From: Amycolatopsis tolypomycina
Lineage (GTDB): Bacteria; Actinomycetota; Actinomycetes; Mycobacteriales; Pseudonocardiaceae
Assembly (NCBI RefSeq): GCF_900105945.1
Contig: NZ_FNSO01000004.1
Coordinates: forward strand, 1,178,001-1,242,000
Length of the DNA: 64,000 bases
Reading direction: 5' to 3'
The notes beneath the pieces are model-generated. The model saw only the letters and a program-made list of their open reading frames with translations, had not been told where the DNA came from and did no database searches. Shown one piece after another: positions 1 through 64,000 of the stretch. The position numbers and the translations under genes were made by a program. The stretch's first letter is position 1, and each line of letters opens with the position of its first letter.

Positions 1-1160
<1,160 letters not shown>

Positions 1161-1290
1161 CCGGGATCGCTCCACCGGGTGGTTGTGCACGGATTCACAG
1201 GTGGGCCGCGTCCCATTCACGAGAGAAAGCCGAGCCTCGGCGCGCACACTGTTACCGAGAAGAAATCTTCCCGGGAGGAGTGTGTCGCGC

Positions 1291-1890
1291 ATGCGTGGGC
1301 CCAGCGGACGGATCGCCCGGTTCGGGCGGCGGGTGCACCCCGGTCGCAACCCGCTGGCGCGCGCGGGCGACCGCGTCGAAGCCCTCCTGCTGCTCCTGGC
1401 CGTCGCCGGCGCGTTCCTCGCGATCCCGTTCGCGGCGGCCTTCGGCTCCGACACGTACGCGGCACAAACGGCCCGCGCGGCCCAGGAACGCGCGACCCGC
1501 CACCCGGCGACGGCGGTCTCCCTCGCGGCAGCGGCCGGCCAGCCCTACAGCACCGACGGCGCCGGCGCCCCGGCCGCGCAGGCCACGGTCCCGGCGGCCT
1601 GGTTCGACGCCCGCGGCGCCCGCCACACCGGCGACGTCCTCGCCGACCCGGGCAGCCCGGCGGGCACCCACGTGCCGATCTGGCTGGACTCCCGCGGCGA
1701 GCTGGCGGGCGAGCCCCTGTCGGCGGCCACCTCGGCGGCGGACGGCGTCTTCGCGGCCATCCTCCTGTGGGCGGCGATCACGGGAGCGCTGGCGGGCCTG
1801 TACGCGACGGCCCGGTTCGTCCTGACCCGCTTCCACGCGGCGGCCTGGGACCGGGCGTGGTCGCAAGCCCGCCACGACAGCCGCTTCTGA
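1291..1890 (+). CDS. Rv1733c-like membrane protein of unknown function
   Basis: About 199 residues. A short basic N-terminus leads to a first membrane segment (ALLLLLAVAGAFLAIPFAAAF, about residues 27-48), then an extracytoplasmic domain of roughly 100 residues and a second membrane segment near the C-terminus (GVFAAILLWAAITGALAGLYA). The hairpin topology, with a HxGDVLADPG-like motif in the loop, is that of the mycobacterial Rv1733c family, whose function is unknown. The start is uncertain: GGGAGG at 1273-1278 could serve the ATG at 1291 or a GTG at 1282. A longer frame upstream lacks a good ribosome-binding site. It is probably monocistronic, as the next gene is convergent. Confidence 0.7.
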   Translation: MRGPSGRIARFGRRVHPGRNPLARAGDRVEALLLLLAVAGAFLAIPFAAAFGSDTYAAQTARAAQERATRHPATAVSLAAAAGQPYSTDGAGAPAAQATVPAAWFDARGARHTGDVLADPGSPAGTHVPIWLDSRGELAGEPLSAATSAADGVFAAILLWAAITGALAGLYATARFVLTRFHAAAWDRAWSQARHDSRF

Positions 1891-1946
1891 GCCCGTAACG
1901 CCATCCCGCCGCCGCACCGGCCCGGCGCCGGAACCGATCTGAGCCG

Positions 1947-2201
1947 TCACTTCCAGCGGAAGTGCACGAACACCCTGCCGAAGTTGTCCTTGTCCTTTTC
2001 GACCCGGTGGTAGAGCGCCTTGACGTCCTTGCGCTCGAGGAACCGCAGGACGTGTTTCTTCAGCTGCCCCGACCCCTTGCCCGGGATGATCTCGACCAGC
2101 GGGGCCTTCTTGGCCACCGCCTCGTCGATGACCGCCCGCAGCGCGCGGTCGATCTCGCCGCCGCGGTTGTAGATGTCGTGCAGGTCCAGCTTCAGCTTCA
2201 C
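1947..2201 (-). CDS. Small Smr-domain protein
   Basis: An 84-residue protein that is almost entirely one Smr domain, the C-terminal nuclease-like domain of MutS2. It shows LDLHDIY near the N-terminus and the glycine loop IIPGKGSGQLK, with the usual HGxG histidine replaced by proline. Stand-alone Smr domains bind or nick branched or ribosomal nucleic acids, but no role is established for the short actinobacterial form. The GTG start at 2201 is preceded by GGGAGG at a good distance. A 21-bp repeat array carrying an IS element lies immediately upstream, so its promoter region may have been altered by that insertion. Confidence 0.75.
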   Translation of the reverse strand: MKLKLDLHDIYNRGGEIDRALRAVIDEAVAKKAPLVEIIPGKGSGQLKKHVLRFLERKDVKALYHRVEKDKDNFGRVFVHFRWK

Positions 2202-2236
2202 GCGTCCTCCCGGCCCCGGCGACGTGCGGCAGCGGT

Positions 2237-2318
2237 CGACACGCGTGATCCCACAGCCGACACGCGTGATCGGAGCGACGACACGGCGGCGCAGAGCCGT
2301 GTCGACCCTTCAATCACG
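2237..2318. repeat. 21-bp-period repeat array, left part, interrupted by the IS element
   Basis: CGACACGCGTGATC-type units start at 2237, 2258 and 2279, exactly 21 bp apart. They run into an inverted unit, GTGTCGACCCTTCAATCACG, whose continuation lies beyond the IS element (3585 onward). The two orientations are joined by a small hairpin around CACGGCGGCGCAGAGCCGTG. The array lies between the Smr gene and the metallo-hydrolase gene and seems non-coding. Confidence 0.75.
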
Positions 2319-2351
2319 TGGAGTTGCCCCGGTGAGGCGGACACGGGGTTT

Positions 2352-3233
2352 TCAGGCAGCCAGGGCCTGACGGTAGCTGGTTCGGGCTTCGGCGGGGGTG
2401 TTCTGGCCGATGGTGGAGTGCAGCCGGTTGTGGTTGTAGTAGCGCAGCCAGGTGAACACGTCCTGGCGCGCCTGGGCTCGTGTCCGCCAGATCGTGGTGC
2501 CGATCTCGGTTTTAAGGGTGGCGAAGAAGGCTTCGGCGACGGCGTTGTCGTAGCAGGACCCCACCCGCCCGACCGACGGGCGGATCCGATGCTCGGCGAG
2601 GGCGGCCCGGAACTGGCTGCTCGTGTATTGGACGCCGCGGTCGGAGTGAAACACCGCGTCGGGCTGGATGAGGCCGCGGGCGGTCGCGAGGTCGATGGCG
2701 TCGCAGACCAGGTCGGTGCGCATGTGGTCGGCCATGGCATGGCCGACGACCTCCCGGGTGTGCAGGTCGATGACGGTGGCCAGGTAGAGCCAGCCCTCGA
2801 AGGTGGGCAGGCAGGTGATGTCCCCGACCAGCCGTGTCCCGGGTTTCTCGGCGGTGAAGTCCCGGCGGATCAGGTCCTGAACCGGGGTGACCGGGCCGGC
2901 CGCAGGCCGGGTGGTGGTGCGGCGTTTGCGGCGGGTGATCCCGGCCAGGCCATGTGCGCGCATCAGCCGCTCCACCCGCTTGTGATTCACCACGATCCCG
3001 CGGCGGTGCAGTTCGGCGGTGATCCGCGGGACGCCGTAGGCACCCTGGTGTTCGGCATGGATCTCGGTGATCAGCCTGACCAGTTCGGCCTCGGCCTCCG
3101 CCCGCCGGGCACGGCCGGCTTCGGCGGCGACCCACTCGTGGAAGCCTTGCCGGCGCAGGCCCAGGACCTGGCACAACCGCTTGACACCGAACTCGGTGCG
3201 GTGTTCGGAGATGAACCGGTAGCGGTAGATCAT
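2352..3233 (-). CDS. IS3-family transposase OrfB (DDE integrase domain)
   Basis: The 293-residue OrfB has an HTH_21-type N-terminus (YRYRFISEHRTEFGVKRLCQ, AYGVPRITAELHRRG), then a retroviral-type integrase core. The DDE residues fit VGDITCLPT (first Asp), FHSDRGVQYTS (second Asp) and the Glu of NAVAEAFFATLKTE, followed by the YNHNRLHSTIGQNTPAE tail typical of the family. Its start overlaps the end of orfA by four bases (ATGA at 3230-3233). IS3 elements usually make the active OrfAB fusion by -1 frameshifting, but the overlap alone would also allow coupled translation. No frameshift or stop was seen in it. Confidence 0.93.
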   Translation of the reverse strand: MIYRYRFISEHRTEFGVKRLCQVLGLRRQGFHEWVAAEAGRARRAEAEAELVRLITEIHAEHQGAYGVPRITAELHRRGIVVNHKRVERLMRAHGLAGITRRKRRTTTRPAAGPVTPVQDLIRRDFTAEKPGTRLVGDITCLPTFEGWLYLATVIDLHTREVVGHAMADHMRTDLVCDAIDLATARGLIQPDAVFHSDRGVQYTSSQFRAALAEHRIRPSVGRVGSCYDNAVAEAFFATLKTEIGTTIWRTRAQARQDVFTWLRYYNHNRLHSTIGQNTPAEARTSYRQALAA

Positions 3234-3544
3234 CGATCCATCTCGCGCGCAAAATAGGCGGCCGCTTTCCGCAGGATCTCCTTCTCTTTCTGCAGCTCAG
3301 CGACCTGCTTCCGCAACCGCGTCACCTCCAGGGCCTCCGCCGGGTCTTCTGCCGGCGGCCCAGCCTCCGCCTCCTGCTTGGCGGTGTTCACCCACGCCCG
3401 CAGGGTCTCGTGATTGACCCCCAGCTCGCGGGCGATCTGCCGCAACGGCCGGTCACTCGAGTTCACCAGCTCGACCGCGTCACGACGGAACTGCTCCGGA
3501 TACTTCGACCTGCGAGACATCAGGACATCCTCCCTCCAGACCAC
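3230..3544 (-). CDS. IS3-family transposase OrfA (helix-turn-helix, leucine zipper)
   Basis: A 104-residue protein. The N-terminal helix-turn-helix (KYPEQFRRDAVELVNSSDR followed by IARELGVNHETLRAWV) is the HTH_Tnp_1 domain that binds the terminal repeats. It is followed by an alanine/glutamate linker and a coiled coil (VTRLRKQVAELQKEKEILRKAAAYFA) used for oligomerisation with OrfB. A start at MSRRSKYPEQF (about 3520) is a reasonable alternative, because that is the conserved N-terminus of the family. It ends at DR*, overlapping the orfB start. Confidence 0.9.
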   Translation of the reverse strand: MVWREDVLMSRRSKYPEQFRRDAVELVNSSDRPLRQIARELGVNHETLRAWVNTAKQEAEAGPPAEDPAEALEVTRLRKQVAELQKEKEILRKAAAYFAREMDR

Positions 3545-3584
3545 TGTCTGGAATCAAGGTGTCCGGCCCCACGGGGCAACTCCA

Positions 3585-3615
3585 CACGCGTGTCGACCTC
3601 CTGATCACGCGTGTC
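3585..3615. repeat. 21-bp-period repeat array, right part
   Basis: After the target duplication CACG the array continues with GTGTCGACCTCCTGATCACGC and GTGTCGG, in the opposite orientation to the units at 2237-2300 and with the same 21-bp spacing. Confidence 0.7.
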
Positions 3616-3625
3616 GGCGCCGGAG

Positions 3626-4687
3626 TCACAGGGCCTGCCACCAGCCGTCCACCGGTGGGGGTGCGGCCGTGTCGATGCGCTCGCCCGGGCGGGGGATCGC
3701 CAGCGGGAGGTCGGCCTCCTTCGCCTCGGTCCACACGCGGTCGGCCGGCTCGCCCCACGGGTGCATCGCCAGCTGGAACGTCGCCCAGTGCACCGGGACC
3801 AGCAGCTTCGCCCGGACGTCGAGGCCCGCCGCGACGCCCTCCTCCGGGGTCATGTGGATGTCCGGCCAGTGCGGTGCGTAAGCGCCGATCTGGATCAGCG
3901 CCGCGTCGAACGGGCCGTGCTCCGCGCCGATGGCGGCGAATCCGTCGAAGTAGCCCGTGTCGCCGCTGTAGAACACCCGGTGCGACGGCCCCAGCAGGGC
4001 CCACGACGCCCACAGCGTGTCGTCGTTCGTGATGCCGCGGCCCGAAAAGTGCTGGGCCGGCGTCGCCACGAACCGGATGCCCGCCACCTTCGCCTCTTCG
4101 TGCCAGTCGAGCTCGATGATCCGGTCGGCCGGGACGCGCCAGCGTTCCAGGTGGGCGCCGACGCCGAGCGGGACCAGGAACGGCGCCTCCGACGAGGCCA
4201 CCAGCGCGCGGACCGTCGCCAGGTCGAGGTGGTCGTAGTGGTCGTGGGAGATCACGACGGCGTCGATCCGGCCGAGCCCGGACAGCGGCACCGGCGGCTC
4301 GTGCAGCCGCCGCGGGCCGGCGAACGCCGCCGGGGACACGCGGTCGCTCCACACCGGGTCGAGCAGCACGCGGGCGCCGTCGAGCTCGACCAGCGTGGAC
4401 GCGTGGCCGTACCACGTCAGGTGCAGGCCGTCGGCGGACAGCACCGGCTCCGCCGCGACCAGCGGCACCGCGCTGCCCGGTTTGCGCAGCTCACGGTGCT
4501 CGCCGAAGAACATCTCGCGGAAGATGGTCCGCATCGAGGCCGCGGTCATCGGGTGCCGCGGCGCCGCGTTGCGGAACACCTTGCCGTCGAACTGCGGCGA
4601 GGAGCGGACCCGCTCGGCCCGGGCGCCGGCGGCCTTCGCGCCGAACGCCGCGGGCAGGTCCCGCAGGGCCTCGATCATCTTCCTCAT
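3626..4687 (-). CDS. Metallo-beta-lactamase-fold hydrolase, UlaG/NAPE-PLD-like
   Basis: A 353-residue MBL-fold enzyme. The metal site is complete: SHDHYDHLD around residue 145, His of TPAQHFSGRG, Asp of FYSGDTGYF and His of VPVHWATF. The WYGHASTLVELDG strand and the IQIGAY.PHWPDIHMTPEEG segment are typical of the UlaG/NAPE-PLD branch, which hydrolyses phosphodiesters or lactones. The true substrate cannot be told from sequence. There is no signal peptide, so it is probably cytoplasmic. The start at 4687 lies 10 bp after the desaturase stop (4698, same strand), so the two may be co-transcribed, possibly linking it to lipid metabolism. Confidence 0.85.
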   Translation of the reverse strand: MRKMIEALRDLPAAFGAKAAGARAERVRSSPQFDGKVFRNAAPRHPMTAASMRTIFREMFFGEHRELRKPGSAVPLVAAEPVLSADGLHLTWYGHASTLVELDGARVLLDPVWSDRVSPAAFAGPRRLHEPPVPLSGLGRIDAVVISHDHYDHLDLATVRALVASSEAPFLVPLGVGAHLERWRVPADRIIELDWHEEAKVAGIRFVATPAQHFSGRGITNDDTLWASWALLGPSHRVFYSGDTGYFDGFAAIGAEHGPFDAALIQIGAYAPHWPDIHMTPEEGVAAGLDVRAKLLVPVHWATFQLAMHPWGEPADRVWTEAKEADLPLAIPRPGERIDTAAPPPVDGWWQAL

Positions 4688-4697
4688 GTCCCCGAGT

Positions 4698-5714
4698 CTA
4701 CGAACGGTTCCTGAGAGGGGCCCCAGCTTCGTGCAGGTGGGTGAGCGCCTGCCGGTAGGACTCGACCAGGCTCGTCTGCAGGTACGGGATGCCCAGCTCG
4801 GCGCAGTAGGCCTGGACGACCGGCTGCGCCCGCCGCAGGTGCGGCGACGGCATGCTCGGGAACAGGTGGTGCTCGATCTGGTAGTTGAGCCCGCCGAGGG
4901 CGACGTCGGTGACGAGGCCGCCGCGGACGTTGCGCGACGTCAGCACCTGCTTGCGGAGGAAGTCGAGCTCGGGGCGCCCGGTCAGCGTCGGCATGCCCTT
5001 GTGGTTGGGCGCGAAGATCGATCCCATGTAGACACCCCACAGTCCCTGGTGGACGGCGAAGAACAGCAGCGCCATGCCGGGGGAGAGCACGGTGAACAGC
5101 GCACCGAGGTACAGGCCGAAGTGCCCGGCGAGCAGCGCGGCTTCCACGCCGCGGTAACGCAGCCCCGGCCTGCGGGCCGCGCGGATGCCGGACCAGTGCA
5201 GGTTGAGGCCTTCGAGGGTGAGCAGCGGGAAGAACAGGAACGCCTGGTACCGCCCGACGAACCGCGCGACGCCGCTCGCGTGGCGGGCCTGGTCCTTCGA
5301 CCACACGAGGATGTCCGGGTCGACGTCCGGGTCGAGCTCCTCGTGGTTCGGGTTGGCGTGGTGGCGGGTGTGCTTGTCCATCCACCAGCCGTAGCTCATC
5401 CCGATCCCGAGGTTCCCGGCGAGCATCCCGGCGATCTCGGCAGGCCGCCGTCGCCGGAAGACCTGCTTGTGCGCGAGATCGTGCGAGAGCAGGGCGATCT
5501 GCCCGAACATGACAGCCATGAAGGCCGCGACGGCGAGCTGCCACCAGGAGTTCCCCAGCAGGGCGAAGGCGACCCAGCCGGCGGCGAACAACCCGGTGAC
5601 GACGGCGATGCGGGCGGTGTAGTAGCCGGGACGGCGGTTCATCAGGCCGGCGGCGGAGATGCGGTGGCTCAGCCGGGCGAAGTCGCTGCCGGTGCTGATC
5701 TCTGTCGTGGTCAC
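4698..5714 (-). CDS. Membrane fatty acid desaturase (three histidine boxes)
   Basis: A 338-residue acyl-lipid/acyl-CoA desaturase. The three histidine boxes that hold the di-iron centre are present in order: HDLAHKQ (about residue 96), HTRHHANPN (about 134) and QIEHHLFP near the C-terminus. Hydrophobic blocks between them give about four membrane segments. It resembles the DesA3/linoleoyl-CoA desaturase group, which introduces a double bond into C16-C18 chains using electrons from a separate oxidoreductase. No reductase gene is adjacent. It precedes the MBL hydrolase on the same strand by 10 bp. Regiospecificity cannot be assigned. Confidence 0.87.
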   Translation of the reverse strand: MTTTEISTGSDFARLSHRISAAGLMNRRPGYYTARIAVVTGLFAAGWVAFALLGNSWWQLAVAAFMAVMFGQIALLSHDLAHKQVFRRRRPAEIAGMLAGNLGIGMSYGWWMDKHTRHHANPNHEELDPDVDPDILVWSKDQARHASGVARFVGRYQAFLFFPLLTLEGLNLHWSGIRAARRPGLRYRGVEAALLAGHFGLYLGALFTVLSPGMALLFFAVHQGLWGVYMGSIFAPNHKGMPTLTGRPELDFLRKQVLTSRNVRGGLVTDVALGGLNYQIEHHLFPSMPSPHLRRAQPVVQAYCAELGIPYLQTSLVESYRQALTHLHEAGAPLRNRS

Positions 5715-5810
5715 CCACCCGAGTCTTCGCGGTAGGGGGGCCTCGCCGGAACCCGGACCGCACCAGGCAATTTGCGGGGGCCCGCCCTACCACGGCGTCT
5801 GGTATACGCG

Positions 5811-8189
<2,379 letters not shown>

Positions 8190-8214
8190 CGGGGTTCTCC
8201 AGCTTTCGTTCGGG

Positions 8215-8628
8215 TCAGCGCACTTCTTGGATGCGGACGAGGTTTCCGGCGGGGTCGCGGAAGGAGCAGTCGCGGATGCCCCACGGCTGGTCGGCCGGCT
8301 CCTGGACGACCTCGGCGTCACCGGCCTGCACCCGCTCGAAGGTGGCGTCCAGGTCGTCGGTGGCCAGGTTGACCGCGGCGAAGGTGCCCTTGGCCATCAT
8401 CTCCGTGATCGTCCGGCGTTCCTCTTCGGACAGGTCCGCGTAGGCCGCGCCGGTCGGCTGCAGCACGAGCGAGGTGTCGGGCTGGCCGGGCAGGCCGATC
8501 GTGAGCCAGTGCTGGCCGCCGTAGTCGACGTCGTTGCGCACCTCGAACCCGAGGGTGTCGCGGTAGAAGGCCAGCGAGGCTTCGTGGTCGTGGTGGGGGA
8601 GGAAGGTCTGGTGAATGGTGAGGTTCAT
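8215..8628 (-). CDS. VOC (glyoxalase/bleomycin-resistance) family protein, copy 1
   Basis: A 137-residue single-unit vicinal-oxygen-chelate protein: TFLPHHDHEASLAFYRDTLGFEV at the start, YADLSEEERRTITEMMAKGT in the middle and WGIRDCSFRDPAGNLVRIQE at the end. This pattern is shared by metal-dependent lyases and by drug-sequestering proteins of the bleomycin-resistance type. It is clearly paralogous to the VOC gene at 10123-10533 over its whole length (by eye well over half identical). The start at 8628 lies 5 bp after the truncated AraC gene and the stop lies 25 bp before the UvrA-like start. The substrate is unknown; the neighbours suggest drug or electrophile defence. Confidence 0.83.
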   Translation of the reverse strand: MNLTIHQTFLPHHDHEASLAFYRDTLGFEVRNDVDYGGQHWLTIGLPGQPDTSLVLQPTGAAYADLSEEERRTITEMMAKGTFAAVNLATDDLDATFERVQAGDAEVVQEPADQPWGIRDCSFRDPAGNLVRIQEVR

Positions 8629-8633
8629 GGGAA

Positions 8634-8891
8634 TCACGCTACTTTCGAGCGCGCTGCCGGGGCTTCTCGATTCCTGATCGCTTCGGCGGCCCGCCGGTAA
8701 TCGTGCGGCGAAAGGCCGTAAGCGTCCTGGAAACGGCGGACGAACACCGCGACGGGCAGGCCGGCAATGCACGCGAGCGCCTCGACGTCCAAGGGTTGTG
8801 CGTATTCGGTGTCGATGCGGTCGCGGACGCGGCGCAGCAATACCAGCTCGCGGAAATGGTGGTGCGCGGCGACCTTCAGGCCGAGACACAT
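8634..8891 (-). pseudogene. Truncated AraC-type regulator (first helix-turn-helix only)
   Basis: Only 85 residues, matching the first half of the AraC DNA-binding domain (ELVLLRRVRDRIDTEYAQPLDVEAL, then FVRRFQDAYGLSPHDYRR). It then jumps to AIRNREAPAARS, which matches the extreme C-terminus of the full-length paralogue at 10544-10987. The second helix-turn-helix and the intervening region are missing, as by an in-frame internal deletion. A 19-nt stretch near both 3' ends is identical (8662-8680 and 10569-10587). It overlaps the end of the MFS gene. It may be a decaying duplicate or a small DNA-binding protein that competes with the full copy. Confidence 0.7.
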
Positions 8892-10126
8892 GACGGAGTC
8901 CCTTCGTGGGTGCGCCGCCCGAGCACCGCCCGGGCCGCGATCGGGAGCAGCAGGAGGGTCAGCACGCCGGACAGCACGAGACCGCCCGTGCTGCCGGTGA
9001 GTTCGATCAGGGGCCCGCCCAGGGCCAGCCCGAGCGGGGCGGCCACCGTGGCGCCGGTCGTCCACAGCGTGACGACCTGCTGCTGCTCCCCGGGGGCGAG
9101 CCCGGACTGCAGGAAGCTGTACGCCACCGGCGTGAACGGCGCGTACACCAGCCCGCCCAGGCCGAAGACGAGCAGGGCCACGGTGAGGTCGCCGGTGACG
9201 GCGAGCGCGATCGGGCACAGCGCCCAGAGGCCGATGATCGCGACGAGCAGCGGCCGCTGCGGCAGGTTCCGCAGCCGGCTGACGAGCGCGGCGCCGAGGA
9301 ACGCGCCGACCCCGAGCGCACCCCACAGCATCCCCAGACCGGACGCGCCGGCGTGCAGCGAGCCGCTCACGTACAGCGGGAGCGCCACTTCGACCGGCAT
9401 GTACAGGAAGTTGAAGAAGAACTCGACGACCAGCAGCCGCGCGGCGACCGGGCGGCGGCGCAGGATCCGCCAGCCCGATTCGTGGGTGCCGCCGTCGCGC
9501 AGCGCGTCCCGGCTCTCGGTGCCGCGGGGCACGCACGCGAGCGTCGCGGCCAGCAGGATCAGCGCCCCGCCCGCGTCGACGAAGAGCGCGAAGCCCGCGC
9601 CGGCGGTCGCCACGACCACCCCGCCGAGCACCGGGCCGGCGATGTAGAGCGCGAACGTCGTGTTGAGCCCGAGCAGGCCGTTGACCGAGAACCGGCCGGC
9701 CTCGCCCGCGGCCGACGTCGCCAGCAGGCGGCGGCTGCTCGACCCGGCCAGCCGGAAGGTCGCGCCGAAGAACAGCCCGGCGATCAGCACCGGCAGGATG
9801 AGCCTGCCGGTGACGGCCAGGACGCCGAGGACGGCGAAGGTGCCCGACCGCAGCACGCAGTCGGCGACGAGCAGCGTGCGCGGCCGGAGGCGGACCCGGC
9901 CGAGGCCGATGGCCAGTGCCAGCACGGTGGACAGGACGAACGGCGCGGCCTCCACGACCCCGATGGCGATCGCTTTCGGGACGTCGCCGTGCAGGGAGAG
10001 CGTCTGCACGGGCATGGCCACCAGGAGCATGCCGGTGCCGATGTTGGCGAGCAGGTCGCCCAGCAGGAGCCCGGCGATCCGCCGGTCGCGCAGTACCTCG
10101 CGGTAGCCGAGTGCTGTCGTGGTCAG
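8876..10126 (-). CDS. MFS efflux transporter, probably with a CTG start
   Basis: About 416 residues of alternating hydrophobic segments, giving roughly 12 membrane helices. It begins YREVLRDRRIAGLLLGDLLANIGTGMLL and has a loop rich in basic residues, RLRPRTLLVADCVLR, after helix 2, as in drug:proton antiporters of the major facilitator family. No ATG, GTG or TTG lies near the N-terminus. A CTG at 10126 overlaps the TGA of the preceding VOC gene (CTGA) and gives a normal-length protein. The first internal ATG would delete helix 1. The 3' end overlaps the truncated AraC gene by 16 bp. The substrate is unknown, but the operon context suggests drug efflux. Confidence 0.8.
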   Translation of the reverse strand: MTTTALGYREVLRDRRIAGLLLGDLLANIGTGMLLVAMPVQTLSLHGDVPKAIAIGVVEAAPFVLSTVLALAIGLGRVRLRPRTLLVADCVLRSGTFAVLGVLAVTGRLILPVLIAGLFFGATFRLAGSSSRRLLATSAAGEAGRFSVNGLLGLNTTFALYIAGPVLGGVVVATAGAGFALFVDAGGALILLAATLACVPRGTESRDALRDGGTHESGWRILRRRPVAARLLVVEFFFNFLYMPVEVALPLYVSGSLHAGASGLGMLWGALGVGAFLGAALVSRLRNLPQRPLLVAIIGLWALCPIALAVTGDLTVALLVFGLGGLVYAPFTPVAYSFLQSGLAPGEQQQVVTLWTTGATVAAPLGLALGGPLIELTGSTGGLVLSGVLTLLLLPIAARAVLGRRTHEGTPSCVSA

Positions 10127-10533
10127 CGCAGTTCCTGGATGCGCAGGAGGTTGCCCGCCGGGTCGCGGAAGGAGCAGTCGCGGATGCCGTAGGGCTGGTC
10201 GACCGGCTCCTGGACGACCTCGGCGCCGCCGGCTTCGAGCTTGGCGAACAGCGCGTCGAGGTCCTTGGTCGCGAGGTTGACCGACGCGTAGGTGCCCTTG
10301 GCCATCATCTCGGCGATCATGCGGCGTTCGTCGTCGGTCAGGCCCGGCGTCGCGGCCACCGGCGTCAGCACGATCGAGGTGTCGGGCTGGTTCGGCGGCG
10401 CGACGGTGATCCACTGCATGTCGCCGTACTTGACGTTCTGCCGGACCTCGAAGCCGAGGAGGTCGCGGTAGAAGGCGAGCGAGGCTTCCGGGTCGGTGTG
10501 CGGGAGGAAGCTCGAGTGAATGGTGACGTCCAT
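10123..10533 (-). CDS. VOC (glyoxalase/bleomycin-resistance) family protein, copy 2
   Basis: A 136-residue paralogue of the VOC protein at 8215-8628, with the same framework (SSFLPHTDPEASLAFYRDLLGF, TDDERRMIAEMMAKGTYASVNLAT, YGIRDCSFRDPAGNLLRIQE). I chose the ATG at 10533 because it aligns with the start of the paralogue; a GTG at 10542 is possible, and neither has a strong ribosome-binding site. The gene follows the full-length AraC gene by about 10 bp and its stop overlaps the MFS start. The repeated VOC/AraC arrangement around one MFS gene indicates a segmental duplication within the operon. Confidence 0.83.
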   Translation of the reverse strand: MDVTIHSSFLPHTDPEASLAFYRDLLGFEVRQNVKYGDMQWITVAPPNQPDTSIVLTPVAATPGLTDDERRMIAEMMAKGTYASVNLATKDLDALFAKLEAGGAEVVQEPVDQPYGIRDCSFRDPAGNLLRIQELR

Positions 10534-10543
10534 GGTGGTCACA

Positions 10544-10987
10544 CTATGTGGCCGCCGACGGCCGCGCTTCTCGATTCCTGATCGGTCTGGTGACCTGCTT
10601 GGCCACGCACGGCGGCAGCCCGACGGTGGCCTCGGCCTGCTGCTCCCGGTAGACGCTCGGCGGCATCCCGACCAGCTCGGCGAACCGGGTGCTGAAGGTG
10701 CCGAGCGACGAGAAGCCGACGGTGAAGCACACCTCGGTGACGCTCTGCTCGCCCTTGCGGAGCAGGGCCATCGCCCGCTCGATCCGCCGCGTCATGAGGT
10801 ACGAATATGGTGACTCTCCGTAGGCACGCCGGAACTGCCGGCTGAGGTGCCCGGCGGACATGTTCACGCCACGGGCCAGCGCCTCGACGTCGAGCGGCTG
10901 CGCGTACTCCCGGTCGATCCGGTCGCGGACCTTGCGCAGCAGCGCGAGGTCGCGCAGGTACTGCGCCGTGGCGGCGGTGCTGGTCAC
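10544..10987 (-). CDS. AraC-family regulator, DNA-binding domain only
   Basis: A 147-residue protein with both helix-turn-helix motifs of the AraC family (VEALARGVNMSAGHLSRQFRR, then VTEVCFTVGFSSLGTFSTRFAELVGMPPSVYRE) and no sensor domain, as in SoxS/MarA-type stress and drug regulators. The GTG at 10987 has AGGA at a good distance; longer frames upstream run through the inverted repeat at 11018-11076 and are unlikely. It is the first gene of the minus-strand operon that ends with the UvrA-like ATPase, so it is the likely regulator of that operon and possibly of itself, with the inverted repeat as a candidate operator. Confidence 0.85.
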   Translation of the reverse strand: MTSTAATAQYLRDLALLRKVRDRIDREYAQPLDVEALARGVNMSAGHLSRQFRRAYGESPYSYLMTRRIERAMALLRKGEQSVTEVCFTVGFSSLGTFSTRFAELVGMPPSVYREQQAEATVGLPPCVAKQVTRPIRNREARPSAAT

Positions 10988-11017
10988 GGATGAATCCTGC
11001 CATATCGGGCGGGATCG

Positions 11018-11076
11018 AATGTCATGAAAGAGTCGTTCATGACGCCTGACGCCATGAACGACTCTTTCATGACATT
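11018..11076. promoter_or_regulatory. 24-bp perfect inverted repeat upstream of the AraC gene
   Basis: The two 24-base arms (11018-11041 and 11053-11076) are exact complements separated by 11 bases. Each arm contains CATGAA and AAAGAGTCGTT-type sequence that is itself partly palindromic. It is AT-richer than its surroundings and lies 31 bp upstream of the AraC GTG. It could be an operator or a mobile intergenic palindrome. Confidence 0.65.
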
Positions 11077-11090
11077 CGGTGGCGGGTGAG

Positions 11091-11122
11091 CCGTCCCGGG
11101 GGTTCCCGTGCCCCCGGGACGG
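11091..11122. terminator. GC-rich hairpin, probable terminator
   Basis: CCGTCCCGGGGG (11091-11102) pairs perfectly with CCCCCGGGACGG (11111-11122) across an 8-base loop. There is no U tract, as is usual in actinobacteria. Confidence 0.5.
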
Positions 11123-11382
11123 CCGTGCACCGGTGCTGCTTGACCGTGGAGCTCCTTCCGGCGGCATACCCTTCCGCCGGAACGACCTCCACGGCCCGTG
11201 CGCCGCGGCGGAGTGACCCACCGTGGCGCTCGACCCCGGGCCCCCGCCCGGTGCGCCGGAAGAAGGTCACCCCGGGGGCGTCGGGTTCCCTCGGGATGAC
11301 CTTCTCCTGGCCCGCCGGGCGCTCGGTCTGGCGACCCCGACCGGGGTTCTACGGACGCGAGGCGGGCTGGGGGACGTTTGGG

Positions 11383-11428
11383 GCCGGCCACCACACCACC
11401 CAGCCGCGGAGGGGGCGTGGTGGCCGGC
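11383..11428. terminator. 12-bp stem-loop after the flavin reductase gene
   Basis: GCCGGCCACCAC (11383-11394) is the exact complement of GTGGTGGCCGGC (11417-11428), 45 bp beyond the stop of the minus-strand flavin reductase gene. It is a likely 3' end for that operon. Confidence 0.55.
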
Positions 11429-11472
11429 AAGGGGACGGAGGCCGCCGCGCGCAGCCCCGTCCCGGCTTTTCT

Positions 11473-12915
11473 CTACCTCCCCATCGGGATGGCCATGGTC
11501 GGCAGCGCCGCGCCGGGCTGCGCGGCGAACGCCGTGGTCGGCGGGGCCGGCAGGGACTGCGCGGGGAACGCCGTCGTCGGGATGTCGTTGGCGAACTCGC
11601 TCTCGAACTCGCGCTCGAAGGCCTGGTGGTCGAAGCCGCTGTCGAACTCCGGCGGCACGTCGGCCGCCAGCGCGGCGAGCGACGGCTCGACCGTGGGCAC
11701 CTCGGGCACCTCCGCGACGGGCGCGGGCTCCGGCTCCGGCACGTAGTCGGGCGCGGGGAGACGCCGGTCCAGCTCGAGCATCCAGTCGAGCATCGCCCGC
11801 GGCTTGTTCCAGCACGAGACGCCGATGAGCCTGCCGTCGCGGACGAAGCCGGTGATGCCGTCGGCCAGCGACACGGTGTCCTCGGCCAGCGACGGCATCC
11901 CGCACATCTGCAGCCGCGTGTCGTACAGCGTCGACCAGGCGCGGGGGAGCGGGGTGAACGGCACGGCGCTGGAGCGGCCCGCGAGCAGGTTGTCCGCCGC
12001 GTGCCGGGCCGACTCGACGGCGTTGATCCAGTGCTCGACCCGCCGCGGGGTCTCGTCGAAGCGCAGGTTCGGCCAGCGCGCGATGTCGCCGGCGATGACG
12101 ACGTCGGAGGCGCCCTCGGCGAACAGCTTCGAGTCGCAGAGGACGCCGTCGCTGATGTCGAGGCCGGAGCCGCGCATCCAGTCGACCGACGGGACGCTGC
12201 CGATGGCGAGCACGACGACGCTGGCGACCAGCAGCTGGTTGTTCGTCAGGTGCAGCCCGACGGTGTCCTTCGTGCTGATCCAGTGCCGGACTTCGCTGCG
12301 CATCGCCAGGTTCGCGCGGTGCTCGTGGTGCTCCTCGACGATGCCGCTGGAGACGGCCTCGCCGAAGCGGTGCAGCGGCGCCTTCGCGTGCCCGATCAGG
12401 GTGACGTCCCGGCCGATGTGCCGCATGCTCGCGGCGAACTCGTTGCCGATCAGGCCGGCGCCGATCACGACGGCCGGTTTCTTGCTCGCGTTGAGGCAGC
12501 GCCGCACGGCCATCGAGTCCTCGACCGTGCGCAGGATCCGCACCCGCGGGTCGTGCCGCGGCGCCCCGGGCAGGTGCCGCGGGTAGACGCCGGTCGCGGC
12601 GATCAGGCCGTCGTACCAGAGGGATTCGCCGCCGGGCAGGTGCACGACCCGCTCGGTGGTGTCGAGGTGCGTGACCCGTGCCCCGAGCCGCCAGTGCACG
12701 TCGAGGTCCGGCAGGTAGTGCGAAAGGCCCACGTCGCTGGGCCGTTCGGTCCCCATCACCAGCGCCTTGGAGACCATCGGCCGGTGGTAGGGCCGCCGGG
12801 CCTCGTCACCGATCAGCACGATCTCGCCGTCGAACTTCTGTTCCCGGAGGCGTTCCGCGGCACGCAGCCCGGCGACGCCCGCACCGACGATGACGATCCG
12901 GTCGCCGTCAGCCAT
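11473..12915 (-). CDS. Ferredoxin reductase-like FAD/NAD(P) oxidoreductase with a long acidic tail
   Basis: A 480-residue pyridine-nucleotide-disulphide-type oxidoreductase. It has an N-terminal FAD Rossmann motif (IVIVGAGVAGLRAAERLR), the YHRPMVSK region, a second dinucleotide motif for NAD(P)H (VVIGAGLIGNEFA, about residue 145) and the IAGDIARWPN FAD-binding segment near residue 300. The catalytic part ends near residue 395. An extra tail of about 85 residues, rich in Pro, Glu and Ala, ends in repeats around PTTAFPAQ/PTTAFAAQ and is not part of the family. It overlaps the ferredoxin gene by 8 bp. It probably passes electrons from NAD(P)H to that ferredoxin. Confidence 0.85.
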   Translation of the reverse strand: MADGDRIVIVGAGVAGLRAAERLREQKFDGEIVLIGDEARRPYHRPMVSKALVMGTERPSDVGLSHYLPDLDVHWRLGARVTHLDTTERVVHLPGGESLWYDGLIAATGVYPRHLPGAPRHDPRVRILRTVEDSMAVRRCLNASKKPAVVIGAGLIGNEFAASMRHIGRDVTLIGHAKAPLHRFGEAVSSGIVEEHHEHRANLAMRSEVRHWISTKDTVGLHLTNNQLLVASVVVLAIGSVPSVDWMRGSGLDISDGVLCDSKLFAEGASDVVIAGDIARWPNLRFDETPRRVEHWINAVESARHAADNLLAGRSSAVPFTPLPRAWSTLYDTRLQMCGMPSLAEDTVSLADGITGFVRDGRLIGVSCWNKPRAMLDWMLELDRRLPAPDYVPEPEPAPVAEVPEVPTVEPSLAALAADVPPEFDSGFDHQAFEREFESEFANDIPTTAFPAQSLPAPPTTAFAAQPGAALPTMAIPMGR

Positions 12916-13138
12916 CGAGGTCCCCTCTCATCACGACCGCCTGCATCGGGCAGCAGCGGGCGGCCATCTTCGCCTGTTCGATGGTGGTTTCGTCCAGCAG
13001 CCGCGTGTGGAAGCGCAGGCGGCCGTCCTGGCCGAGGTCGAACACGTCCGGTGCCTCCATGGCGCAGATGCCGTAGAGCTCGCACCGGTCGTTGTCGACG
13101 CTGATCCGGGGGCCGGCCCCGGGCAAGCGGAAAGGCAT
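12908..13138 (-). CDS. Small [3Fe-4S]-type ferredoxin
   Basis: A 76-residue ferredoxin of the actinobacterial P450-partner type. It has RISVDNDRCELYGICAMEAPDVF at the N-terminus and MAARCCPMQAV near the C-terminus. The C-x5-C spacing followed by a distal CP motif gives three good ligands, as in 3Fe-4S ferredoxins. It lies between the membrane cytochrome gene (1 bp apart) and the reductase gene (8-bp overlap) in one operon. Such ferredoxins usually serve P450s, but no P450 is nearby and the membrane bis-haem protein is the obvious partner. Confidence 0.88.
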   Translation of the reverse strand: MPFRLPGAGPRISVDNDRCELYGICAMEAPDVFDLGQDGRLRFHTRLLDETTIEQAKMAARCCPMQAVVMRGDLDG

Positions 13139-13139
13139 G

Positions 13140-13757
13140 TCAGGCCACCTGTTCTTCCACGAGGCCGATGCGCTCGAGCGTGCGGGCCGGCATGAACCGC
13201 AGCATCGACACCGTCACGGCCGGCACGAGCAGCGTGATGCCGCCCAGCCAGGTCACCGAGAGGTGACCGTTCGCGATGGCGCCGAACCAGGAGTGGATCG
13301 CGATCAGGCCGACGGCCGGGTACGCGCAGCGGTGCAGCCACAGCCAGCGCCGGTAGGACGTGAAGCGCTGCAGGCCGGCGGTGAGGAAGATGGCGAACAT
13401 GACCTCGAAGCCGACCATGCCGGCGATGTGGCGCGCCTCCTGCCCGGAACCGAACGGGATGAACATGTAGGCGAAGCTGTACGGCTGGACCGTCAGGTAG
13501 GTGAAGCCCAGCGCGTGGACGAGACCGAAGATGATCGTCGCGGTGGCCAGCACCATGTGCGTGCTGCGCAGGCCCTTCCGGCCGGTGACCGAGCGGATCC
13601 AGCCGGTCGCGGTGAGCACGCCCCAGGTGAGCGTCAGCATCGCGGCCCCGTAGGACGTCCGGGCGGCGAAGGCCGCGAGGCCGCGGGCCGCCGGGTCGGT
13701 CTTCGGCTGGAACTGCTGGGTGAGGAAGATCGTTGCGTCGTGCCAGGTCTCAACCAT
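13140..13757 (-). CDS. Ferric-reductase-like bis-haem membrane cytochrome
   Basis: A 205-residue protein with about six hydrophobic segments. The histidines are spaced as in the ferric reductase/NADPH oxidase/STEAP haem domain. One helix has H-x13-H (from RSTH to LVH) and a later one H-x12-H (from WLHR to IAIH), enough for two stacked b-type haems. The cytoplasmic FAD/NADPH domain of NOX enzymes is absent, but a separate ferredoxin and flavin reductase follow in the operon. I start it at MVETWHD (13757, after GGGGG); it overlaps the DUF4142 gene by 8 bp. It probably moves electrons across the membrane; the acceptor is unknown. Confidence 0.8.
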   Translation of the reverse strand: MVETWHDATIFLTQQFQPKTDPAARGLAAFAARTSYGAAMLTLTWGVLTATGWIRSVTGRKGLRSTHMVLATATIIFGLVHALGFTYLTVQPYSFAYMFIPFGSGQEARHIAGMVGFEVMFAIFLTAGLQRFTSYRRWLWLHRCAYPAVGLIAIHSWFGAIANGHLSVTWLGGITLLVPAVTVSMLRFMPARTLERIGLVEEQVA

Positions 13758-14547
13758 GGCTACCCCCGGTTCTCGCAGCGGCCGGCCGGGACGTCCTGGC
13801 GCGGCCACGGTTGCTCTTGATCTGGCGCAGCCCGTAGAACAGCCCGCCGCCGAGCAGCAGGAACAGTGCCCCCACCACGGCGATCTGCGACGTGTCGAGG
13901 CCGAGCTGGATCCCCGTCGGCGCCGCGGTGGTCGAGACGACCGGGGCGGGCAGCGCGGTGTAGTCGACCATGCCGGTGCTCTCGAGCATCGTCATGTGCC
14001 GCATGACGGCCTGGTTGCCGACGGTCGCGAAGGCCCGCACGTCGTCGTTGCGGGTGCCGGCGCGCAGCTGCGCGAGGACGGCGAACACCGCGCCGTGCGC
14101 GGCACGCAGCCGGTTGGCGAAGACGCGGTCGAACTCCGGGCCGGGGGCGGCGGCCATCTGCTCGGCGAGCCAGCCGCGCTGTTCCTCGGAGGGCTGGTCG
14201 GGGACCGGCGAGTTCAGCTTCTGCGAGAGGGCGCGGGTCGCCACGTCGAGGCGGCCGTGGTCCATCATGATCGCGAAGCCGACCTTCTGGACGATCGGGC
14301 TGCCCTTCTCCATCGCCATCATGCCCGACGGCATCTCCCACAGGCCGGCCTGGCGGACCTTGGTCAGCAGCACCGCGTCGGTGTCGGAGATCGCGGTCGA
14401 GCCCGTCTGGGCGAGCGAGGCCGAGCCCGGGGCGAGCAGGGCCAGCACCAGCGCCACGACGAAGAGGATCCGGACCAGCGGCCGGGACCGCTCGAGGACG
14501 GACGGGGGATCGAAGTCGAACCCGGCCAGATCAGAGACCGAACGCAT
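13750..14547 (-). CDS. DUF4142-domain exported membrane protein
   Basis: A 265-residue protein. An N-terminal signal/anchor (RILFVVALVLALLAPGSASLAQ, residues 26-48) precedes a helical DUF4142 domain: TDAVLLTKVRQAGLWEMPSG, IMMDHGRLDVATRALSQKLN, then FDRVFANRLRAAHGAVF and a MRHMTMLES segment. A C-terminal membrane segment (IAVVGALFLLLGGGLFYGL) with a basic tail follows. DUF4142 is a ferritin-like all-helical domain of unknown function with conserved histidines that could bind metal. It overlaps the upstream lipoprotein gene by 17 bp and the downstream cytochrome gene by 8 bp, so it belongs to the same complex or pathway. Confidence 0.8.
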   Translation of the reverse strand: MRSVSDLAGFDFDPPSVLERSRPLVRILFVVALVLALLAPGSASLAQTGSTAISDTDAVLLTKVRQAGLWEMPSGMMAMEKGSPIVQKVGFAIMMDHGRLDVATRALSQKLNSPVPDQPSEEQRGWLAEQMAAAPGPEFDRVFANRLRAAHGAVFAVLAQLRAGTRNDDVRAFATVGNQAVMRHMTMLESTGMVDYTALPAPVVSTTAAPTGIQLGLDTSQIAVVGALFLLLGGGLFYGLRQIKSNRGRARTSRPAAARTGGSHG

Positions 14548-15133
14548 TTTGCCTCCACTCGTCCTGGGTCAGCGTGATCTTCTTGCCGTCCGGCGCGATC
14601 GGGTACCAGGCCTGGTCGAGGCCCTGGCCGGAGGTGTCGGCCGGTTCCTGGTCGCCGGTGAAGTGGTAGAGGGGCCACCCGGCGAGGGTGAGCTGCTGGC
14701 TGCCGTCGTCGCGGGTGATCTCGCCGATCAGCGACTGGTCGACGTCGACCGGCGGCAGGTTGCCGCCCGCCTTGACCGGGATCCACTTGGTCGCGCACGC
14801 ACCGGTGCAGTTCGAGCGCGAGGGGTTGGGGGTGTCCCGGTCGTACCGGTAGATGGTGTAGCCGGTCCCGTCGACGAGCAGGAGCCCGAGGTCGAACGTC
14901 CTCGCGCCCCTGAGCTGGCTCTTCGCCGGGTTGTTCGGGTCGGCGGTGATGCCCTGCGGCATCGGCAGGACGACCTGCCCCTGCTGCTGCATGCCGGGCA
15001 TCTGCATGCCGGCGGCGCCGCCGGCCGCGTAACCACCACCCGTGGTGGCCGCGCCGGCGGTACAGGCGGTGAGCAAGGCGAGTGCGGTGAGGCACACGGC
15101 GGCGGGGACCACCGGGCGGGGAATGCGGATCAC
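14531..15133 (-). CDS. COG4315-type lipoprotein with one 'secreted repeat'
   Basis: About 200 residues. The GTG at 15133 (GGAGG a few bases before) begins a lipoprotein signal peptide with the lipobox LLTAC. A Gly/Met/Gln-rich linker (MQMPGMQQQGQ) follows, then a PF03640-type repeat: GTGYTIYRYDRDTPNPSRSNCTG-CATKWIP and LAGWPLYHF. The repeat carries a C-x3-C pair. An upstream ATG (15151) is the alternative start. It is the first gene of the redox operon and is preceded by the predicted sigma-dependent promoter at 15274-15301. Similar repeats make up the lipoprotein at 18459. The family's function is unknown. Confidence 0.82.
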   Translation of the reverse strand: MIRIPRPVVPAAVCLTALALLTACTAGAATTGGGYAAGGAAGMQMPGMQQQGQVVLPMPQGITADPNNPAKSQLRGARTFDLGLLLVDGTGYTIYRYDRDTPNPSRSNCTGACATKWIPVKAGGNLPPVDVDQSLIGEITRDDGSQQLTLAGWPLYHFTGDQEPADTSGQGLDQAWYPIAPDGKKITLTQDEWRQNAFGL

Positions 15134-15273
15134 TGCTCCTCCGTGGGGCATGACTACGCGCTGTTGCCGGTAGTGCAACGGAAAAGGGCGCGAAAGATCC
15201 ACAGTGGACATTCGGTCCGGAGTGGATGCGGAGCGTTGCGGGGGACAACGCCTGGTCGGGGTCTTCGGTAGGG

Positions 15274-15301
15274 GATACGGACACGGTCCGGAAACGGTTC
15301 A
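15274..15301 (-). promoter_or_regulatory. Predicted ECF-sigma promoter for the redox operon
   Basis: Read on the minus strand, TGAACC (15301-15296) is separated by 16 bases from CGTATC (15279-15274). This fits the SigK/SigL-type consensus TGAACC-N16-18-CGT. The same hexamers with the same spacing occur before the DUF1996 gene, and both are followed by CCC. The lipoprotein start is about 140 bases downstream. Confidence 0.72.
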
Positions 15302-15364
15302 AAAAAGTTTTGTCCCCGGTTTGCGTGCCGGAAGTACTGGACGTAGGCCGTCCGGCCCACCAGG

Positions 15365-15928
15365 ATGTCCCGCGTGGGACGGCACACCCGAGCGCTGAGA
15401 TCCGTCGATCAGGAAGTCGTCGAGCCCGGCGACGGCCACGACGATCTGGCGAAGGCGCTCTACCAGGAATTCGGCGGGTCGCTGATGGCGTTCGCGCTGC
15501 GGCTGACCGGGCACGACCGGCAGTGGGCCGAAGACGTCGTCCAGGAGACCCTGATCAAGGCGTGGCGCAACGCCGACAAGCTCGACCGCCAGCCGGAGAT
15601 GCTCCGTGCCTGGTTGTTCACGGTGGCCCGGCGTATCGTGATCGACGGCTGGCGCAGCCGCAGCGTCCGGCCCCAGGAGCTCGAGGAGATCGAATCCGAC
15701 GCGATCGCGGTGTCCGACGAATCGGACCGGACGCTCGCCGCGATGATCGTTTACGAGGCGCTGCAGGGCCTTTCGCCCGAGCAGCGGGAGGCCATCCAGC
15801 AGACCTACCTGCGCGATCGGACCGTGAACGAGGTCGCGGCGACCCTCGGGGTGCCCCCGGGCACCGTCAAGTCCCGCATCCACCACGCCGTCCGCGCCCT
15901 GCGCCGTGCCCTGCGCGAGCGGGGGTGA
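15365..15928 (+). CDS. ECF sigma factor, SigL/SigK-like
   Basis: A 187-residue group 4 sigma factor. Region 2 is DDLAKALYQEFGGSLMAFALRLTGHDRQWAEDVVQETLIKAWR, with the RAWLFTVARRIVIDGWRSR end of region 2.4. Region 4 is YEALQGLSPEQREAIQQTYLRDRTVNEVAATLGVPPGTVKSRIHHAVRALR. The composition is that of mycobacterial SigL/SigK. It is transcribed divergently from the redox operon and overlaps or abuts the anti-sigma gene, as is normal for ECF pairs. I found no TGAACC-type promoter on its own strand in 15134-15364, so autoregulation is not evident. Confidence 0.92.
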   Translation: MSRVGRHTRALRSVDQEVVEPGDGHDDLAKALYQEFGGSLMAFALRLTGHDRQWAEDVVQETLIKAWRNADKLDRQPEMLRAWLFTVARRIVIDGWRSRSVRPQELEEIESDAIAVSDESDRTLAAMIVYEALQGLSPEQREAIQQTYLRDRTVNEVAATLGVPPGTVKSRIHHAVRALRRALRERG

Positions 15929-15935
15929 ACTGAGC

Positions 15936-16718
15936 GTGGCCGGATCACCGCACACCGACGTCGCCGCCTACGTGCTCGGCGTCCTCAGCGAGGCCGAGAA
16001 CTCCCAGTTCGAAGCCCACCTGATGAACTGCCCGCACTGCCAGCTCGACCTGATCGAGCTCTACCAGCTGCCGGACGTCCTCGACCTGGTGAAGCGCAGC
16101 TGGCCGGAGCCGCCGATGCCGGCGCCCAGCCCGCGCACGCTGTCGCCGGGCCCGCGGGTGCTGCGCGGCCTCATGGAAGAGGCCGCGGTGAAGCGTCGCC
16201 GCCGTCGCCGGATCGGCATCCTCGCCGGGGCCGCGGCCGCGGCGGCCGTCATCGCCGGCCCGCTGGTGACCCTCGCGGTCCGGCCGGCCGACGCCGTCCC
16301 GCCTGCCTCGCTGGCCGCCCCGAGCACCAAGCAGCCGCCGCCGAGCGTCCTGGCGACGTCCACCCCGCCGCCCGGGGGTGCCCAGGGCCAGCCCGGGGGC
16401 GGCCAGACCTACGGCCGCGGCAGCGGCGGGTCCGCCGTCAGCGCCCTGATCACCGTTTTGCCGGTGGAGTGGGGCAGCCGCGTCGAGCTCGAGCTGCGCG
16501 GGATCGTCGGGCCGGTGAAGTGCCAGCTGGTCGCCATCCCGGAGACCGGCGCCGAGCGCGTCGTCTCCAGCTGGTCGGTGCCGCCCAAGGGGTTCGGCAT
16601 CCCCGGCTCGCCCGAACCGTTGCGCCTGCAGGGTTCGGTCTCCCTGGCGATGGACCAGATCAACCGGTTCGAGGTCCGCGGCGAAGACGGCACGGTCCTC
16701 GTCGTCGTCCAGCGCTGA
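15936..16718 (+). CDS. Anti-sigma factor with a zinc-binding HxxxCxxC motif
   Basis: A 260-residue membrane anti-sigma factor. The N-terminal ZAS domain (DVAAYVLGVLSEAENSQFEAHLMNCPHCQLDL) holds H-x3-C-x2-C. One membrane segment follows (IGILAGAAAAAAVIAGPLVTLAV, about residues 92-114), then a Pro/Gly-rich spacer and an extracytoplasmic domain with two Cys-poor beta-rich stretches ending VEVRGEDGTVLVVVQR. This is the RslA/RskA architecture: the cytoplasmic part sequesters the sigma factor and the outer part senses a signal. GTG 15936 has GGGGG upstream. It starts 7 bp after the sigma gene, so the two are co-expressed. Confidence 0.87.
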   Translation: MAGSPHTDVAAYVLGVLSEAENSQFEAHLMNCPHCQLDLIELYQLPDVLDLVKRSWPEPPMPAPSPRTLSPGPRVLRGLMEEAAVKRRRRRRIGILAGAAAAAAVIAGPLVTLAVRPADAVPPASLAAPSTKQPPPSVLATSTPPPGGAQGQPGGGQTYGRGSGGSAVSALITVLPVEWGSRVELELRGIVGPVKCQLVAIPETGAERVVSSWSVPPKGFGIPGSPEPLRLQGSVSLAMDQINRFEVRGEDGTVLVVVQR

Positions 16719-16811
16719 ATCTCTTTCTTTTCGGTGAAACGCCCTGACCTGGGTCAATGCTGTCCGGTTGCGCGCCAGCAGATAACGAAAAGATAACGGG
16801 CCGGTCGCTTT

Positions 16812-16839
16812 TGAACCTCAGGGCGCTCATGTCCGTATC
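16812..16839 (+). promoter_or_regulatory. Predicted ECF-sigma promoter for the DUF1996/lipoprotein operon
   Basis: TGAACC (16812-16817), a 16-base spacer and CGTATC (16834-16839) repeat the hexamers and spacing found before the divergent redox operon. The sequence around the -10 (TGTCCGTATCCCC) is also shared. The DUF1996 start is 154 bases downstream, so a long leader is expected. Confidence 0.72.
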
Positions 16840-16993
16840 CCCCAATGCATCCCCCGATGCATCCCGACAGCCGGAACCGCAACCATCCCGACGCCGGTTT
16901 CGAGCGATCTGAAGCTCCATTCAACGGTAGTTCTTGCCCGGGCCGCCGCGCCGTTGGCGCGCGCCCGGAAAAACGAACGAGGTGAACTGATCT

Positions 16994-18415
16994 ATGGCCC
17001 GGAATTCTCGGCCCCCCGTGACGGGCAAACACCGCGTTGCCCGCCGAACCAAGATCGCGATGGGGGCGATCGGCCTGGCGATCGCCGTCGGCGCGCTCGC
17101 TGTCGCGGTCACCACGGGCCGCACGGGCGAAGCCAGCGCGGACGCTGCGGACCCCTCGCTCTACATCGACATCAACAAGGTTCCCGCCGGCTCCAACGTG
17201 AACGCGGCTGTGAAGAACAAGGGTGCGAAGGGTTCGTTCACCGTCGACTGTGGAACGAACGCGGACGGCGCGCACCACAACCCGGACAACTTCATCGCGC
17301 AGCCCGGGATCAAGAACGGCGCCCAGCACCTGCACGACTACGTCGGCAACGTGACCACCGACGCCGATTCCAGCTTGAAGAGCCTGCTCGCCGGCGACAC
17401 CACCTGCAAGAACGGTGACCAGTCGGCGTACTTCTGGCCCGTCATCCGCATCGACAAGGAAGACGAGGCGACGAACGAGGGCAAGAACCAGAAGGCCAAG
17501 CAGGACCAGCAGGGCAAGACCGGCGACGTCCAGGAGGACAAGAGCGGGCAGGACGCCAAGGACGCGCAGGACCAGAACCGGCGCGAGCGCCAGGGTCAGG
17601 GCGGCGGCCGGGCGGGCCTGAGCGCCCAGCAGCAGGGTGACCAGAACGACGGGCAGCAGCAGGACGGCCAGCGTCGTCAGCGCAACCAGGAGCAGAACAA
17701 CCAGCAGCAGGACCAGAACCGGGACGGCCAGAACCAGGACCAGAACCAGCAGCAGGACCAGAACAACCAGCAGAACCAGCAGAACCAGCAGGACAAGAAC
17801 AAGAACCAGCAGAACCAGAACCAGGGTCAGCAGGAGGAAGAGCTCGGCGGCCCGCAGGGCGAGAACGAAGAGGTCGGCGACAACGACGGCGAGATCGTCG
17901 AGCCGGAGTCCGCGGAGCTGAAGTTCATCGGCGGTGGCGCGCAGCAGGTCGTCGCGATGCCGCTCGGGCTGAAGATCCTCTACGGTGACGCCAAGCAGAG
18001 CACGAACGGCCCGAAGAACGCCCGGCCCAGCTGGACCTGCACCGGCTTCGAAGACCGGCTGACCGACAAGTACCCGATCTGCCCGCAGGGCAGCAAGGTC
18101 GAGCGGATCCACGCGTTCCCGAACTGCTGGGACGGCAAGAACACCGACAGCGCGGACCACCGCAGCCACATCGTGTTCGCCGACCAGCAGGGCAAGTGCC
18201 CGCAGGGGTTCAAGAACGTGCCCCAGCTGCAGGTCACCCTGGTCTACGACATCCCGCAGGACGTCCAGCAGAACAAGCAGTACAAAGTGGACGCCTTCGC
18301 GCAGGAAGAGCACAACCCGCGTTCTGACCACGACGACTTCGCGAACGTGATGAGCAAGCAGATCATGGGCCGCCTGGTCAACTGCGTCAACTCCGGCAAG
18401 ACCTGCGCCGAATAA
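16994..18415 (+). CDS. Secreted DUF1996 protein split by a Q/N/D-rich low-complexity insert
   Basis: A 473-residue exported protein. After a basic N-terminus comes a signal/anchor (IAMGAIGLAIAVGALAVAVTTG). The first part of a DUF1996 domain follows, with the conserved CGTNADGAHHNPDN, QHLHDYVGN and YFWPVIR motifs. Residues about 160-300 are a low-complexity insert of Gln, Asn, Asp, Lys and Arg. The DUF1996 domain then resumes (LKILYGDAKQ, WTCTGFEDR, IHAFPNCWDGKN, HIVFADQQGKCP) to the end. Actinobacterial DUF1996 proteins are secreted and of unknown function; the HxH pair could bind metal. The next gene is a redox-type lipoprotein 43 bp on. Confidence 0.85.
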   Translation: MARNSRPPVTGKHRVARRTKIAMGAIGLAIAVGALAVAVTTGRTGEASADAADPSLYIDINKVPAGSNVNAAVKNKGAKGSFTVDCGTNADGAHHNPDNFIAQPGIKNGAQHLHDYVGNVTTDADSSLKSLLAGDTTCKNGDQSAYFWPVIRIDKEDEATNEGKNQKAKQDQQGKTGDVQEDKSGQDAKDAQDQNRRERQGQGGGRAGLSAQQQGDQNDGQQQDGQRRQRNQEQNNQQQDQNRDGQNQDQNQQQDQNNQQNQQNQQDKNKNQQNQNQGQQEEELGGPQGENEEVGDNDGEIVEPESAELKFIGGGAQQVVAMPLGLKILYGDAKQSTNGPKNARPSWTCTGFEDRLTDKYPICPQGSKVERIHAFPNCWDGKNTDSADHRSHIVFADQQGKCPQGFKNVPQLQVTLVYDIPQDVQQNKQYKVDAFAQEEHNPRSDHDDFANVMSKQIMGRLVNCVNSGKTCAE

Positions 18416-18458
18416 CGACACCGTCCGATCACTTCGAACGCGGGAAGGAGAACGTCCG

Positions 18459-19373
18459 ATGAACCGTGCTCGCCCGGTTGCCGCGCTGCCGCTCGCCACG
18501 GCCGGACTCGCGCTGGTCGCGGCCTGCGGGACCAACCCGTACGCCACGTCCGGTGCCGGTCAGCCGCTGGTGCTCGGCGCGCAGCCGGCGAGCACGGTTC
18601 CGGCCGGCACCGCCGCCCGGCTGATATCGTCCACAGTGGACGGGCTGGGCACGGTGCTGGCCGACGCGGAAGGCCACACGCTCTACCGCTACGCGAAGGA
18701 CACGGCCAAGCCGGCCACGGCGAACTGCGCCGGCCCGTGCGCGACGACGTGGCCCCCGCTGGTGTCCGACGGCCCGGCGATCGCCGCCGGCGTCGACAGC
18801 GGGCTGGTGGGCTCGGTGACCCGGCCCGACGGCCGCAGGCAGGTGACGGTCGGCGGCTGGCCGGTCTACCGGTACGCGAAGGACACCGGCCCGGGCATCG
18901 CGCTCGGCAGCGACGTCAGCGCGGACTGGGCACCGATCACCCCGGCGGGCGCCAAGGCAAACCCCGCCACGATCGAGACGGCCGAGGTCGACGGTCTCGG
19001 CAAGATCCTCACGGACGCGGACGGCCGCACCCTGTACTTGTTCACCAAGGACGGCAAGGGATCGGCAAAATCCACCTGCAACGCGGCCTGCGCGGCCCAG
19101 TGGCCCCCGCTCCCGGCGGACGGCCGAGTGACCACGGCCGCGGGCATCGACCCGGCCCTGATCGGCCGCATCCGCAGAGCGGACGGAACAAGCCAGGTGA
19201 CAATAGGCGGCTGGCCGGTGTACACCCACGAAGAAGACGAGCCAGGCGAAGCAGCAGGCCAAGGAGCGGCCGGCGCCTGGTACGCCCTGGAGCCCAACGG
19301 CTGCAAGGCCGAGCCGGTGGCCCGAAGCCCGGAGATCCGGCAGGCACTGGCCCCCACATCCGGCGGGCAGTGA
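18459..19373 (+). CDS. COG4315-type lipoprotein with two tandem repeat domains
   Basis: A 304-residue lipoprotein with signal peptide and lipobox LVAAC (about residue 24). Two copies of the same domain follow. The first has TVDGLGTVLADAEGHTLYRY, NCAGPCATTWPPL and VGGWPVYRY. The second has EVDGLGKILTDADGRTLYLF, TCNAACAAQWPPL and IGGWPVYTH. Each copy has a C-x3-C pair before the WPP motif. Its single-repeat relative is encoded first in the divergent redox operon, and both operons share the predicted sigma promoter. GGAAGGAG lies before the ATG. A TCCACAGTGGA palindrome lies inside the gene, encoding STVD at the start of repeat 1. Confidence 0.85.
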   Translation: MNRARPVAALPLATAGLALVAACGTNPYATSGAGQPLVLGAQPASTVPAGTAARLISSTVDGLGTVLADAEGHTLYRYAKDTAKPATANCAGPCATTWPPLVSDGPAIAAGVDSGLVGSVTRPDGRRQVTVGGWPVYRYAKDTGPGIALGSDVSADWAPITPAGAKANPATIETAEVDGLGKILTDADGRTLYLFTKDGKGSAKSTCNAACAAQWPPLPADGRVTTAAGIDPALIGRIRRADGTSQVTIGGWPVYTHEEDEPGEAAGQGAAGAWYALEPNGCKAEPVARSPEIRQALAPTSGGQ

Positions 19374-19388
19374 CCCGCCCCACGATCC

Positions 19389-19443
19389 CCGGCCCGGCGG
19401 ACACTTCCCTCCACCTCACCCCCCCCCGAGTCCGCCGGGCCGG
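19389..19443. repeat. Conserved-loop hairpin A1
   Basis: A 14-bp perfect stem (19389-19402 with 19430-19443) encloses a 27-base loop containing CTTCCCTCCACCTCACCCC. The same loop recurs at 19589, 19717 and 20041 on different stems. Confidence 0.75.
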
Positions 19444-19461
19444 TTGTTTCACAACAGAATC

Positions 19462-19580
19462 GCGGGAGTCGTTCCCGCACCGAAACCGCGGGAGTCGTTC
19501 CCGCACGGAAACCGCGGGAGTCGTTCCCGCACGGAAACCGCGGGCCTGGCCCCGCACCGAGATGGCGGGCTTGCCCCGCA
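19462..19580. repeat. Five tandem small hairpins, about 26-bp period
   Basis: GCGGGAGTCGTTCCCGC units start at 19462, 19488 and 19514. Two degenerate units follow at 19540 (GCGGGCCTGGCCCCGC) and 19565 (GCGGGCTTGCCCCGC), linked by CACCGAAACC-type spacers. Each unit is a short hairpin, and in the degenerate units both arms have changed together. A sixth copy is at 19693-19711. Confidence 0.75.
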
Positions 19581-19588
19581 CCCGATCC

Positions 19589-19643
19589 CCGGCCCGGTGG
19601 ACGCTTTCCCTCCACCTCACCCCCCCCGAGTCCACCGGGCCGG
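19589..19643. repeat. Conserved-loop hairpin A2
   Basis: A 14-bp perfect stem (19589-19602 with 19630-19643) and a 27-base loop nearly identical to A1. One stem position differs from A1 on both arms (C/G in A1, T/A here), which is a compensatory change. Confidence 0.75.
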
Positions 19644-19716
19644 GATTCTTCACCCACCGATCCGGCCCAGCCGGATCAGCGAAGGAGGAAAAGGCGGGAG
19701 TCGCTCCCGCCCGCGA

Positions 19717-19769
19717 GTTCCGGCCGGTGGAAGCTTCCCTCCACCTCACCCCATCCACCGCGCCGGAAC
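19717..19769. repeat. Conserved-loop hairpin A3
   Basis: GTTCCGGCCGGTGGA pairs with the downstream TCCACCG-CGCCGGAAC with one bulged base. The loop again contains CTTCCCTCCACCTCACCCC. The stem sequence is unrelated to A1 and A2 outside GGTGGA. Confidence 0.7.
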
Positions 19770-19824
19770 CCTTCCCCACCCACGATCCGCCGGCCGACCC
19801 TCCAGATCAGCGAGTCGACCCCCC

Positions 19825-19971
19825 AATCACGAGTGATGCCCCGGCAATCACGCGAGTCGCCTCCCCAATCACGCGAGATCCGCCCCGAGTCACGCGAGAT
19901 CCGTCCCCAATCACGCGAGATCCGTCTCCAACCACACGACTTCCGCTTCGAATCACGTGAGTTCCGCCCAG
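19825..19971. repeat. Seven tandem 21-bp repeats
   Basis: Units start at 19825, 19846, 19867, 19888, 19909, 19930 and 19951, exactly 21 bp apart. The consensus is close to AATCACGCGAGATCCGTCCC. The core ATCACGCG is shared with the arrays at 2237-2318, 3585-3615 and 23719-23752. A minus-strand frame through it would encode a 7-residue repeat (GSRVIGD), but it has no supporting start site. Confidence 0.8.
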
Positions 19972-20040
19972 GCCCCGGCCGGTGGCCGCCCCTCGGTCAC
20001 CGGGCCGGTCCACCTCCTGCGGAACCCCGGTGCCCCGGTC

Positions 20041-20082
20041 CCGGGGGATGCTTCCCTCCACCTCACCCCCCTCATCCCCCGG
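20041..20082. repeat. Conserved-loop hairpin A4
   Basis: CCGGGGGAT (20041-20049) pairs with ATCCCCCGG (20074-20082) around the same CTTCCCTCCACCTCACCCC loop. It spans the stop codon of the minus-strand Lrp-type gene and could act as its terminator. Confidence 0.7.
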
Positions 20083-21136
20083 ATCGGTGAACGCTGCGGT
20101 CCCCGTGCTCCGGCACGGGGACCGCGGCCCAGAAGTCCAACGGCACCCGGCCCGTCGCCCGGCCCGCCGCGTCGAGCAGGCGACCCATCAGCTTGACGCT
20201 CCGCAGCGTCACCGCGCGGCCGGTGATCTCCAGCCACGGCAGCTTCGCCGCCAGCCCGGCTTCCAGCGGGAGCAAATCCTGCTGCGCGGGCAGCCACACC
20301 ACCAGCATCAGGTTCTCCGCCCCGGCCAACGCGGCGCACATCCGGACCTCCGGGACCATCGCCAGCGACCGGGCCGTCGTCTCCAGCTTGTCCGGTGGGA
20401 CGCGCAGCCACAGCGTCACCGTCACCGGCGCCGGTGACACCGACCGCGCGATCTCGCAGCGGACCCGGATCGCGCCGCGGCCGAGCAAGCCGTCCAGCCG
20501 GCGGCGCACCGTCGTCGCGCCGATGCCCAGTGACTCCGCCAGTGCCGCCGCCGATGCTCTGGCGTCCGCGCCCAACGCCAAGATCAGTGCCCGGTCCGCC
20601 GCATCGAACCGCAGTGGTGTGCGACGGCGGGCCGGCTTCGGTGCCAGCGCCTCGCGCTGACCCGGCGAAATCGCCCGCACCCGCCAGCGGCTGCCCTCGG
20701 TGAACATCCGCGGCGACACCGTCGTCCGCACGCGCGTCACGCCCGGCACCGCCGCCACCCGGCCCGCCACGTGCGCCCCCAGCTCCCGCACCGACGGCGT
20801 GACGACGTGGGCGAGCAGGTCGCACGGCCCCGCCACGTACTCGACCGTCGCCACGTGGACGTCGGACGCCAGCGCCGAAGCGACCGGCAACGCCGCCCCC
20901 GGCTCGCAGTCGATCGCCACGAAGGCCAGTGCCAGCCGCTCGAGGAGCTCGCCGCCGGCGTAGGCGGTGAGCCAGGCGTCCCCGCGCTCCACCAGCGCGT
21001 CCCAGCGCCGGGCCGCCGTCACCGCGCCCACGCCGAGTGCGCGGCCGAGCGTCGACCACGACGCCCGCGGCGCCGCCTGGAGCGCGTCGGCCAGTTTGAG
21101 GTCCTGCTCGGCCAACATGGCGGATTCTTCGCTCAT
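20072..21136 (-). CDS. Double-domain Lrp/AsnC-family regulator
   Basis: A 354-residue protein, about twice the length of a normal Lrp/AsnC protein. The first half has a winged-helix segment (LKLADALQAAPRASWSTLGRALGVGAVTAARRWDAL) and a RAM-like domain. The second half repeats the plan (DRALILALGADARASAAALAESLGIGATTVRRRLDGLL, then MVPEVRMCAALAGAENLMLVVWLP). Such fused regulators sense amino acids or related ligands. It is divergent from the M20 peptidase gene at 21205 with a 68-bp gap, which suggests control of that gene. Starts at 21136 and 21118 are both possible; GAGGG supports the first. Confidence 0.84.
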   Translation of the reverse strand: MSEESAMLAEQDLKLADALQAAPRASWSTLGRALGVGAVTAARRWDALVERGDAWLTAYAGGELLERLALAFVAIDCEPGAALPVASALASDVHVATVEYVAGPCDLLAHVVTPSVRELGAHVAGRVAAVPGVTRVRTTVSPRMFTEGSRWRVRAISPGQREALAPKPARRRTPLRFDAADRALILALGADARASAAALAESLGIGATTVRRRLDGLLGRGAIRVRCEIARSVSPAPVTVTLWLRVPPDKLETTARSLAMVPEVRMCAALAGAENLMLVVWLPAQQDLLPLEAGLAAKLPWLEITGRAVTLRSVKLMGRLLDAAGRATGRVPLDFWAAVPVPEHGDRSVHRSGG

Positions 21137-21204
21137 CAGCCCTCGTGTCGGTGGTTTCTGCGGATTTCCCCGGCCATTGTGCGCGACACTCCCATGATCG
21201 GCGG

Positions 21205-22398
21205 ATGACCCTGCGTTCCGATGCCGCCGCCCTGCTCGACGACCTCGTCGCCCTCCGTCGCGACCTGCACAAGATCCCCGAGATCGGCCTGCACCTGCCG
21301 CGCACCCAGGACCGGGTCCTCGCCGCGCTGGACGGCCTGCCGCTCGAAATCACCCTGGGCAAGAACCTCTCCTCGATCACCGCGGTCCTCCGGGGAACCA
21401 GACCCGGCGGCACCGTCCTCCTGCGCGGCGACATGGACGCGCTCTCGGTCACCGAAGCCAGCGGCGAGGAGTTCAGCTCCACCCTCGACGGCGCCATGCA
21501 CGCCTGCGGCCACGACCTGCACACCGCCGGTCTCGTCGGCGCCGCCCGGCTGCTCGCCGCTCGCAAGGAAGACCTCCCCGGCGACGTCGTCTTCATGTTC
21601 CAGCCGGGCGAAGAAGGCTGGGACGGCGCCGGCCGCATGATCGACGAAGGCGTGCTGACGGCGTCCGGCAAGCCCGTCGACGCCGCCTACGGCCTGCACG
21701 TCTCGGCCGCCAGCTACGCGAAGGGCCACTTCGTCGCCCGCCCGGGCACACTGATGGCCGCGTCGGGCGCGCTCGAAGTCCGCGTCAAGGGCGACGGCGG
21801 CCACGGCTCGTCGCCGCACGACGCCCGCGACCCCATCCCGGCCGCCTGCGAGATGGTGACCGCCCTGCAGACGATGGTCACGCGCACCTTCGACGTCTTC
21901 GACCCGGTCGTGATCACCGTCGGCTCGTTCCACGCCGGCACGCGGCGCAACATCATCCCGGACGACGCCGTGTTCGAGGCGACGCTGCGGTCTTTCTCGC
22001 CGGAGGTCGCGGCGCGGGTGGGCGAGCGCGCGGTGCAGGTCTGCCGCGGCATCGCGCAGGCGCACGGACTCGACATCGACGTCACCTACGAACCCGAGTA
22101 CCCCGCGACGGTCAACGACGCCGGCGCCTACGACTTCGTGGCGGCCACGATCCGCGACGTCTTCGGCGAGGAGCGCTTCACCGAGATGGCCGATCCGATC
22201 ACCGGTTCGGAGGACTTTTCCCGTGTCCTCGAACGAGTTCCCGGTGCCTACCTGTTCCTCGGTGCCTGCCCCACGGACCCGGCGACCGCGCCGGACAACC
22301 ACTCGCCGCGGGCCCGCTTCGACGACAGCGTGCTCGGCGACGGCGCCGCGCTGCTGGCCGAGCTCGCCGTCCGCCGGCTCGGGCTGCTGGCCGGGTGA
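21205..22398 (+). CDS. M20-family amidohydrolase (hippurate hydrolase/aminoacylase type)
   Basis: A 397-residue M20D peptidase-like enzyme. It has RDLHKIPEIGLHLP, then the metal site GDMDALSV and HACGHDLHTA, the catalytic QPGEEGWDGA, the dimerisation-domain motif GHGSSPHDARDPIPAA and the C-terminal TGSEDFS with a DNHSPRARFDDS end. It hydrolyses N-acyl amino acids or similar amides in the cytoplasm. It lies divergently next to a double Lrp regulator and 112 bp before another amidohydrolase. A second M20D paralogue lies at 45950. The exact substrate cannot be inferred. Confidence 0.86.
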   Translation: MTLRSDAAALLDDLVALRRDLHKIPEIGLHLPRTQDRVLAALDGLPLEITLGKNLSSITAVLRGTRPGGTVLLRGDMDALSVTEASGEEFSSTLDGAMHACGHDLHTAGLVGAARLLAARKEDLPGDVVFMFQPGEEGWDGAGRMIDEGVLTASGKPVDAAYGLHVSAASYAKGHFVARPGTLMAASGALEVRVKGDGGHGSSPHDARDPIPAACEMVTALQTMVTRTFDVFDPVVITVGSFHAGTRRNIIPDDAVFEATLRSFSPEVAARVGERAVQVCRGIAQAHGLDIDVTYEPEYPATVNDAGAYDFVAATIRDVFGEERFTEMADPITGSEDFSRVLERVPGAYLFLGACPTDPATAPDNHSPRARFDDSVLGDGAALLAELAVRRLGLLAG

Positions 22399-22510
22399 GG
22401 CGGATGGTCCACAGTGGAGTGACGACAGGGGACGAGCCGGACCGGCCACAGCCCGGTTGTGCTCGCGAGTACTGTTGCCCTCGTCCTCGGCAATCCTCGC
22501 AGGAGGCGGC

Positions 22511-23713
22511 GTGACGCGCACGGTGTTCACCGGCGGCTCGGTCTTCGACGGCACCGGCGCGGATCCGGCGCCGGCCGACGTCGTCGTCGAGCACGGCCGG
22601 ATCGTCGACGTCGGCACGGACCTCGACGGCGACGAGGGCGTCGACTGCGCCGGCACGGTGCTGCTGCCCGGGCTGTTCGACTGCCACGTGCACGTGACGG
22701 TGTCGGACATCGGGCTGCTGTCGCGGGTGCAGAAGCCGTTCTCCTACCAGTTCTACGAAGCCGCGCGGAACCTGTGGGCGACGCTGGGCCTGGGCATCAC
22801 GACGGTCCGCGACGCGGCGGGCGCGGACCTCGGCATCAAGGAGGCGGTGGACGACGGCCTGATCCCCGGGCCGCGGCTGCAGATCTCGATCGGCCTGATC
22901 AGCCCGACCGGCGGCCACGGCGACGCGTGGCACCCGTCCGGGCTGTGCGTCCCGCTGATGGTGCCGCACCCGGGCCGGCCGGAGACGACGGTCGACGGCC
23001 CCGACGAGATGCGCCGGGTGGCGCGGACGCTGCTGCGCGCGGGCGCGGACGTGCTGAAGGTGTGCACGACCGGCGGCGTGCTGTCCCCGCGCGACGACCC
23101 GCGGCACTCGCAGTTCACGCCGGAGGAGCTGGACGTCCTGGTGACGGAGGCGGCGATGCAGGGCCGCCCGGTGATGGCGCACGCCCAGGGCGCGGCGGGC
23201 ATCAAGAACGCGGTCCGCGCGGGCGCCCGCTCGATCGAGCACGGGATCTACCTCGACGACGAGGCGATCGAGCTGATGCTCGGCCACGGCACCTGGCTGG
23301 TCCCGACGCTGATCGCCCCGGTGAACGTGGTCCGCGCGGCCGACGCGGGCGTCGACCTCCCGGCGGCGGTGGTGGCGAAAGCGCGCGAAGTGGTGGAGGC
23401 GCACCGGGATTCGTTGCGCCGCGCGTATGCGGCGGGCGTCCGGATCGCGATGGGCACGGACAGCGGAGTGGGCCCCCACGGGACGAACCTGGAGGAACTG
23501 GCCCTGATGGCGGCGTGCGGCATGACCCCGGGAGACGTCCTGGAGTCGACGACCTCTTCGGCGGCCCGCCTGATGGGCCTGGACGGCGAGCTGGGCCGGC
23601 TCGAGCCAGGCCTGCGGGCGGACGTCGTGGTGGTGGCCGGGGACCCGTACGACTTCCCGGCGCTGGCGTCGAACATCCGGGAGGTCTGGAAGGACGGCAT
23701 CCGGGTCGTCTGA
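22511..23713 (+). CDS. Metal-dependent amidohydrolase (imidazolonepropionase/prolidase-like)
   Basis: A 400-residue TIM-barrel amidohydrolase. It begins TRTVFTGGSVFDGTGADPAPADVVVEHGRIVDVG, with metal ligands in the FDCHVHVT motif, a VLKVCTTGGV strand carrying the usual Lys, His in MAHAQG, His in IEHGIYL and Asp in MGTDSGVGPHG. The C-terminal GRLEPGLRADVVVVAGDPYD is typical of the D-aminoacylase/prolidase branch. The GTG start has a perfect AGGAGG 4 bases upstream. It follows the M20 amidohydrolase and may act with it on the same acyl-amino acid or peptide substrate. Confidence 0.86.
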   Translation: MTRTVFTGGSVFDGTGADPAPADVVVEHGRIVDVGTDLDGDEGVDCAGTVLLPGLFDCHVHVTVSDIGLLSRVQKPFSYQFYEAARNLWATLGLGITTVRDAAGADLGIKEAVDDGLIPGPRLQISIGLISPTGGHGDAWHPSGLCVPLMVPHPGRPETTVDGPDEMRRVARTLLRAGADVLKVCTTGGVLSPRDDPRHSQFTPEELDVLVTEAAMQGRPVMAHAQGAAGIKNAVRAGARSIEHGIYLDDEAIELMLGHGTWLVPTLIAPVNVVRAADAGVDLPAAVVAKAREVVEAHRDSLRRAYAAGVRIAMGTDSGVGPHGTNLEELALMAACGMTPGDVLESTTSSAARLMGLDGELGRLEPGLRADVVVVAGDPYDFPALASNIREVWKDGIRVV

Positions 23714-23718
23714 CCCCG

Positions 23719-23752
23719 TGTCGTCCGTTCAAGCACGCGTGTCGTCCGTCAG
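23719..23752. repeat. Two 21-bp repeat units of the CACGCGTGTCG family
   Basis: GTGTCGTCCGTTCAAGCACGC is followed directly by a second GTGTCGTCCGTC. The 21-bp period and the CACGCGTGTCG junction match the array at 3585-3615. It lies between two convergent genes. Confidence 0.65.
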
Positions 23753-24546
23753 GGCTCCGGGTTCAGCAGGTCCATCAGCGCCGCGGCGAACTTCGCCGGG
23801 TTCCGCTGTGGCGCCAGGTGGGCCCCCGGCATCTCGGTGAACGGCAAGCCCAGCTCCAGGGCCAGGATCTTCGCCGGCTGGTAGTGGTAGCGGCCGCGGC
23901 TGCCCTCGCCCGCCACCGGGAAGATCTCCGTGCTCGCCTTGCGCAGGGCCCGCAGGTCCGGGAGGTAGTCGAAGAACTCCGTCAGCTCGCGGTCGAACAG
24001 CCGGATCCAGTCGGCTTCGTGGGGGAGGCGGAGGTTCGGCAGGTCCGGCAGTGCCGCGCCGGCGATGGCGTCCGCGAACCGTGTCACCGCGGTCATCAGC
24101 TCGCCCGATCGGGCCAGCCGGACCTGTTCCGCCGCCGCTTCGAGCCAGCTGCCCGCGTCCGGCATCAGGTGGACCGCCGGGGGTTCGTGGGCGACCAGCG
24201 TCGTCACGTGGTCCGGGTGCCGGGCGACGAGGTCGAGGCCGATCAGTGCGCCCGCGCTCGAGCCGAACACCTGCGCCGGGCCGTCGGCCGCGTGGTCGAG
24301 GACCGCCAGTGCGTCGTCCGCCTGCCGCGCCACCGGGACCGGCCCCGTCGTCGTGTCGGTGCTGCCGAAGTGGCCGCGGCGGTCGTAGGTGATCACGGTG
24401 AAGTCCGCGTACAGCTGCTTCGCCAGCGCGCGGTAGGCGTCACCCGATCCGGTGCCGCCGGCGATGAGCAGCAGGGCCGGGCCCTCGCCGCCGCGGCGGA
24501 CGAGGAGCTCGCCGTCCTCCACCGGGCAACGGCTTTCCGAGATCAT
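23749..24546 (-). CDS. Alpha/beta hydrolase
   Basis: A 265-residue alpha/beta-hydrolase fold protein. It has LLLIAGGTGSGDAYRALAKQL (oxyanion region), the YDRRGHFGSTD motif, the nucleophile elbow VFGSSAGALIGLDLVARHP (Ser), and a distal MPGAHLAPQRNPAKFAAAL with the catalytic His. There is no signal peptide. It lies 52 bp downstream of fadA5 on the same strand and may be the second gene of that operon. An esterase or CoA-ester/lactone hydrolase role in sterol breakdown is possible but unproved. Confidence 0.83.
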   Translation of the reverse strand: MISESRCPVEDGELLVRRGGEGPALLLIAGGTGSGDAYRALAKQLYADFTVITYDRRGHFGSTDTTTGPVPVARQADDALAVLDHAADGPAQVFGSSAGALIGLDLVARHPDHVTTLVAHEPPAVHLMPDAGSWLEAAAEQVRLARSGELMTAVTRFADAIAGAALPDLPNLRLPHEADWIRLFDRELTEFFDYLPDLRALRKASTEIFPVAGEGSRGRYHYQPAKILALELGLPFTEMPGAHLAPQRNPAKFAAALMDLLNPEP

Positions 24547-24598
24547 GCCTCGAAGTGAAGCACAACCTGTTCACCCGACCGCGTGGTGGTCGACCCCG

Positions 24599-25783
<1,185 letters not shown>

Positions 25784-25799
25784 TCACTGCCGGAAAAAC

Positions 25800-25813
25800 T
25801 AGAACAAGTTATC
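25800..25813. promoter_or_regulatory. KstR-type operator, fadA5 side
   Basis: TAGAACAAGTTATC matches the KstR palindrome TnnAACnnGTTnnA except at the last base. It lies 44 bp upstream of the fadA5 start. Confidence 0.7.
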
Positions 25814-25952
25814 GTTTTGCGCAAGTCTGCCCAGGTTTCACCCCTTCTTGATCTTGCGGCGGTGAGCAAGCGCTCACCTGGCATCATCGGTTAAGTAAAC
25901 GGGTTTCACTTACGGTCTTCCCTTGGTTAACACCGTATGCTTCAATCCAACT

Positions 25953-25966
25953 TAGAACGTGTTACA
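25953..25966. promoter_or_regulatory. KstR-type operator, cyp125 side (perfect match)
   Basis: TAGAACGTGTTACA fits TnnAACnnGTTnnA at every fixed position, 22 bp upstream of the cyp125 GTG. KstR represses sterol genes until a 3-oxo-cholestenoyl-CoA-type ligand appears. Confidence 0.82.
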
Positions 25967-25987
25967 AGCCGAACCGTGGGAGGCAAC

Positions 25988-27214
25988 GTGGCCGCTCCGC
26001 TCATCCCCGCCGGGTTCGACTTCACCGATCCCGATCTCTTGGCAGAGCGACTTCCCGTCGCCGAGTTCGCCGAACTGCGGCGGACCGCCCCGGTGTGGTG
26101 GAACCCCCAGAAGCACAACACCGCCGGCTACCGCGACGACGGCTACTGGGTCGTCTCGCGCCACGCGGACGTCAAGGAGGTCTCCCGCGACAGCACGCTG
26201 TACTCGTCGCGCGAAAAGACCGCCATCATCCGCTTCGACGAGAACATGACCGAGGACAACCTCGAGGCGAACCGCCTGGTGCTGCTCAACCAGGACGCCC
26301 CGCAGCACACGAAGCTGCGGCGGATCGTGTCGAAGGGCTTCACCCCGCGGTCGATCTCGAAGCTCGAGGACACCCTGCGCGACCGCGCCGACCGGATCGT
26401 GCACGAGGCACGGAAGAAGGGGTCGGGCGACTTCGTCACCGACGTCGCCTGCGAGCTGCCGCTGCAGGCGATCGCCGAGCTGATCGGCATCCCGCAGGAA
26501 GACCGGCTGAAGATCTTCGACTGGTCCAACCAGATGGTCGCCTACGACGACCCCGAGTACGAGGTCGCGCCGCTGGAAGCGTCCGCCCAGCTCGTCGGGT
26601 ACGCCTGGAACATGGCCGAGGAGCGGCGCAAGTGCCCGATGGACGACATCGCCACCAAGCTCATCCAGGCCGACGTCGACGGTGAATCGCTCGGCTCCGA
26701 CGAGTTCGGGTTCTTCGTCATCCTGCTCGCCGTCGCCGGCAACGAGACGACGCGCAACGCCATCACCCACGGCATGAAGGCCTTCCTGGACCACCCGGAC
26801 CAATGGGCACTGTTCAAGGAGCAGCGGCCGAAGACCGCGCCCGACGAGATCGTCCGCTGGGCCACCCCGATCGTCGCCTTCCAGCGCACCGCCACCCGGG
26901 ACACCGAGCTCGGCGGCGCGCAGATCCGCAAGGGCGACCGCGTCGGGATGTTCTACAGCTCGGCCAACTTCGACCACGAGGTCTTCGAAAACCCGGAGAA
27001 GTTCGACATCTTCCGCGAGGACAACCCGCACGTCGGCTTCGGCGGCACGGGGTCGCACTACTGCATCGGCGCCAACCTGGCCCGGCTGGAGATCGACCTG
27101 ATCTTCAACGCCATCGCCGACGTGATGCCGGACATCGCCGAGGCCGCACCCCCCGTGCGGCTGCGGTCGAGCTGGATCAACGGCATCAAGCACTACCCGG
27201 TGAACTACGGCTGA
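25988..27214 (+). CDS. cyp125: Cytochrome P450 CYP125 (steroid C26/C27 hydroxylase)
   Basis: A 408-residue P450. It has LPPGFDFTDP-like PAGFDFTDPDLLAERLPVAEFAELR at the N-terminus, the I-helix LLAVAGNETTRNAITHG, the EIVRWATPIVAFQRTA region and the haem loop FGGTGSHYCIGANLAR with the Cys ligand. The resemblance to mycobacterial CYP125A1 is close over the whole length. It oxidises the terminal methyl of the sterol side chain to start its degradation. The GTG at 25988 (after GGGAGG) is preferred over the longer frame, which would read through the KstR operator. A strong hairpin follows at 27223-27251. Confidence 0.93.
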   Translation: MAAPLIPAGFDFTDPDLLAERLPVAEFAELRRTAPVWWNPQKHNTAGYRDDGYWVVSRHADVKEVSRDSTLYSSREKTAIIRFDENMTEDNLEANRLVLLNQDAPQHTKLRRIVSKGFTPRSISKLEDTLRDRADRIVHEARKKGSGDFVTDVACELPLQAIAELIGIPQEDRLKIFDWSNQMVAYDDPEYEVAPLEASAQLVGYAWNMAEERRKCPMDDIATKLIQADVDGESLGSDEFGFFVILLAVAGNETTRNAITHGMKAFLDHPDQWALFKEQRPKTAPDEIVRWATPIVAFQRTATRDTELGGAQIRKGDRVGMFYSSANFDHEVFENPEKFDIFREDNPHVGFGGTGSHYCIGANLARLEIDLIFNAIADVMPDIAEAAPPVRLRSSWINGIKHYPVNYG

Positions 27215-27222
27215 CCGCCGCG

Positions 27223-27251
27223 GCGCCGCGGCCTGCCCCGGGCCGCGGCGC
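27223..27251. terminator. Strong hairpin after cyp125
   Basis: GCGCCGCGGCC (27223-27233) pairs perfectly with GGCCGCGGCGC (27241-27251), 8 bases after the cyp125 stop. It has no U tract. Confidence 0.65.
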
Positions 27252-27297
27252 TGCCGTCCGGCGGGCCGTGGCCCGGCCGGGGTGACATCATGACCCG

Positions 27298-28089
27298 ATG
27301 GCAGTGCGAGCGACCGTGGACGTCGAGTTCGCCATCCGCGTCACCAAGCCGGGGCCCGCGGCGATCTCGGTGTCCGCCGCGCACGCCGACACCGAGGAGC
27401 TCACCGTGTCCTGGCACGGCGGGAGCGAGCTCGTCGAGTTCGCGCACGGCACCCGGGCCGAGGTCTTCGCCCTGCCCGCCGGGGAGCACCGCGTCACCTA
27501 CCACGCCGAGCGCGCGCTGACCGACCCCGAACCCGAGCCCGTCACGCTCGCCGACGTCGCCGTGTTCACCCGGCCGAGCCGGTACTGCCCGTCCGATCGC
27601 GTCGCCGGGCTCGTGCCGCCGGAAATCGTGAAGCTCAAGAACGCCGGGAAACAAGTCGAAGCCATCGTCCGGCACGTCCACAGCAGACTGTCCTATGTGG
27701 TCGGTTCCGGCCGGGCCACCGACGACGCGATCGACACCCTGCTCGCCGGCGAAGGCGTCTGCCGTGACTTCGCGCACGTCTGCATCACCCTGTGCCGCTT
27801 CCTCGACATCCCCGCGCGCTACGTCGGCGTCTACGCGCCCGGGCTCGCGCCGATGGACTTCCACGCCGTCTTCGAAGCCGCGGTCGACGGCCACTGGTAC
27901 GTCTTCGACGCCACCCGCCTCGCGCCACGGCAGACCATGCTGCGGATCTCCACCGGCCGCGACGCCGCCGACACCGCCTTCCTCGCCACGCTCGGCGGCG
28001 AACTCGACTTCCTCGGCAGCACCGTGTTCGCGACGACGGACGCCGCGCTGCCCGTCGACGACGGGTCCGGGCTGGTCGTTCTGGGCTGA
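27298..28089 (+). CDS. Transglutaminase-like cysteine protease-fold protein
   Basis: A 263-residue protein. An N-terminal beta-rich domain (residues 1-95) precedes a transglutaminase-like core: VEAIVRHVHSRLSYV, the Cys in GEGVCRDFAHVCITLCR, the His in PMDFHAVFEA and the Asp in WYVFDATRLAP form the catalytic triad. Related bacterial proteins act as peptidases or peptide cross-linkers. No signal peptide is seen, so it is probably cytoplasmic. It sits inside the sterol region but nothing in it suggests a role there. The start ATG at 27298 has no strong ribosome-binding site, and a leaderless start is possible. Confidence 0.82.
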   Translation: MAVRATVDVEFAIRVTKPGPAAISVSAAHADTEELTVSWHGGSELVEFAHGTRAEVFALPAGEHRVTYHAERALTDPEPEPVTLADVAVFTRPSRYCPSDRVAGLVPPEIVKLKNAGKQVEAIVRHVHSRLSYVVGSGRATDDAIDTLLAGEGVCRDFAHVCITLCRFLDIPARYVGVYAPGLAPMDFHAVFEAAVDGHWYVFDATRLAPRQTMLRISTGRDAADTAFLATLGGELDFLGSTVFATTDAALPVDDGSGLVVLG

Positions 28090-28139
28090 TCCCGCGTGTT
28101 GCCTGCGCAAAGACGGCCCCGGCTGGGTAGACAGTCTTC

Positions 28140-29162
28140 GTGAAGAGTTCCCCCAAGGCGCCGAGCCCCTGGGCCCGGGCACGAGCCCGGTACCGGTGGC
28201 TGGACCACATCGCCCGCGCGACCAACCGCTACATCGACTCCGGCGGCTACCACTACGTCGCTTCGATCACCTACTTCAGCCTGCTGTCGCTGGTGCCGCT
28301 GCTGATGGTCGCCTCGTCGGTCGCCGGGTTCGTGCTGGCCACCCAGCCGCACCTGCTCGACACGATGGTGCACGCGATCGTCAGCACGCTGCCCGGCGCG
28401 CTCGGGGACAAGGCCACCGAACTGCTCACCGGCTTCGTCGAGCAGCGCACCAGCGTCGGCGTGGTCGGCCTCGCCATCGGCCTGTACTCGGGCTGGAACT
28501 GGATGAACGCCGTGCGGGATTCGCTGACGGCGCTGTGGGGGCAGAACCGCTCGGACCAGTCGCTGCTGCGGCTGATCCTCGTCGACCTGCTCGCGCTGCT
28601 CGGCCTGAGCGCGGCGCTGCTCGTGTCGTTCCTGCTCACCATCTCCGGCACCGCGCTCGGCAGCTACCTGCTCCGGCTCGTCGGCCTGGACGACACGAGC
28701 TGGGGCCACCAGCTCGTGTCGGCGTCGTCGGTGCCGCTGTCGCTGGCCGCCGACTGGCTGGTGTTCCTGTGGGTGCTCACCCGGCTGCCGCGGCAGAAGG
28801 TCGGCGTGCGCAGCGCGGTCCGCGGCGCGGTGGCGATGGCCGTCGGCTTCGAGGCGCTGAAGCTGGCCGGCGGCTTCTACCTCCGGCTCATCGGCGACTC
28901 GCCGACCGGGATCGCGTTCGGCTCGATCATCGGTCTCATCTTCTTCATCTCGCTCGTCGCGCGGCTGCTGGTCTACGTCACGGCGTGGACGGCGACCGGC
29001 TCGGACGCGCCGCCGAAGCCGGTCCAGCCGCCCGCGCCGGTGGTGCTGAAGCCGGTGGTCGTGGTGGACCCGCCGATGGCCGTGCCCGCCACGGTCGGCG
29101 TGGTGACGGGCGTGCTCGGCACCCTCCTCGCGCTGGGGTTGCGCCGCCGCGCCCGCCGCTGA
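28140..29162 (+). CDS. YihY/BrkB-family membrane protein, copy 1
   Basis: A 340-residue polytopic protein. A basic cytoplasmic N-terminus (about 25 residues) precedes the family motif YIDSGGYHYVASITYFSLLSLVPLLMV, then about six membrane segments including YSGWNWMNAVRDSLTALWG and IAFGSIIGLIFFISLVARLLVYVTAWT. YihY/BrkB proteins are inner-membrane proteins of uncertain function, once misannotated as RNase BN. The GTG start at 28140 is 50 bp after the transglutaminase-like gene. A palindromic repeat pair lies between its stop and the convergent ltp3 gene. A paralogue is at 55414-56589. Confidence 0.83.
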   Translation: MKSSPKAPSPWARARARYRWLDHIARATNRYIDSGGYHYVASITYFSLLSLVPLLMVASSVAGFVLATQPHLLDTMVHAIVSTLPGALGDKATELLTGFVEQRTSVGVVGLAIGLYSGWNWMNAVRDSLTALWGQNRSDQSLLRLILVDLLALLGLSAALLVSFLLTISGTALGSYLLRLVGLDDTSWGHQLVSASSVPLSLAADWLVFLWVLTRLPRQKVGVRSAVRGAVAMAVGFEALKLAGGFYLRLIGDSPTGIAFGSIIGLIFFISLVARLLVYVTAWTATGSDAPPKPVQPPAPVVLKPVVVVDPPMAVPATVGVVTGVLGTLLALGLRRRARR

Positions 29163-29167
29163 CCCGC

Positions 29168-29185
29168 CACTTTCACGTGAAAGTG
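29168..29185. repeat. CACTTTCACGTGAAAGTG palindrome, copy 1
   Basis: An 18-bp perfect palindrome just after the YihY stop. It pairs with copy 2, 15 bp further on. Confidence 0.8.
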
Positions 29186-29196
29186 CCCACCAGGGG

Positions 29197-29222
29197 GCGT
29201 CACTTTCACGTGAAAGTGACGC
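29197..29222. repeat. CACTTTCACGTGAAAGTG palindrome, copy 2 (26-bp extended)
   Basis: The same 18-bp core (29201-29218) extended by complementary arms GCGT and ACGC. It abuts the ltp3 stop at 29223, so it may terminate both convergent genes. Confidence 0.8.
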
Positions 29223-30385
<1,163 letters not shown>

Positions 30386-30389
<4 letters not shown>

Positions 30390-31399
30390 CGGGCCTCCAG
30401 CACGGTCACCAGGTTCTGTTGCAGGGCCGGCCCGCTCGTCGCGTGCGCCACGGCCTTGCGGGATTCGCCGTCGTGGATCCGGACCGCCGCTTCGCCGATC
30501 CGGGCCAGCCCGGCGGAGAACATCGGGTTCGCGGCCAGTGCCCCGCCGGAGGGGTTGATCTGCACGCCGTCGCCGAGCCCGAGCGCGGTGCGCAGGATGA
30601 GCTCCTGGTGCGTGAAGGGCGCGTGCAGCTCGGCGAGGTCGACGCCGTCGAGGTCCAGCGCCTTCGCCGCGGCTTCGGTGGACGGCGAGCGCGTCAGGTC
30701 GCGGGCGCCGAGCACGGGGGAGTCGACGCGGTGCTCGATGCCGGTGATCACCGCCGGCCGTTCGACGATCTCCCGCGCGCGTTCCACAGTGGACAAGACG
30801 ATGACGGCGGCGCCGTCGGTGATCGGCGCGATGTCGTGCCTGCGCAACGGATCGGCGTAGTAGGGCGTGTCGAGGAGTTCCGCGACGTCCCGGCCGGTCC
30901 CGCGCGCGGCGACTTCGGCGAGGTCCTTTTCGGACCAGAGCCCGGCCTCCAGGCCCAGCCGTGCCTGGATCCCGGCGATCGAGACCGAGTCCGGCCACAG
31001 CGGCGTGACGACGTACGGGTCGAGCTGCAGGGCGAGCACCCGGCGCAGCTGCCCGGCGCTGGACTTGCCGAAGCCGTAGACGAGCGCGGTCTCGACCTCG
31101 CCCATCTTGATCTTCAGCCACGCCTCGTACAGCGCCCAGGCGGCGTCCATCTCGACGTGCGACTCGTGGATCGGCGGGAACGCGCCGATCGCGTCGACGG
31201 CGGCGATGAAGGAGAACGCGCGGCCGGCCAGGTAGTCCGACGAGCCGGAGCACCAGAACCCGATGTCCTGTTTGGACAACCCGGTCTGCGCGAAGACCTC
31301 GGCGAAGATCGGGACGAGCATCTCCACGCCGTTGGTGGTGCCCGGGGTTTCGCGGACGTTGGGGGCCTTCGCGAAGCCCGCGATCGCGACGTCTGGCAT
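30386..31399 (-). CDS. ltp4: Thiolase-fold lipid-transfer protein Ltp4
   Basis: A 337-residue thiolase-superfamily protein, shorter than catalytic thiolases. It has DVAIAGFAKAPNVRETPGTTNGVEML, GFWCSGSSDYLAGRAFSF, ESHVEMDAAWALYEAW and the C-terminal NPSGGALAANPMFSAGLARIGEAA. The catalytic Cys/His pattern of true thiolases is not intact. Ltp4 acts with Ltp3 in C-24-branched sterol side-chain removal in Rhodococcus. It starts 7 bp after the DUF35 gene with GAGG upstream, and ends in the overlap with ltp3. A TCCACAGTGGA palindrome lies inside (30783-30793), encoding STVE. Confidence 0.84.
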
Positions 31400-31406
31400 C
31401 AGGACC

Positions 31407-32384
31407 TCACAGGTGGTGGGCGAAGGTTTCGTAAGCCGCGTCCGGCTCACCGGTCGGCTCGAAGTGGCTGATGTTCTCCAGCGACGTCCACCACTCCTCG
31501 CGCGGCTTCCACGCGGCGCGCACGCGCATGCCCATCCGGACGTCCTCGGCGGCGCAGCCGAGCACGAGGTGCAGGAAGGCGATGTCGGCGCCGTCGAGCA
31601 GGATGTACGCGGCGACGTACGGCGGCTTGAGCCGCTGGCCGAGGAACGGGACGTTGACGATGCAGAACGTGGTGACGATGCCGGTGTCGGGCAGCTCGAC
31701 CTCTTCGGTGGTCGGCACGCCGTCGGTCGGGCAGGCGCCGCGCGGCGGGATGTAGACCTTCCCGCAGGCGGGACAGCGCTGGCCGATCATCTTCCCCTCG
31801 GCGAGCCCGCGCAGGTAGGTGCTCTCCTCGGGCGAGGCGGAGTGCATGTACTTGAGGTGCACCGGGGTGATGACGACGCTGACCGGCGCGCCTTCTTCGC
31901 GTTCGGCGACCGGGGGAGCGGGCTCGGTGGGCGTGGTGTCTTCGGCGTCGGCCGGCAGGAAGTAGGCGATGTCGCGGATGTGCCCCACGACCTCGTCGGC
32001 CCACCGCACGCGCACCCGCTGTCCACTGTGGATCTTGTCCGGCGAGCCGGCGTCGACGGCGTGCAGCATCGGGGTGTCGGCCCCGTCGAGCTTGACGAGC
32101 GCCCAGGCGAAGGGCCGGCCCAGCGGCTGCCCGTCGAGGGGCTCGGGGCACCACGACCACGAGACGACCGTGCCTTCGGTGGCGACCGGGACGAACTCGC
32201 CGAGCTGTTCGGCGGTCACCGGGTCGTACTCGACCGGCGGGACGTGCACGCGCCCGTCACTGCCCCGGATGCCCTCGATGCGGTGGTCGCGCAAGGAGTT
32301 GACGAACCGGCCGAGGACGGGCCCGGTCGAGCGGGTGTAGTCGAAGCCGACGTTCAGCGGTGCCGCAAGCGGTGTCTCCGTCAC
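31407..32384 (-). CDS. Tandem DUF35/OB-fold acyl-CoA-binding protein, Rv3521-like
   Basis: About 325 residues: two DUF35-type units in tandem. The C-terminal unit has a zinc ribbon (GQRCPACGKVYIPPRGACPTDG) with three cysteines and Asp in place of the fourth. The N-terminal unit aligns (IRGSDGRVHVPPVEYDPV) but has lost the cysteines. DUF35 proteins supply acyl-CoA binding to thiolase-like aldolases (for example ChsH2 with Ltp2), so a complex with Ltp3/Ltp4 is likely. I place the start at GTG 32384, downstream of the KstR-like site; a TTG at 32420 is the other choice. It is the first gene of the DUF35-ltp4-ltp3 operon. Confidence 0.8.
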   Translation of the reverse strand: MTETPLAAPLNVGFDYTRSTGPVLGRFVNSLRDHRIEGIRGSDGRVHVPPVEYDPVTAEQLGEFVPVATEGTVVSWSWCPEPLDGQPLGRPFAWALVKLDGADTPMLHAVDAGSPDKIHSGQRVRVRWADEVVGHIRDIAYFLPADAEDTTPTEPAPPVAEREEGAPVSVVITPVHLKYMHSASPEESTYLRGLAEGKMIGQRCPACGKVYIPPRGACPTDGVPTTEEVELPDTGIVTTFCIVNVPFLGQRLKPPYVAAYILLDGADIAFLHLVLGCAAEDVRMGMRVRAAWKPREEWWTSLENISHFEPTGEPDAAYETFAHHL

Positions 32385-32393
32385 GTCCTTGAG

Positions 32394-32407
32394 TGAAACA
32401 CGTTCTC
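32394..32407. promoter_or_regulatory. KstR-type operator before the DUF35-ltp4-ltp3 operon
   Basis: TGAAACACGTTCTC matches TnnAACnnGTTnnA except for the last base, 9 bp upstream of the GTG at 32384. A second AACnnGTT core (GGAACGTGTTCT, 32451-32462) lies further upstream. Confidence 0.65.
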
Positions 32408-32465
32408 GTTCTGCCGACAAGATTCCTCCGCGGGCTCCTCTGGTTGGAAAGGAACGTGTTCTCGG

Positions 32466-33254
32466 TCAGCGACCCGTGAAGTCCGGCTTCCGCTTCTCCG
32501 AGAACGCCCGCGGTCCCTCCTTGGCGTCCTCCGACGCGAAGACCTCGATGCCGTACTGCGAGTCCAGCTTGAAGGCCTCTTCCTCGTGCAGCCCCTCCGT
32601 GTCGCGGATCGTCCGCAGGATCGCCCGCACGGCCAGCGGCCCGTTCGCGTTGATCAGGGAAGCCAGCTCCAGGGCCTTCGTGAGTGCCGAGCCGTCCGGG
32701 ACGACGTGCCCGATCAAGCCGATGGCCAGGGCTTCGGAAGCGGACAGATGACGTCCGGTCAGCAGGATGTCCGCCGCCACCGTGTACGGGATCTGGCGCA
32801 CCAGCCGCACCGCCGACCCGCCCATCGGGAACAGGCCCCAGCGTGCCTCCGACACCCCGAACCGGGCCGACTCGCCCGCCACCCGGATGTCCGTGCCCTG
32901 GAGGATCTCGGTCCCGCCCGCGATCGCCGGGCCCTCGACCGCTGCGATCAGGGGTTTCGTGAGGCGGCGGCCCTTCAGGAGCCCGGGGATCCGTGAAGGG
33001 TCGAACTTGCCCGACGCGAACGACTCCGACGGCGAGTTGCGGGACATCGACTTCAGGTCCGCGCCCGCGCAGAACGCGCCACCCGCGCCGGTCAGGATGC
33101 AGCTGCGGATCGAGTCGTCGGAATCGACCCGGTCCCAGGCCTCGACCATGATCGACATCATCTCGCCGGTGATCGCGTTGCGCGCCTCGGGCCGGTTCAT
33201 CGTGACGACCAGGGTCTGGCCCTCCTGCGTCACCAGCGCGTGCGGTTCACCCAC
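32466..33254 (-). CDS. echA19: Enoyl-CoA hydratase EchA19
   Basis: A 262-residue crotonase. It has [19 protein letters not shown], the oxyanion-hole segments CAGADLK and [27 protein letters not shown], and the acidic catalytic region [20 protein letters not shown]. It is very close to mycobacterial EchA19, which hydrates side-chain enoyl-CoA steroids. The GTG at 33254 has AGGAGG 6 bases upstream. It is divergent from fadD19 with 62 bp between the starts, exactly as in M. tuberculosis, and a KstR-like core lies in that gap. It is separated from the DUF35 operon downstream by a short intergenic region with KstR-like sites. Confidence 0.9.
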
Positions 33255-33292
33255 GGAAGACCTCCTGAAGGAGCAGTGCCATTGCCCGGAAC

Positions 33293-33306
33293 GATAACAT
33301 GTTCTA
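33293..33306. promoter_or_regulatory. KstR-type operator between echA19 and fadD19
   Basis: GATAACATGTTCTA matches the KstR consensus apart from its first base. It lies in the 62-bp gap between the divergent starts. Confidence 0.65.
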
Positions 33307-33316
33307 CTTTGAGGGC

Positions 33317-34936
33317 GTGGCACTCAACATCGCGGATCTTCTGGAGCACGCCGTCGACGCCGTGCCGGAGCGCGTCGCGGTCGTGTGCGGCGACCGGCAA
33401 GTCACCTTCGCCGAACTGGAGGCGCGGGCCAACCGGCTCGCCCACCACCTCGCCGCGCACGGCGTGGGACGCGGATCCCACATCGGGGTCTACTCCCGCA
33501 ACTCGATCGAGGCCTTGGAGGCGATGATCGCGGCGTACAAGCTGCGCGCGATCGCCGTCAACGTCAACTACCGCTACGTGCACGGCGAACTCGTCTACCT
33601 CTTCAACGACGCCGAGATCGTCGCGCTCGTCCACCAGCGCAGCTACGCCGACAAGGTCGCGGCGGTGCTGCCGGAAGCGCCGAAACTGAAACACGTTGTC
33701 GTGATCGACGACGGCAGTGACGGCGACTACGAACGCTACGGCGGCGTCGAATACGAAACCGCCCTCGAGGCGCAGAGCCCCGAGCGGGACTTCGGGGAGC
33801 GCAGCGGCGACGACCTCTACATCCTCTACACCGGCGGCACCACGGGCTACCCGAAGGGCGTGCTCTGGCGGCAGGAGGACGTCTGGCGCGCGCTCGGCGG
33901 CGGGATCAACTTCGTCACCGGCGAGTACGTCCCGGACGAGTGGACGCTCGCCGAGCAGGGCAAGCTGGGCAGCCTGAGCCGGCTGCCGTGCGCGCCCCTG
34001 ATCCACGGCGCCGCGCAGTGGGCCGCGTTCGGCGCCCTGTTCACCGGCAGCCCGGTGATCTTCGTGCCCCACTTCGACGCCCACGAGATCTGGAAGGCCG
34101 TCCAGAAGCACAAGGTCCAGGTCCTCACGATCGTCGGCGACGCGATGGCCCGGCCGCTCATCGAGGCCTACTACGAGGGTGGCTACGACGCTTCGTCGAT
34201 CGTCGCAGTGTCGAGCCACGCCGCGCTGTTCTCGCAGTCGGTGAAACAGCAGTTCGTCGAGCTCGTGCCGCCCCACGCCCTGGTCACCGACGCGATCGGC
34301 GCGTCGGAGAGCGGCTTCACCGGGATCGGCGCGGTGGCCAAGGGCGCCGACCACAGCGCCGGCCCGCGGGTGAACTTCGGCCAGGACGCCGTCCTGCTCG
34401 ACGAAGACGGCACCATCGTCGAGAAGAAGCCCGGCGCGACCGGGCTGATCGGCCGCCGCGGGCACGTCCCGCTCGGCTACTACAACGATCCCGAGAAGAG
34501 CAAGAAGATCTTCGTCGAGGTCGACGGCGTCCGCTACGTCGTGCCGGGCGACTACGCCCGCTACGAGGAGGACGGCACCGTCACGCTGCTCGGCCGCGGC
34601 TCGCAGTGCGTCAACACCGGCGGCGAGAAGGTCTACCCGGAGGAGGTCGAAGGGGCGCTCAAGTCGCACCCCGACGTCTTCGACGCGCTCGTCATCGGCG
34701 TCCCGGACGAGCGGCTCGGCCAGCGCGTCGCCGCCGTCGTCCAGCTCCGCGAAGGTGCCGAAGCCGACCTGGCCGCGCTCGAAGAGCACGTCCGCGGCGA
34801 GATCGCCGGGTACAAGGTGCCGCGCACGATCTGGCTGGCCGGCGAGATCGGGCGTTCGCCCAGCGGCAAGCCGGACTACCCGTGGGCCCAGCGCTACGCC
34901 GCCGACCACGAACCGGCCACGGCCCAGCCCGTCTGA
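33317..34936 (+). CDS. fadD19: Steroid-acid CoA ligase FadD19
   Basis: A 539-residue acyl-CoA synthetase of the adenylate-forming superfamily. The N-terminus [25 protein letters not shown] is nearly that of mycobacterial FadD19. The P-loop [12 protein letters not shown], the IGASESGF region, [10 protein letters not shown] and [20 protein letters not shown], and the C-terminal catalytic Lys in SPSGKPDY are all present. FadD19 activates steroid C24/C26 carboxylates and is essential for C-24-branched side chains in Rhodococcus. The GTG at 33317 is preferred because an upstream ATG (33299) would put the KstR-like site inside the gene. Confidence 0.91.
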
Positions 34937-34958
34937 GCCCCCGACTACTGATCCGGAA

Positions 34959-34982
34959 GGGCACTTTCACGTGAAAGTGCCC
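34959..34982. repeat. CACTTTCACGTGAAAGTG palindrome, copy 3
   Basis: A single copy of the 18-bp core (34962-34979) extended by GGG and CCC arms, between fadD19 and the NMO-type gene on the same strand. Confidence 0.8.
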
Positions 34983-35001
34983 GTCCGGGAGGAGGACAAG
35001 A

Positions 35002-36102
35002 GTGCGGACAGCTCTGTGCGACCGGCTCGGCATCGACCTGCCGATCGTCGGGTTCACCCCGTCGGAGCACGTCGCCGCGGCGCTCAGCCGCGCCGGCGGG
35101 CTCGGCGTGCTCGGCTGCGTGCGGTTCAACGACGCCGCCGAGCTCGACCGGGTGCTCACCTGGATGGACGAGAACACCGGCGGCAAGCCCTACGGCGTCG
35201 ACATCGTCATGCCGGCGAAGGTGCCCGCCGAGGGCACCCAGGTCGACCTGGCGAAGCTGATCCCGGACGGCCACCGCGCGTTCGTCGACCGCGTGCTTCG
35301 CGAGTTGTCCGTCCCGCCGCTGCCGGACGACACCGACGAGCGCGCGGGGGTGCTCGGCTGGCTGCACTCGGTCGCCCGGTCGCACGTCGAGGTCGCGCTG
35401 AACCACCCGATCAAGCTGATCGCCAACGCGCTCGGCTCGCCGCCGGCCGACGTGATCGGCCAGTGCCACGAGCGCGGGGTCCCGGTGGCGGCGCTCGCCG
35501 GGAAGGCCGAGCACGCGGTGCGGCACGTCGAAAACGGCGTCGACTTCGTGGTGGCCCAGGGCTACGAAGCCGGCGGGCACACCGGCGAGATCGCGTCCAT
35601 GGTGCTGGTGCCGGAGATCGTCGACGCCGTCGACGTGCCGGTGCTCGCCGCGGGCGGGATCGGGTCCGGCCGCCAGGTGGCCGCGGCGCTCGCGCTCGGC
35701 GCGTCCGGCGTCTGGATGGGCTCGACGTGGCTCACCACCGAGGAGTACCTGCAGACCATGGCGACGTCGGGGGCGATCCAGCAGGCGCTCGTCGCGGCGT
35801 CGTCGTCCGACACCGTGCGGACGCGGATCTACACCGGCAAGCCGGCCCGGCTGCTCAAGACCCGCTGGACCGAGGCGTGGGCCGCGCCGGACGCGCCCGA
35901 GCCGTTGCCGATGCCGCTGCAGAACCTGCTGGTTTCCCCGGCCCACAACCGGATCCACGCCACGAACGACCCGGAGCTGGTGTCGATGCCGGTCGGGCAG
36001 ATCGTCGGCCGGATGAACGCGGTCCGCCCGGTCGCCGACGTCGTCGCGGACCTGGTGAACGGCTACGAAGAAGCGTTGTCCCGCTTGGACAAGACCCGCT
36101 GA
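35002..36102 (+). CDS. NMO/2-nitropropane dioxygenase-family flavoprotein, IpdC-like
   Basis: A 366-residue FMN-dependent TIM-barrel protein. It has IDLPIVGFTPSEHVAAALSRAGGLGVLG at the start, GGKPYGVDIVMPAKVP, the phosphate-binding QGYEAGGHTGEIASMVLVPE and VLAAGGIGSGRQVAAALALGASGVWMGSTWL. This sub-family includes IpdC (Rv3553), which reduces a CD-ring-derived acyl-CoA in sterol catabolism, and nitronate monooxygenases. Its place after fadD19 makes a steroid acyl-CoA reductase more likely than nitronate oxidation, but this is inferred. The GTG at 35002 follows GGAGGA. A terminator separates it from the convergent protease gene. Confidence 0.8.
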   Translation: MRTALCDRLGIDLPIVGFTPSEHVAAALSRAGGLGVLGCVRFNDAAELDRVLTWMDENTGGKPYGVDIVMPAKVPAEGTQVDLAKLIPDGHRAFVDRVLRELSVPPLPDDTDERAGVLGWLHSVARSHVEVALNHPIKLIANALGSPPADVIGQCHERGVPVAALAGKAEHAVRHVENGVDFVVAQGYEAGGHTGEIASMVLVPEIVDAVDVPVLAAGGIGSGRQVAAALALGASGVWMGSTWLTTEEYLQTMATSGAIQQALVAASSSDTVRTRIYTGKPARLLKTRWTEAWAAPDAPEPLPMPLQNLLVSPAHNRIHATNDPELVSMPVGQIVGRMNAVRPVADVVADLVNGYEEALSRLDKTR

Positions 36103-36110
36103 ACGCGAAG

Positions 36111-36140
36111 GAAGGGGCCCCGCTGCGGCGGGGCCCCTTC
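36111..36140. terminator. Bidirectional terminator between convergent genes
   Basis: GAAGGGGCCCCGC (36111-36123) pairs perfectly with GCGGGGCCCCTTC (36128-36140) across a 4-base loop, followed by TTC. It lies between the stops of the NMO-type gene and the protease gene. Confidence 0.85.
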
Positions 36141-36156
36141 TTCGTGCGCGAAGCGG

Positions 36157-37268
<1,112 letters not shown>

Positions 37269-38027
37269 GTGCCGGCTCCCGCATCCCGTTCCCGCCTGTC
37301 CGCCGACGGTCCCGTCCTCGACGGGATTCCCGAGCACGGCCGGGTCCCGCGGTACTACGCCGTCAAGGTCGAGCTGCTGGCGGTGATCGCGGAACTCGGC
37401 GAAGGCGCGGTGCTGCCGACCGAACGGGAACTGTGCGACCGGTTCGGGGTTTCGCGGGCGACCGTGCGGCAGGCGGTCGCGGAGCTGGTGCTCGAGGGCA
37501 GGCTCACCCGCCGCCAGGGGAGCGGCACGTACATCGCCGCTCCGAAGCTCGTCCAGCCGCTGGCCCTGGCGAGCCGCCCGCGCGTCCGGCCGGGCCGCAC
37601 CGTGATCACCCTGGAGCGGCGCCCGGCGGGCCGCGCACTGGCCGCCGACCTGCAGGTGACGTCGGACGCGGAGGTGTGCCACGTCGAGCGCGTCCTGCTG
37701 GCAGGCGAGGAGCGCGTCGGGCTCGAGTCGACATATCTCCTGGCGTCCCGCTTCCCGGACCTGCTCGCCGTGTTCGACCCGGAGCGGCCCCTCGAAGGGT
37801 GCCTGAGCGAGCGGCTCGGCGTGGTGGCCCACGGCGCCGAGGAGCGGGTCGAGACGGTGCTGGCCACCCCGCGCGAGGCGTTGCTGATCGGCACCAACCC
37901 GGCGGTGCCGATGCTGCTCACGCACCGGATCGCCTGGGGCCGGGACGGCGTGCCGTTCGAGCGGGTGCGCTCGCTCTACCGCGGCGACCGCCTCAGCTTC
38001 ACCACCCGCCTGGGCCGCGCCGACTGA
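37269..38027 (+). CDS. GntR-family regulator with UTRA domain
   Basis: A 252-residue regulator. The winged helix is PRYYAVKVELLAVIAELGEGAVLPTERELCDRFGVSRATVRQAVAELVLEGRLTRRQGSGTYIA. A UTRA effector domain follows (RTVITLERRPAGRALAADLQV, VCHVERVLLAGEERVGLESTYL, VPFERVRSLYRGDR), placing it in the HutC/DasR sub-family, which senses sugar phosphates or small organic ligands. The GTG at 37269 has AGGG about 9 bases upstream. The divergent protease gene is one candidate target. There is no adjacent sugar transporter, so the ligand is unknown. Confidence 0.87.
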   Translation: MPAPASRSRLSADGPVLDGIPEHGRVPRYYAVKVELLAVIAELGEGAVLPTERELCDRFGVSRATVRQAVAELVLEGRLTRRQGSGTYIAAPKLVQPLALASRPRVRPGRTVITLERRPAGRALAADLQVTSDAEVCHVERVLLAGEERVGLESTYLLASRFPDLLAVFDPERPLEGCLSERLGVVAHGAEERVETVLATPREALLIGTNPAVPMLLTHRIAWGRDGVPFERVRSLYRGDRLSFTTRLGRAD

Positions 38028-38092
38028 GAGCTGTCACGTTTCGCGCGGCCCCTTCGTCCCTCCCGCAGGCAACCAACACTGGGAGGAACGAA

Positions 38093-38473
38093 ATGAACGT
38101 CGCACTGTGGGCCGGACAGGTTCTGCTCGCCGCCATCTTCGCCGTGTCGGGCGCGCTCAAGTCGACGATGTCGCAGCAGCGGATGCTCGAAACCGGCCAG
38201 ACCGGCGCGGCCGCGTACCCGCTGCCGGTGGTCCGGTTCGCCGCGATCTGCGAGCTCCTCGCCGCGGTGGGCCTGATCCTGCCGCTGCTGCTGGGCATCG
38301 CCCCGGCCCTGACCGGCTGGGCGGCGGTCGGGCTGGCCGTGGTGATGGTGGGCGCGATGGCGATGCACAGCAGGCTGGCGATCGTGCAGCACAAGGCGGC
38401 CGAGTGGCGGAACGTCGGAGTCAACGTCGTGCTCCTCGCGGTCTGCATCTTCGTCGCCGTGGGGCGTCTCTGA
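38093..38473 (+). CDS. DoxX-family membrane protein
   Basis: A 126-residue protein with four hydrophobic segments. It begins NVALWAGQVLLAAIFAVSGALKSTMSQQRM and has the family helix VVRFAAICELLAAVGLILPLLLG and a C-terminal NVVLLAVCIFVAVGRL. DoxX-like proteins are quinone-linked or membrane-integrity proteins of unclear role; in mycobacteria they assist thiol and superoxide homeostasis. A strong GGGAGG lies 5 bases before the ATG. It is followed 42 bp later by the first of two lipoprotein genes on the same strand. Confidence 0.85.
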   Translation: MNVALWAGQVLLAAIFAVSGALKSTMSQQRMLETGQTGAAAYPLPVVRFAAICELLAAVGLILPLLLGIAPALTGWAAVGLAVVMVGAMAMHSRLAIVQHKAAEWRNVGVNVVLLAVCIFVAVGRL

Positions 38474-38515
38474 GCGCCGATGCAACCCCGGGCGGGTCTG
38501 CTCCGTCTGGCGGGT

Positions 38516-39022
38516 ATGCGTACCACGGTGAAACTGCTGGGCGCGGGCCTGCTGCTGGTCACGGCGACGGCCTGCGCGGCGAACTCCGGCGCCGGTGCCC
38601 CGGCGGGCGGCAGCACGGCACCCGAGCCGCCCCCGACGTCGGCGAGCGTGCCGGGGACGGTCACGCCGACGCTCGGCCCGCCGCCGTCCCAGACGGTCGG
38701 CCGGCCGACGCAGGGCATCGCGCCGCGCGACGACGTCATCGCCGAGACGCAGATCGACGCCCGCCTGCTGCCCGAGGGCTACCCGCGCAGCCTCACCCGC
38801 AGCCTCGACGGCCAGACGCTGATCCTGCAGGCCGAGGAGGGCGGCTGCCGCCGCATCTCGGCACGCGTCGGCGAGCAGACGGCGCAGCAGGTGGTCGTGC
38901 TGGTCGCGGTGGGGACGGCACCCAAGGGCCAGATGTGCCCGGACTACATCAAGGAGATCAAGATCCCGCTCGCCCTCGCGGCGCCGCTCGGGACGCGCAC
39001 GGTCGTCCTCCGCCAGGGCTGA
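38516..39022 (+). CDS. Lipoprotein of unknown family, paralogue 1
   Basis: A 168-residue lipoprotein. A signal peptide with lipobox VTATAC (Cys at about residue 19) leads into a Pro/Gly/Thr-rich linker of about 50 residues, then a compact domain: DARLLPEGYPRSLTRSLDGQTLILQAEEGGCRRISARVGEQTAQQVVVLV and GTRTVVLRQG. It contains a conserved single Cys and a second in MCPDY. I do not recognise the family. The gene at 39125 encodes a paralogue with the same domain plan, so the two are a tandem duplication; a hairpin terminator lies between them. Confidence 0.75.
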   Translation: MRTTVKLLGAGLLLVTATACAANSGAGAPAGGSTAPEPPPTSASVPGTVTPTLGPPPSQTVGRPTQGIAPRDDVIAETQIDARLLPEGYPRSLTRSLDGQTLILQAEEGGCRRISARVGEQTAQQVVVLVAVGTAPKGQMCPDYIKEIKIPLALAAPLGTRTVVLRQG

Positions 39023-39034
39023 CCACCACGAACG

Positions 39035-39076
39035 CTGGGAGGGCCGCCCCGGGATGCCCGCGGGTGGCCCTCCCAG
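39035..39076. terminator. Hairpin between the two lipoprotein genes
   Basis: CTGGGAGGGCC (39035-39045) pairs with GGCCCTCCCAG (39066-39076), with further pairing in the loop, followed by CATTCTTC. A probable terminator of the first gene. Confidence 0.65.
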
Positions 39077-39124
39077 ACCATTCTTCGGTGCAACCTCCCG
39101 GCGCCCCCGTTCCGTCTTGGGGGC

Positions 39125-39646
39125 ATGAGGTACTCAGCGAAGGTGGTCGGGACAGGCGCGCTCCTGCTGATGGTGACGGCCTGCGCCGGCCAGGACATGC
39201 CCACCAGCCAGCCCGCGGGGTCGACCGGCAGCGTGTCGGTCCCCGCACCGGCGTCGCCGTCGCCGTCGCCGAGTGAATCGGTGCTGCCGGCCCCGGCCGA
39301 GCCCAATCCGCCGGGCAAGCCCCGGCTGACCGTGCCCGAGGGCAGCACGCCGGTCCCGGCGGGCAAGATCGACGCGACCGCGCTGCCGGCCGGGTTCCCG
39401 CGCGAGGTGTGGACGGCCAACGGCGGCACCGTCCTCAACATCCGCGCCCAGGAAGGCGGCTGCGGCCACGCGCTCGGCGAAGCGGCCGAGCAGGCGGGCG
39501 ACCGCGTCGTCGTCAACCTGAGCGAGACGAAGGCCCAGACCAACCAGATGTGCACGATGGACATCCGGTACCCGGTCATCTCGGTCACCCTGGCCGCGCC
39601 GCTGGACCAGCGGACGGTGGTGCTGAAGACCACACCTGCCCGGTAG
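39125..39646 (+). CDS. Lipoprotein of unknown family, paralogue 2
   Basis: A 173-residue lipoprotein with lipobox MVTAC and a Pro/Ser-rich linker (residues 25-80). Its domain matches the neighbour at 38516 step for step: KIDATALPAGFPREVWTANGGTVLNIRAQEGGCGHALGEAAEQAGDRVVV, a second Cys in QMCTMD and a C-terminal DQRTVVLKTT. The family is unrecognised. The second Cys could form a disulphide with the EGGC cysteine. It is followed by two CACTTTCACGTGAAAGTG palindromes. Confidence 0.75.
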   Translation: MRYSAKVVGTGALLLMVTACAGQDMPTSQPAGSTGSVSVPAPASPSPSPSESVLPAPAEPNPPGKPRLTVPEGSTPVPAGKIDATALPAGFPREVWTANGGTVLNIRAQEGGCGHALGEAAEQAGDRVVVNLSETKAQTNQMCTMDIRYPVISVTLAAPLDQRTVVLKTTPAR

Positions 39647-39653
39647 CAGCGCC

Positions 39654-39695
39654 CCCCCAGGTGGGCACTTTCACGTGAAAGTGCCCACCTGGGGG
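39654..39695. repeat. CACTTTCACGTGAAAGTG palindrome, copy 4 (42-bp extended)
   Basis: The 18-bp core (39666-39683) with complementary arms that run out through CCCCCAGGTGGG and its complement, 42 bp in all. It follows the lipoprotein stop and could act as a terminator. Confidence 0.8.
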
Positions 39696-39720
39696 CGGCA
39701 CTTTCACGTGAAAGTGCCGC
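39695..39720. repeat. CACTTTCACGTGAAAGTG palindrome, copy 5
   Basis: The second core of the pair (39699-39716) with GCGG/CCGC arms, adjoining copy 4. Confidence 0.8.
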
Positions 39721-39861
39721 CTATCTCGTCGTGGTCCGGACCACTCGGGGCCGGTGGTCCGCTTTGTCGAAGTTGTCGAAAATTGTCAGTGCTCCCGCTG
39801 AACCGCCGTCGTGACCGGGCCGTGTCCCGGGGTGAGGTGGCGATCAGAGAGGAGGGGCCCC

Positions 39862-40527
39862 ATGCCCCGGTTGAGCAGTGGCCGGCACCGCAAGCAGGCG
39901 ACCGTCGGACTGGCCGCGTTGCTGGGCGTTGCCGGCATCACCGCGACCGCCATCGCGCTGAGCAGTCCCGCGGGCAACGCGGCCGAAGCGCCCAAGGAGA
40001 ACTGCGGCGGGCTCGACACCGCCCTGCAGAACAACCTGAACTTCATCGCGGGCCAGCAGGCGAACCCGGACGCCCAGTCGGCCGCGCGGATCGCCAACCG
40101 CCAGGCGGTGGTGGACCTGATCCAGCAGCGGCGGCAGGTGGCGGGCTGCACGGCGAACGTCGCGGCGAACAACGGCCAGGCGGCCGCGGCGCCGGGCAAC
40201 TCCGGCAACGCGCCGGGCAAGGCGCAAGCGCCCGGGCAGCAGAAGAAGCAGGAACAGGCGGCGGCCGGCGGCGCGGTGGGCGAGGTCGTGTGCCCCGGTT
40301 CGACCGTGACGCTCTCCGGCGAGGGCGGCGCCCCGGCCGCGTCGAGCAACCAGTTCCCGGCCGGAACGAAGCTGAAGGTGACCAACCTGGACAACTCGAA
40401 GTCGACGACGGTCGAGGTGACGTCGGTGTCGGGCAGCTGCACGCTGCTCAACAACGCGGCCTTCGAAGAGGTCCGGGAGCCCGGCAAGTTCCTCATCCGG
40501 CGCGCGCGGATCGAGCGCGTCGGCTGA
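39862..40527 (+). CDS. Secreted alanine/glutamine-rich protein of unknown family
   Basis: A 221-residue exported protein. An N-terminal signal/anchor (VGLAALLGVAGITATAIALS) precedes a short helical domain with CGGLDTALQNNLNFIAGQQANPD...RQVAGCTANV, where the two Cys probably pair. A low-complexity linker of Ala, Gly, Gln, Asn and Lys follows (about residues 110-145), then a beta-rich domain (VVCPGSTVTLSGEGG, FPAGTKLKVTNLDNSKSTTVEVTSVSGSCTLLNNAAFEEV). The family is not recognised. The ATG has GGAGG 6 bases upstream. A 19-bp perfect stem terminator separates it from convergent fumarase. Confidence 0.75.
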   Translation: MPRLSSGRHRKQATVGLAALLGVAGITATAIALSSPAGNAAEAPKENCGGLDTALQNNLNFIAGQQANPDAQSAARIANRQAVVDLIQQRRQVAGCTANVAANNGQAAAAPGNSGNAPGKAQAPGQQKKQEQAAAGGAVGEVVCPGSTVTLSGEGGAPAASSNQFPAGTKLKVTNLDNSKSTTVEVTSVSGSCTLLNNAAFEEVREPGKFLIRRARIERVG

Positions 40528-40533
40528 GGCAAC

Positions 40534-40576
40534 GGAAAAGGGGGACACCGGCGGCGGGCCGGTGTCCCCCTTTTCC
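40534..40576. terminator. Bidirectional terminator, 19-bp perfect stem
   Basis: The 19 bases at 40534-40552 are the exact complement of 40558-40576 across a 5-base loop. The arms begin with GGAAAAGGGGG, so each strand ends in CCCCCTTTTCC. It lies between convergent genes and is the clearest terminator in the window. Confidence 0.9.
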
Positions 40577-40583
40577 TTGTGTG

Positions 40584-42236
40584 CTAACGGAAGCTGATCT
40601 GCAGCACCGGGTCGCCGGTGCTGGCGAAGAAGTCGTTGCCCTTGTCGTCGATGACGATGAAGGCGGGGAAGTCCTCCACCTCGATCTTCCAGACGGCTTC
40701 CATGCCGAGCTCGGCGTACTCGAGGACGTCGACCTTCTTGATGCAGTCCTGCGCGAGCCGCGCCGCCGGGCCGCCGATCGAGCCGAGGTAGAAACCGCCG
40801 TGCGCCTGGCACGCGTTCGTCACCTGCTTCGAGCGGTTCCCCTTGGCCAGCATGACGAGCGAGCCGCCGGCGGCCTGGAACTGCTCGACGTAGGAGTCCA
40901 TCCGCCCGGCCGTGGTCGGGCCGAACGAGCCGGACGCGTAGCCCTCGGGCGTCTTCGCCGGGCCGGCGTAGTAGACCGGGTGGTTCTTGAGGTAGTCCGG
41001 CATCTCCTCGCCGGCGTCGAGCCGTTCGGCGATCTTGGCGTGCGCGATGTCCCGCGCGACGACCAGCGGCCCGGTGAGCGAAAGCCGCGTCTTGACCGGC
41101 AGCCGCGAGAGCTGCGCGCGGATCTCGGCCATCGGCCGGTTGAGGTCGACGGCGACGACGTCGTCGGAGAGGTCTTCCTCGGTGACGTCGGGCAGGAAGC
41201 GGGCGGGGTCGCGCTCGAGCTGTTCGATGAACACGCCGTCGGCGGTGATCTTGGCCTTGGCCTGCCGGTCGGCGGAGCAGCTCACGGCGACGCCGACGGG
41301 GCAGCTCGCGCCGTGCCGGGGGAGCCGGATGACGCGCACGTCGTGGCAGAAGTACTTCCCGCCGAACTGCGCGCCGATGCCGAACTGCCGGGTCATCTCC
41401 AGGACCTGCTGCTCGAGGCCGGTGTCGCGGAAGGCGTGGCCCAGTTCGGAGCCTTCGGTCGGCAGGTTGTCGAGGTAGCGCGCGGAGGCGAGCTTCGCGA
41501 CCTTGAGGTTGAACTCCGCGGACATCCCGCCGACGACGATGGCCAGGTGGTAGGGCGGACAGGCGGCGGTGCCGAGGCTGCGCAGCTTCTCGTCGAGGAA
41601 GCGCGCGAGCCGCTTCGGGTTCAGGACGGCCTTGGTTTCCTGGTAGAGGAACGTCTTGTTGGCGCTGCCGCCGCCCTTGGCCATGAAGAGGAACTCGTAC
41701 GTCGGGTCCCCTTCTTTGTGGTAGAGCTCGATCTGCGCCGGGAGGTTCGTGCCGGTGTTGCGCTCGTCCCAGAAGGTGACCGGGGCCATCTGCGAGTAGC
41801 GCAGGTTCAGCTGCTGGTAGGCGTCGAAGATGCCCTGGGAGAGGGCCCGCTCGTCGTCACCGCCGGTGAGGACGCCTTCGCCGCGCTTGCCGATGACGAT
41901 GGCGGTGCCGGTGTCCTGGCACATGGGGAGGACGCCGCCGGCCGAGATGGCCGCGTTACGCAGGAGGTCCATCGCGACGAAGCGGTCGTTGCCGCTCGCC
42001 TCGGGGTCGTCGACGATGGCTCGTAGCTGCTGCAGGTGTGATGTGCGCAACAGGTGCTGGATGTCGGTGATGGCGGTGCGGGCGAGGGTGGTGAGCGCCT
42101 GGGGGTCGACTTTCAGGAACTTCCGGCCGGCGGCTTCGATGGTCTCGACGCCCTCGTCGGTGATCAACCGGTATTCGGTCTTGGTGTCCTTGCCCAGCGG
42201 GAGGACTTCGGTGTGCTGAAACGTGGTGGACGGCAC
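40584..42236 (-). CDS. fumA: Class I (iron-sulphur) fumarate hydratase
   Basis: A 550-residue fumarase of the [4Fe-4S] class. The N-terminal domain has [23 protein letters not shown] and the cluster Cys in [12 protein letters not shown], with GHAFRDTG and the [12 protein letters not shown] region further on. The C-terminal swivel domain has [48 protein letters not shown] and [11 protein letters not shown]. It converts fumarate to malate in the TCA cycle; actinobacteria often use it alongside or in place of class II FumC. The GTG at 42236 follows AGGAG. Confidence 0.9.
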
Positions 42237-42682
42237 TGCCAGGCTCCTTTGCCAGCTCCGGGATCGGTCCACCCTACGCAGGGTTGGGTCTTGCCTGACA
42301 GAAGCACCCGGTCACTGTGGGCCACCCCACGCGGGTGTTCGTTCGGCCGCGGGCTCGGGGAGGTCTGGCTGGGCCGGGCCGGCGGAGAAGCTGGTCGGGA
42401 GGCCGGGTCCACCCCGACGGACCCGACCTCCCGGGGAAAGCTCCCGGGTGCGTGCACACCCGGTTGCGAGGCCTGCGCCGGCACTTCGAGGCTGTCGTGA
42501 CGCAGGTCATAAGTCAACGCCGCCGAACGGGTGCTGGCTGAGGGTTGCTACCCCGGCCTCTTCCGGACGAAACCCGGTTTTCGTGGAAAATTTTCGCGAC
42601 TTGCCGAACGCCTGGTCAGCGGGCTGCCCACATGACCGAGGGGCGGGTGCGCAACGGCACCCGCCCCTCGTGAACGAAACGA
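42237..42682. other. 446-bp spacer between fumarase and sigB
   Basis: No credible gene. It contains the terminator at 42637-42670 and presumably the fumarase promoter. A small palindrome GAAAATTTTC lies near 42582. Confidence 0.5.
42637..42670. terminator. Terminator downstream of sigB
   Basis: CGAGGGGCGGGTGC (42637-42650) pairs perfectly with GCACCCGCCCCTCG (42657-42670) across a 6-base loop, 13 bp after the sigB stop. Confidence 0.8.
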
Positions 42683-43717
42683 TCAGCTGGCGTAGGCGCG
42701 GAGGCGGTCCGCGCGCTCGCCCTGGCGGAGCTTCGACATGACCTCGCGCTCGATCTGGCGGACGCGCTCGCGGGACAGCCCGAAGTGCTTGCCGATCTGG
42801 TCGAGCGTGCGCGGCTGGCCGTCGTCGAGGCCGTAGCGCAGGCGGATCACGTGCTGCTCGCGGTCGTCCAGCGTCGCCAGTACGCGGCGCAGGTCGTCCT
42901 GGAGCAGGCCCGAGATCACGGCGCTCTCCGCGTCCGTTGCCTCGGAGTCCTCGATGAAGTCGCCGAGCGGGGCGTCTTCCTCCGTGCCGACCGGCATGTC
43001 CAGGCTTACCGGGTCACGCGAGTGGTCGAGCAGGTCCGAGATCTTGTGCGCCGGGATGCCCGACTCGGCCGCCAGCTCCTCGTGTGTGGCGTCGCGGCCG
43101 AGCTGCTGGTGCAGGTCACGCTTGATGCGGGCCAGCTTGTTCACCTGTTCCACCAGGTGGACCGGCAGCCGGATCGTGCGGCCCTGGTCGGCCATGCCCC
43201 GGGTGATCGCCTGCCGGATCCACCAGGTGGCGTACGTCGAGAACTTGAACCCCTTGGAGTAGTCGAACTTCTCCACCGCGCGGATGAGACCCAGGTTCCC
43301 CTCCTGGATCAGGTCGAGCAGCGGCATCCCCCGGCCGGTGTAGCGCTTGGCCAGCGAGACCACCAGGCGGAGGTTCGCCTCCAGCAGGTGGTTCTTGGCC
43401 ACGTGGCCGTCGCGGACCAGCGCGGCCAGCTCGGTGCGGCGCTTGGCCGTGAGCTCCTCGGCGGTGTCCAGCATGTGCTGGGCGAACACGCCGGCTTCGA
43501 TGCGCTTGGCCAGCTCGACCTCGTCGGCCGCGGACAGCAGGGCCGTCTTGCCGATGCCGTTGAGGTAGACGCGGACGAGGTCGGCGGCGGGGCTCTGGGC
43601 GTCGAGGTCGGCGTCGGTGAGCGCCCCCACGCCCAGCGTCGTCGGCTCCTCGGTCGTCTGAGCCGGGATGCGCTCGCGAATCCCGCGCGACTCGCGTTCG
43701 AGAGTCTGGACTGACAT
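42683..43717 (-). CDS. sigB: Principal-like group 2 sigma factor SigB
   Basis: A 344-residue sigma-70 family protein. Regions 1.2 to 4.2 are all present: [89 protein letters not shown] (region 2), the [13 protein letters not shown] start of region 3 and [26 protein letters not shown] (region 4.2). It lacks the long acidic N-terminus of the primary sigma, so it is the SigB/HrdB-like group 2 factor used in stress and stationary phase. The ATG at 43717 follows GGGAGG. A SigH/SigR-type promoter lies about 120 bp upstream. Confidence 0.9.
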
Positions 43718-43838
43718 TCTGCCTCCCCGGTCACGGGCTGAACGTGCTGCTGCGGTCGTCCACCGGGTGCGTACCCGCGAACCGGGGCCTGTGGATCCCG
43801 GTACGCCGGTCCGGCCGGCTTGGCTGGACATCTGGCAC

Positions 43839-43865
43839 AACGCTCCGGGTTCCCAAATCGTTCCC
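43839..43865 (-). promoter_or_regulatory. Possible SigH/SigR-type promoter of sigB
   Basis: On the minus strand GGGAAC (43865-43860) is followed after 18 bases by GTT (43841-43839), which fits GGGAAC-N18-19-GTT, the oxidative-stress sigma consensus. It ends about 120 bp upstream of the sigB ATG. Confidence 0.45.
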
Positions 43866-44005
43866 GGTCCGTCATAGAAGAAGACGGATGCCGGAGCGAT
43901 CCGGTTGCTGAATCAAGGCTGAGCTTTTCCTGAGAACGTTCCGTGACCGGGGAACCTGAGAATTCCATATGAATCGGGTCAAGAAGTGAACCGCGCGGAC
44001 GTGGT

Positions 44006-44431
44006 CTAGACCTCTACGAGAACGGTGAACGGGCCGTCGTTCACGCTGGAGACCGCCATCATCGCCCCGAACCGGCCGGTGGCCACGGTGGCGCCGCGGC
44101 CGCGCAGCCCGGCCACGACGGCGTCCACCAACGGCTCGGCGACCTCCGGCCGGGCCGCCTGCGTCCACGACGGCCGGCGCCCTTTCTTCGTGTCTCCGTA
44201 GAGCGTGAACTGGCTCACCACGAGCAGCGGCGCATTCGCCGTCGCGCATGATTCCTCGTCGCGCAACAGCCGCAGTTCGTGCAGCTTGCGTGCCATCGTG
44301 GCGGCTTTCGCGGCGTCGTCGTCGACGTGGATTCCCAGCAGCACAAGCAAACCCGGCTCGTCGATCGCGCCGACGACCGCGCCGTCGACCGTCACGTCCG
44401 CCCGCGTGACGCGGGCCGCGACCGCCCTCAC
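44006..44431 (-). CDS. dtd: D-aminoacyl-tRNA deacylase
   Basis: A 141-residue DTD1-type protein. The family motifs are present: MRAVAARVTRADVTVDG at the N-terminus, LLVLLGI, the catalytic-site SQFTLYGDTKKGRRPSW and, near the C-terminus, SVNDGPFTV, where the Gly-Pro pair screens out L-amino acids. It removes D-amino acids and glycine mis-attached to tRNA. The ATG overlaps the stop of the upstream methyltransferase gene by four bases, so the pair is translationally coupled. Confidence 0.93.
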   Translation of the reverse strand: MRAVAARVTRADVTVDGAVVGAIDEPGLLVLLGIHVDDDAAKAATMARKLHELRLLRDEESCATANAPLLVVSQFTLYGDTKKGRRPSWTQAARPEVAEPLVDAVVAGLRGRGATVATGRFGAMMAVSSVNDGPFTVLVEV

Positions 44432-45930
44432 CGGTCCGCCGGGACGAGCATGCCGTGCCGGACCAGCTCGCGGACGACGGGCAGCGCGGTGGCAGCCAGC
44501 TCCGAAGCGTCGAGTCCTTGCGAGAACGCGAGCAGCTCGATCAGATCCTCCAGCGGCAACGCACCCCGGCAGCCCGCCAGCAGCCGCGTCGCCAGCTCGT
44601 CGACCTCGTGCTGCCAGCCCGGCCCGTCGGTGCGGTGCAGCCGCCGGACGGTCGTCGCCCAGCCTTCGTCGCCGGGTTCGTCGACGCTTTCGAGCAAAAC
44701 CGTGTCCGGGACCACAAAACGGACATCGAGCAACGAATCACCCGATTCGCGCAGCCATTCCACGCGGTCCAGCCAGCCGGCCGCCTCCGGGCCCAGCGGG
44801 TCGTCGTAGGCCTGCCGGAGGTCCTCGCACACGACGGTCGGTGTCCGCCCGGACGCCCGCCGCAGCGTGACGAACCCGAAGCCGATGCCCCGGACGTCGT
44901 TCGCGGCGAACCAGTCCAGCCACGCCGCCGCCTTGGCCCGGCCCTCCGGCGAGCGCGGGTCGAGGCCCGCGTCCCGCAGCCACGTGCCGACGTAGAGCGC
45001 CGGATCGGCGACGTCGCGCTGCACGAACCAGGCGTCGGTCTCGGCGGGCAGCCACCGGCTCACCCGGTCGGCCCAGTCCTCCTTCCCGGTGTGCAGCCAC
45101 GAGGCGAGGAGGTGGCCGGTGCCGCCGTCGTCGAGGAAGCCCGGCAGCTGCCGCACGACCAGCGCGCTCGCGTCGTCGCCCGCCAGCCCGGAGTCGCGGT
45201 AGGTGTAGTCGACGCGCGCCGGGCCGACCACGAACGGCGGATTGCACACGACCTGGTCGAACTTCCGCCGCGCGACCGGCGCGAACCACTCGCCGCGGAC
45301 CAGCTCGACGTCCAGCTCGTTCAGCCGGAAGGTCGCCGCGGCCAGCGCGAGCGCCCGCGCGGAGACGTCGGTGGCCGTGACGCGCTGCGCGTGCCGGGTC
45401 GCGTGCAGCGCCTGGACGCCGTTGCCGGTGCCCAGGTCGAGCAGGGTGCCGACCGGGCGGCGGCTGGTGGCGCGGATCAGCGACAGCGACGCGTGGCCGA
45501 CGCCGAGCACGTGGTCCTCGGGCACGGTGTGGCCCAGCAGGTCGGCGTCGAGGTCGGACACGACCCACCACGAGCCTTCCTCGTCGCCGTGCGGCCGGAT
45601 GTCCAGCGCGGCCCGGTAGCCACCGTCGACGGCCGACAGCACGCCGGCGGCGACGGCGTCCTCGACGGCGAGTGGCGCGAAGGCGGCCTTGACGGCGGTC
45701 TCGGGCTCGGTGCCGCCCAGCAGGAACAGCCGGATCAGCGTGCCGAGGTCGCCGGCGTCCCGGCTGGCGCGCTCGGCGGGCACCGGCTCGCCGCGGCCCA
45801 GCGCCGCGTGCGCGGCCCCGCCGAGGGCGCCGACCACGCCGTCGGCGTCGTAGGAGGTGCGCCGGAAGGCCTCGCGCAGCCGCGCGCAGACGTCGTCGGA
45901 CAGGTCGGGCAATCCACTTCGCGTGCTCAC
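44428..45930 (-). CDS. SAM-dependent methyltransferase, HemK/RlmG-like with extra N- and C-terminal domains
   Basis: A 500-residue protein with three parts. An N-terminal winged-helix-like region (about 130 residues) has LSDDVCARLREAF and GTLIRLFLLGG. The central methyltransferase domain has the SAM site LLDLGTGNGVQALHATRHA and the catalytic VVCNPPFVVGPAR motif that orients an amide or exocyclic amine. The C-terminal region has DVRGIGFGFVTLRRASG. NPPF enzymes modify glutamine or rRNA bases; actinobacterial homologues are uncharacterised. GTG 45930 lies only 19 bp from the divergent M20 peptidase start. It overlaps dtd at its 3' end. Confidence 0.83.
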   Translation of the reverse strand: MSTRSGLPDLSDDVCARLREAFRRTSYDADGVVGALGGAAHAALGRGEPVPAERASRDAGDLGTLIRLFLLGGTEPETAVKAAFAPLAVEDAVAAGVLSAVDGGYRAALDIRPHGDEEGSWWVVSDLDADLLGHTVPEDHVLGVGHASLSLIRATSRRPVGTLLDLGTGNGVQALHATRHAQRVTATDVSARALALAAATFRLNELDVELVRGEWFAPVARRKFDQVVCNPPFVVGPARVDYTYRDSGLAGDDASALVVRQLPGFLDDGGTGHLLASWLHTGKEDWADRVSRWLPAETDAWFVQRDVADPALYVGTWLRDAGLDPRSPEGRAKAAAWLDWFAANDVRGIGFGFVTLRRASGRTPTVVCEDLRQAYDDPLGPEAAGWLDRVEWLRESGDSLLDVRFVVPDTVLLESVDEPGDEGWATTVRRLHRTDGPGWQHEVDELATRLLAGCRGALPLEDLIELLAFSQGLDASELAATALPVVRELVRHGMLVPADR

Positions 45931-45949
45931 GGTGGGTAATGCTGCCACG

Positions 45950-47224
45950 ATGACCCCCGTGACCCTTGAACGCGTCCTCGCCCCGCTCGACGCGGCGCTG
46001 CCCGAACTCGAAGCGCTGTACATCGACCTCCACCGGCACCCGGAGCTGTCCTTCGCCGAGACCCGCACGGCGGCCGAGCTGGCCCGGCGGCTGGAGGGCG
46101 ACGGCTACGAGGTGCACACCGGCATCGCCGGCACCGGCGTGCTGGGCGTGCTGCGCAACGGCGAGGGACCCACGGTGCTGCTGCGGGCCGACATCGACGC
46201 GCTGCCGGTCGAGGAGAAGACCGGGCTGTCGTACGCGAGCACCGCCCGCGGCACCGACGAGCACGGAACCGACGTCCCGGTCATGCACGCCTGCGGGCAC
46301 GACATGCACGCCACCTGGCTCTCCGGCGCCGCCGCGCTGCTCGCGAAGGGCCGCGACACCTGGGCCGGCACGCTGCTCGTGGTGTTCCAGCCGGGCGAGG
46401 AGGGCGCGGGCGGCGCGTCGGCGATGGTCCGCGACGGCCTGTTCGACATCGCCGGCAAACCCGACGTCGTGTTCGGGCAGCACCTGGTGCCCGGTCCGGC
46501 CGGCTGGGTGCTCACCCGGCCCGGCGTGATCATGGCCGCCACCGACACGCTGCGCGTCACCCTGCACGGCCGCGGCGGGCACGGCTCGCGCCCGGAAACC
46601 ACCGTCGACCCGGCCGTGCTGGCCGCGTCCGTGGTGCTCAAGCTGCAGACGATCGTCTCGCGCGAGATCGCCGCCACGGACTCGGCCGTGGTCACCGTGG
46701 GTTCGCTGCACGTGGGCACCGCGAGCAACGTCATCGCCGACGACGCTGTCATGGAGGTCAACGTCCGGTCCTTCGACCAGGCCGTGCGCGAGCGGGTGCT
46801 GGCCGCGGTCGAGCGGATCGTCCACGGTGAGGCGGCCACGGCCGGCGCGCCGAAGCCGCCCGAAATCGAGCGGTCCGGCGCCTACCCGGTGACCGAGAAC
46901 GACGAGGCCGCCAACGACGCGCTCACCGAGGTCTTCCGCGGCCACTTCGGCGCCGACGTCGTGTACCCGGCGCCGCTGATCACCGGCAGCGAGGACTTCA
47001 GCGAGTTCGGCCGGGCGGCCGGCGTGCCCTCGGTGTTCTGGCTGGTCGGCGGCTTCGACCCGCAGACGGTCATCACGGCGATGACCGAGGGCCGGTTCGA
47101 ACGCGACATCCCGTCCAACCACTCGCCGCGGTTCGCGCCGATCCTGCACCCGACCCTGCGCACGGGTATCGAAACCCTGGTCGTCGCCGCGTTGAGCAAG
47201 TTGCGTCACCCCGGTGTCGGATGA
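45950..47224 (+). CDS. M20D amidohydrolase (IAA-amino acid/hippurate hydrolase-like)
   Basis: A 424-residue enzyme of the M20D family. It has YIDLHRHPELSFAETRTAAELARRL, the LLRADIDALPVEEKTGL metal site, VMHACGHDMHATWL, VFQPGEEGAGGASAMV, GRGGHGSRPETTVDP (dimer domain) and LITGSEDFSEFG at the C-terminus. It hydrolyses N-acyl amino acids. A paralogue lies at 21205. The ATG is 19 bp from the divergent methyltransferase start, and a TAATGC hexamer 7 bp upstream suggests a leaderless transcript. It overlaps the region before the DUF3099 gene. Confidence 0.87.
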   Translation: MTPVTLERVLAPLDAALPELEALYIDLHRHPELSFAETRTAAELARRLEGDGYEVHTGIAGTGVLGVLRNGEGPTVLLRADIDALPVEEKTGLSYASTARGTDEHGTDVPVMHACGHDMHATWLSGAAALLAKGRDTWAGTLLVVFQPGEEGAGGASAMVRDGLFDIAGKPDVVFGQHLVPGPAGWVLTRPGVIMAATDTLRVTLHGRGGHGSRPETTVDPAVLAASVVLKLQTIVSREIAATDSAVVTVGSLHVGTASNVIADDAVMEVNVRSFDQAVRERVLAAVERIVHGEAATAGAPKPPEIERSGAYPVTENDEAANDALTEVFRGHFGADVVYPAPLITGSEDFSEFGRAAGVPSVFWLVGGFDPQTVITAMTEGRFERDIPSNHSPRFAPILHPTLRTGIETLVVAALSKLRHPGVG

Positions 47225-47262
47225 ACCGCGCAAGTGGGACGATGGACGGTGGAGGTGGTGCA

Positions 47263-47577
47263 GTGACCACGCCCGCCAAGGACTCGGACCCGGTGCTGAT
47301 CACCGGGGCGGCCCCGTCGTACGAAGAGCAGTTCGCCGCCCGCAAGCGCAAGTACGTGATCATGATGGCCTGCCGGATCCCGTGCCTGATCCTCGCCGGG
47401 CTGACCTACCACACGTGGTGGCTGGCGCTGGGGTTCCTCGCGATCTCGGTGCCGTTGCCGTGGGTGGCGGTGCTGATCGCCAACGACCGCCCGCCCCGCA
47501 AGTCCGAGAAGGTCGCGACCTACCAGCACGAGGCGAAGACGATCGAAAGCACCAGCCACCGCGTGATCGACGGCTGA
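47263..47577 (+). CDS. DUF3099-family membrane protein
   Basis: A 104-residue protein with two membrane segments (KYVIMMACRIPCLILAGLTYHTWW and LALGFLAISVPLPWVAVLIAN) and the family signature LITGAAPSYEEQFAARKRKY before the first and ANDRPPRKSEK after the second. DUF3099 is confined to actinobacteria and has no known function. The GTG at 47263 has GGAGG 7 bases upstream; an ATG at 47221 overlaps the M20 gene and is the alternative. A pair of CACTTTCACGTGAAAGTG palindromes follows its stop, between it and convergent psuK. Confidence 0.83.
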   Translation: MTTPAKDSDPVLITGAAPSYEEQFAARKRKYVIMMACRIPCLILAGLTYHTWWLALGFLAISVPLPWVAVLIANDRPPRKSEKVATYQHEAKTIESTSHRVIDG

Positions 47578-47585
47578 GAAAACGG

Positions 47586-47603
47586 CACTTTCACGTGAAA
47601 GTG
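47586..47603. repeat. CACTTTCACGTGAAAGTG palindrome, copy 6
   Basis: An 18-bp core with ACGG/CCGT arms. First of a pair between the convergent DUF3099 and psuK genes. Confidence 0.8.
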
Positions 47604-47617
47604 CCGTCCCCAGTGGG

Positions 47618-47635
47618 CACTTTCACGTGAAAGTG
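47618..47635. repeat. CACTTTCACGTGAAAGTG palindrome, copy 7
   Basis: The second core of the pair, ending 4 bp before the psuK stop. Confidence 0.8.
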
Positions 47636-47639
47636 CCGC

Positions 47640-48512
47640 TCAGGCCGGCTGCGGCCCGACCTTCCCGACGGCCAGCGCGCCCAGCCGCGTCCCGTGCCGC
47701 AGGACGTCCACAGTGGAATCCCCGGCCAGCCAGCCGACGAGCACGCCCGCGTCGAAGGCGTCGCCCGCGCCGGTCGAGTCGAGGCACTCGGCCTCGACCG
47801 CCGGGACGCTCGTGACGCCGCTGTCGTCGACCCAGCTGGCGCCCTTCAGGCCCGCGGTCACCACGACCGCGCCGACCGTGCCGAGCAGTTCCTTCGCGCT
47901 CGTCGGGTCGGCCGAGCCGGTCAGCGCGACCAGTTCCTCGGTGTTCGGCATCAGCAGGTCGACGCCGCGGACGTCGGCCAGGAACGCCGCCGGGTCCGTG
48001 ATGTGCGCGGCGGCCTGGGGGTCGACCGACGTCGTCAACCCCGCTTCGCGAGCCGCCGCCAGCGCGGCGAGACCGGCCGCCCGCGACGGCGGGTCGAGCA
48101 GCACGTATCCGGACAGGTGCAGGTGGCTCGCCCCTTCGAGTGCCTCGGGCGTGACGTCCTCGGGCGCGAAACGCTGGTTCGCGCCGCGGTCGGCGAGCAT
48201 GCTGCGCTGCCCGGACCCGTCGACCATGACGACGACGCAGCAGGTCGGCGCCTCGGCGTCGACGGCGAACGCGCACCGCACGCCTGCCGCCTCCAGCTCG
48301 GCCCGGATGAGCCGGCCGCCCGGGTCGTCGCCGATCCGGGCGAGCAGCGTCGTCTCCGCGCCGAGGTGCCGCAGCCACAGGGCCGTGTTGGCGCCCGAGC
48401 CGCCGCCGGTGAAGCGGATCTTCGCGCGGGCGTCGCCGCCGTGCGGCAACGGCTTGTCGTGCCGGGCGATCACGTCCAGTGCCGCGTCGCCGACCACCAC
48501 GATCCCGGTCAT
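47640..48512 (-). CDS. psuK: PfkB-family pseudouridine kinase
   Basis: A 290-residue carbohydrate kinase of the PfkB/ribokinase family: IVVVGDAALDVIARHDKPLPHGGDARAKIRFTGGGSGANTALWLRHLGAETTLLARIGDDPGGR at the N-terminus and the anion-hole motif CLDSTGAGDAFDAG with the catalytic Asp. Its coupling to psuG (four-base overlap at 48509-48512) makes it the pseudouridine kinase, which forms pseudouridine 5'-phosphate. PsuG then splits this to uracil and ribose 5-phosphate. A TCCACAGTGGA palindrome lies inside (47707-47717), encoding STVD. Minus-strand order is psuG then psuK. Confidence 0.87.
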   Translation of the reverse strand: MTGIVVVGDAALDVIARHDKPLPHGGDARAKIRFTGGGSGANTALWLRHLGAETTLLARIGDDPGGRLIRAELEAAGVRCAFAVDAEAPTCCVVVMVDGSGQRSMLADRGANQRFAPEDVTPEALEGASHLHLSGYVLLDPPSRAAGLAALAAAREAGLTTSVDPQAAAHITDPAAFLADVRGVDLLMPNTEELVALTGSADPTSAKELLGTVGAVVVTAGLKGASWVDDSGVTSVPAVEAECLDSTGAGDAFDAGVLVGWLAGDSTVDVLRHGTRLGALAVGKVGPQPA

Positions 48513-49414
48513 GCCAGCGCCACCGCGACCTCGGTGGCGAGCTTGGCGTTGTTCAGCACCAGTGCTTCGTTCGCGTCGATGCTCACGCCGCCGCTGGCGG
48601 TGTGGAAGTGCTCCAGCAGCACCGGCGTGACGTCGGCGCCGTGCACGCCCTGCTCCTCGACGAGCGCGAGGCCCTCGGCGAGCAGCCGGTCGTGCAGTTC
48701 CTTGTCCATTTCGGACGCTTCGGGGATCGGGTTGGCCAGCAGGACACCGGAACCCGCGTACGCGCGGTGCGCGTCGATCACGGCGGCGGCCTGCTTCGGG
48801 TCGTCGACCCGCCAGCCGACCTGGTGCCCCGACGAACGCAGGTAGAACGCGGGGAAGTCGTCGGTGCGGTAGCCCAGCACCGGCACCGAGTTCGTCTCCA
48901 GCACCTCGAGGGTGGCCGGGATGTCGAGCACCGACTTCACGCCGGAGCAGACGACCACGGTCGGCACCTTCGCGAGCACGCCGAGGTCGGCCGAGACGTC
49001 CCAGGACTGCGCCGCGCCGACGTGCACGCCGCCGAGCCCGCCGGTGGCGAACATGCCGATCCCGGCCGCGGCGGCCAGCGCCGACGTGCTCGCCACCGTC
49101 GTCGCGCCCGAGCGGCCGAGGCCGGCAGCCGGGCCGAGGTCGCGCAGCGAGAGCTTGTCCAGGCCGGCGTCCGGCGCGCAGACGCGCTCGAGCTCGGCGG
49201 GGGAGAGGCCGACGACGACCCGGCCGTCGAGCACCGCGATCGTGGCCGGGACGGCGCCGCCGTCGCGGACCACGCCTTCGAGGCGGCGGGCGACGTCGAG
49301 GTTGCGGCCCGGCGGCAGGCCGTGGGACAGGATGGTGCTCTCCAGCGCGACGACGGGGTGCCCGTCACGCAGCGCCGAGGCGACCTCTTCGTGCAGCGAG
49401 AGTGCGGTAGTCAC
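48509..49414 (-). CDS. psuG: Pseudouridine-5'-phosphate glycosidase
   Basis: A 301-residue PsuG. It contains PVVALESTILSHGLPPGRNLDVARRLE, TIAVLDGRVVVGLSPAELERV, SGATTVASTSALAAAAGIGMFATGGLGGVH, VPTVVVCSGVKSVLDIPATLEVLETNSVPVLGY and the C-terminal NEALVLNNAKLATEVAVALA, all well conserved, with the catalytic Lys in the SLRDLG/SGVKSVLD regions. It cleaves the C-glycosidic bond of pseudouridine 5'-phosphate. It overlaps psuK by four bases. Together they recycle pseudouridine from RNA turnover. Confidence 0.92.
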   Translation of the reverse strand: MTTALSLHEEVASALRDGHPVVALESTILSHGLPPGRNLDVARRLEGVVRDGGAVPATIAVLDGRVVVGLSPAELERVCAPDAGLDKLSLRDLGPAAGLGRSGATTVASTSALAAAAGIGMFATGGLGGVHVGAAQSWDVSADLGVLAKVPTVVVCSGVKSVLDIPATLEVLETNSVPVLGYRTDDFPAFYLRSSGHQVGWRVDDPKQAAAVIDAHRAYAGSGVLLANPIPEASEMDKELHDRLLAEGLALVEEQGVHGADVTPVLLEHFHTASGGVSIDANEALVLNNAKLATEVAVALA

Positions 49415-49423
49415 GAGGGACCA

Positions 49424-50041
49424 TCATCGGTGATCGGTCCGCTCGCCGCGCCAGTGGGTCAGCTCGGTGGTGAGGTTCCGTTCGGCGGCGCTCGCCCAGC
49501 GTGTTCGCGCGGCTTCGCTGCGGTAGAGCTCGCGCGCGAGCATTCCTTCCAAGACGGCGATGCGCCCTTGGCGCCAGACGTCGTCGGGGTACTTCGCGTA
49601 CTCCTCGCGCACTGCGCGGGCGTAGGCCGCGTACTGCTCTTCGGCCGCGCCGAGGATCGCCAGGTCGGCGTCGAGCAGGGCGGTGGCCAGGAGGTCGTCG
49701 GGCGGTGCGTCGTGGCCGATCGTGGCGAGGATCAGGCTTTCGACGCGCTCGACGTGTGCTTCGGCCACGCCTTCCAGCGCTTCGCGAGCCCACTTCGCGC
49801 TGGCGCGTTCGTCTTCGCCGGGCTTCGCGTCGTACACGACGTCGTGCGTCCAGGCCGCGACGGCGACGATCGCGCGGTCGGTGTCGCCGAGGCCTTCGGC
49901 CAGCCAGGCGGAGTCGCGCGCGACGGCGGCCGCGTGGTCCAGGGTGTGGTAGCGGCGGTGGGGCTCGGTGTAGCGGGCTTCGAGCCGCGGCCAGGCGTCG
50001 GACGTGCCGCCGAGCTTGCCGATCGCGTCCGGCCAGCGCAT
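49424..50041 (-). CDS. HD-domain metal-dependent hydrolase
   Basis: A 205-residue protein with an HD-like fold: RYTEPHRRYHTLDHAAAVARDSAW, AVAAWTHDVVYDAKPGEDERASAKWAREAL and the LLDADLAILGAAEEQYAAYARAVREEYAKYPDDVWRQGRIAVLEGML end. The spaced His and Asp residues provide a metal site as in predicted phosphohydrolases. The substrate is unknown. The start codon shares one base with the stop of the upstream Spo0M gene (TGATG), so both are expressed together, and psuG follows 9 bp downstream. Confidence 0.83.
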   Translation of the reverse strand: MRWPDAIGKLGGTSDAWPRLEARYTEPHRRYHTLDHAAAVARDSAWLAEGLGDTDRAIVAVAAWTHDVVYDAKPGEDERASAKWAREALEGVAEAHVERVESLILATIGHDAPPDDLLATALLDADLAILGAAEEQYAAYARAVREEYAKYPDDVWRQGRIAVLEGMLARELYRSEAARTRWASAAERNLTTELTHWRGERTDHR

Positions 50042-50826
50042 CAGTCGAAGATCCCGCGTGGCCGGGCGAGGAGGTCGAGCCAGTCCTCGAGCTGCTTCTC
50101 CCAGTTGACGTCCGGCTTCATGGTGAACATCCCGAGGAAGTCCTGGCCGCGGCCGCCGAAGCCGCCGGTCTTGCTCACCCGGACCCGCTTGGTGACCTCG
50201 AGCACGACGTCGGTGCGTTCGGCCGACGTCAGGAAGGTGACCGCGACCTGGGAGAAGACGCTCGCGAAGCGCGGTGAAGGCGTGAAGCGGATCTCCTGGA
50301 AGAACGGCAGCTGCTGCCGGGCGCCGTCGACCCGGCCCTGCTCGAGGACGGCCTCGCGGAAGGTGAAGCCGATCCGGCTGAGGGCGTCGAGGACCCGCTT
50401 CTGGGCCGGGAGCGGCTCGATCGCGACGGCGTCGGCGTCGAACGGGTCGCTGACCGCGGCGGCCAGATCGAGCTCGGCCCGCACGCCGACGGCCATGCCG
50501 GCCAGCGGCTTGGCGTAGACGCTGGTCACCGGCGTCTCCCAGGGCAGTGGCACCTCGAACGGCACCCGGACCTGCTGCCCGGCCCGGATGACCTCGCTGC
50601 CAACTAGCTGCTGGGTGCCGAAGGGGAGGTCTTCGGTCTTGCCGCCGGGCAGCTGGACACGGGCCAGCAGCGTCACCGCGAGCCCGTTGATCTCCTGGTC
50701 GACCTCGCCGCCGAGCAGCAGGACCTCGCCGTGGAGGGGGCGGCCGGGGGCGGCGGTGGCGTCCAGCAGCCGGGCGTCGATCCGCGCCCCGCCCGAACCG
50801 AACGTCGCGAGCACCTTCTGGAACAT
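50041..50826 (-). CDS. SpoOM-family (arrestin-like) protein
   Basis: A 261-residue Spo0M family protein: FQKVLATFGSGGARIDARLLDATAAPGRPLHGEVLLLGGEVDQEINGLAVTLLAR, AGQQVRVPFEVPLPWETPVTSVYAKPLAGMAVGVRAELDLAAAVSDPFDADAVAIEPLP and a C-terminal DFLGMFTMKPDVNWEKQLEDWLDLL. The fold is arrestin-like. It regulates sporulation in Bacillus, but its role in non-sporulating actinobacteria is unknown. The ATG start at 50826 is divergent from the DUF3039 gene (50885). It forms a unit with the HD hydrolase downstream. Confidence 0.87.
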   Translation of the reverse strand: MFQKVLATFGSGGARIDARLLDATAAPGRPLHGEVLLLGGEVDQEINGLAVTLLARVQLPGGKTEDLPFGTQQLVGSEVIRAGQQVRVPFEVPLPWETPVTSVYAKPLAGMAVGVRAELDLAAAVSDPFDADAVAIEPLPAQKRVLDALSRIGFTFREAVLEQGRVDGARQQLPFFQEIRFTPSPRFASVFSQVAVTFLTSAERTDVVLEVTKRVRVSKTGGFGGRGQDFLGMFTMKPDVNWEKQLEDWLDLLARPRGIFD

Positions 50827-50884
50827 GCCGTGGATCCTGCCAGGCCGGAGACGTTTCGCGCGGGGACTCGGGCACAATGGACGG

Positions 50885-51127
50885 GTGAGCACCGAGACGC
50901 TGACGAAGCCGGAAACCACGCCCGAGGGCACGGACACCACCGACGACGACTCGCCGAAGATGTTCCACTACGTGAAGAAGAACAAGATCGCCGAGAGCGC
51001 GGTCATGGGCACTCACGTGGTGGCGCTTTGCGGCGAGGTCTTCCCGGTGACGAAGTCGCCGAAGCCCGGGTCGCCGGTCTGCCCGGCCTGCAAGGAGATC
51101 TACGACAGTCTCCGTCCGGGCAGCTGA
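50885..51127 (+). CDS. DUF3039-family small protein with a possible zinc site
   Basis: An 80-residue actinobacterial DUF3039 protein. It has a Thr/Glu/Asp-rich N-terminus, then DSPKMFHYVKKNKIAESAVMGTHVVALCGEVFPVTKSPKPGSPVCPACKEIYDSL. One Cys at VALCGE and a C-x2-C pair, with His residues, look like a zinc ribbon. The function is unknown. The GTG at 50885 lies 7 bp after a CACAAT hexamer, which would put the transcription start at or next to the GTG, so a leaderless mRNA is likely. The terminator at 51142-51165 follows. Confidence 0.85.
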   Translation: MSTETLTKPETTPEGTDTTDDDSPKMFHYVKKNKIAESAVMGTHVVALCGEVFPVTKSPKPGSPVCPACKEIYDSLRPGS

Positions 51128-51141
51128 GCCGGGCCTGAGGT

Positions 51142-51165
51142 CCCCGGCGGGTGTCCTCGCCGGGG
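51142..51165. terminator. Terminator after the DUF3039 gene
   Basis: CCCCGGCG (51142-51149) pairs with CGCCGGGG (51158-51165) across an 8-base loop, followed by CTTTCT. Confidence 0.8.
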
Positions 51166-51293
51166 CTTTCTGCTGTCCGGAATCGGACAAGATGTCGAAC
51201 AAACGTGAATAACCTTCATTCGGCGGGTGTGCTCGTCGGGGCAGGCCTGGTAAATCCTCCCGAGCCAGGTCCCCTCACCCACCGGAGTCGCAC

Positions 51294-52133
51294 ATGCGCA
51301 GAACCGGGATCGTGCTCACCCTCGCCGCCTTGCTCGCCGTGGTCTCGCCCGCGCTGGCCCAGGCCGTCACCGGCTGGACGGAGGTCGGCTCCGACAACGC
51401 CCGTGCCCTCGACGAGAGCCAGGGCCTCGCGACGATCGTGCGCCCGTCGGGCACGACGATCCGCTACACCGGGATCGGCACGATCCCGGCCGACCTGAAC
51501 TCGCAGGGCTGGAACCACGTCGGCGACCCGGGCTCGGCCCAGGGCTGGTACGTCGAGCCCTACCAGCGTGACGACCGCGGCGCGAAGCTCTTCCGCGTCC
51601 AGGCCCCGGACGGCTCGTGGGCCAACTACAAGCACGCCCTCGAGTCGTGGGAAGCGAACAACAACTCCTTCGCCGCGGTGTCGCCGGACGCCCGCTGGCT
51701 GGTGGCGGGGGAGTGGGGCACCATGAGCCGGCTCCTGGTGCACCCGATGCCCGGCGTGGTCGCCACGAACCCGGCGCAGAACCTGCCGATGGCCGGCACG
51801 ATCCGCCTGGACCACGCGGTCCGCGACGTCCAGGGCTGCGACTTCCAGACGGCGACCCGCCTGCTCTGCGCGTCCGACGACCCGGACGGCAGCCTCTTCG
51901 GCACGACGAAGCCGCTCCTCCAGGTCGACCTCGCGGGTCCGCTGAACGGTTCGGATGTCACCGGCCACGTCACGTCCCTGGGTCAGCTCCCGCTCCGCAG
52001 CGGCTGCTCGGGCTCGTTCGAGGTCGAGGGCATCGACTTCGACGAGCGCGACAACACCCTCCGCGTGGTGGTCATGTCCCCGAGCATCTGCATCTTGTTC
52101 GACAGCAAGACCTACCGCTTCCAGCAGCGCTGA
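51294..52133 (+). CDS. Secreted protein of unknown family
   Basis: A 279-residue protein with a clear signal peptide (RRTGIVLTLAALLAVVSPALAQA, cleavage after ALA about residue 22). The mature part is beta-rich and resembles beta-propeller blades: WTEVGSDNARALDESQGLA, IRYTGIGTIPADLNSQGWNHVGDPGSAQGWYVEPYQ, SFAAVSPDARWLVAGEWG and GSFEVEGIDFDERDNTLRVV. Six Cys could form disulphides. The family is not recognised. Two CACTTTCACGTGAAAGTG palindromes separate it from the convergent RND gene. Confidence 0.75.
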   Translation: MRRTGIVLTLAALLAVVSPALAQAVTGWTEVGSDNARALDESQGLATIVRPSGTTIRYTGIGTIPADLNSQGWNHVGDPGSAQGWYVEPYQRDDRGAKLFRVQAPDGSWANYKHALESWEANNNSFAAVSPDARWLVAGEWGTMSRLLVHPMPGVVATNPAQNLPMAGTIRLDHAVRDVQGCDFQTATRLLCASDDPDGSLFGTTKPLLQVDLAGPLNGSDVTGHVTSLGQLPLRSGCSGSFEVEGIDFDERDNTLRVVVMSPSICILFDSKTYRFQQR

Positions 52134-52138
52134 CACAC

Positions 52139-52176
52139 GCAGGCCGGGCACTTTCACGTGAAAGTGCCCGGCCTGC
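52139..52176. repeat. CACTTTCACGTGAAAGTG palindrome, copy 8 (38-bp extended)
   Basis: The 18-bp core (52149-52166) with long complementary arms starting GCAGGCCGGG. It lies after the secreted-protein stop. Confidence 0.8.
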
Positions 52177-52192
52177 GGTTCGCCATGGTGGG

Positions 52193-52210
52193 CACTTTCA
52201 CGTGAAAGTG
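52193..52210. repeat. CACTTTCACGTGAAAGTG palindrome, copy 9
   Basis: The second core of the pair, 10 bp before the RND stop. Confidence 0.8.
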
Positions 52211-52219
52211 CCCCCCGGG

Positions 52220-55200
52220 TCAGGCGGTGGGGGTGGGGTCGAGGGACTCCGTTTCCGGGGCCTGGGCCGGGGTTCGGCGGGCTTCGCGGCGGGCGCGACG
52301 GCGTTCCTTGCGGGTCTCGACCATCGTGTAGAGGGTCGGGACGAGGACCAGGGTCAGCAGCGTCGAGCTGACCAGGCCGCCGATCACCACGATCGCCAGT
52401 GGCCGGCCGATGAAGCCGCCCTGGCCGGTGATGCCCAGTGCCATCGGGACCAGCGCGAAGATGGTTGCCGCGGCGGTCATCAGGATCGGGCGGAGCCGGC
52501 GGCGGCCGCCTTCGGTGACGGCGTCGGAGACGCTCATCCCCTCCGCGCGGTACTGGTTGATCAGGTCGATCAGCACGATCGCGTTCGTCACGACGATGCC
52601 GACCAGCATCAGCATGCCGATCAGGGCCGGCAGGCCCAGGGCGGTGCCGGTGGCCAGCAGCAGCCCGATCGCGCCGGTCGCCGCGAACGGGATCGAGACC
52701 AGCAGGATCAGCGGCTGGATCAGGCTCCGGAACGTCGCCACCATGATCAGGAACACGATCGCGATGGCCGCGAGCAGCGCCAGGAACAGGTTCGAGAACG
52801 CCTCCTGCTGGTCCTGGCTGACGCCGCCGAGCGAGTACGCCGCGCCGCCGGTGAACGTCAGGCCGTCCAGTTTGGACTTGATGTCCGCGGTGGTCTTGGT
52901 CAGGTCGTCACCGGTGTTCTTCGCCGTCACCGTGGTGCTCAGGTCGCCGCCGGTGCGGTGCACCGCGGCTGGGCCGTCCACAGTGGACACGCGAGCCACC
53001 TCGTCGAGCCGGACGACGCCGGCCGGGCCCGGGATCGGCAGGGCCTTGACCTGGTCGACCGTGACCGGAGCCGTGCCGGCGCGCAGGACGATGTCCGTGC
53101 GCTGCCCGTCGACCGGCAGCTGCGTCACCGTGCGGCCGGCGATCGCCTGGTTGGCGACCTGCCCGATGGTGCTCGCCGACAGCCCGCGCGCGGCGGCCGC
53201 GGCGTCGTCCACCTCGACCTGCACCCGCGGCGAGCCGACGCTCAGGTCGCTCGACACCTCGGTGAGCCCGGCCACCCCGCCCAGCGCCCGCACCACCTGG
53301 TCGGACGCCGGCTTCAGCGCGGCCTCCGACGGCGCGGTGACCGTCACCGAGACCTGGTCGGAGTTGAACCCGGACGCGTCCGCCCCGATCTTGATCTCGC
53401 CCAGCTCGGGCCGCGACGTCAGCTTCGCGCGCAGCCGGTCCGACAGCGAGTTCAGATCGGTGTCCTTGGCGACGGTGACGGAGATGCTCGTGTTGGTGCC
53501 GCCGCCGAAGCCGAACGCCCCGCCACCACCGATGCTGACCTGGTACGTCTGCACCGCGGGCTCGGCCGCGAGGGCCTGCTCGACCGCCGTGGCCGCCTTT
53601 TCCTTCGCCTCGACGCTGGTGCCGGCGGGCAGCTTCTGCGTCATGTTCAGCGTGGTGCCGCCGGAGGAGTCGAGGAAGTTCGTGTTGAGCCGCGTCGCGA
53701 GCCCGACCGTGCCGGCGAAGATCAGCAGGGCCAGCAGCACGACGGTCAGCCGCCGCCGGGTCGCGAACCGGATCACCGGCAGGTACGCGCGCTGCAGGAT
53801 GCTGCGGCGTTCCCGCTCGACGGCCGCCTCGCGCGCCCGCTCGGCTTCGACGGCGTCCGCCGGCACCGCGGGCCGCTTCAGGAACCAGTACGCCAGCACG
53901 GGAACCACGGTCAGCGACACGAGCAGCGACGCCAGCAGCGCCACCGTCACGGTGATCGCGAAGGGCGAGAACAGCTCCCCGACGAACCCGCCGACGAACG
54001 CGATCGGCAGGAACACCGCGACGGTCGTCAGCGTGGACGACGTCACCGCGCCGGCCACCTCGCGGACGCCGTCGAGCACCGCCCGGTCCTTCTCCTCGCC
54101 GTACGCCAGGTGCCGTTTGATGTTCTCCAGCACGACGATCGAGTCGTCGACCACCCGGCCGATCGCGATGGTCAGCGCGCCGAGGGTGAGCAGGTTGAGC
54201 GACAGGTCGCCGGTCCACAGGGCGATCAGCGCGACGACGACCGACAGCGGGATCGACACCGCGGTCACCAGCGTCGAGCGCACCGACAGCAGGAACAGCA
54301 GGATGACGACGACCGCGAAGGCCAGCCCCAGCAGGCCTTCGGTGGTCAGGCCGCTGATCGCGTCCTTCACCGGGGTGCCCTGGTCGAACACGACGCTCAT
54401 CTCGGCGCCGGTCTTCTTCGCCAGGTCCGGCAGCTTGTCGCGGACGGCGTCGGAGATCGCGACGGCGTTCCCGTTGTCCACCATGGTGATCGAGAGGCCG
54501 AGGCTGGGCTTGCCGTTGGTGCGCGTGATCGACGTCGGCGGCGCGAACCCGGGCTGGACGTCGGCGACGTCACCCAGCTTCACCGGACCGCGCCCCCGCG
54601 CGGCCGCACTCGGCGTCAGGTACAACCCGCGGAGACTGTCCACAGTGGTCTGCCCGCCGCCGACCTGCACCGACAGCGTCTTGCCGTTCTCGGTCAGGGT
54701 CCCGGCCGGCACCGCGGCCCCGGCCGTCTGCAGCGTGGTCGCGATCGACGCGGGGTCGACGCCGGCGGCGGCGAGCTTGGCGTAGTCGAGCGTGATCGTG
54801 ACGCGCGGCTGCTGCACGCCGGTGACGGTGACCGTGCGGACGCCGTCGATCTTCCGCAGCTCGGGCGCGACCTGGTCGGTCAGCGCGGGCGCGAGCTGCT
54901 GCGGGTCGCCCGTGGTGCCCGCGGCGACCAGCACGACCGGCAGGTCGTCGGTGCTGCCCGCGGACACGGCGGGCTCGGTGTTCTGCGGCAGCCGCGGCCG
55001 GACCTGGTTGACCACCTGCTGGATCTGCGAGACGGCGGCGTCGATGTCCGTGCCGAACTCGAACTGCGCGACGACCCGCGAAACGCCGTCCGACGACGTC
55101 GAAGTGACCTGTTCCAGGCCCTTCAGCCCCTGGAGCCCGCCTTCGAGCGGCTCGGAGACCTGCCGGTCGACCGCGTCCGGCGACGCCCCCGGGTACGCCG

Positions 55201-55348
55201 TGACGATCTGTGCCTGCGGGAACTGCAGTGACGGGAAGAGCTGCTGCTTGAGCTGCGGCAGCGCGAAGGCGCCGAAGCCGACGACGACCAGCGCGAGCAG
55301 GCCGATCAGGCTCCGGTTGCGCAGGCTCGATCTGGCCAGCACGGACAT
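52220..55348 (-). CDS. RND-family (HAE1/SwrC-like) efflux transporter
   Basis: A 1042-residue protein with the RND plan: helix 1 near residue 15, a large extracytoplasmic loop (about 40-330), a helix block at about 335-500, a second loop (about 540-850) and a last helix block. The proton-relay region TIAIGRVVDDSIVVLENIKRHLAYG in helix 4 fits HAE1 transporters such as AcrB and SwrC. No adaptor or outer-membrane channel gene is adjacent, so it probably acts alone, as SwrC does in Gram-positives. Its start at 55348 is 65 bp from the YihY stop on the same strand. A TCCACAGTGGA palindrome lies inside (52977-52987). Confidence 0.9.
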   Translation of the reverse strand: MSVLARSSLRNRSLIGLLALVVVGFGAFALPQLKQQLFPSLQFPQAQIVTAYPGASPDAVDRQVSEPLEGGLQGLKGLEQVTSTSSDGVSRVVAQFEFGTDIDAAVSQIQQVVNQVRPRLPQNTEPAVSAGSTDDLPVVLVAAGTTGDPQQLAPALTDQVAPELRKIDGVRTVTVTGVQQPRVTITLDYAKLAAAGVDPASIATTLQTAGAAVPAGTLTENGKTLSVQVGGGQTTVDSLRGLYLTPSAAARGRGPVKLGDVADVQPGFAPPTSITRTNGKPSLGLSITMVDNGNAVAISDAVRDKLPDLAKKTGAEMSVVFDQGTPVKDAISGLTTEGLLGLAFAVVVILLFLLSVRSTLVTAVSIPLSVVVALIALWTGDLSLNLLTLGALTIAIGRVVDDSIVVLENIKRHLAYGEEKDRAVLDGVREVAGAVTSSTLTTVAVFLPIAFVGGFVGELFSPFAITVTVALLASLLVSLTVVPVLAYWFLKRPAVPADAVEAERAREAAVERERRSILQRAYLPVIRFATRRRLTVVLLALLIFAGTVGLATRLNTNFLDSSGGTTLNMTQKLPAGTSVEAKEKAATAVEQALAAEPAVQTYQVSIGGGGAFGFGGGTNTSISVTVAKDTDLNSLSDRLRAKLTSRPELGEIKIGADASGFNSDQVSVTVTAPSEAALKPASDQVVRALGGVAGLTEVSSDLSVGSPRVQVEVDDAAAAARGLSASTIGQVANQAIAGRTVTQLPVDGQRTDIVLRAGTAPVTVDQVKALPIPGPAGVVRLDEVARVSTVDGPAAVHRTGGDLSTTVTAKNTGDDLTKTTADIKSKLDGLTFTGGAAYSLGGVSQDQQEAFSNLFLALLAAIAIVFLIMVATFRSLIQPLILLVSIPFAATGAIGLLLATGTALGLPALIGMLMLVGIVVTNAIVLIDLINQYRAEGMSVSDAVTEGGRRRLRPILMTAAATIFALVPMALGITGQGGFIGRPLAIVVIGGLVSSTLLTLVLVPTLYTMVETRKERRRARREARRTPAQAPETESLDPTPTA

Positions 55349-55413
55349 GACGTGAAAACCCCCTCGGGAATGAATGGCCCGCTGAGCCTTTCACGCCGAT
55401 GCTGAGGAGCGAC

Positions 55414-56589
55414 TCAGTCTGGGGGTGGATTCCGGGTCGTCCCTTCGGTGGAGACGCGACCCTGGGCTGCGCTGGGTGCCGGTTCCGGCGCGCTCGGTGA
55501 CGGGGTGTCCTCTTCGGACGGCTCGGCCGGCTCGGGCTCGTCGTCGTCGAGGGAGCTGCCGTTGGCCGAGACGTCTTCGGCGCGCGGGCGCCGCAGCGGC
55601 GTGGTCGAGCGTTCCCACAGCGTGCGGCCTTCTTCCGAGCGCAGCCGCTCGGAGGCGCGTTCCATCTCCAGCCGCCGCCACTTGCGCCGCTGCCGCCGGG
55701 TCGCCTTCGCCGGCCAGAGTTCCTGGATCGCGCTGTTGAAGTACGCGCCGCCGACCACGGCCAGCCCGATGAAGAACATGAGCAGCAGGAACGCGATCGG
55801 CGCGGCGAGCGCGCCGTAGGTGTAGCCGGTCTTGGTGATCCAGTTGAGGTAGACGCGCAGGCCGACCGAAGAGAGCAGGAACACGACCATGGCGAGCACC
55901 GCGCCGGGCAGCCCGCGGTGCCACGGCAGCTTCCGCGGCAGCGCGAGCTTGTACAACGTGGTCAGCGCGAGGGTGATCATCACGCCGAGGGTCGGGAAGT
56001 AGAGCGTGCTCACCCACGACGACACCGTCGGGCGCCAGTCCGCCGGGAAGAACTCCGGCAGCAGGTCGGGGCCGATCGCCAGCAGGGGCAGCCCGATCAC
56101 GAGGATCACCAGGCCGCACAGGTAGAGCAGGAGCGCGAAGATCCGCTGCCAGACGTCGTTGCGGACGCCGTACTGGTCGTGCGCGACGGTGATCGCGTCC
56201 ACGAAGGACGACATCGCCGACGAGCCCGCCCACAGCGAGATCAGGAAGCCGACCGAGACGATCTCGCCCTTGCCGACGGTGAGGATGCTGTTCACGGTCG
56301 GTTCGATGATGTCCTGGACGGCGTTCGTGCTGAACACCGTCCGGCAGAACCCGATGATGCGGTCGTGCACCGCGGTGACGACGCCGGTGCCGAACCACTC
56401 GCCGACGAAGCCCAGTGCGCCGAGCAGGCCGAGCAGCAGCGGCGGGAGCGAGAGCGTCTGCCAGAAGGCCGCCTCGGCGGCCTCGGAGAAGATGTTGCCC
56501 TCCCAGGCCTTGGCGAACGTGCGCGTGAGCAGGCGCCACGGCCCCTTGCGGGCCACCTTCGTCGCTCCGGACGGCTGCACCTCACCCAT
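55414..56589 (-). CDS. YihY/BrkB-family membrane protein, copy 2, with a long cytoplasmic tail
   Basis: A 391-residue protein with about six membrane segments (SLPPLLLGLLGALGFVGEWFG, IVSVGFLISLWAGSSAMSSFVDAI, IFALLLYLCGLVILVIGLPLLAI, TLGVMITLALTTLYKLALP, GLPGAVLAMVVFLLSSVGLRVYL and LAAPIAFLLLMFFIGLAVVGGAYF). A charged tail of about 110 residues follows, rich in Arg then Glu, Ser and Pro. It is more diverged than the copy at 28140. I start it at MGEVQPSG (56589), which has GGAG upstream. It is on the same strand as the RND gene. Confidence 0.82.
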   Translation of the reverse strand: MGEVQPSGATKVARKGPWRLLTRTFAKAWEGNIFSEAAEAAFWQTLSLPPLLLGLLGALGFVGEWFGTGVVTAVHDRIIGFCRTVFSTNAVQDIIEPTVNSILTVGKGEIVSVGFLISLWAGSSAMSSFVDAITVAHDQYGVRNDVWQRIFALLLYLCGLVILVIGLPLLAIGPDLLPEFFPADWRPTVSSWVSTLYFPTLGVMITLALTTLYKLALPRKLPWHRGLPGAVLAMVVFLLSSVGLRVYLNWITKTGYTYGALAAPIAFLLLMFFIGLAVVGGAYFNSAIQELWPAKATRRQRRKWRRLEMERASERLRSEEGRTLWERSTTPLRRPRAEDVSANGSSLDDDEPEPAEPSEEDTPSPSAPEPAPSAAQGRVSTEGTTRNPPPD

Positions 56590-56717
56590 GACGTCTCCAG
56601 CATGGTCCATCGGTGCTGATTTGGCTCGTCACACCCCCTGCAGCCGGGCGTGTCGACGGACATCACCCGTGCCGGTGCCCGGAACTGTCGGACCCGGCCG
56701 GTAGACTCGCTCCAGTG

Positions 56718-56766
56718 CCCTCACCGCAGCTGCCGATACCGAAGTCGGTACCACAGTGAGGGTTTT
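56718..56766 (+). terminator. Terminator-like hairpin in the helicase leader
   Basis: CCCTCAC (56718-56724) pairs with GTGAGGG (56756-56762) and an inner TACCG-aagt-CGGTA hairpin (56737-56750), followed directly by TTTT. It lies 36 bp upstream of the helicase ATG and could be an attenuator or the end of an upstream transcript. Confidence 0.45.
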
Positions 56767-56801
56767 CGCACGTCAACGCACTTGAGCGAGGGGGGACCGG
56801 C

Positions 56802-58538
56802 ATGACGGAGACGCAGCTCGGGGCGCCTCCCGCGGAGAAGGACTCGACCGCGCGCCCGCTGCGGGCGTGGCAGCGGCGGGCGCTCACGAAGTACCTGACG
56901 CAGAAGCCGAAGGACTTCCTCGCGGTGGCGACGCCCGGCGCCGGCAAGACGGTGTTCGGCCTCCGGATCGCGGCGGAGCTGCTCAGCGACCGCACCGTCG
57001 AGGCGATCACCATCGTCACCCCGACCGAGCACCTCAAGCACCAGTGGGCGGCCTCGGCCGCGGCGGCCGGCATCGCCATCGACTCGAACTTCCGCAACAC
57101 CACCGGTGTCACCTCGTCCGACTACAACGGCGTCGCGCTGACGTACGCGCAGGTCGCGGCGCACCCGACGCTGCACCGGGTGCGCACGGAGAACCGCAAG
57201 ACGCTGGTGATCCTCGACGAGATCCACCACGGCGGCGACGCGAAGAGCTGGGGCGACGCGATCCGCGAGGCCTTCACCCCGGCGGTCCGGCGCCTGTGCC
57301 TGACCGGGACGCCGTTCCGGTCCGACGACTCGCCGATCCCGTTCGTCACGTACGAGCCGGACGCGGGCGGCTTCCAGCGCAGCAAGGCCGACCACGCGTA
57401 CGGCTACGCGGACGCGCTGGCCGACGGCGTGGTCCGGCCGGTCGTCTTCCTGGCGTATTCGGGCGAGGCGTCCTGGCGCACGAGCGCGGGCGAGGAGTTC
57501 ACCGCCCGGCTCGGCGAGCCGCTCACGGCGGAGCAGAACGCCCGGGCGTGGCGCACGGCGCTCGACCCGGCCGGCGAGTGGATCCCGGCGGTGCTGCAGG
57601 CTGCCGACACGCGGCTGTCGCAGGTCCGCCAGAGCGTGCCGGACGCCGGCGGCCTGGTGATCGCGACCGACCAGGAGTCGGCGCGGGCGTACGCGAAGAT
57701 CCTGGAGCGCATCTCGGGGGAGATGCCGACGCTGGTGCTCTCGGACGACCCGAAGGCCTCGGGCCGGATCAAGGAGTTCTCCGAGACGAACGAGCGCTGG
57801 ATCGTGGCGGTCCGCATGGTCTCCGAAGGCGTCGACGTCCCGCGCCTGGCGGTGGGCGTGTACGCCACGAGCGCGTCGACGCCGCTGTTCTTCGCCCAGG
57901 CGATCGGCCGCTACGTGCGGGCCCGCAAGAAGGGCGAGACGGCGAGCGTGTTCCTGCCGTCGGTGCCGGTGCTGCTGGAGCTGGCCAGCGAGCTGGAGGC
58001 GCAGCGCGACCACGTGCTGGGCAAGCCGCACCGGGAGAAGGAAGGCTGGGAGGACGAGCTCCTCGCCCAGGCCAACCGCACCGAGGACGAGCCGGGCGAG
58101 GAGGAGAAGGCGTTCACGTCGCTGGGCGCCTCGGCCGAGCTCGACCAGGTCATCTACGACGGCAACTCGTTCGGCACGGCGGTGTTCTCCGGCTCGGACG
58201 AGGAGCAGGAGTACCTCGGCCTGCCGGGGCTGCTGGAGCCCGACCAGGTCCGCGCGCTGCTGCGGAAGCGCCAGGAAGAGCAGATCGCGGACGAGAAGCG
58301 CCGCAAGCCGGCCAAGGAAGAGGCCCCGCCGCCCACGGCCCGGCCCCAGTCGGTGAGCGAGCGGCTCGGCGCGTTGCGCAAGGAGCTGAACGCCCTGGTG
58401 GGCATGTACCACCACCGCACGAAGAAGCCGCACGGGGCGATCCACAACGAGCTGCGGCGGGTCTGCGGTGGTCCGGTGACCGCGATGGCGACCGTCGAAC
58501 AGCTGGAAGAGCGGATCGTGACGCTGCGGTCCTGGTGA
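56802..58538 (+). CDS. DEAD/DEAH-type superfamily 2 helicase
   Basis: A 578-residue SF2 helicase, type III restriction/UvrB-like core. It has RAWQRRALTKYL (Q-like region), Walker A ATPGAGKTVFGLRIAAELL, motif II ILDEIHHGGDA, LTGTPFRSDDSPIPF (motif III-like) and the C-terminal domain motifs VAVRMVSEGVDVPRLAVGVYATSASTPLFFAQAIGRYVRARKKGE. An acidic linker and a C-terminal region of about 60 residues follow (KELNALVGMYHHRTKKPHGAIHNELRRVCGG). No nuclease or methylase neighbour is present, so it is probably a stand-alone DNA repair or RNA helicase. Confidence 0.87.
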   Translation: MTETQLGAPPAEKDSTARPLRAWQRRALTKYLTQKPKDFLAVATPGAGKTVFGLRIAAELLSDRTVEAITIVTPTEHLKHQWAASAAAAGIAIDSNFRNTTGVTSSDYNGVALTYAQVAAHPTLHRVRTENRKTLVILDEIHHGGDAKSWGDAIREAFTPAVRRLCLTGTPFRSDDSPIPFVTYEPDAGGFQRSKADHAYGYADALADGVVRPVVFLAYSGEASWRTSAGEEFTARLGEPLTAEQNARAWRTALDPAGEWIPAVLQAADTRLSQVRQSVPDAGGLVIATDQESARAYAKILERISGEMPTLVLSDDPKASGRIKEFSETNERWIVAVRMVSEGVDVPRLAVGVYATSASTPLFFAQAIGRYVRARKKGETASVFLPSVPVLLELASELEAQRDHVLGKPHREKEGWEDELLAQANRTEDEPGEEEKAFTSLGASAELDQVIYDGNSFGTAVFSGSDEEQEYLGLPGLLEPDQVRALLRKRQEEQIADEKRRKPAKEEAPPPTARPQSVSERLGALRKELNALVGMYHHRTKKPHGAIHNELRRVCGGPVTAMATVEQLEERIVTLRSW

Positions 58539-59057
58539 GCCCGGCGCCCGGCTTCTGTCGCCCAGGTGGCTGAAGATCGCCCATCACTGTCCGTTCTTCC
58601 CGGGCCGCTCCCGCGCTGTGACGGTCCGTGCCTGATGGCCTGCCCTTCCACCCCGCCGCGCATGGCCTTCCGGGCACCATCCCGCCCGAACTTCGCAAGT
58701 CGGCGACCAATCCCGGGGTGCAGTCGTGGATTCGCCACGGGTTGCGCTCGGTGCACACGACCGGCCTAATGTCACACCTTGATGAAACCTCGATGTAACT
58801 AACCGTGAGTGCTGGCGATCACATCGTCAGCGGATCTACTCTTTCCGGGCGAGGTTCAGCCCGTGTTGCCGAACCGTGTCCAATTGGTGTCATTTAATCG
58901 ATCCAGCTATCTTCCCCGCAGCCGCTCAGCGGCATATGTTGTCGCCCACAACATATGCGCGACGGTGCGCCGGGCCAGCCCGGATCGCCGCCTCGCTGGC
59001 CCGAGGCACACGCCGACGGCCGCTCGTCACCAATGCTTGGATCCGGAAGGAACGAGG
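58539..59057. other. 519-bp intergenic region upstream of xylF
   Basis: No credible gene. The promoter-proximal part contains the inverted repeat at 58932-58958. The rest shows no repeat or hairpin that I could support. Confidence 0.6.
58932..58958. promoter_or_regulatory. Inverted repeat, probable ROK-regulator operator
   Basis: GCATATGTTGT (58932-58942) and its exact complement ACAACATATGC (58948-58958) are separated by 5 bases. It is AT-rich against a high-GC background and lies 100 bp upstream of xylF. The ROK regulator at the end of the operon is the likely ligand-dependent binder. Confidence 0.7.
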
Positions 59058-60194
59058 ATGCGCAGCAGAACCCTTACCCTCCTCGCCGCCACGGTGAGCG
59101 CCGGCCTGGTGCTCACCGCCTGCGGTACCAACAGTTCGAACAGCGGGGGCACGGGGAGCAACTCCGCTTCCGCGCCCGCTCCGGCCGGTGGCGGCGCCAG
59201 CGGCAAGGTCGGCGTCATCCTGCCGGAGACCGCCAGCTCGGCCCGCTGGGAAGCCTTCGACAAGCCGATGCTGCAGGCCGCCCTCGCGGCGCAGGGCTTC
59301 GAGGCCGACGTCCAGAACGCCCAGGGCGACGCCCAGAAGTTCTCGACCCTGGCCGACGGCTTCATCAGCTCCGGCGTCAAGGTCCTGATCATCGCCCCGT
59401 CCGACCCGGCCGTCGGTGCCGCGGTCGAGGCGAAGGCGAAGACCGCGGGCATCCCGGTCATCAACTACGACCGCCCGAGCCTCGGCGGCAGCGCCGAGTA
59501 CTACGTCTCGTTCGACAACGAGAAGGTCGGCCAGCTCCAGGGCCAGGCCATGGCGGACGCGCTCAAGGACAAGCCGGGCGCCGGCTTCGTCCAGATCGAG
59601 GGCGCCCCGACCGACAACAACGCGACCCTGTTCACCAACGGCCAGGACTCCGTGCTCGAGCCGCTGGTCACGTCCGGCAAGCTCAAGCGGATCCAGAAGC
59701 AGCCGATCAACGACTGGGACAACCAGCTCGGCGGCACGACGTTCGAGCAGATCTTCCAGGCGAACGGCGGCAAGGTCGACGGCGTCGTCGCGGCGAACGA
59801 CGGCCTGGCCGGCGCGGTCATCACCATCCTCAAGAAGAACGGCCTGAACGGCAAGATTCCGGTCACCGGCCAGGACGCCACGGCCGACGGCCTCATGGCG
59901 GTCATGCGCGGCGAGCAGTACATGACCGTGTTCAAGCCGATCAAGGAAGAGGCCGAGGCGAGCGCGAAGCTGGCCGCGGCACTGGCCAAGGGCGACAAGG
60001 CCGCCGCGGACGCCATCGCCACCGGCAAGCTGCACGACCCGAAGAACAACCGCGACATCAAGTCGGTGCTGCTCACGCCGACCACGATCCTGGCGAAGGA
60101 CGTCAAGACCGTCGTGACCCAGGGCTACGTGAAGGCGACCGAGATCTGCGGCGGCGACCTCGCCAGCAAGTGCGCCTCGCTCGGCATCTCCTGA
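59058..60194 (+). CDS. xylF: Xylose-type ABC transporter substrate-binding lipoprotein
   Basis: A 378-residue periplasmic-binding-protein-type lipoprotein. The signal peptide has lipobox VLTAC (Cys about residue 23), followed by a Gly/Ser/Asn-rich linker. The fold is that of the ribose/xylose family: GKVGVILPETASSARWEAFDKPMLQAAL, VKVLIIAPSDPAVGAAVEAKAKTAGIPVINYDRPSL, YYVSFDNEKVGQLQGQAM and DGVVAANDGLAGAVI. YVSFDNEKVG is the XylF signature. The ATG at 59058 has GGAAGGAACGAGG upstream. It leads a transporter operon whose ATPase follows after a large hairpin. Confidence 0.88.
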   Translation: MRSRTLTLLAATVSAGLVLTACGTNSSNSGGTGSNSASAPAPAGGGASGKVGVILPETASSARWEAFDKPMLQAALAAQGFEADVQNAQGDAQKFSTLADGFISSGVKVLIIAPSDPAVGAAVEAKAKTAGIPVINYDRPSLGGSAEYYVSFDNEKVGQLQGQAMADALKDKPGAGFVQIEGAPTDNNATLFTNGQDSVLEPLVTSGKLKRIQKQPINDWDNQLGGTTFEQIFQANGGKVDGVVAANDGLAGAVITILKKNGLNGKIPVTGQDATADGLMAVMRGEQYMTVFKPIKEEAEASAKLAAALAKGDKAAADAIATGKLHDPKNNRDIKSVLLTPTTILAKDVKTVVTQGYVKATEICGGDLASKCASLGIS

Positions 60195-60202
60195 GCCCTC
60201 CT

Positions 60203-60295
60203 CAGTACCGATCCGGCCGAAGTAGGCCGCCCCCGAGCGGCACTTGACCGCTGCTGCGAGCCGATTCGGCCGTGGCTGAGGCCGGATCGGTACTG
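60203..60295. promoter_or_regulatory. 16-bp inverted repeat between xylF and xylG (intercistronic stem-loop)
   Basis: CAGTACCGATCCGGCC (60203-60218) is the exact complement of 60280-60295, with 61 bases and smaller hairpins between. In binding-protein operons such structures stabilise the upstream mRNA and lower expression of the downstream ATPase. Confidence 0.7.
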
Positions 60296-60385
60296 GACGG
60301 CGCTGTACCCCATGAACAGCCGGGCCGGGACGCGCACCCCGACGGCGCGTCCCGGCCCGGTCCCCACCCAGGAGAAAGCCCATCC

Positions 60386-61159
60386 ATGAGTGAGCCCATT
60401 CTCGAGATCAAGGGCCTGAACAAGAGCTTCGGCCCCGTCCACGTCCTCCACGACGTGGACTTCGACGTGCGTGCGGGCGAAGTGACCGCCCTGGTCGGCG
60501 ACAACGGCGCCGGCAAGTCGACGCTCGTCAAGTGCATCGCCGGCATCCACCCGTACGACTCGGGGGCCGTGCGGTTCAACGGGCAGGACGCCCACATCCG
60601 CGGCCCGAAGGACGCGGCCGGGCTCGGCATCGAGGTCGTCTACCAGGACCTCGCGCTGGCCGACAACCTCGACATCGTCCAGAACATGTTCCTCGGCCGC
60701 GAGCGCGGCAGCTCGTGGAAGCTCGACGAAGCCAGCATGGAGAAGGCCGCCCGCGAGACGCTGGCCTCGCTGTCGGTCCGGACCGTGAAGTCGGTCCGCA
60801 CGCCGGTCTCCTCGCTGTCCGGTGGCCAGCGGCAGACCGTCGCCATCGCGAAGTCGGTGCTGTGGAACAGCAAGGTCGTCGTGCTCGACGAGCCGACCGC
60901 CGCCCTCGGCGTCGCGCAGACCCGGCAGGTGCTCGACCTCGTCCGCCGGCTGGCCGAGCAGGGCCTCGGGGTCGTGCTGATCAGCCACAACATGGCCGAC
61001 GTGTTCGAGGTCGCCGACCGCATCGCCGTGCTCTACCTCGGCCGGCTCGTCGCCGAGGTGCACACGAAGGACGTCACCCACGGCCAGGTCGTGGAACTGA
61101 TCACCGCCGGTCGCTCCGGTGACCTCGGCCTGGCCCGGCCCGAAGCCGTGGTCCTGTGA
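60386..61159 (+). CDS. xylG: Single-domain ABC ATPase, XylG-like
   Basis: A 257-residue ABC ATPase with a single nucleotide-binding domain. Walker A is GDNGAGKSTLVKCIAG, the signature is SSLSGGQRQTVAIAKS, Walker B is VVVLDEPTAALG and the switch His is in VLISHNMADVF. Carbohydrate CUT2 transporters normally use a double-length ATPase (about 500 residues, as RbsA and E. coli XylG), so this is a half-size version that must dimerise. The GTG of the permease overlaps its stop (GTGA). Confidence 0.89.
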   Translation: MSEPILEIKGLNKSFGPVHVLHDVDFDVRAGEVTALVGDNGAGKSTLVKCIAGIHPYDSGAVRFNGQDAHIRGPKDAAGLGIEVVYQDLALADNLDIVQNMFLGRERGSSWKLDEASMEKAARETLASLSVRTVKSVRTPVSSLSGGQRQTVAIAKSVLWNSKVVVLDEPTAALGVAQTRQVLDLVRRLAEQGLGVVLISHNMADVFEVADRIAVLYLGRLVAEVHTKDVTHGQVVELITAGRSGDLGLARPEAVVL

Positions 61160-62643
61160 GCGGGAAGAAAGAACCGGAAATGACTGAAACCCCTGCCAAG
61201 CACGAGGTCGGCACCCCCGCCGACGCGCTCGCGCAGACCCAGGCCCCCGCCGGGGCGATCTCCGACTTCGGCATCGACACGACATCGATGTCAACCGGCG
61301 AGGCCGTCCGCGACTACTTCGCCCGCCTGCGGGCCGGTGAACTGGGCGCGCTGCCGTCGCTGTTCGGCCTGCTCGTGCTGGTGATCCTGTTCAGCGCGCT
61401 GTCGGACAACTTCTTCACGCTGGCCAACATCGCCAACGTGTTCCCGCAGGGCGCGGGCGTCATCATCATCGCGATGGGCATCGTGTTCGTGCTGCTGCTC
61501 GGCGAGATCGACCTCGCCGCCGGCGTGGCCTCCGGTGTCGCCGCTTCGGTGATGGCGCTGCACTACGTCCAGAGCGGGAACCTGCTGGGCGCCATGGGCA
61601 CCGGCGTGTTCATCACGTTCATCGGCGTGCTTGCCCTGGCCATGCTGCTGTCGGCCTACCAGCGGATCTGGGCGGGTGCCGCGCTGTCGCTGATCGGCCT
61701 GCTGATCGTCGCGATCGGCGTCCCGGCCAACGCCTGGCTCGAGATCCTGCTGTCGATCTGCGTCGGCACCGCGATCGGCTGCATCACCGGCTTCCTCGTC
61801 TCGAAGATCGGCATGCCGTCCTTCGTCGTGACGCTGGCGCTGTTCATCGTGTGGCAGGGCGTCCTGCTGCAGTTCATCGGTGAGGGCGGCACGATCGGCA
61901 TCAGCAACTCGGACATCCTGTACAAGATCGCCAACGGCAACCTGAACATCCTCGGCAGCTGGATCTTCTTCCTCATCGCGGCCGGCGGGTTCGCGGTGAT
62001 CACGCTGACCAGCCACTTCAAGCGGCTCCAGCGCGGCCTGGTCGTCCAGCCGACGGCCCTGGTGCTGGTCAAGGTCGGCGCGCTGGTCGTGCTGTCGGCG
62101 GTCGGCACCTGGCTGCTGACGATCAACCGCTCGCCGAACAAGGCGGTCGTGACGATCGAAGGCGTCCCGTACGTCATCCCGATCATGCTGGCGTTGCTGG
62201 TGGCCGGCACGTACGTGCTGAACCGGACCAAGTACGGCCGGTACGTCTACGCGGTCGGCGGCAACAAGGAAGCCGCCCGCCGCGCCGGTATCGACGTGCC
62301 GAAGATCCGGGCCAGCGTGTTCGTCATCGGCTCGGCGGTCGCGGCCATCGGCGGCATCGTCGCCGCGTCGAAGGTCGGTTCGGTCAGCCCGCAGTCCGGT
62401 GGCCTGAACACGCTGCTGTTCGCGGTCGGTTCGGCCGTCATCGGCGGCACGTCGCTGTTCGGCGGCAAGGGCCGGGTTTCCGACGCGGTCGTCGGTGGCC
62501 TGGTGATCGCCGTGGTCATCAACGGCCTGGGCCTGCTCAAGCAGCCGGCCGCGGTGGTCAACATCATCACCGGTCTGGTCCTGCTCCTCGCCGCCACGGT
62601 CGACGCGCTGTCCCGGCGCCGCGCGGCTGCGTCGGCGCGCTGA
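61156..62643 (+). CDS. xylH: Xylose-type ABC permease
   Basis: A 495-residue permease of the BPD_transp_2 (RbsC/XylH) family with about 10-12 hydrophobic segments, an N-terminal cytoplasmic extension of about 55 residues and the motifs LANIANVFPQGAGVIIIAMGIVFVLLLGEIDLAAG, GFLVSKIGMPSFVVTLALFIVWQGVLL, GRYVYAVGGNKEAARRAGIDVPKIRASVFVIG and GGTSLFGGKGRVSDAVVGGLVI. The length exceeds that of RbsC and fits XylH. The GTG start overlaps the xylG stop; an ATG at 61180 with AGAAAG upstream is an alternative. The ROK gene follows 11 bp later. Confidence 0.87.
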   Translation: MSGKKEPEMTETPAKHEVGTPADALAQTQAPAGAISDFGIDTTSMSTGEAVRDYFARLRAGELGALPSLFGLLVLVILFSALSDNFFTLANIANVFPQGAGVIIIAMGIVFVLLLGEIDLAAGVASGVAASVMALHYVQSGNLLGAMGTGVFITFIGVLALAMLLSAYQRIWAGAALSLIGLLIVAIGVPANAWLEILLSICVGTAIGCITGFLVSKIGMPSFVVTLALFIVWQGVLLQFIGEGGTIGISNSDILYKIANGNLNILGSWIFFLIAAGGFAVITLTSHFKRLQRGLVVQPTALVLVKVGALVVLSAVGTWLLTINRSPNKAVVTIEGVPYVIPIMLALLVAGTYVLNRTKYGRYVYAVGGNKEAARRAGIDVPKIRASVFVIGSAVAAIGGIVAASKVGSVSPQSGGLNTLLFAVGSAVIGGTSLFGGKGRVSDAVVGGLVIAVVINGLGLLKQPAAVVNIITGLVLLLAATVDALSRRRAAASAR

Positions 62644-62654
62644 ACCACCATGGA

Positions 62655-63836
62655 ATGATAAAGCCCGTGACCAGCACGCCCGTTGCACGACCGGACGAGG
62701 TGCGCCGGCACAACCGCACGACCCTGCTCCGCCTGCTGCACGTCGGCGGGCCGAGCACCCGGGCGACCCTGGCCACCCAGCTGGGGCTCAACCGGAGCAC
62801 GATCAAGACCCTCGTCGACGGGCTCGCCGAAGCCGGTGTCGTCGAGGAGAAGGTGCCGAGGCCGGGACGAGGGGCGGGCCGCCCCTCGCTCCTGGTCCTG
62901 CCCCAGCCGCACGCGGCGGTCGTGCTCGCGGTCGACCTCCAGGTCGAGCACGTCGCGATCGCCCTGGTCGGGCTCGGCGGGCAGATCCTGGGCCGCAACA
63001 GCTGGAACCTGCGCGGCCGGATGGGGCAGCCCGAAGAGGTCATCACCCACGTCATCGAGTCGACGGCCATCCTGGCCGGCGACCTCGACGTGACCCCGGT
63101 GGCGGCCGGGGTGTCGGTGCCGGGCGTCGTCCGGCGGGCGGACGGGCACGTGCACGAGGCCCCGAACCTGCGCTGGACCGACGTCGCGCTCGGCGAGCGG
63201 CTCGGCGGGGTGCTGCAGATCCCGATCCTGGTCGGCAACGACGCCGAGTTCGGTGCCGTCGCCGAGCACCTGCGCGGCGCGGCCCGCGGGGCGTCCGACG
63301 TGGTGTACATCTCGGCGGACGTCGGTGTCGGCGGCGGCGTCATCGCCGAAGGCTCGGCGCTGCGCGGCGGCTCGGGGTACGTCGGCGAGATCGGGCACAT
63401 GGTGATCCGGCCCGACGGGCGGCCCTGCTACTGCGGCAGCAGCGGCTGCTGGGAGACCGAGGTCGGCGAGGCGGCGCTGTGCCGGGCGCTCGGGCTGGCC
63501 GAGGACACCCCGCGCGGGGCGATCCTGTTCGAGCTGCGCGAGCTCGGCCGCGCCCCGGAGACGGCGATGACGCGGCTCGCGGAGTTCGCGGAATGGCTGA
63601 CGCTCGGGCTGATCAACGTCGTCAACCTGCTGGGACCCCAGCTGGTGATCCTCGGCGACCTGCTTACGGTGCTGCCGGAGGCGGTGCTGCGGCACGTCGG
63701 CGCCGAGGTGCGCCGGCGCAGCCTGGTGAGCCGGGCGGTCGGCGGCACGCGGATCGTCAGTTCGGCGCTGGGGGCCGACGGGAAGCTGCTCGGCGCCGCG
63801 GAAGTGGCGTTCGAAGTCGTGCTGGATTCTGTCTGA
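62655..63836 (+). CDS. ROK-family transcriptional regulator (XylR-like)
   Basis: A 393-residue ROK regulator. The N-terminal winged helix (HNRTTLLRLLHVGGPSTRATLATQLGLNRSTIKTLVDGLAEAGVV) is followed by a ROK sugar-kinase-like domain with VLAVDLQVEHVAIALVGLGG, GNDAEFGAVAEHL, YISADVGVGGGVIAEG, the EIGHM motif and the zinc site CYCGSSGCWETEVG (C-x-C-x4-C). Such XylR-type proteins repress sugar-transport operons and dissociate with the sugar. It is the last gene of the xylFGH operon, so it is probably the local repressor acting at 58932-58958. Confidence 0.88.
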   Translation: MIKPVTSTPVARPDEVRRHNRTTLLRLLHVGGPSTRATLATQLGLNRSTIKTLVDGLAEAGVVEEKVPRPGRGAGRPSLLVLPQPHAAVVLAVDLQVEHVAIALVGLGGQILGRNSWNLRGRMGQPEEVITHVIESTAILAGDLDVTPVAAGVSVPGVVRRADGHVHEAPNLRWTDVALGERLGGVLQIPILVGNDAEFGAVAEHLRGAARGASDVVYISADVGVGGGVIAEGSALRGGSGYVGEIGHMVIRPDGRPCYCGSSGCWETEVGEAALCRALGLAEDTPRGAILFELRELGRAPETAMTRLAEFAEWLTLGLINVVNLLGPQLVILGDLLTVLPEAVLRHVGAEVRRRSLVSRAVGGTRIVSSALGADGKLLGAAEVAFEVVLDSV

Positions 63837-64000
63837 TTTCCTGTCCGGCTCCGTGTCCGGAATTACCGCTTTTCGCGGCCGGAACGTGATATCGGACACG
63901 CGGCGAGCCTTATTCAGCCGTCGGCCGCCGCATGACTGGCGTTGACCGGCGGCGGTCGGGTGGGAGGGTGCGGCGGCCTGGCCCGAATAAGTCTCGATCT
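63837..64000. other. Terminal 164 bp without a recognisable gene
   Basis: No open frame with a supportable product, hairpin or promoter was found between the ROK stop and the window edge. Confidence 0.6.

Follow-up and report, generated by a model that had tools for sequence, protein, structure and literature searches.

The minus-strand five-gene operon at positions 11473-15133 of the window, the whole 64,000-nucleotide stretch of DNA from the soil bacterium Amycolatopsis tolypomycina analysed here, carries a three-part core that probably works as a transmembrane electron-export device, made up of a ferredoxin reductase (FdR), a ferredoxin (Fd) and a ferric-reductase-domain (FRD) membrane protein. 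The earlier note had described five overlapping genes in operon order; all five, their order (lipoprotein, DUF4142 protein, FRD, Fd, FdR) and their span were recovered, but only three of the four junctions overlap (lipoprotein/DUF4142 by 17 nt, DUF4142/FRD by 8 nt, Fd/FdR by 8 nt), FRD and Fd being separated by a 1-nt gap. The operon genes are presumably co-transcribed, and the 43-nt gap between the DUF1996 gene and the second PF03640 lipoprotein gene suggests the same for that pair. The features of the cluster are as follows.

11473..12915, minus strand: FAD/NAD(P)H ferredoxin reductase (FdR), BphA4/putidaredoxin-reductase type; PF07992 E 3.1e-44
12908..13138, minus strand: single-cluster ferredoxin (Fd), C-x2-Y-x2-C...CP, predicted [3Fe-4S]; PF13459 E 4.5e-11
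13140..13757, minus strand: bis-heme FRD membrane protein, five predicted TM helices; PF01794 31.7 bits
13750..14547, minus strand: DUF4142 protein; PF13628 E 1.7e-15
14531..15133, minus strand: PF03640 two-repeat lipoprotein with signal peptide, LTAC lipobox and one C-x3-C pair; PF03640 E 1.8e-27
15198..15208, no strand: palindrome TCCACAGTGGA, a possible second operator, located in the predicted 5' leader and kept in sister intergenic regions
15275..15301, minus strand: SigL-type promoter TGAACC-N16-CGTAT of the five-gene operon, conserved motif
15365..15928, plus strand: divergent SigL-like ECF sigma factor; NF007227/PRK09645 196.8 bits; PDB 6dv9_F
15936..16718, plus strand: RslA-like membrane anti-sigma factor, zinc motif H-x3-C-x2-C; zf-HC2 E 5.7e-8; PDB 3hug_B
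16812..16838, plus strand: second promoter TGAACC-N16-CGTAT, upstream of DUF1996, conserved motif
16994..18415, plus strand: secreted DUF1996 protein of the same predicted regulon; PF09362 E 2.8e-21
18459..19373, plus strand: second PF03640 lipoprotein, four repeats and two C-x3-C pairs; PF03640 E 1.9e-49 over four stretches

The membrane component of the core is a member of the PF01794 superfamily (31.7 bits against a curated cut-off of 28) and, at 205 aa, consists of the FRD domain only, with no reductase domain on the same chain. The bis-heme spacing claimed for it was found as H67-x13-H81 and H142-x12-H155, paired in two TM helices, and none of the four histidines varied in an alignment of 80 sequences made up of the window and 79 loci, so the conservation among homologues that the earlier note had asked for holds. 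With helix limits drawn by eye, loops 1 and 3 and the C-terminus carry 4, 3 and 3 K/R residues and loops 2 and 4 carry none, while two K/R in the N-terminus, which is placed outside, go against this pattern; the charges would agree with an inside C-terminus, where relatives carry a fused Fd. A model of a natural FRD::Fd protein showed five long helices and a ferredoxin fold (mean pLDDT 71.9), and in Foldseek it matched STEAP1/2, NOX5 and SpNOX at E 0.04-0.1 with probability 1.00; all its matches, [3Fe-4S] ferredoxins included, fell at E 0.008-0.1 with probability 1.00, and at E 0.001 neither this model nor that from alignment A3 (see below) had a match. A sequence search of the PDB with the FRD protein gave no solved relative, and Pfam did not recognise the FRD part of L053 at E 0.001.

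On the donor side, the Fd, assigned to its family by Pfam scan, carries C-x2-X-x2-C...CP, the single-cluster motif of class I P450-type ferredoxins. This motif was present in 75 of 76 sequences, with Y (58) or F (18) at X, the sole miss being cut by a contig end; from its three cysteines a [3Fe-4S] cluster is predicted. FdR is a Pyr_redox_2 flavoprotein (PF07992) of the BphA4/putidaredoxin-reductase kind, with 6tuk, 3lxd, 1q1r and 1d7y as solved relatives in the PDB. The operon had been interpreted as the FAD/NADPH domain of NOX and STEAP proteins split into ferredoxin plus reductase, which these assignments contradict: because FdR is of the BphA4 kind and not FNR-like as in NOX, the donor module is, to judge from family membership, a replacement, i.e. 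a different, P450-style donor pair and not a split NOX or STEAP domain.

Occurrence was assessed in 79 loci found by the FRD family, which are not 79 independent observations since most come from one family, Pseudonocardiaceae; contig ends truncate two loci (L061 and L011), and L085 and L136, with the same ORFs, are apparently one record. An Fd match was held by 76 of the 79 loci (75 under a 400-bp limit for 'near', the Fd of L086 lying beyond it) and FdR lay downstream of FRD in 75, whereas DUF4142 was found upstream in 68 and the lipoprotein in 38, with none upstream in the other 41. The co-occurrence of FRD, Fd and FdR is not due to chance. The co-occurrence expected of the five families was therefore borne out for these three and mostly for DUF4142, but all five stood together in only 38 of 79 loci, so that none of them can be said to require all the others; FRD, Fd and FdR make up the core, to which some lineages have added DUF4142 and the lipoprotein.

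The core genes are also fused reciprocally, FRD::Fd in 32 of the 79 loci and Fd::FdR in 15 of 16 fetched Streptomycetaceae stretches and in L086, and these fusions suggest that the three proteins belong to a single device. In the FRD tree, the FRD::Fd rows are explained by one change, separate from the Fd::FdR rows, in a weakly supported clade (85/0; 87% of 200 bootstrap trees). FRD adjoins Fd/FdR in Pseudonocardiaceae, one Kribbella, Streptomycetaceae and a plasmid, whose copy may not be intact, as its FdR match changes frame towards the C-terminal part; a search with the plasmid FRD against 301 genomes (the family of G074) gave 0 matches at 1e-20, an empty result that says little. Some loci depart from the core: in two Crossiella loci (L071 and L076) FdR comes after FRD and a search for Fd found none, two Umezawaea loci (L053 and L054) have FRD::Fd without FdR in the locus, L087 has neither Fd nor FdR with FRD, and L134 lacks Fd and matches FdR only weakly (43 bits). 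In eight other genomes of the phylum sample, with at most eight candidates scored per genome, Fd adjoined one (L091) of the nine FRD matches listed, and no FdR was found beside these nine within stretches of 2.7 to 3.5 kb (larger for L091).

The sigma control attributed to the operon was upheld by a conserved promoter motif: GAACC-N15-18-CGTA occurred on the operon strand in all 59 short sigma/operon intergenic regions, two of the 61 regions being skipped as longer than 600 bases, versus 2 of 2827 random stretches. Such control is thus well supported; 18 of the 79 loci lack a divergent upstream SigL-like gene. DUF1996 promoters were found in 24 of 38 cases, and all 35 sister intergenic regions carried a palindrome of the TCCA-N3-TGGA type (N restricted). 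The sigma factor falls just below the cut-off of NCBIfam NF007227 (PRK09645; 196.8 bits vs 202), a family named SigL, and is accordingly called SigL-like; its best PDB match was Mtb SigL (6dv9_F, E 2.3e-31; next 9.7e-16), and that of the anti-sigma factor was RslA (3hug_B, E 5.2e-7; next 0.17), the start of the latter varying between the Pfam scan (ORF from 15906) and the PDB search (from 15939). The anti-sigma zinc motif was present in 56 of 58, the counted misses being L076 and L071; in L071 the motif sits outside the cut domain. The -10 element here, CG-T-A-T-C-C-C, agrees with that of Mtb SigL (CG, T-12 G-11 N C/A A G) in CG, T-12 and C-9, and has A instead of G at -11, the position of highest Mtb SigL specificity. 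In its own genome, TGAACC-N16-CGTA gave 7 matches vs 3 for the reversed control, and TGAACC-N15-18-CGTAT gave 7 vs 0 for the control. Both window sites face a gene start no more than ~200 bp away. The five N16 sites lying elsewhere in the genome were judged not to do so, as were two sites with a different spacer length, as checked with ORFs of at least 100 aa under a third-position-GC filter (all ORFs at one site). One site, C4:3886086, adjoins a second DUF1996 gene and is oriented away from it.

As to the outer-face proteins, a start of the operon lipoprotein at 15133, a GTG after GGAGGAG and followed by LTAC, fits better than the mechanical ORF to 15211, although the PF03640 scan used that longer start. 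The label COG4315 comes from the earlier note and had no mention in the open PMC literature, in which DUF4142 is named by 10 papers; the protein is below the cut-off of NF040526, the SCO0930 family (162.6 bits vs 275). The C-x3-C pairs reported for the lipoproteins are real, one in the operon lipoprotein and two in that at 18459-19373, and C-x3-C was present in 39 of 39 loci with a match to the lipoprotein profile. By eye, DUF4142 starts with a signal-like helix, continues as an exoplasmic helical bundle and ends in a membrane helix. Lipoprotein::DUF4142 fusions were seen in L029 and L036, the latter confirmed by Pfam. A joint lipoprotein and DUF4142 alignment (A2), in which the second half of the lipoprotein ran into DUF4142, was rejected and replaced by A3, whose model is weak (mean pLDDT 59, VIA-align Z only middling) and whose profile search gave no convincing solved relative. 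The Streptomycetaceae and plasmid stretches lack the accessory proteins, whose role in electron transfer is therefore only putative. For the proposed route from NAD(P)H to a surface acceptor, a path from NAD(P)H to the outside is still the best reading, but delivery to a lipoprotein acceptor at the surface is conjectural. Of the three DUF4142 histidines, two are missing from 14 to 15 of the 69 sequences in the alignment.

In the proposed mechanism, the BphA4-type FdR would take electrons from NAD(P)H and hand them singly to the [3Fe-4S] Fd, which would dock on the cytoplasmic face of FRD and reduce an inner heme, presumably held by H67/H142; the electron would then move to an outer heme (H81/H155) and on to an acceptor outside the membrane. 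The most likely route, with these cofactors, heme pairing and direction of flow, would thus be NAD(P)H, FAD, [3Fe-4S], inner heme, outer heme and outside acceptor. Amycolatopsis and its kin would have placed this core under a sigma factor of the SigL/RslA type and added the DUF4142 protein, the PF03640 lipoproteins and DUF1996 as outer-face accessories. Candidate acceptors are Fe(III) or Cu(II) ions, oxygen, and oxidised thiols of the envelope, reached via the C-x3-C lipoproteins.

Several explanations compete here. Reduction of Fe(III) or Cu(II) by the outer heme, for uptake or detoxification and with the lipoproteins and DUF4142 as metal-binding accessories, is plausible at somewhat less than an even chance. 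A relay for envelope repair, in which electrons reach the C-x3-C lipoproteins or other oxidised envelope proteins much as MsrQ feeds MsrP, is rather unlikely: it would account for two C-x3-C lipoproteins in the predicted regulon, the constancy of C-x3-C and the lipoprotein::DUF4142 fusions, and a passage of PMC2877774 describes RslA as redox sensitive, but the upstream lipoprotein is missing from 41 of 79 loci and none of the 16 Streptomycetaceae stretches matches the PF03640 profile, so it cannot be the general acceptor. An activity like that of NADPH oxidase, with O2 outside as acceptor and superoxide produced for signalling or defence, is unlikely; the bis-heme spacing and fold resemble NOX, and SpNOX is given in one part of PMC5676040 as a bacterial FRD protein able to use O2, yet the same part proposes other acceptors for bacterial members, O2 reduction by FRD proteins may not be their role, and redox-sensed control of the RslA type would better suit a protective one. 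That Fd and FdR, similar as they are to P450 partners, serve cytoplasmic P450s beside an unrelated FRD neighbour is very improbable and largely refuted, because FRD and Fd are fused (32 of 79 loci) and the genes adjoin in all the groups named above, from Pseudonocardiaceae to the plasmid.

Returning to electron export by the FRD, Fd and FdR core, we compared it with known systems. Class I P450 redox partners share the same kinds of [3Fe-4S]-type Fd and reductase and differ in that here these are fused to or beside an FRD membrane protein, with no P450 gene seen in the cluster. MsrQ (YedZ)/Fre likewise pairs a short FRD protein with a cytosolic flavoprotein donor on a chain of its own; however, Fre, which has an FNR-like fold, is a flavin reductase used with no iron-sulfur carrier, and the acceptor MsrP is a molybdoprotein, a type of partner that Pfam did not find among the nine cluster proteins. 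STEAP proteins, with their single membrane heme, match the FRD part in fold, whereas here there are two histidine pairs and no fused reductase. A heme in the membrane domain of STEAP, and a fused oxidoreductase domain in STEAP2-4, are described in a passage of PMC10659578. NOX, DUOX and SpNOX share the bis-heme FRD core with paired histidines and a cytosolic NAD(P)H flavoprotein that feeds the inner heme, but NOX has a fused FNR-like FAD/NADPH domain (in a passage of PMC5676040, which also proposes a split NOX-like layout for MsrQ/Fre) where a BphA4-type reductase and an iron-sulfur protein stand here. In the flavinylated MsrQ-like systems of Actinobacteria, a PF01794 protein likewise carries electrons out of the cell, with NAD(P)H often as their source, and is typically accompanied by genes for ApbE and an FMN-binding protein and in many cases by a PF00175 NAD domain, as a section of PMC8238504 has it; none of these three was found by Pfam among the nine cluster proteins. 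No report of the five-part composition was found among the matches listed from the open PMC literature, outside which most subscription journals lie. We tentatively suggest, with doubt outweighing confidence, a separate class of Actinomycetota exporter in which a NOX-like bis-heme protein would be driven by a [3Fe-4S] Fd and a flavoprotein of the glutathione-reductase superfamily, as a modular cassette, also on a plasmid, with regulators and outer-face proteins varying by lineage, and which in Amycolatopsis would power a surface relay of lipoprotein and DUF4142, under SigL control, that reduces metals or disulfides.

In a 2013 survey of FRD proteins (PMC3591440), the electron-transfer partners listed as fused to them are Fer2 ferredoxin, Rieske, DOMON and peroxidase-like domains; the pairing of a single-cluster [3Fe-4S]-type ferredoxin and a BphA4-type reductase is not among these. 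The cluster offers clues to what DUF4142, DUF1996 and the PF03640 lipoproteins may do, and a hint of a small SigL-type regulon outside Mycobacterium. If our reading is right, a P450-style ferredoxin pair can drive bis-heme FRD proteins, and actinomycetes would gain a further transmembrane electron path beside the NOX-type and flavinylated systems.

The earlier note had read a packed operon of five genes, and gene calls and Pfam assignments placed all five in the order it had proposed:

15133 to 11473, minus strand: five-gene operon, in order PF03640 lipoprotein, DUF4142 protein, bis-heme ferric-reductase-domain membrane protein (FRD, 205 aa), ferredoxin (Fd, 76 aa) and FAD reductase (FdR, 480 aa)

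Three of its junctions overlap (by 17, 8 and 8 nt), and the fourth leaves a gap of 1 nt. In the FRD, which is 99% identical to its A. rifamycinica counterpart, the four histidines that had been singled out beforehand (H67-x13-H81 and H142-x12-H155) were invariant in homologues, being kept in 80/80 aligned sequences, and the charge distribution, with helix limits drawn by eye, agreed with a cytoplasmic C-terminus. A structure model built for P0088, a natural FRD::Fd fusion protein, from an alignment of 51 rows (mean pLDDT 71.9) combined five long helices with a ferredoxin fold. Its matches included STEAP1/2, NOX5 and SpNOX and also [3Fe-4S] ferredoxins, with probability 1.00, the best E being only 0.008.

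On the donor side, the Fd carries three cysteines in the pattern C-x2-Y-x2-C...CP. Among its relatives of known structure are a P450 ferredoxin domain and ferredoxins of Pyrococcus, M. tuberculosis and Rhodopseudomonas. The FdR is a Pyr_redox_2 protein with BphA4, putidaredoxin reductase and their kin as nearest PDB entries, whereas the NOX reductase domain is FNR-like (PMC5676040). The donor module is therefore replaced rather than split, and the proposal that the FAD/NADPH domain of NOX and STEAP proteins had been divided into ferredoxin plus reductase does not hold.

Using profiles grown from the window genes, we annotated 79 loci that an FRD alignment had retrieved from public genomes. An Fd match was found in 76/79, FdR downstream of FRD in 75/79 and DUF4142 upstream in 68/79, but a PF03640 lipoprotein upstream in only 38/79; a SigL-like gene was present in 61, an anti-sigma gene in 58 and DUF1996 in 38. 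FRD and Fd were fused in 32/79 loci, which required one change on an FRD tree of 44 representatives, with support of only 85/0 and 87% of bootstrap trees, and lipoprotein::DUF4142 fusions occurred in two genomes. When 150 Streptomycetaceae genomes were queried with the FRD protein of locus L086, 36 matched at 1e-10, 27 of these at 1e-75 or better; stretches were retrieved around 16 of these 27 strong matches, an Fd::FdR fusion followed FRD in 15/16 of them, and no further gene family was common to more than 4/16 by our own gene calls. The Fd::FdR rows needed two changes on the tree, the second because L134 (Streptomycetaceae), in whose stretch no Fd was found, sits among them. On the Mycobacteroides abscessus plasmid pGD22-1 (L150, 8884-11817), FRD, Fd and FdR stand in a row, followed by a TauE/SafE gene and neighboured by BlaI/M56, MFS, MerR and cation P-type ATPase genes; the C-terminal match of this FdR lies in a different frame from the rest. 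Collectively, the co-occurrence counts, the fusions and the Streptomycetaceae and plasmid cassettes demonstrated that FRD, Fd and FdR form the core and that the outer proteins are accessories. The computations establish the parts of the chain and their linkage, and the earlier view of all five genes as one system stands for this core but not for the outer proteins.

The retrieved loci include exceptions: no Fd was found at L071 and L076 (Crossiella), no FdR at L053 and L054 (Umezawaea), and neither at L087 (Chloroflexota). In a distant actinobacterium (L151, 3997-4751) FRD is followed by a C-x2-Y-x2-C ferredoxin, with no FdR seen beside them. FRD was matched at 1e-20 in 69/200 Pseudonocardiaceae genomes (16/46 genera), and at 1e-6 in 9/396 genomes of a phylum-wide sample, A. 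tolypomycina included, the eight others being weak (best 4e-11). The A. tolypomycina genome holds a second copy (L099, C2:271000-287000) with DUF4142, FRD::Fd and FdR, and its own sigma pair divergent from them.

The sigma control suggested by the earlier note was supported by a conserved promoter motif, TGAACC-N16-CGTATCC, on the operon strand of aligned intergenic regions:

15301 to 15275, minus strand: SigL-type promoter motif of the operon (conserved motif)
from 16812, plus strand: SigL-type promoter motif of DUF1996 (conserved motif)

GAACC-N15-18-CGTA was present in 59/59 short sigma/operon intergenic regions, which are not independent, versus 2/59 on the opposite strand and 2/2827 random stretches of the same loci. 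The closest solved structures to the sigma and anti-sigma factors were Mtb SigL and RslA; the sigma factor scored slightly below the NCBIfam cut-off, and the -10 element has A at -11, where Mtb SigL prefers G (PMC6372665). The anti-sigma factor has an H-x3-C-x2-C motif of the RslA type, RslA being described as a zinc-binding, redox-sensitive anti-sigma factor (PMC2877774). A CRP-like TGTGA-N6-TCACA was found in 17/61 intergenic regions (e.g. those of L059, L056 and L048), mostly upstream of fused-type operons. The palindrome TCCACAGTGGA lies at 15198-15208 in the predicted leader, and at least one of its type occurred in 35/35 sister regions, 16 of which have two or more. Elsewhere, a second DUF1996 gene (L111, near C4:3886086 of the same genome) has a nearby SigL-type motif pointing the other way, and loci L023, L029 and L036 (~950-2850) carry an extra SigL-like/anti-sigma pair 3′ of DUF1996 and the four-repeat lipoprotein.

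Beyond the operon, a 21-bp repeat, CATGAACGACTCTTTCATGAC, forms an inverted pair at 11016-11078. It is a REP-like element, with 207 matches in the 10.36-Mb genome (≤2 mismatches; 100 forward, 107 reverse) versus 0 for the reversed pattern. Another three short-looped inverted repeats (18-34 nt, 82-90% complementary) lie in the gap 3′ of the operon at 11144-11428.

As to cofactors, direction and acceptor, we infer that electrons would pass from NAD(P)H to the FAD of FdR, then to the predicted [3Fe-4S] cluster of Fd, to the inner heme of FRD, and through the outer heme to an acceptor, for which iron or copper, oxygen and envelope thiols are candidates. Since the core also occurs without the lipoprotein, the general acceptor must be something else. 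For DUF4142, a role as general metal carrier is improbable, given that 14 to 15 of 69 aligned sequences have lost two of its three histidines. FRD proteins (PMC3591440), the split NOX-like pair formed by MsrQ and Fre (PMC5676040) and flavinylated MsrQ-like systems (PMC8238504) are already described. Searches of the PMC open-access library showed no paper in which a [3Fe-4S] ferredoxin and a BphA4-type reductase drive an FRD protein, in line with the earlier note, which knew of no described system of this composition. Relative to the known FRD systems, what would be new is the donor pair, a predicted [3Fe-4S] ferredoxin with a BphA4-type reductase.
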